From Gammaproteobacteria bacterium (GTDB taxonomy: Bacteria > Pseudomonadota > Gammaproteobacteria > DSM-16500): DNA of 14,844 nucleotides. The position numbers were made by a program, and so were the translations under genes. How positions within the stretch are numbered: the stretch's first letter is position 1; each line of letters opens with the position of its first letter. The notes beneath the pieces are model-generated. The model was not told the DNA's origin, did not search any database, and saw nothing but the letters and a program-made list of their open reading frames with translations. Below are positions 1 through 14,844 of this stretch, piece by piece. The stretch spans positions 1 to 14,844 of the forward strand of contig JABDEF010000010.1 in the NCBI GenBank assembly GCA_013287235.1. The letters are read 5' to 3'.

Positions 1-1
1 T

Positions 2-655
2 TTTATGAACGCAGGCATTGTAGTAAAAATTGTACTCATCCTATTAGTCGGCGCATCGATAATTTCTTGGACATTTATATTACAACGTGCTTTTTATCTC
101 AAATCCATACGAAATAATACAGAAGAATTTGAAAATACCTTCTGGTCAGGCGGCGATTTGAAAACGCTTTTTACAACACTGAAAAATAAAACGGATATGC
201 AAGGGCTTCCTGTTATTTTTAAAGCGGGTTTTAAAGAATTCTTGCGGTTGCAACAAGAAGTTGGCATGACGGCGGAAGCCGTTTTAGAAAGTGTCAAACG
301 CGCTATGCGGGTCGCGCAAATGCGCGAACAAGATAACATGGAATTGCATTTACCCATGATTGCAACGGTCGGTTCCATTAGTCCTTATGTGGGCCTTTTT
401 GGAACGGTGTGGGGCATTATGATCTCGTTTCGTGCTTTGGCCAATGTGCAGCAAGCAACGGTTTCGATGGTAGCACCCGGAATTGCAGAAGCTTTGATTG
501 CAACAGCGATGGGATTATTTGCAGCGATTCCTGCAGTAATTGCTTACAACCGTTATACGACGGATATTGGTCGTTTGTTGAATCGTTTTGATGCTTTTCA
601 GGATGAATTTGCAAATATCTTATCACGTGAGGCACAAAAAATAGAGGAGAAATAA
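2..655 (+). CDS. tolQ: TolQ, proton-channel subunit of the Tol-Pal system (5' partial)
   Basis: TolQ forms, with TolR, the inner-membrane proton-driven motor that energises TolA for outer-membrane constriction at division. The visible 216 residues after the first ATG (position 5) match TolQ of enterobacteria along their whole length. There are three membrane segments, at about residues 5-25, 118-141 and 158-181, with the family blocks VGSISPYVGLFGTVWGIM and MVAPGIAEALIATAMGLFAAIPA. E. coli TolQ is 230 aa and has about 12-14 more residues at the N-terminus. The codon before the ATG is open and 'FMNAGIVVKI' aligns inside the family N-terminus, so the true start is probably upstream of the window and the ATG at 5 is internal. 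It is followed after one base by tolR, whose SD (GAGGAG, 644-649) lies inside the end of tolQ. ExbB is the alternative, but the match and the neighbours favour TolQ. Confidence 0.96.
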   Translation, partial: FMNAGIVVKIVLILLVGASIISWTFILQRAFYLKSIRNNTEEFENTFWSGGDLKTLFTTLKNKTDMQGLPVIFKAGFKEFLRLQQEVGMTAEAVLESVKRAMRVAQMREQDNMELHLPMIATVGSISPYVGLFGTVWGIMISFRALANVQQATVSMVAPGIAEALIATAMGLFAAIPAVIAYNRYTTDIGRLLNRFDAFQDEFANILSREAQKIEEK

Positions 656-656
656 A

Positions 657-1115
657 ATGGCATTTTTTCATCAACACGGTTCGCGAAAACCCGTCGCTGA
701 AATTAATGTGGTGCCATTTATTGATGTGATGCTGGTTTTATTAGTGATTTTTATGATCACTACACCACTTTTGACGCAGGGGGTAAAAGTAGAATTGCCT
801 AAAACTGAATCAAAAGCATTACCGCCTAATCAAAAAGAACCCTTGATTGTGAGTGTAGATGCGTCAGGAAATTATTATTTAAATGTAGCAGATAAACCAG
901 GGCAACCTATTACACCGCGTGTATTGAGTAATTTAGTGGCGACCCAATTGAGCGCGAGTGAAAGAGCGGGTGAATCACGTCCGGTGTTAGTGCGTGGTGA
1001 TAAGAATACCAATTATGGAAAAGTGGTTGAAGCAATGGTACTTTTGCAGCAAGCAGGTGCAAAAAGTGTTGGATTGATAACCGAACCGTCAAAACCTAAT
1101 GAGAGTTCTGGTTAA
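657..1115 (+). CDS. tolR: TolR, Tol-Pal motor subunit
   Basis: TolR is the ExbD/TolR-family partner of TolQ. Its single N-terminal membrane helix carries the proton-accepting aspartate and its periplasmic domain contacts peptidoglycan. The 152-aa product is close to the 142 aa of E. coli. The signature EINVVPFIDVMLVLLVIFM places the key Asp at residue 23, and the helix spans about 19-41, followed by the periplasmic stretch beginning TPLLTQGVKVELPKT. The start is fixed by GAGGAG 7 bases upstream and by the one-base gap after the tolQ stop. It ends 2 bases before tolA, so the three genes are almost certainly co-transcribed and translationally coupled. Confidence 0.96.
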   Translation: MAFFHQHGSRKPVAEINVVPFIDVMLVLLVIFMITTPLLTQGVKVELPKTESKALPPNQKEPLIVSVDASGNYYLNVADKPGQPITPRVLSNLVATQLSASERAGESRPVLVRGDKNTNYGKVVEAMVLLQQAGAKSVGLITEPSKPNESSG

Positions 1116-1117
1116 AA

Positions 1118-1906
1118 ATGACTAGACGCATGGAATACCAAAAGCACCTTATTTTTTCTATATTGCTTCATGCTATTGTTTTGTTCATGCTGATCGCGAG
1201 TTTCGAATGGCATCAAATAATGCCTGTTTTAAAAAATTCTGACAAAATTATTGATGCCATGCTGATAGAAGAATCTATCAATCCTACGAATACAATCCAG
1301 GATCTTCCAAAAGTCGTTCCGAAAAAACCCGAGCCACCACCTGTCAAAACAAAGCTTGAATCCACGCCCACACCTCCAAAGACAGCATCTGTCATCATTC
1401 CAAAGAATGACAAAAAAATAAAAGAAGCCATGATTCAAAAACAATTACTTGAAGATTTACAAAAAGAAAAAATAGAACAAAAGAAAAAACATCAAAAAGA
1501 AGTTCAAAATGCATTGTTGAAAGAAATGCAGGATTTGCATGAACAAACGGCACGCGAGAATGCTTTGCGAGAACAAAAACGTCTGCAAAATTTACGTGCA
1601 CAACAAATGCAAGGTGTGGTAGATAAATATAAGGCGCTCATATTACAAGCCATTAGCCGCCATTGGTTAGTTTCACCGCAAATCAATAAAAAATTATCAG
1701 CAGAATTGTTTATACGACTTGCGCCGGGCGGGGTCGTTTTAGATGTTCAATTAACGAAAAGTAGCGGGGATGTCGCGCTAGATCGTTCAGCGAAAGATGC
1801 TGTGTTTAAGGCATCTCCTTTGCCGGTTCCGAATAATGCAGATGAATTTGAAGCTTTCCGTCAATTTGTTTTAAAAGTGAAGCCTGAGAATATTGCGGCA
1901 ATGTAG
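1118..1906 (+). CDS. tolA: TolA, energy-transducing envelope protein (short form)
   Basis: TolA spans the periplasm and links the TolQR motor to Pal and TolB at the outer membrane. The 262-aa product has the three expected domains. A membrane anchor lies at about residues 11-29 with the S-x3-H motif (S14, H18) that contacts TolQ in this family. A proline-rich linker (64-96) and a charged coiled coil (97-166) follow. The TolA/TonB-type C-terminal domain (about 167-258) begins YKALILQAISRHW and contains LAPGGVVLDVQLTKSSGDVALDRSAKDAV. It is much shorter than E. coli TolA (421 aa), and the loss is in the helical domain. It starts 2 bases after tolR. Its stop is followed by a palindromic repeat and then by a GGDEF-EAL gene; tolB and pal are not in this window. 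Confidence 0.93.
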   Translation: MTRRMEYQKHLIFSILLHAIVLFMLIASFEWHQIMPVLKNSDKIIDAMLIEESINPTNTIQDLPKVVPKKPEPPPVKTKLESTPTPPKTASVIIPKNDKKIKEAMIQKQLLEDLQKEKIEQKKKHQKEVQNALLKEMQDLHEQTARENALREQKRLQNLRAQQMQGVVDKYKALILQAISRHWLVSPQINKKLSAELFIRLAPGGVVLDVQLTKSSGDVALDRSAKDAVFKASPLPVPNNADEFEAFRQFVLKVKPENIAAM

Positions 1907-1911
1907 TTGTT

Positions 1912-1947
1912 CCCCTCTCCCGGAGCGTTTTTTGCGAGGGGAGAGGG
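1912..1947. repeat. Inverted repeat / hairpin after tolA
   Basis: Nine-bp arms CCCTCTCCC (1913-1921) and GGGAGAGGG (1939-1947) enclose a 17-nt loop. There is no clean U-tract after it, so it is not a textbook terminator. The arm motif recurs in the longer inverted repeat at 6524-6599 (CCCTCTCC...), which suggests both belong to one dispersed REP-like family. It could attenuate read-through from tolQRA into the next gene. Confidence 0.65.
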
Positions 1948-1974
1948 TGATGGAGTTTTCTTAAGGAGAATGTA

Positions 1975-3429
1975 GTGCTTCTTTTTTCGTATATATGCAT
2001 CACTTTTTTGTTAATTTTAAGCTATATTTTTTTAATTCAAAATCGAGCGCTGAAGAAATTAAAAAGAGACGTAGGATCTGAAAGAAATGAAAAAGAAGAA
2101 AAAATTAAAAAATTAGCCGAATTACAATCCAAAATCGATGAAAATATCACAAAAGATGCATTAACAGGTTTATACACGCGAAAAGTTTTTGAAAAGCGAA
2201 TCGAAGAATTATTACAAAAAAGTGAAAATCATAAATTAATTTTTGCGGTTATATTTATTGATGTAGATAACTTTCGGATGTTGAATATTGCTTTCGGGCG
2301 AAAAGCGGGTGATCAAATCATAAAAGATCTAGCAGGGCGATTATCTACCAGTATCAGAAAATTAGACATAGTTTGTCGTTTTGAAGGGGATCAATTTGCA
2401 ATATTGTTGACGCCGCTTTCTAAACCAGAAATGACGAGTTACGTCGTAGGACGTTTGCGTAATATCATTGGAGAACCTTTTCTTATAAACAATAATGAAA
2501 TTTATATTACTGCATCTATGGGTATTGTTGTTTACCCTGAAAATGGTGATAACTTAGATACATTATTGCTGCATGGTGAAGAAGCATTACAACAAGCCAG
2601 AATGTCTGGGGTAAATCAGTTTCAGTATTTTTCGACAGAATTCCACAAAAGCAGTTATCGTGAAATCGCATTAGTATCTGGGCTGAATAGCAATCAAGTT
2701 TTTAAAGACTTTTTTGTTTATTATCAACCGATATTTGATCTTGGAACACGCACGATATATTCAATTGAGGCGATATTATATTGGCAGCATCCCACTTATG
2801 GTTTAATTGATTTTGCTGATTTTATGTCATTGGCTGAAAAGTCCGGTAGTCTCTTTGAGATTGGTGAGTGGTTTATGCGTCAAGCATTATTGGGATTTCA
2901 ACAATTGCAACCTCTTTTGCGTCAGGGACAGTCACTCATTATTTCAGTTTCGGCGCGTCAATTAGAAAATCCACATTTTATTTTTAAGTTGGCACAACTT
3001 TTAAAACAAACACACATGGATCCGACGTGTTTAGCACTTGAAATTCCAGAAAATTCGTTATTCGAAAAAGATCATGTGATGTTTAAAACCTTAAGTATGT
3101 TAAAAAAAATGGGTATTAAATTAGGCATCAGTGATTTTGGAAATACATCTATTTCATGGCGTATGCTGTCAACACTTCCTATTAGTAATATCAAACTTTC
3201 AAGGATATTGATGAAAGATATCGAAGCAAATGAAAAAGTGATAAAACTCATGATTGCTTTAGCCAATACGCTTGGATTGCAAGCGATTGCATCGGGTGTG
3301 ATGGATAAAGAAACGACGCAAATATTAAAAAGTTTAGGTTGCCAAATCATGCAAGGGGATTTTTTTGCGCCTTCTCGAAGGTTGGAAGAATTGATAGAAG
3401 ATATTCCAAAAACAGGGGCGTCGGTTTAA
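1975..3429 (+). CDS. Membrane-anchored GGDEF-EAL protein with degenerate catalytic motifs
   Basis: Proteins of this class make (GGDEF) or hydrolyse (EAL) cyclic-di-GMP. The 484-aa product has an N-terminal membrane helix (about 3-21), a short coiled coil (24-57), a GGDEF domain (about 58-220) and an EAL domain (about 240-475). The key motifs are altered. GGDEF reads EGDQF (137-141) and EAL reads EAI (265-267). The usual Asn of the VNxSxxQ motif is Ser324, DDFG reads SDFG (386-389), the Asp after the conserved Lys is Ser409, and EGVE reads SGVM (440-443). Q460-G461 and K407 remain. Both enzymatic activities are therefore probably lost, and a c-di-GMP receptor or scaffold role is more likely (inference). 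The GTG start is chosen because AAGGAG (1963-1968) lies 6 bases upstream. It follows tolA by 68 bp and may be in the tol transcript. Confidence 0.9.
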   Translation: MLLFSYICITFLLILSYIFLIQNRALKKLKRDVGSERNEKEEKIKKLAELQSKIDENITKDALTGLYTRKVFEKRIEELLQKSENHKLIFAVIFIDVDNFRMLNIAFGRKAGDQIIKDLAGRLSTSIRKLDIVCRFEGDQFAILLTPLSKPEMTSYVVGRLRNIIGEPFLINNNEIYITASMGIVVYPENGDNLDTLLLHGEEALQQARMSGVNQFQYFSTEFHKSSYREIALVSGLNSNQVFKDFFVYYQPIFDLGTRTIYSIEAILYWQHPTYGLIDFADFMSLAEKSGSLFEIGEWFMRQALLGFQQLQPLLRQGQSLIISVSARQLENPHFIFKLAQLLKQTHMDPTCLALEIPENSLFEKDHVMFKTLSMLKKMGIKLGISDFGNTSISWRMLSTLPISNIKLSRILMKDIEANEKVIKLMIALANTLGLQAIASGVMDKETTQILKSLGCQIMQGDFFAPSRRLEELIEDIPKTGASV

Positions 3430-3437
3430 AAGAACAT

Positions 3438-3519
3438 TGTCATTGCGAGGAGCGGAGCCGACGTGGCAATCCAGAAAGTCGCTTGGATTGCCACGTCGGC
3501 TCCGCTCCTCGCAATGACA
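3438..3519. repeat. Palindromic repeat element (36-bp perfect arms)
   Basis: Arms 3438-3473 and 3484-3519 are perfect reverse complements around a 10-nt loop (GAAAGTCGCT). The sequence begins TGTCATTGCGAGGAGCGGAG. Read through, it gives the spurious peptide type CHCEERSRRGNP..DCHVGSAPRND known from dispersed palindromic repeats in several intracellular bacteria. It lies between the GGDEF-EAL stop and the stop of the gor remnant, only 3 bases from the latter, and would fold into a very strong hairpin for both convergent transcripts. Confidence 0.9.
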
Positions 3520-3522
3520 CAC

Positions 3523-3798
3523 CTACATCATCGTGACAAGTTCTTCCGCATTCGTCGGATGAATCGCAACCGTTTTATCGAAATCTTTTTTTGTGGCGCC
3601 CATTTTGATGGCAACCGAAAATCCTTGCAGCATTTCATCTGCATTAATGCCGATCAAATGACAACCCAATATTTTTTCTTTCGGTTTTAAAGTGATAAGC
3701 TTCATTTTGGAAATCACTTTATTTTTACCGAGGGCATAAGCTAATGAAGTAAAATCGGTTTGATAAATCTTTAATTGTATCTGTTCAGCGGTTGCCAC
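3523..3798 (-). pseudogene. gor: C-terminal remnant of glutathione reductase
   Basis: The roughly 90-residue reading frame matches the extreme C-terminal dimerisation domain of glutathione reductase. Recognisable blocks are GCHLIGINADEMLQGF, VAIKMGATKKDFDKTVAIHP and the terminal NAEELVTM, including the His-Pro (HPT) motif that completes the active site of the partner subunit. Gor is normally about 450 residues, so the FAD- and NADPH-binding domains and the CxxxxC redox disulfide are absent. Upstream the frame stays open to 3862 but the residues (ELYFHAGTGTISS) no longer resemble the family. The break therefore lies near 3795-3800, and the GTG at 3798 is not a real start. It appears to be a deletion remnant with an intact native stop, and no product is expected. 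Confidence 0.85.
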
Positions 3799-3873
3799 TG
3801 AACTAATCGTGCCCGTGCCCGCGTGGAAATATAACTCATTGATTTTTATTGGCTTATTTAATTAAGGAATCAC

Positions 3874-4110
3874 TTGAAATTGGCAAAAGAGCGATTATAC
3901 TTATTACAAGAGCAGGTAAAGAATCGAAGCCCTACAATACATGCCATGGAAGTCAGAGCGATGATGCGGTGTGCACACCTTCTTGGAAGGGAGCCTAAAA
4001 CATCACCAAGACATCCACTTAATATTCTTGGCATTCGATCTTACCTGCTTTTGCTTTTTCTTCTTTTAAAAAACCTTCCCTTTTTATTTCAATTTGTGTT
4101 AAAACACTAG
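3874..4110 (+). CDS. Possible small membrane protein (doubtful ORF)
   Basis: A 78-aa frame starts with TTG preceded 5 bases upstream by AAGGA (3864-3868). The first 57 residues are polar (KERLYLLQEQVKNRSPTIHAMEV...). The tail is strongly hydrophobic, about 58-75 (LLLLFLLLKNLPFLFQFV). I do not recognise it. It sits in a decayed stretch between the gor remnant and the next gene, so it may be a gene fragment or a chance frame. The SD-like sequence and the soluble-then-hydrophobic layout are the only support. Apart from this ORF, 3799-4141 shows nothing I can identify. Confidence 0.3.
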   Translation: MKLAKERLYLLQEQVKNRSPTIHAMEVRAMMRCAHLLGREPKTSPRHPLNILGIRSYLLLLFLLLKNLPFLFQFVLKH

Positions 4111-4141
4111 TAATTACAACTATTATATTGTTGGGGAGTTT

Positions 4142-5893
4142 ATGCCTCTCTTCAAAGACCGCGCTGAAATATTTCGTCAAAGAGTTGAAGCCTTTCATAC
4201 ATTTTTTGCGCGCGAATTTGATGAAGTTGAGGACAAAATGCTCGATAAAGAAATCCCAACGCTTGAAAAAGAATTAGCTCTTTTTCTTTCCTCTGTGAGA
4301 TCGATGCGTGAGAATTTAGAAAAGGAATTAAAAGAATTAAAGAAAATGGCAACCTCGACAGAGGATCATGAAAGTCTTATTCCTTTGAAAGAAATATCAG
4401 TTATACAAACCAATTTTATTTTTCGATATTATAATGGCTATGTAAAACGCGTTAATGCTCAAATTGATTTATTTAATGAAAAAGTAGCCACTCTTCTAGA
4501 ATATTATTTTAACCAAAAATTGGATTGTAAGGAGGATTGGACTTCTATTAAAAAAGGATTGGATAGTGAATTTCCCTTTTTTTTAAAAACAATCTATGAA
4601 GATTATGAGCAAGTTTATATTTTGCGAGACGTATTTTTGCAAGATGTTGTTATTGCTAATAAAAAGTATAACCATCATTTGGATTTAGCGGGGCAAATTA
4701 CGGTTGTAGAAGATTTGAAAAATATTGTCAATATTTTAAGAAAACAACGCGCTTGTTTTATTGATGTATATAAAAAAGACGAATATGAAAAACGTATTCA
4801 TGAACATCAGGAAAATATCAAGAAATTTGAAAAAGAGATAACTGATATATTGACTGCTATTGCTCGCAATGAACATATCACGATTTCAGCAATGTGTATC
4901 AATGAAAAGAAAGATCATCTTGAAAAAATGTTAAGTACATATTGCGATTTACAAGAAAAAATAAAGTTTGATGAAATCGCGATAAAAGCAGAAATAGAGG
5001 CACTCAAGATTGAATATCCTTATTTGAGTCTTGAAATGCCTATTTTCCCAAATTTAACAATGGACTCGTCAGAAATACAAAAAAGATATGAAAATGCTTT
5101 AAAAAAAGGTTGGAAAAATGCAATTGCGAATGATTTAGATGCAGCATACGATGGATTAAGGAGGGGTCCGATTGTTACAAAAAAACCACATGATACGATT
5201 GATAAAAACATTTATGAAGAACGTTTTAAACAAAAAATTGAAACACTCGAAAGAAAAGATGCGATTATTCAAATTTTGAATAATATGTGGAAAAAGTTAC
5301 CATGGAGTGGTTATTGGGAAAAATACGAAAAAGCAAAACGTGTTCGACATTTTCATCAAGAATCAGCAGAGTTAAATCAAATGGATCTGGATTGTCGAGA
5401 GTCTTTTGAACAATTTTTTCCTAAAACTTTTGCCAAACCTTCAGTACCTTATTTTGTTTTAGAGCCCAGACCTATGCTGGAAGAAGAAAGCAAAGAGCCT
5501 TCTTATCTTCCCCGTGAAAGGCAAACGTGCCAACGAAAACCTGTTCCTCCATATCAGTATAATCCTCTTCCAAAGCCTTCGACATTCGACACCTGCCAGT
5601 CGGAAGAAGAAAAAAAAGAATCTCATGTTCTTTCTGACGAAGGGCAGAAGTGCCAACGAAAACCCGTTCCTCCATGTCAGCCTACTCCTCTTCCGAGCCC
5701 TCCGACATTAAGCACCTGTCATTTGATGTTATCCTGTCTATGTTTTGGCATAGGGGGTCTTATATATCTTGGATTTTATGCTTATCAATATTATCAATAT
5801 CGAAAAAGTTATAATCAAAATTGTTTTTTTCGTAAAAAACTAAAACAGGAAGAAATGCCTCAGCCTCATAAGGACTTGATTTGTCAGACATAG
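4142..5893 (+). CDS. Large coiled-coil protein with C-terminal Pro/Cys repeats and membrane segment, unknown function
   Basis: I do not recognise this 583-aa protein. About 430 residues are charged and helical, with heptad-like stretches at about 28-70, 205-290 and 355-375. A proline-rich section then contains two copies of a 25-residue unit (461-485 and 502-526, period 41 residues). Each copy begins Q-x-CQRKPVPP and ends with x-T-C. One hydrophobic segment (about 528-551, LMLSCLCFGIGGLIYLGFYAYQYY) is followed by a basic, then Glu-containing tail (KKLKQEEMPQPHKDLICQT). The ATG is supported by GGGGAG (4133-4138). The layout (soluble coiled coil, C-terminal anchor, hydrophilic tail) would suit a host-directed secreted protein in a Legionellales genome, but that is speculation and a plain cytosol-facing membrane protein is equally possible. 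sodB follows after 42 bp. Confidence 0.8.
   Translation: MPLFKDRAEIFRQRVEAFHTFFAREFDEVEDKMLDKEIPTLEKELALFLSSVRSMRENLEKELKELKKMATSTEDHESLIPLKEISVIQTNFIFRYYNGYVKRVNAQIDLFNEKVATLLEYYFNQKLDCKEDWTSIKKGLDSEFPFFLKTIYEDYEQVYILRDVFLQDVVIANKKYNHHLDLAGQITVVEDLKNIVNILRKQRACFIDVYKKDEYEKRIHEHQENIKKFEKEITDILTAIARNEHITISAMCINEKKDHLEKMLSTYCDLQEKIKFDEIAIKAEIEALKIEYPYLSLEMPIFPNLTMDSSEIQKRYENALKKGWKNAIANDLDAAYDGLRRGPIVTKKPHDTIDKNIYEERFKQKIETLERKDAIIQILNNMWKKLPWSGYWEKYEKAKRVRHFHQESAELNQMDLDCRESFEQFFPKTFAKPSVPYFVLEPRPMLEEESKEPSYLPRERQTCQRKPVPPYQYNPLPKPSTFDTCQSEEEKKESHVLSDEGQKCQRKPVPPCQPTPLPSPPTLSTCHLMLSCLCFGIGGLIYLGFYAYQYYQYRKSYNQNCFFRKKLKQEEMPQPHKDLICQT
5522..5719 (+). repeat. Intragenic tandem duplication (123-bp period)
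   Basis: Two diverged DNA copies start at 5522 and 5645. Each begins with a sequence of the type TGCCAACGAAAACC and continues through CCTCTTCC. They encode the two CQRKPVPP...STxxTC units of the 583-aa protein. The spacing is a multiple of three, so copy-number change would preserve the frame. Confidence 0.8.
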
Positions 5894-5904
5894 ATTCATA
5901 CACT
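5876..5904 (+). promoter_or_regulatory. Candidate sodB promoter
   Basis: TTGATT (5876-5881) and TACACT (5899-5904) are separated by 17 bp and lie across the end of the upstream coding region, 31 bp before the sodB ATG. Each hexamer differs from consensus at two positions, so this is a moderate candidate only. Confidence 0.35.
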
Positions 5905-5935
5905 TTGCTTACCTTTTTAAAGCGGAGAAATAATC

Positions 5936-6511
5936 ATGACGCATGAACTTCCTAAGTTGCCTTACGCCATGGATGCTTTGGCACCCACTATTTCAAAAGA
6001 AACCTTAGAATATCATTATGGCAAGCATCATCAAGCTTATGTCACAAAATTGAACGAATTAATTAAAGATACCCCATTTGCCAATGCTTCTCTTGAAGAA
6101 ACAGTTAAAAAATCGGATGGTGCCATTTTCAATAATGCTGCACAAGCATGGAATCATACGTTCTATTGGCATTGTATGACGTCTGATAGCAAGGGTGATC
6201 CGAGTGGAAAATTAGCGGATGCCATTCAGAAAACGTTTGGTTCATTGGAGGATTTTAAGAACGAATTTACAAAGACAGCGGTGGGAACCTTCGGATCGGG
6301 TTGGGCGTGGCTGGTGAAAAATAAAGAAGGCAAACTTGAAATCATTAGTACGAGTAATGCAGGAACGCCGATGACGCAGGATAAAAAGGCGCTATTAACC
6401 TGCGATGTTTGGGAGCATGCGTATTATATTGATTATCGTAACGCGCGACCGAAATATGTGGAAAACTTTTGGAAATTGGTGAATTGGGATTTTGTGGAAA
6501 AGAATTTGTAG
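5936..6511 (+). CDS. sodB: Iron superoxide dismutase
   Basis: This cytoplasmic enzyme converts superoxide to hydrogen peroxide and oxygen. The 191-aa product aligns end to end with E. coli SodB (193 aa). The metal ligands are H27 (YHYGKHH), H74 (WNHTFYW), D157 and H161 ([16 protein letters not shown]). Gln70 in NNAAQAWNH is the second-sphere glutamine position characteristic of the Fe form. The ATG has GGAG 8 bases upstream. The gene converges on an unrelated minus-strand gene with an inverted repeat between them. Confidence 0.97.
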
Positions 6512-6523
6512 ATCTTATTGAAT

Positions 6524-6599
6524 TCCCTCACCCAAACCCTCTCCCGTCCTCGTTTTATTGTAGTATTTGGCATTTCAACGGAGAGGGTTGGGTGAGGGA
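6524..6599. repeat. Long inverted repeat between convergent genes
   Basis: The left arm (6524-6544, beginning TCCCTCACCCAAACCCTC) and the right arm (6580-6599) are complementary over about 20 bp with a single one-base bulge, around a 35-nt AT-rich loop. It sits 12 bases after the sodB stop and 3 bases after the stop of the minus-strand gene, so it could act as a bidirectional transcription barrier. It shares the CCCTCTCC arm with 1912-1947 and looks like a dispersed REP-type element. Confidence 0.8.
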
Positions 6600-6602
6600 A
6601 AA

Positions 6603-7463
6603 TTATCGCTTTACAGAATATCCCATCCCATTATCACTATTCACTAACTTATGCAATCTGTTGATTTTTCCCTCTGTTGTCGTTTGATTGCAGAACCACC
6701 AATTTCTTGTGAGACAATAATTAAATGCGTTAAATAGACATCCACTAAATATGAAAGATGCAAAATTCGCAACAATTTTCTTCCATCCGCGGTGTGGTGC
6801 AAACTTTGCGTCATATTGATGTAATTCATTCATGAATTTTAATTTAAAATGTAACCATTCTATTTTTGATTTGTTGATATTATTTTCCTTTCGTTCAGGC
6901 GGATTCTTCACTAACTGAGATAAATTTCGAGATAAGGACATGGCATCAAAACCTTTATCGGATATCGCTTTTATTTTTTTTCCATATTCTTCTATATCAA
7001 TAATGCTTTTTTTAACATTTTTAAAAGTGGTGTCTTTCCAAGGAGATAAAGCCGTTTTAGGAATGTCCGTTTGTTCTAAGTGTTTAATAAAAATTTCATA
7101 AATAGCAATATTTTCTGATTCTATCACGTCAGATATTAATCGAAAAAATAATGATTGACGTTCATAAAATAATGCTTCAAGAAAAGGTCGTACACAATAT
7201 AGTTCATGTTGTTCTTTTAATTGATCAGTCTCTTTCGGATGGGAATTTATCCATACCTGTTTTTTTAAAGCATTACGGTAAACGAAATCACTTGAAAGCA
7301 GTTCAGAAATAAAATCGAGATCATTGCCTTTGAGATAGGATTTAATTTGTTTACAAACGATTTCGGGGTCTGTTGGAAACACCGGGGTGAAATATCTTTT
7401 GAATCCATTGACATAACTACCCACTTCTTGGTAAGTGGTAAATTGCTTTGTTTTTTTGCTCAT
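6603..7463 (-). CDS. Unrecognised 286-aa protein
   Basis: No family is recognised. The product is rich in Lys, Phe, Asn and Ile, predicted largely helical, and has no signal peptide. The only clearly hydrophobic patch is about residues 229-250 (IVANFASFIFSGCLFNAFNYCL), followed by a polar tail ending GMGYSVKR. The ATG at 7463 is supported by AAGGA seven bases upstream (7471-7475 on the plus strand). It is transcribed alone, divergent from the blaI-M56 operon, and converges on sodB. An orphan or lineage-specific protein is likely. A secreted effector is possible but nothing in the sequence shows it. Confidence 0.7.
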   Translation of the reverse strand: MSKKTKQFTTYQEVGSYVNGFKRYFTPVFPTDPEIVCKQIKSYLKGNDLDFISELLSSDFVYRNALKKQVWINSHPKETDQLKEQHELYCVRPFLEALFYERQSLFFRLISDVIESENIAIYEIFIKHLEQTDIPKTALSPWKDTTFKNVKKSIIDIEEYGKKIKAISDKGFDAMSLSRNLSQLVKNPPERKENNINKSKIEWLHFKLKFMNELHQYDAKFAPHRGWKKIVANFASFIFSGCLFNAFNYCLTRNWWFCNQTTTEGKINRLHKLVNSDNGMGYSVKR

Positions 7464-7654
7464 AGGTAAATCCTTGTTTTCCTTGTCGAAAATCCATAAA
7501 ATGACAAGAAGTTAATATATGTGATTTTCAAAGATAATAAAAGGAACTTATATGTTTTTTAGAAACAAAGAAATAAAGTCCGTAAAAATTCTCTATCATG
7601 ATTTTGGCCAAAAATACGCGAGTGTTGTGCAAAAAAGGCTATCCCTATGCATGA

Positions 7655-7738
7655 GTAAGTAAATAACTGTCATCCCGCAGATGAGAAATTCCTTCCCCCA
7701 CGCTTCGCGGGGGGAAGGAATTATTTCAGTTTACTTAC
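7655..7738. repeat. Nested palindromic element upstream of blaI
   Basis: The outer arms GTAAGTAAA (7655-7663) and TTTACTTAC (7730-7738) enclose a strong hairpin with 13-bp arms AATTCCTTCCCCC (7687-7699) and its complement (7710-7722), extended by CGC/GCG around a TTC loop. The two nested dyads suggest a small MITE- or REP-like insertion. It ends 8 bp before the first BlaI-type operator. The rest of the 7464-7818 gap contains the leader of the minus-strand gene and the blaI promoter. Confidence 0.75.
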
Positions 7739-7745
7739 CTTAATA

Positions 7746-7783
7746 AACTAAACTTTTAGTTGATAATAACTAAAAATTTAGTT
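7746..7783. promoter_or_regulatory. Twin palindromic operators for the BlaI-like repressor
   Basis: Two perfect 16-bp dyads AACTAAANNTTTAGTT occur at 7746-7761 (centre CT) and 7768-7783 (centre AA). Their centres are 22 bp apart, about two helical turns, so two dimers would sit on the same face. The second dyad covers almost the whole -35/-10 spacer and the first touches the -35 box. Placement directly upstream of blaI implies autorepression. The half-site differs from the TACA/TGTA core described for staphylococcal BlaI/MecI. Confidence 0.8.
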
Positions 7784-7788
7784 ATCAT
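7760..7788 (+). promoter_or_regulatory. blaI-M56 operon promoter
   Basis: TTGATA (7760-7765) and TATCAT (7783-7788) are separated by exactly 17 bp; each is one mismatch from consensus. Transcription would begin near 7795. The SD AAGGAA (7808-7813) follows, then the ATG at 7819. The spacer is occupied by the second operator dyad. Confidence 0.75.
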
Positions 7789-7818
7789 TGTTTTCTCATT
7801 CAATAAAAAGGAAACTTT

Positions 7819-8202
7819 ATGACCAAGTACCATTTAACACCCGTAGAACACGAATTGATGGAAATTCTTTGGAAAATCGAAGAAGGAACTGTTCGCGATG
7901 TGATGGAACATCTACCGCAAAAAAGAAATCTTGCCTATACATCCGTTTCCACTATGCTTCGGATACTCGAACAAAAAAAGATAGTCAAAACAAGAAAGCT
8001 TAAGCGCACACATATTTATATCCCTGCATTGAATAAATCCACATTTGCAACGCTTACTTTAAATAAAATGGTTACTCAAGTTTTTTCAGGAAATGCTGTC
8101 GAATTGGTTTCTTATCTTGTCAATAAAAATACGATCAGTACTGACGAGATTACCGAAATTCAGAAAATCATTGAAAATAAAAAAAAGGAGCTCGAGCGAT
8201 GA
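7819..8202 (+). CDS. blaI: BlaI/MecI/CopY-family transcriptional repressor
   Basis: The 127-aa product has the family's N-terminal winged helix (LTPVEHELMEILWKI..., about 6-70). The recognition-helix region is LAYTSVSTMLRILEQKK (38-54) and the basic wing is TRKLKRTHIYIPAL. A helical C-terminal dimerisation region follows (about 74-127). Family length is about 120-130 aa. Such repressors bind dyads as dimers and are inactivated by proteolysis triggered by a BlaR1/MecR1-type partner. The ATG is supported by AAGGAA 5 bases upstream. The stop overlaps the start of the M56 gene (ATGA), giving translational coupling. Twin dyads in its promoter imply autoregulation. The symbol reflects the family; no beta-lactamase gene is seen in the window. 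Confidence 0.92.
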   Translation: MTKYHLTPVEHELMEILWKIEEGTVRDVMEHLPQKRNLAYTSVSTMLRILEQKKIVKTRKLKRTHIYIPALNKSTFATLTLNKMVTQVFSGNAVELVSYLVNKNTISTDEITEIQKIIENKKKELER

Positions 8203-9755
8203 TTTATTTACATACTTATTTATTATTCAATATCAGCATTGCCGTTGGCTTTATTATTTTTAAAGTTGTTTGTTGGGGAAATCACAAAGGGTCACAATGG
8301 CAAAAATTACAATTTATGAGAAATACCTTAATCATATCTATGATTTTATTTCTTTTCATACCCTGGGTGATAACCTTCATCCCAACGAATTTGCACTCCA
8401 CATTGGCATGGGATCCTTTTTTAAAAATCGATTCAGCTTCCTCTGTGCATGATCATGTTATCGCAATAACTGAATCCGTACCAATAATATCCTCTCATGA
8501 AAATGAGATTTCTATGCGAGCACTATGCATGCTATTTTGGTGGATCGGATTCGCGTTTTTTATTTTTAAATATATTAAAAATATTATTTTTTTAAGAAAT
8601 CTTAAATCAAAAGCGATAGGTCGACATAAACTGCATGATGTGCAGATTCTCATTGCTGATACCATTGATGTGCCATTTTGCTTTCGTTTTTTAAAATATC
8701 ATTATGTGATGATTCCGCTGAATTTTATAGAAAATACCTTAGCGCGTCAGCATGAATTACAGCATATTCGACAAGGGGATACGACATGGCATCATATTTT
8801 ATCCGCTTTAAAAATATTTTGTTTTTGGAATCCTTTCGTGTATTTTGTGACGAAAGAGATGCATGAATTACAAGAATTTTCGTGTGATGAATCCGTTATT
8901 TTGCGTAAAAAAGCAAAGCCCACAACATACGCAGAATGTCTCATGCATTCCGCATCTTCGATGAGCGAAATTCCGGAAGGTGTGCTCGGCGTGCATGTTT
9001 TATCAAAATCCATACTTTATAGGAGAATTAATATGTTATTTCATTATCGTCAAGGCAAAAATGTTTCGTTTTTGATGGCTTATTTATTATGTTTTTTCAT
9101 TGCGATGTCTTCTGCTTACGCATTCAATAGCAAATCGAGAGATCTCACCGCTTTAGAAGTGACTCAACTCGTCCACCAATCGAGTCAGGATAAACGTTTG
9201 CAAGTGAAAGTTACCCCGGAAGTATTAGGAACGCTTAATCAAATGCGAAATGATGAAAAACTCCGTCAAAAAATGCAACTTGCATTAAAAAGAATGAAAC
9301 AGTATCAACCTTACATTCAGGATGTTTTGGTGAAAAATGATATGCCAAAAGATTTTCTTGCCTTACCATTGGTGGAGTCGGGATATCGCGTATTACCAGA
9401 AAATCAAAATCGTGTGAAAGCAGCGGGGTTATGGCAAATTATACCTGAAACAGGAAAACACTTTGGTCTCAGCGTTCAAGGTTCGCATGATGATCGTTTA
9501 GATACGGTATTATCGACAAATGCCGCGATAAAATTATTACAGCAAAATTATGATCAATTTAAAGATTGGAAATTAGCCGTGGTTGCCTATGAAATCGGAG
9601 ACGAAAAAACAGCACAATTAATTCAAGATACCCATTCGCATGATGTGAATATTTTGGCACGTGCGACGAATGCGCCAGAAGGGTTACAGAATTTTGTTGC
9701 AATGTTTGATGCTACGGTGATTGTGATAAATCATCCAGCGCTGTTGGATTCATAA
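8199..9755 (+). CDS. BlaR1-like M56 metalloprotease fused to a MltD/SLT-type lytic transglycosylase domain
   Basis: The 518-aa membrane protein has four hydrophobic segments (about 5-26, 43-61, 108-127, 289-308). The loop between segments 3 and 4 holds the M56 zinc protease: HELQH at 185-189 and a downstream E226-x2-CDE that supplies the likely third ligand, the architecture of BlaR1/MecR1. The part after segment 4 (about 310-518) is not a penicillin-binding sensor. It resembles the MltD/SLT transglycosylase fold: FLALPLVESGYR (catalytic Glu candidate E393), AAGLWQIIPETGKHFGL (408-424), DDRLDTVLSTNAAIKLL, and a late VAYEIGDEK where the family usually has AAYNAGEG. Topology would put the protease in the cytoplasm near BlaI and the transglycosylase domain in the periplasm. 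It starts inside the blaI stop with AAGGAG (8185-8190). Whether the SLT domain is catalytic or only binds glycan is unknown. Confidence 0.9.
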   Translation: MIYLHTYLLFNISIAVGFIIFKVVCWGNHKGSQWQKLQFMRNTLIISMILFLFIPWVITFIPTNLHSTLAWDPFLKIDSASSVHDHVIAITESVPIISSHENEISMRALCMLFWWIGFAFFIFKYIKNIIFLRNLKSKAIGRHKLHDVQILIADTIDVPFCFRFLKYHYVMIPLNFIENTLARQHELQHIRQGDTTWHHILSALKIFCFWNPFVYFVTKEMHELQEFSCDESVILRKKAKPTTYAECLMHSASSMSEIPEGVLGVHVLSKSILYRRINMLFHYRQGKNVSFLMAYLLCFFIAMSSAYAFNSKSRDLTALEVTQLVHQSSQDKRLQVKVTPEVLGTLNQMRNDEKLRQKMQLALKRMKQYQPYIQDVLVKNDMPKDFLALPLVESGYRVLPENQNRVKAAGLWQIIPETGKHFGLSVQGSHDDRLDTVLSTNAAIKLLQQNYDQFKDWKLAVVAYEIGDEKTAQLIQDTHSHDVNILARATNAPEGLQNFVAMFDATVIVINHPALLDS

Positions 9756-9769
9756 ATATTTTAACCGTC

Positions 9770-9794
9770 GTCCCGTCATGCTTTTAGACGGGAC
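9770..9794. repeat. Short hairpin after the M56 gene
   Basis: GTCCCGTC (9770-9777) and GACGGGAC (9787-9794) form a perfect 8-bp stem with a 9-nt loop, 15 bases after the M56 stop. No T-run follows, so it is a weak terminator candidate or the remnant of a dispersed repeat. Confidence 0.5.
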
Positions 9795-9815
9795 TTCTGG
9801 CCCGAGATTTCTAGA

Positions 9816-9844
9816 TTGCAATCAAACGCGTATCATATTAATAT
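9816..9844 (+). promoter_or_regulatory. Candidate promoter of the tonB-like gene
   Basis: TTGCAA (9816-9821) and TAATAT (9839-9844) are 17 bp apart, each with four of six consensus bases. No AACTAAANNTTTAGTT dyad is present in 9756-9871, so if this promoter is used it is probably not under the same repressor. Confidence 0.35.
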
Positions 9845-9871
9845 ATAAAAATTGTAACAATAGATCTATAA

Positions 9872-10465
9872 ATGCAAAAGATACATTATTTTTTGACATC
9901 CATTACCATACATCTTGTTTTCTTTTCGTTAATTTTTTTGCGTTTCCATGTTTTTGCGTTGCCAGAGAGGCTAGGGCGTAATAGTGAACCCATTTTATCT
10001 TCTTATATTTATGCACCGACATTGCATGTGGTTGAAAAGAAAAATTTGGTGAAAAAAGAAAAAATTGTAAAACCTATTCAAGAAAAACACCTGTCATTCC
10101 CGCGAAGGCGGGAATCCATCCGGATGGATTCCCGCCTTCGCGGGAATGACATGGATTCTGGCAATATGCATCAAGGTGTTGATAAAGAGCCATTGATCGC
10201 ATTATTACATGATGCCATTCAAAAAATGCAGCAATACCCCGAAAGCGCACTTGCGATGGAGCGAGAGGGCAGGGTTAAGGTCGGATTTATTTTATACAAT
10301 GACGGAAGTGTTGGTGATTTACGATTGTTATCGAGCTCGGGGACGACTAGCTTAGATAATGCAGCATTGAAGGCAGTTCGAGAGGCTTCACCTTTTCGAA
10401 ATGTTATCAAATATATTAAAGCGATTCAGACTTATCAAATTGATATTGTATTTGAATTGACTTAA
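9872..10465 (+). CDS. TonB-family energy-transducing protein carrying an in-frame palindromic insert
   Basis: TonB-family proteins couple inner-membrane proton motors (ExbBD or TolQR) to outer-membrane receptors. The 197-aa product has an N-terminal membrane helix (about 6-25) with the S-x3-H motif (S10, H14). A Lys-rich periplasmic linker follows, then a TonB C-terminal domain (about 106-197) with QYPESALAMEREGRVKVGF, NDGSVGDLRLLSSSG, LDNAALKAVREASPF. Residues 74-94 (LSFPRRRESIRMDSRLRGNDM) are encoded by a 60-bp perfect palindrome and have the composition of translated dispersed repeats, not of a TonB linker. The ATG has no obvious SD. It lies 116 bp after the M56 gene on the same strand. 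No exbB or exbD is nearby, so it may use the TolQR motor (inference). Confidence 0.85.
   Translation: MQKIHYFLTSITIHLVFFSLIFLRFHVFALPERLGRNSEPILSSYIYAPTLHVVEKKNLVKKEKIVKPIQEKHLSFPRRRESIRMDSRLRGNDMDSGNMHQGVDKEPLIALLHDAIQKMQQYPESALAMEREGRVKVGFILYNDGSVGDLRLLSSSGTTSLDNAALKAVREASPFRNVIKYIKAIQTYQIDIVFELT
10092..10151. repeat. 60-bp perfect palindrome inserted in the tonB-like gene
   Basis: Positions 10092-10121 are exactly reverse-complementary to 10122-10151. Each arm starts or ends with the TGTCATTCCCGCGAAGG type sequence widespread as dispersed repeats. Length is 20 codons, so the reading frame is kept. It lies in the linker between the membrane helix and the C-terminal domain, where extra residues are tolerable. 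This is analogous to the Rickettsia palindromic elements found in coding regions. Confidence 0.95.
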
Positions 10466-10484
10466 AAATTTAATGTTGACGAGG

Positions 10485-10520
10485 CATGGTGCAGCATTTC
10501 ACTGACTCTATGCTGGCATG
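10485..10520. terminator. Imperfect stem-loop between convergent genes (weak)
   Basis: CATGGTGCAGCAT (10485-10497) pairs imperfectly with ATGCTGGCATG (10510-10520) in the 82-bp gap between the tonB-like gene and the convergent minus-strand gene. It has no U-tract. It is a possible bidirectional terminator only. Confidence 0.3.
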
Positions 10521-10547
10521 ACAGGACAGAATCAGCGAAACGATCTA

Positions 10548-11425
10548 CTAGCATCCAAGTTCATAATTAAATCTTGATGATTGAGATGGTTCTTCTTTTT
10601 TTCGCAACATTTCAGGTCGGAAAAAACCCGCATATCCTAAGATGGTCTTTACAATATGGACTTCACGACCTATATCCGGCATCGTTTTTAAAATAATTTC
10701 ACCACGCCAAGCAGGCGATCCTACTTTATTTATGCTAGGTATTTTTGTAATGGCATGTAATTCTGGATCTGGCAAACCCCACCATTCTTTTAACGATTCC
10801 ATGAAATCTGAAGAGTAAATATTTTTTGACAATTCACAATCTTTTTTTTGCAATAAAAAATCCTGTTTTTCGATTGCAATATAAAAGAAACCTTGGTTTT
10901 CTAATGCTTGATGCGTGAGTGCTAAATCTTCAAAATCTTTGTAAGGAAACGTAAAATCAATTGCAGTTGCGATGTGAATTTTGGTATCAGAGTGATATTT
11001 AAAATAATCTTGAATAGATGAATAACTATGCACTGTTGTTGCAACATTATTTAAATCTTTAACAAATTGAGCATGTGCTTTTTGAATAGATTCTGTTTTA
11101 TTTTTCGGTTCAATCAAAAAAATTTTTAAGTGATATCCTCTTAACAGCAATGAGTGACAAATAAAATAATCTTGTAATAATCCACCAGATCCGAGGCTTA
11201 AATAAAAAATAGGTGTGTGTGGATTGAATTGTCCTGATACTTTTGTCAGCAATGTTTTTTCAATATTTGCTCGACGATTAGAAGTTTTTCGATTAAATTG
11301 TCCATTGATGCAAGCACATTCAAATAAATCTTTCAAGTAAAGCTTACTATAATCTTCTTCGCTGACTTTTTTTTATATATTAATTGGTTTTTCAATGATT
11401 CACTTAATAACCTGGTTGTTGTCAC
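10548..11425 (-). CDS. Rossmann/methyltransferase-like protein, apparently split by a frameshift at an A8 tract
   Basis: The long frame (TTG at 11336, 262 aa) contains a nucleotide-binding-like start FYLSLGSGGLLQDYF (44-58) and an acidic strand end LIEP (74-77), which suggest a Rossmann or SAM-methyltransferase-like fold. The family is not recognised. The TTG has no SD. Ninety bases upstream, a GTG at 11425 has a perfect GAGGAG 8 bases before it and a promoter further up. Its frame (MTTTRLLSESLKNQLIYKKK...) runs into a run of eight A residues (plus-strand T8, 11367-11374) and then stops at codon 31. With one more A it would join the long frame as ...IYKKKVSEEDYSKLYLKDLFECA..., giving 292 aa. 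Mutation, sequencing error, or polymerase/ribosome slippage are all possible. It is convergent with the tonB-like gene. Confidence 0.7.
11367..11374 (-). other. A8 homopolymer at the frameshift point
   Basis: On the coding (minus) strand this is ATATAT followed by eight A then GTCAGC. Eight A residues put the SD-preceded GTG out of frame with the long ORF; nine would restore it. Tracts of this length are known sites of transcriptional slippage in AT-rich bacteria. Confidence 0.7.
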
Positions 11426-11461
11426 AGCAATTACTCCTCACTTTTATTTGAATAGATCGAG

Positions 11462-11490
11462 ATAATAACAAATGATTTATTAATACGCAA
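11462..11490 (-). promoter_or_regulatory. Promoter of the minus-strand methyltransferase-like gene
   Basis: On the minus strand, TTGCGT (11490-11485) and TATTAT (11467-11462) are separated by 17 bp. The predicted start near 11455 leaves a leader of about 30 nt with GAGGAG before the GTG at 11425. This supports the upstream start over the TTG at 11336. Confidence 0.55.
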
Positions 11491-11510
11491 GATTATTGAA
11501 ATATAACAAA

Positions 11511-11528
11511 ATTTCAACACATTGAAAT
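11511..11528. promoter_or_regulatory. Small dyad upstream of the recombinase gene
   Basis: ATTTCAA (11511-11517) and TTGAAAT (11522-11528) form a perfect 7-bp inverted repeat with a 4-nt centre. A further TTGAAAT lies at 11496-11502. It lies about 65-95 bp before the recombinase start and behind the divergent promoter, and could be a regulator site for either gene. AT-rich composition makes chance possible. Confidence 0.35.
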
Positions 11529-11591
11529 GCTTCAAGTGCTTGGGAAATAACAGTATGCTATTCTGATCTGAATACAAAAAGGTGGCATCTG

Positions 11592-12572
11592 ATGAGCAGC
11601 ACTCTTATCGAAGCATCTGACGAAAAGCAATCACTTGAAATTTCGGAAGCTTTACAACCCTGGATTAATAATCCCTATATTAAAGCCGCCACAAGCGATA
11701 ACACAAGAATTGCTTATCAAAGTGATATTCGTCATTTTGAATCGTGGGGAGGAAAATTACCTGCGACACCGCAAATCATTGTCGAATATTTGCAAGCCTA
11801 TGCTGCTCAATTAAATGCACGAACGTTGAGCCGACGTTTAACAGCGCTCAAAAACTGGCATCAATATCAAGGATTTGTGGATCCTGTGCAGCATCCTGCC
11901 GTACAAAAAACCTTGTCGGGTATCATACGTGTGCATGGCAAACCAAAAGATAAAGCTTATCCCTTATCCCCTGAAGATTTATTATGCATCATTGAATTCC
12001 TGCAAAAAGAAGATTCATTGACGGCGTATCGAGATAATGCACTGTTACAAATGGGTTTTTGTGGCGCGTTTCGTCGTAGTGAGTTGGTGCAAATAAAAGT
12101 TGAACACATCGAATGGAAGGATCAAGGGATTGATATTTTAATTCCACAATCAAAAACCGATCAAACACATGGCGGTCAATACTGTGCACTCCCCTACGGA
12201 AAAGGTTTGTTTTGTCCTATTGCCGCATTAAATCAATGGTTAAAGATGGCGAATATTGAAAGAGGTCCTTTGTTTCGTGAAATAAAAAAAGGCGGTAAAT
12301 TAAAAGCATCTCCGCTTACGCCACTTTCAGTCAATCATATTTTGAAAAAACGGGCGCACGATGCAGGGATTCCCCATGCAGATAAATTCAGCAGTCATAG
12401 TTTGCGAAGAGGCATGGCGACGAGTGCCAGTCGTTTAGGCGTTCAAATTCCAGCAATTATGCGTCAAGGCCGTTGGAAGCAGGTGAATACCGTGATTGAA
12501 TATATTGAAGCAGCGGAGCGGTTTCAGGAAAATGCGGCGTTGAAGATAATTAATAATTATAATAATGAATAA
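11592..12572 (+). CDS. Tyrosine-type site-specific recombinase/integrase
   Basis: Enzymes of this family cut and rejoin DNA through a phosphotyrosine. The 326-aa product has an N-terminal core-binding (SAM-like) domain (about 24-110, NTRIAYQSDIRHFESW... TLSRRLTALKNWHQYQ) and a catalytic domain (about 120-320). The catalytic set is present: R161 (GAFRRSELV), K188 (QSKTD), H269-x2-R272 (SSHSLRRG), W295 at the usual second His/Trp position (GRWKQ) and the nucleophile Y304 (VIEYIEAAE). The ATG follows AAGGTGG (11579-11585) by 6 bases. The N-terminal half resembles XerC/D-type or integron/transposon-type recombinases. No other phage or transposon gene is in the window. A 31-bp dyad lies 85 bp downstream. 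Confidence 0.93.
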   Translation: MSSTLIEASDEKQSLEISEALQPWINNPYIKAATSDNTRIAYQSDIRHFESWGGKLPATPQIIVEYLQAYAAQLNARTLSRRLTALKNWHQYQGFVDPVQHPAVQKTLSGIIRVHGKPKDKAYPLSPEDLLCIIEFLQKEDSLTAYRDNALLQMGFCGAFRRSELVQIKVEHIEWKDQGIDILIPQSKTDQTHGGQYCALPYGKGLFCPIAALNQWLKMANIERGPLFREIKKGGKLKASPLTPLSVNHILKKRAHDAGIPHADKFSSHSLRRGMATSASRLGVQIPAIMRQGRWKQVNTVIEYIEAAERFQENAALKIINNYNNE

Positions 12573-12636
12573 ACTAATTTCCCTCTATAAGCATTTGATT
12601 TATTTCATGATTATCCAAAAGAGTGATTCCTCTATT

Positions 12637-12688
12637 TAGCTAACAGTATAACGATTAGCATAGCTAACAGTTAGACTGTTAGCTATGC
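12637..12688. repeat. Dyad with extra half-copy downstream of the recombinase gene
   Basis: Two perfect 14-bp arms, GCATAGCTAACAGT (12658-12671) and ACTGTTAGCTATGC (12675-12688), flank TAG. A third copy of TAGCTAACAGT lies in direct orientation at 12637-12647, 24 bp before the first arm copy. The hairpin has no T-run on either side, so a plain terminator is unlikely. The 31-bp dyad can be divided as two 12-bp arms around a 7-bp centre, the geometry of tyrosine-recombinase core sites, but an operator is equally possible. Confidence 0.7.
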
Positions 12689-12710
12689 GTCCAATTAATA
12701 ACTCATAAAC

Positions 12711-12739
12711 TTGACTAATATGAAAGTTTTGTTTATTAT
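12711..12739 (+). promoter_or_regulatory. Strong sigma-70-type promoter of the 491-aa gene
   Basis: TTGACT (12711-12716) and TATTAT (12734-12739) are separated by 17 bp, each one mismatch from consensus. The predicted start near 12746 leaves a leader of about 20 nt containing GAGGA (12756-12760) 6 bases before the ATG. Confidence 0.7.
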
Positions 12740-12766
12740 TTAATCAGTAAATAACGAGGAATAGGT

Positions 12767-14242
12767 ATGAGTTCTAGTTCTACCCGATACACGATAAGTG
12801 TTTTCGATTCTGATGAAAAAGAAAAGAAAGTGGAAAATCACAAATGGCAGCCATCGAAACACAAAGTAGAGGAATATAAAACTTTAATTTTAAAAAAGAT
12901 AACCGCTTCCGACATGCTATATAATTTAGACAATAAAAAAATCAAACCCTCGAAAAACATTCCATTTCTCGAGCAATACGCTGGTGCGGCTGCTTTTTGG
13001 TCTGATAGAGAGCAGGTTACCGAACAATTAATTAAGCTTAATGGTTTATTAATTGAAGAAGCAAAGAAATATGATTTGGTTACTACTAATAGCTCGGGTC
13101 ATTTCATCATCAAACCCGCCGAAGATGATAAATTTTATTCTGCGCACCAGAAGATTTTACGTCACGTCTTAGAACGCGAAATCGCAGCTTTTCTTTTTCG
13201 AAAAAAATTAGTCAAATTAGAGGGTGAATTAGGTACCGGCATATTTTTAGAATTAGTTAGAAATGGCTATTTATTTAAGGATTCAGGGCTACGAGAAACC
13301 ACCCATGGAGAATTTACTCATACCCTACAATGGTTGATGTTGGCATGGCAATTAGAAGAGTACGATTTTTTTAATGGTGTTCCAGTTTTGACTGTTTACA
13401 AATCTTTAGGTGAAGAAAGTGCTATTTTGGAAAGTGCTCCTTTGGATATACCAGGCCTTAGAGAAGTTGGCGTAAATATTTGGGATATTATTGTAGATAT
13501 TGTTCCTTTGTATTCTCCACTAAGAGTAAATTTAGGAAAACCAGATGTTCAGCAACCTTATAATCATCCTGATACAGATCCTCGTCATTTTATAGTGCCC
13601 TATAATTTGCATTACTTTTTAATCCATAACACTTTGCCAGCACTTTCATTTCTAACCAGTTTAATCAGTTCACGAGATATTAAACGAGAAAAAGAGTCTG
13701 CAAATGAATTAGAGATTAGTCCAACCATAACACCCAAATTACATAAAACATTATTTCCAAATACGTCTTATACTCGCTGCTTTCCTAATGTACTTTTACC
13801 TGTAGATGAAAAAGATGCTATTTATAAAAAATTAGCTTTGCAAACTGAAATTGCGGAATTTCCTATTTCTACACTGACACAATATGATGATAAGTTTATA
13901 AAAATACATGAAAAATTTATGCAAGCAACGACTTTGTTGAATCAGAAAAAGTATGATGCAGCGATAAAAATATTTAAAAATATTGAAAAAGATTTTCTGC
14001 ATTTAAGCATCAGTCAACAACAGAGAGGTTATTATTATTTAGGATATGCGCTTACCCGAGTTAATCAAGCAACATCGGCAGATATTTATCTGCGAAAAGC
14101 ATTGTATGTCAGTAATCAAGCCGAAAGAACTGACGAAATAACTGTCGATTTTATTCCTAAGAAAAATGTTCTGACGGAATTAGAAGTAGTGCAACATATC
14201 ATACGCTCAAAAAAGGATGCGGCGCTTCTTCAGTATAGGTGA
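12767..14242 (+). CDS. Unrecognised 491-aa protein with a TPR-like C-terminal segment
   Basis: No family is recognised. The start is secure (GAGGA, 6-base spacing, strong promoter upstream). The N-terminus is polar and Lys/Glu-rich (1-60) with no signal peptide. The middle has a distinctive ETTHGEFTHTLQWLMLAWQ block (177-195) with His180 and His185 in an H-x4-H arrangement followed by QW. Later, residues about 381-447 (HEKFMQATTLLNQKKYDAAIKIFKNIEK... YYYLGYALTRVNQATSADIYLRKAL) fit about two helical hairpins of TPR type. The protein appears soluble. In an intracellular Legionellales-type genome a secreted effector is a fair guess, but there is no direct evidence. It is transcribed alone, between the recombinase and an M15-like gene. 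Confidence 0.8.
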   Translation: MSSSSTRYTISVFDSDEKEKKVENHKWQPSKHKVEEYKTLILKKITASDMLYNLDNKKIKPSKNIPFLEQYAGAAAFWSDREQVTEQLIKLNGLLIEEAKKYDLVTTNSSGHFIIKPAEDDKFYSAHQKILRHVLEREIAAFLFRKKLVKLEGELGTGIFLELVRNGYLFKDSGLRETTHGEFTHTLQWLMLAWQLEEYDFFNGVPVLTVYKSLGEESAILESAPLDIPGLREVGVNIWDIIVDIVPLYSPLRVNLGKPDVQQPYNHPDTDPRHFIVPYNLHYFLIHNTLPALSFLTSLISSRDIKREKESANELEISPTITPKLHKTLFPNTSYTRCFPNVLLPVDEKDAIYKKLALQTEIAEFPISTLTQYDDKFIKIHEKFMQATTLLNQKKYDAAIKIFKNIEKDFLHLSISQQQRGYYYLGYALTRVNQATSADIYLRKALYVSNQAERTDEITVDFIPKKNVLTELEVVQHIIRSKKDAALLQYR

Positions 14243-14246
14243 AGTG

Positions 14247-14339
14247 CTATTTTTTGAATAATTTTTTTAATTCATTCAAAGGTCGCGTATTTAAAATATT
14301 TGCAGGAGAAAGCCATCCACGGCGTGCTCGCCATGATAG
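14247..14339 (-). pseudogene. Possible 3' remnant of a minus-strand gene
   Basis: The minus strand carries 30 open codons ending in TAG at 14249-14247, without a start codon. They read LSWRARRGWLSPANILNTRP and end LNELKKLFKK. Composition and the lysine-rich end look like a genuine protein C-terminus. It ends upstream at a stop (14342-14340) inside the start of the M15-like gene. I cannot name the parent gene. A chance frame remains possible at this length. Confidence 0.3.
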
Positions 14340-14844
14340 TTAAAAAATATTTTTTATTGATTGTTCTTGTTGTCCTCAGTATTAAAGCATTTCCTCATGA
14401 TTTTGATAAATTAAAAATTGCCTACCATAAGCGCATTCGTGAAGTGACGGGGAGTTACATCACATGGGATGATGGTATGCAAATGGTTGTACGTAATCCC
14501 TTTTCATTTTTCGAAAAATGGTTTGGAAATCCTAAAATCACGGATTTTTCCATGGAAAATATTTCTTATGCAGATTTTATAAATAACAATTGTGACCCTT
14601 TTTTTCGTAAAATGTACGAAAACTCTGAAAGCGAAGTGAGAAAAAATTTGGTGACCATTTATTGGATGTCGAATATTTATGGAAAACGCTATCCTTTGCG
14701 AGTCACCACTGTCAATGATGTTGATAAAAAATTAATGCGCATATCAGAGGCACTTGAAAAACTACCACGCGCGTACCATAAATATGTCATAAAGCCCGCG
14801 AGTGGATTCTATTGGCGAAATGTGGCTAAAGAAAAATATTTAAG
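14333..14844 (+). CDS. Secreted M15-like (VanY/D,D-carboxypeptidase-type) peptidase, 3' cut by the window
   Basis: An open frame of 170 codons runs off the end. The N-terminus is a typical signal peptide: Lys4-Lys5, a hydrophobic core at about 6-17 (YFLLIVLVVLSI) and a likely cleavage after Ala19 (IKA-FPHD). The mature part contains NPFSFFEKWFGNPKITDFS, VTIYWMSNIYGKRYPLRVTTVNDVDKKL, ISEALEKLP and, near the edge, SGFYWRNVAKEKYL. From memory this resembles the region just before the zinc-binding S-x-H-x-x-G-x-A-x-D stretch of M15 peptidases; that motif would lie beyond 14844, so the call is not confirmed. The start is uncertain: the ATG at 14333 has no close SD, and a GTG at 14324 in the same frame is an alternative (AGGAG at 14304-14308). 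Its role would be trimming peptidoglycan peptides in the periplasm. Confidence 0.6.
   Translation, partial: MIVKKYFLLIVLVVLSIKAFPHDFDKLKIAYHKRIREVTGSYITWDDGMQMVVRNPFSFFEKWFGNPKITDFSMENISYADFINNNCDPFFRKMYENSESEVRKNLVTIYWMSNIYGKRYPLRVTTVNDVDKKLMRISEALEKLPRAYHKYVIKPASGFYWRNVAKEKYL

What the first reader, a model, noticed from the sequence alone, without database searches (positions are those of the whole stretch)
7746..10465. BlaI repressor paired with an M56 protease whose sensor is a lytic transglycosylase domain
The blaI-like gene and the M56 gene overlap by ATGA, and the M56 protein has the BlaR1 membrane layout (HELQH at 185-189, E226). After its fourth membrane segment it carries a MltD/SLT-like domain (VES with E393, AAGLWQIIPETG) where BlaR1 has a penicillin-binding sensor. 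This suggests a wall-sensing switch that responds to glycan strands or muropeptides and not to a covalently bound beta-lactam. The altered VAYEIGDEK motif (usually AAYNAGEG) hints that the domain might bind more than cut. A TonB-like gene follows directly.
Basis: partly seen in the sequence, partly recalled or inferred. Interest (0 to 1): 0.75.

Follow-up and report, generated by a model that had tools for sequence, protein, structure and literature searches.

The report
BlaR1-like receptor with transglycosylase sensor domain
A membrane protein that looks like the bacterial penicillin alarm BlaR1 has, where the penicillin-binding sensor should be, a domain built like an enzyme that cuts cell-wall sugar chains, so these bacteria may switch genes on by feeling the wall itself and not the antibiotic.

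Summary
blaI (7819-8202) overlaps by ATGA a gene for a 518-aa protein: residues 1-~280 are a BlaR1-type M56 protease, ~328-518 an MltD-type lytic transglycosylase (LT) domain. It is no assembly artefact: 118 of 120 listed homologues carry both domains. Genomes with it: 8 of 36 in a gammaproteobacterial order that includes Aquicella siphonis (one a remnant) and 47 of 368 in the Bdellovibrio phylum. New here: two AACTAA-N4-TTAGTT sites precede blaI, exactly 22 bp apart in 21 of 25 loci; all 18 exact sites found in 11 genomes lie at this locus, so the operon seems mainly to control itself. The LT catalytic Glu is Gln in 5 of 120 members, in three places of the tree. A relative nested in the M56 tree carries a transpeptidase at the same position, with blaOXA downstream. 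Five of 8 gamma-order loci have a beta-lactamase or wall enzyme next. Best reading: a BlaR1-type receptor with an LT sensor; the signal is inferred. A signal-peptidase-like site after TM4 keeps a released-enzyme rival alive.

The parts
7746..7761 (.). operator site 1, AACTAA-N4-TTAGTT palindrome
   Evidence: pair 22 bp apart in 21 of 25 loci
7768..7783 (.). operator site 2, same palindrome, 22 bp from site 1
7760..7788 (+). promoter-like pair TTGATA-N17-TATCAT interleaved with the operators
   Evidence: consensus scan, (12 found against 12.2 expected in the region, so weak alone; position is the argument)
7819..8202 (+). blaI, repressor of the BlaI/MecI family
   Evidence: PF03965 E=2.9e-29; MecI 2.1e-8
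8199..9755 (+). M56-MltD fusion protein, 518 aa
8751..8765 (+). HELQH zinc motif, residues 185-189
   Evidence: 118 of 120 homologues, the two others start after it
8874..8876 (+). E226, third zinc ligand by homology to BlaR1 E242
   Evidence: 120 of 120; BlaR1 residues from PMC9834060 passages
9063..9122 (+). TM4, residues 289-308, ending in AYA, a signal-peptidase-like site
   Evidence: helix 291-310 in the model; AxA-like in 118 of 120
9180..9752 (+). MltD-type lytic transglycosylase domain, residues 328-518
9375..9377 (+). E393, LT catalytic Glu by homology
   Evidence: 115 E and 5 Q of 120
9585..9599 (+). AYEIG, residues 463-467, in place of AYNxG
   Evidence: Glu in 115, Asn in 2, Thr in 1 of 118
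9872..10465 (+). TonB-like gene, possibly co-transcribed; not a conserved part of the system
   Evidence: PF03544 E=1.4e-14; not flagged in other loci

Best explanation
A BlaR1-type receptor-protease whose periplasmic sensor is a lytic transglycosylase domain. At rest, BlaI dimers sit on the two operators 22 bp apart (about two helical turns) and block the promoter of blaI-m56-mltD (sites shown by conservation; binding inferred). The M56 active site faces the cytoplasm and the LT domain the periplasm (inferred from BlaR1 homology and the model). When the LT groove meets accessible glycan, for example uncrosslinked strands or anhydro-ended fragments made when wall synthesis is disturbed, its occupation or slow turnover is passed through TM4 and the TM2-TM3 loop to the protease, which cuts BlaI (inferred from BlaR1). 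The operon is derepressed: BlaI, the receptor itself, and in some genomes a following beta-lactamase or wall enzyme.
For: Both domains by profile and by structure. The BlaR1 catalytic set named in PMC9834060 (passages) is kept at the corresponding positions. blaI directly upstream in 26 of 27 loci. Operator pair 22 bp apart in 21 of 25 loci, one pair in each of 15 of 18 genomes with 0 for the reversed control, and 18 of 18 exact single sites in 11 genomes at this locus. Glu393 became Gln in three places of the LT tree while the protein was kept, which fits a binding role. The Legionella hackeliae plasmid relative, nested in the M56 tree, has a transpeptidase domain in the same place and blaOXA downstream. 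In 5 of 8 gamma-order loci the next gene on the same strand is a class A beta-lactamase, MltB or RlpA.
Against: No ligand, induction or cleavage was shown. 115 of 120 keep the catalytic Glu and the Bdellovibrio-phylum members keep Glu in 18 of 18 resolved (of 24 given) and AYN or SYN in 15 of 18, so an enzyme role is possible. TM4 ends in a signal-peptidase-like site in 118 of 120, and in G034 the LT part persists alone with its TM4: release would break the link between sensor and protease. In 10 of 16 Bdellovibrio-phylum loci the next gene is on the opposite strand and no second strong operator was seen, so there the only output is the system itself. The MecI cut site (recalled) is not conserved in BlaI: N101-F102 aligns with Y99-L100.
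Confidence: 0.58

Rival explanations
1. Regulated polyprotein: TM4 acts as a signal peptide, signal peptidase I cuts after AYA, and the LT domain is the output, a soluble periplasmic wall enzyme made when BlaI is removed. The M56 part is the protease and senses by another part or partner.
For: AxA-like pattern at 306/308 in 118 of 120, with a Lys-rich stretch before and about 15 hydrophobic residues; a looser scan flags 10 of 12 Bdellovibrio-phylum and 6 of 6 gamma-order fusions but 3 of 10 non-fused M56. In G034 an open frame starts just before TM4, keeps ES and AYEYG, and lacks blaI and M56 nearby. The operon's own product is the main target of the operator.
Against: Glu-to-Gln changes in three places would leave a useless enzyme. 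The transpeptidase sister has its sensor-type domain in the same place. The controls are few (10 resolved of 18 given), some flagged sites lie past the membrane border, and such a pattern can have other causes.
Confidence: 0.22
2. Enzyme-receptor: the LT domain stays attached and both cuts the wall and reports on it, so that turnover and not mere binding sets the protease; the Gln members are derived.
For: 115 of 120 keep Glu393; Bdellovibrio-phylum members keep Glu in 18 of 18 resolved; LT genes follow the operon in 4 of 8 gamma-order loci.
Against: Gln members with all other parts; Asn-to-Glu change in the active-site motif of the gamma clade.
Confidence: 0.15
3. Just a membrane-tethered MltD with a dead M56 relic, no signalling.
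For: Source names include plain 'membrane-bound lytic murein transglycosylase D'.
Against: M56 catalytic residues invariant or nearly so, blaI beside it in 26 of 27 loci, operator pair conserved.
Confidence: 0.03

Closest known systems
BlaR1/MecR1 with BlaI/MecI of staphylococci and bacilli
   Same: M56 gluzincin with the BlaR1 catalytic set, four membrane helices, extracytoplasmic C-terminal domain, partner BlaI encoded beside it
   Different: No penicillin-binding sensor; an MltD-type LT domain instead; a new operator pair; NCBIfam BlaR1 models score 25.8 and 22.7 bits against cut-offs of 400 and 1200
BlaI-M56-blaOXA operon of a Legionella hackeliae plasmid
   Same: M56 part nests with the fused family; blaI beside it; inverted-repeat pair before blaI read by eye
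   Different: C-terminal domain is a transpeptidase, PF00905 E=2.1e-35; class D beta-lactamase downstream
MltD and other family 1 lytic transglycosylases
   Same: SLT fold, Glu, GxWQ, Tyr of AYN
   Different: Tied to M56 by TM4, no LysM domain found, AYE for AYN in the gamma clade, Gln for Glu in 5 of 120
Muropeptide-driven beta-lactamase control: dipeptide acting on BlaI/MecI in Bacillus licheniformis (PMC3305447, abstract), LT effects on blaA in Shewanella (PMC5786531, abstract), AmpG/AmpR (recalled)
   Same: A wall product or LT activity controls beta-lactamase genes
   Different: There the fragment acts in the cytoplasm or through recycling; here an LT domain is built into the membrane receptor
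M. tuberculosis BlaR1 homologue without an equivalent sensor domain (PMC9834060, passage)
   Same: M56 receptor departing from the penicillin-binding sensor
   Different: That one lacks a sensor domain; this one carries an LT domain

Membership tests
BlaR1/MecR1 beta-lactam receptors | M56 gluzincin HExxH...ExxxD with accessory Asp, Tyr and Arg | tested here: met
   with BlaR1 residues from PMC9834060 passages
BlaR1/MecR1 beta-lactam receptors | penicillin-binding sensor domain with SxxK at the C terminus | tested here: not met
   Pfam finds SLT and no transpeptidase or beta-lactamase domain; structure matches MltD
BlaR1/MecR1 beta-lactam receptors | partner BlaI encoded in the same operon | tested here: met
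   26 of 27 loci
BlaR1/MecR1 beta-lactam receptors | signal-dependent cleavage of BlaI | not testable with these tools
   needs a bench test
MltD lytic transglycosylase | SLT fold with catalytic Glu | tested here: met
   window has E393; 115 of 120 homologues
MltD lytic transglycosylase | AYN motif of ordinary MltD | tested here: not met
   AYE in the window and in 115 of 118; of 28 ordinary MltD domains 23 show AYNxG and 5 were not matched by the pattern
MltD lytic transglycosylase | C-terminal LysM and stand-alone protein at NCBIfam cut-off | tested here: not met
   no LysM hit; 82.9 bits against 508
BlaI/MecI repressors | Penicillinase_R domain and palindromic operator | tested here: met
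   PF03965; operators; binding itself not tested
Signal-peptidase-cut polyprotein | basic stretch, hydrophobic core and AxA site that is cut | tested here: inconclusive
   pattern in 118 of 120, 3 of 10 resolved non-fused controls flagged; cleavage not testable here

The most novel reading that the evidence does not exclude
One gene encodes protease, wall sensor and wall-cutting enzyme in a single chain: TM4 doubles as a signal peptide, so the LT domain starts as the receptor's sensor and can be shed as the operon's own output. The only strong operator seen in each genome is the operon's own, which makes a closed peptidoglycan feedback loop.
Probability: 0.15. Interest if true: 0.85.

Novelty: new variant of a known kind. 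Interest (0 to 1): 0.7.

Why it matters
BlaR1-type receptors are known for sensing beta-lactams by acylation of a penicillin-binding domain. This family keeps the protease, repressor and operator logic but uses a glycan-strand enzyme fold as the sensor. If right, it would be a membrane receptor that reads cell-wall damage itself and so could respond to any wall-active agent. It makes testable how M56 receptors transmit a non-covalent signal: natural Glu and Gln versions of the LT domain, and a sister with a transpeptidase sensor, give ready comparisons. I saw no paper on such a fusion in the listings of searches of an open-licence library, which lacks most subscription journals and preprints. 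One database record is already named 'M56 and MltD domain-containing protein'.

Tried and rejected
Assembly artefact: rejected, 118 of 120 listed homologues have both domains and complete loci exist in both groups. TonB as part of the system: rejected as a general feature. Wider regulon: a single-site search with one mismatch gave 11, 4 and 4 sites in G006, G007 and G019 (the locus's own two included in each) against 26, 24 and 33 for the reversed control pattern, so no further targets stand out; weaker or differently built sites are not excluded. Viral carriage: none of 30 pattern matches in viral contigs encodes a relative. Plasmid carriage: no plasmid place covers 80% of the query. The first genome-contig scan, with the single protein, found nothing; the second was capped and filled mostly with ordinary MltDs. 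L023, L051 and L061 looked like candidates by match span but are ordinary MltDs. Of 369 sampled genomes of the gamma class only G001 had the fusion. The role of the Asn of AYNAG: PMC5951611 gave no passage for the terms Asn or AYNAG. M56 tree: the fused proteins are not one clade, because the non-fused L181 and L188 nest among them; several branches are long and two long ones meet. The LT tree is rooted at its midpoint for drawing only, and 28 ordinary domains came from 76 loci scanned, the rest failing my motif filter. My first regular expression for M56 proteins missed most members; the corrected one still resolved only 10 of 18 control, 12 of 18 Bdellovibrio-phylum and 6 of 7 gamma-order loci given. 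One search resolved 18 of 24 loci given.
Full report

How common. 225 proteins pass E=1e-3 and 120 were listed; 118 of these 120 have both Pfam domains, and the other two (P0116, P0119) start after HExxH. The search takes only proteins of 0.55-1.75 times the query's length. P0047 is named 'M56 and MltD domain-containing protein', and the Aquicella siphonis record P0097 is named MltD. In whole genomes the fusion is in 8 of 36 of the order of G001 (one of the 8, G034, is a remnant), 20 of 140 of the order of G003, 47 of 368 of the phylum of G003, and 1 of 369 sampled genomes of the gamma class, that one being G001. The thresholds were 1e-60, 1e-80, 1e-70 and 1e-80. G003 is titled Bdellovibrionaceae. 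G007's contig C1 has the contig length listed for Aquicella siphonis. The window's TolQ matches 30 of 36 genomes of the G001 order, at up to 76% identity, so the window probably comes from that order or near it.

The protease. PMC9834060 (passages) names H201, H205, E242, D246, D210, Y261 and R294 of BlaR1 as catalytic or supporting. By spacing and alignment these correspond to H185, H189, E226, D230, D194, Y244 and R275 or R276 here; all are invariant or at least 90% conserved in 120 sequences. H185, E186 and H189 are present in 118 of 120, the exceptions being the two shortened proteins; E226 and D230 in 120 of 120. Of 12 genomes searched for M56, 11 have one match at 1e-5 and one has two.

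The LT domain. Position 393 is E in 115 and Q in 5 of 120. The Q members are P0045 with P0084 (58% identical), P0102 with P0106 (73%) and P0055, otherwise 39-44% alike, and lie in three places of the LT tree, some forks weak. Pairs sharing Q make sequencing error unlikely. All 28 ordinary MltD domains in that tree have E. The AYN motif reads AYE in 115 of 118 fused members with a residue there. In 18 Bdellovibrio-phylum members resolved of 24 given it reads AYN or SYN in 15 and SYY in 3, and the Glu is kept in 18 of 18 (L133 read by eye). The 40 fused LT domains fall on one side of a 100/99 branch and the 28 ordinary ones on the other, which suggests one origin of this LT type. In another LT, ligand narrows the groove (PMC5951611, passages), a possible way to transmit binding. 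The TM2-TM3 loop, which in BlaR1 reaches the sensor, has a conserved core here: P73 in 109, F or L or Y at 69 in 97, S79 in 75 of 120.

The operators. Two sites AACTAA-N4-TTAGTT lie at 7746-7761 and 7768-7783. From base composition an exact pair at this spacing is expected about 2e-9 times in the window. Of 26 loci examined, L120 lacks the upstream region; of the other 25, 21 have the pair exactly 22 bp apart start to start, L125, L132 and L134 have 21-23 bp, and L133 has weaker sites 31 bp apart. Genome-wide, the pair with up to 3 mismatches occurs once in each of 15 of 18 genomes and the reversed control never; the three without are G034 (remnant), G126 and G173, whose spacing differs. The exact single site occurs 18 times in 11 genomes, every time at this locus; the reversed control occurs 7 times; G007 has only one-mismatch copies. 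With one mismatch, three genomes show fewer sites than the control. The system therefore seems mainly to regulate itself. A promoter-like pair (TTGATA 7760, TATCAT 7783-7788) interleaves with the operators, but such pairs are no more frequent in the region than in shuffles.

Neighbours. blaI is directly upstream in 26 of 27 loci: the window, L001-L004, L095-L099 and 16 of 16; the exception is G034. In the gamma order the next same-strand gene is a class A beta-lactamase in L001 (100 bp; NF033103 344.8 bits against 200), MltB in L095 (5 bp; TIGR02282 334.1 against 281.4), and RlpA-like in L098 (2 bp), L002 (112 bp) and L096 (490 bp). It is a protein without Pfam match in L097 and TonB in the window; L099 has an opposite-strand neighbour. 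So 5 of 8 have a wall enzyme or beta-lactamase next. Of 16 Bdellovibrio-phylum loci the next gene is on the opposite strand in 10, on the same strand in 5 and absent in 1; one of the five (L124) encodes a protein with an LprI lysozyme-inhibitor domain 1 bp downstream.

A sister with another sensor. A Legionella hackeliae plasmid protein, first seen as a weak hit, nests with L188 among the fused proteins in the M56 tree (long branches, so with care). Its C-terminal domain is a transpeptidase (PF00905 E=2.1e-35), its operon reads blaI-M56-blaOXA, and its blaI promoter has two inverted repeats about 21 bp apart (read by eye; the operator pattern of this family itself did not match there). This supports a chassis with exchangeable wall sensors.

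A competing reading. TM4 looks like a signal peptide: a Lys-rich start, about 15 hydrophobic residues and AYA. The AxA-like pattern is at 306/308 in 118 of 120. A looser scan flags 10 of 12 Bdellovibrio-phylum fusions, 6 of 6 gamma-order fusions and 3 of 10 non-fused controls, some flagged sites lying past the membrane border. In G034 an open frame starts just before TM4 after an AGGAGA, keeps ES and AYEYG, and has neither blaI nor M56 beside it. The LT part may therefore act as an exported enzyme in some settings. The Gln variants and the transpeptidase sister speak for the sensor; the 115 retained Glu residues leave room for an enzyme-receptor.

Shown versus inferred. Shown: architecture, conservation, operators, neighbours, the Glu-to-Gln and Asn-to-Glu changes. 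Inferred: LT domain outside the inner membrane, BlaI binding and cleavage, glycan as signal, induction. Papers: PMC9834060, PMC7593790 and PMC5951611 seen as passages; PMC3305447 and PMC5786531 as abstract and outline; others only as search listings. The AmpR pathway and the MecI cut site N101-F102 are recalled.

Noticed in passing
L100 5941-6684 (genome G034): A stand-alone open frame that starts just before TM4 and holds only TM4 and the LT domain, with ES and AYEYG kept; no blaI or M56 beside it, and a weak operator-like match upstream.
   Followed up: partly
L181 3195-6410 (Legionella hackeliae plasmid): blaI, an M56 protein with a C-terminal transpeptidase domain, and blaOXA in a row: a BlaR1-like system whose M56 part nests with the LT-fused family.
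   Followed up: partly
L095 3814-5496, L096 8569-10293, L098 8690-10438: A gamma-glutamyltranspeptidase gene lies directly upstream of the operon in three genomes of the gamma order.
   Followed up: no
L001 771-1331: A site-specific recombinase-like ORF (by eye) lies beside the operon that carries the class A beta-lactamase, so that stretch may be mobile.
   Followed up: no
window 10094-10154: A long palindromic repeat inserted in frame in the TonB-like gene, read as a FPRRRESI...DSRLRGND peptide (by eye).
   Followed up: no
window 7687-7724: A long hairpin (AATTCCTTCCCCC...GGGGGGAAGGAATT) just upstream of the operators (by eye).
   Followed up: no
window 12767-14242: Protein with DUF5636 (PF18686 E=1.1e-25) next to a phage-integrase-family gene at 11592-12572.
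   Followed up: no
window 4142-5893 and 6603-7463: Two long ORFs with no Pfam match above a cut-off.
   Followed up: no
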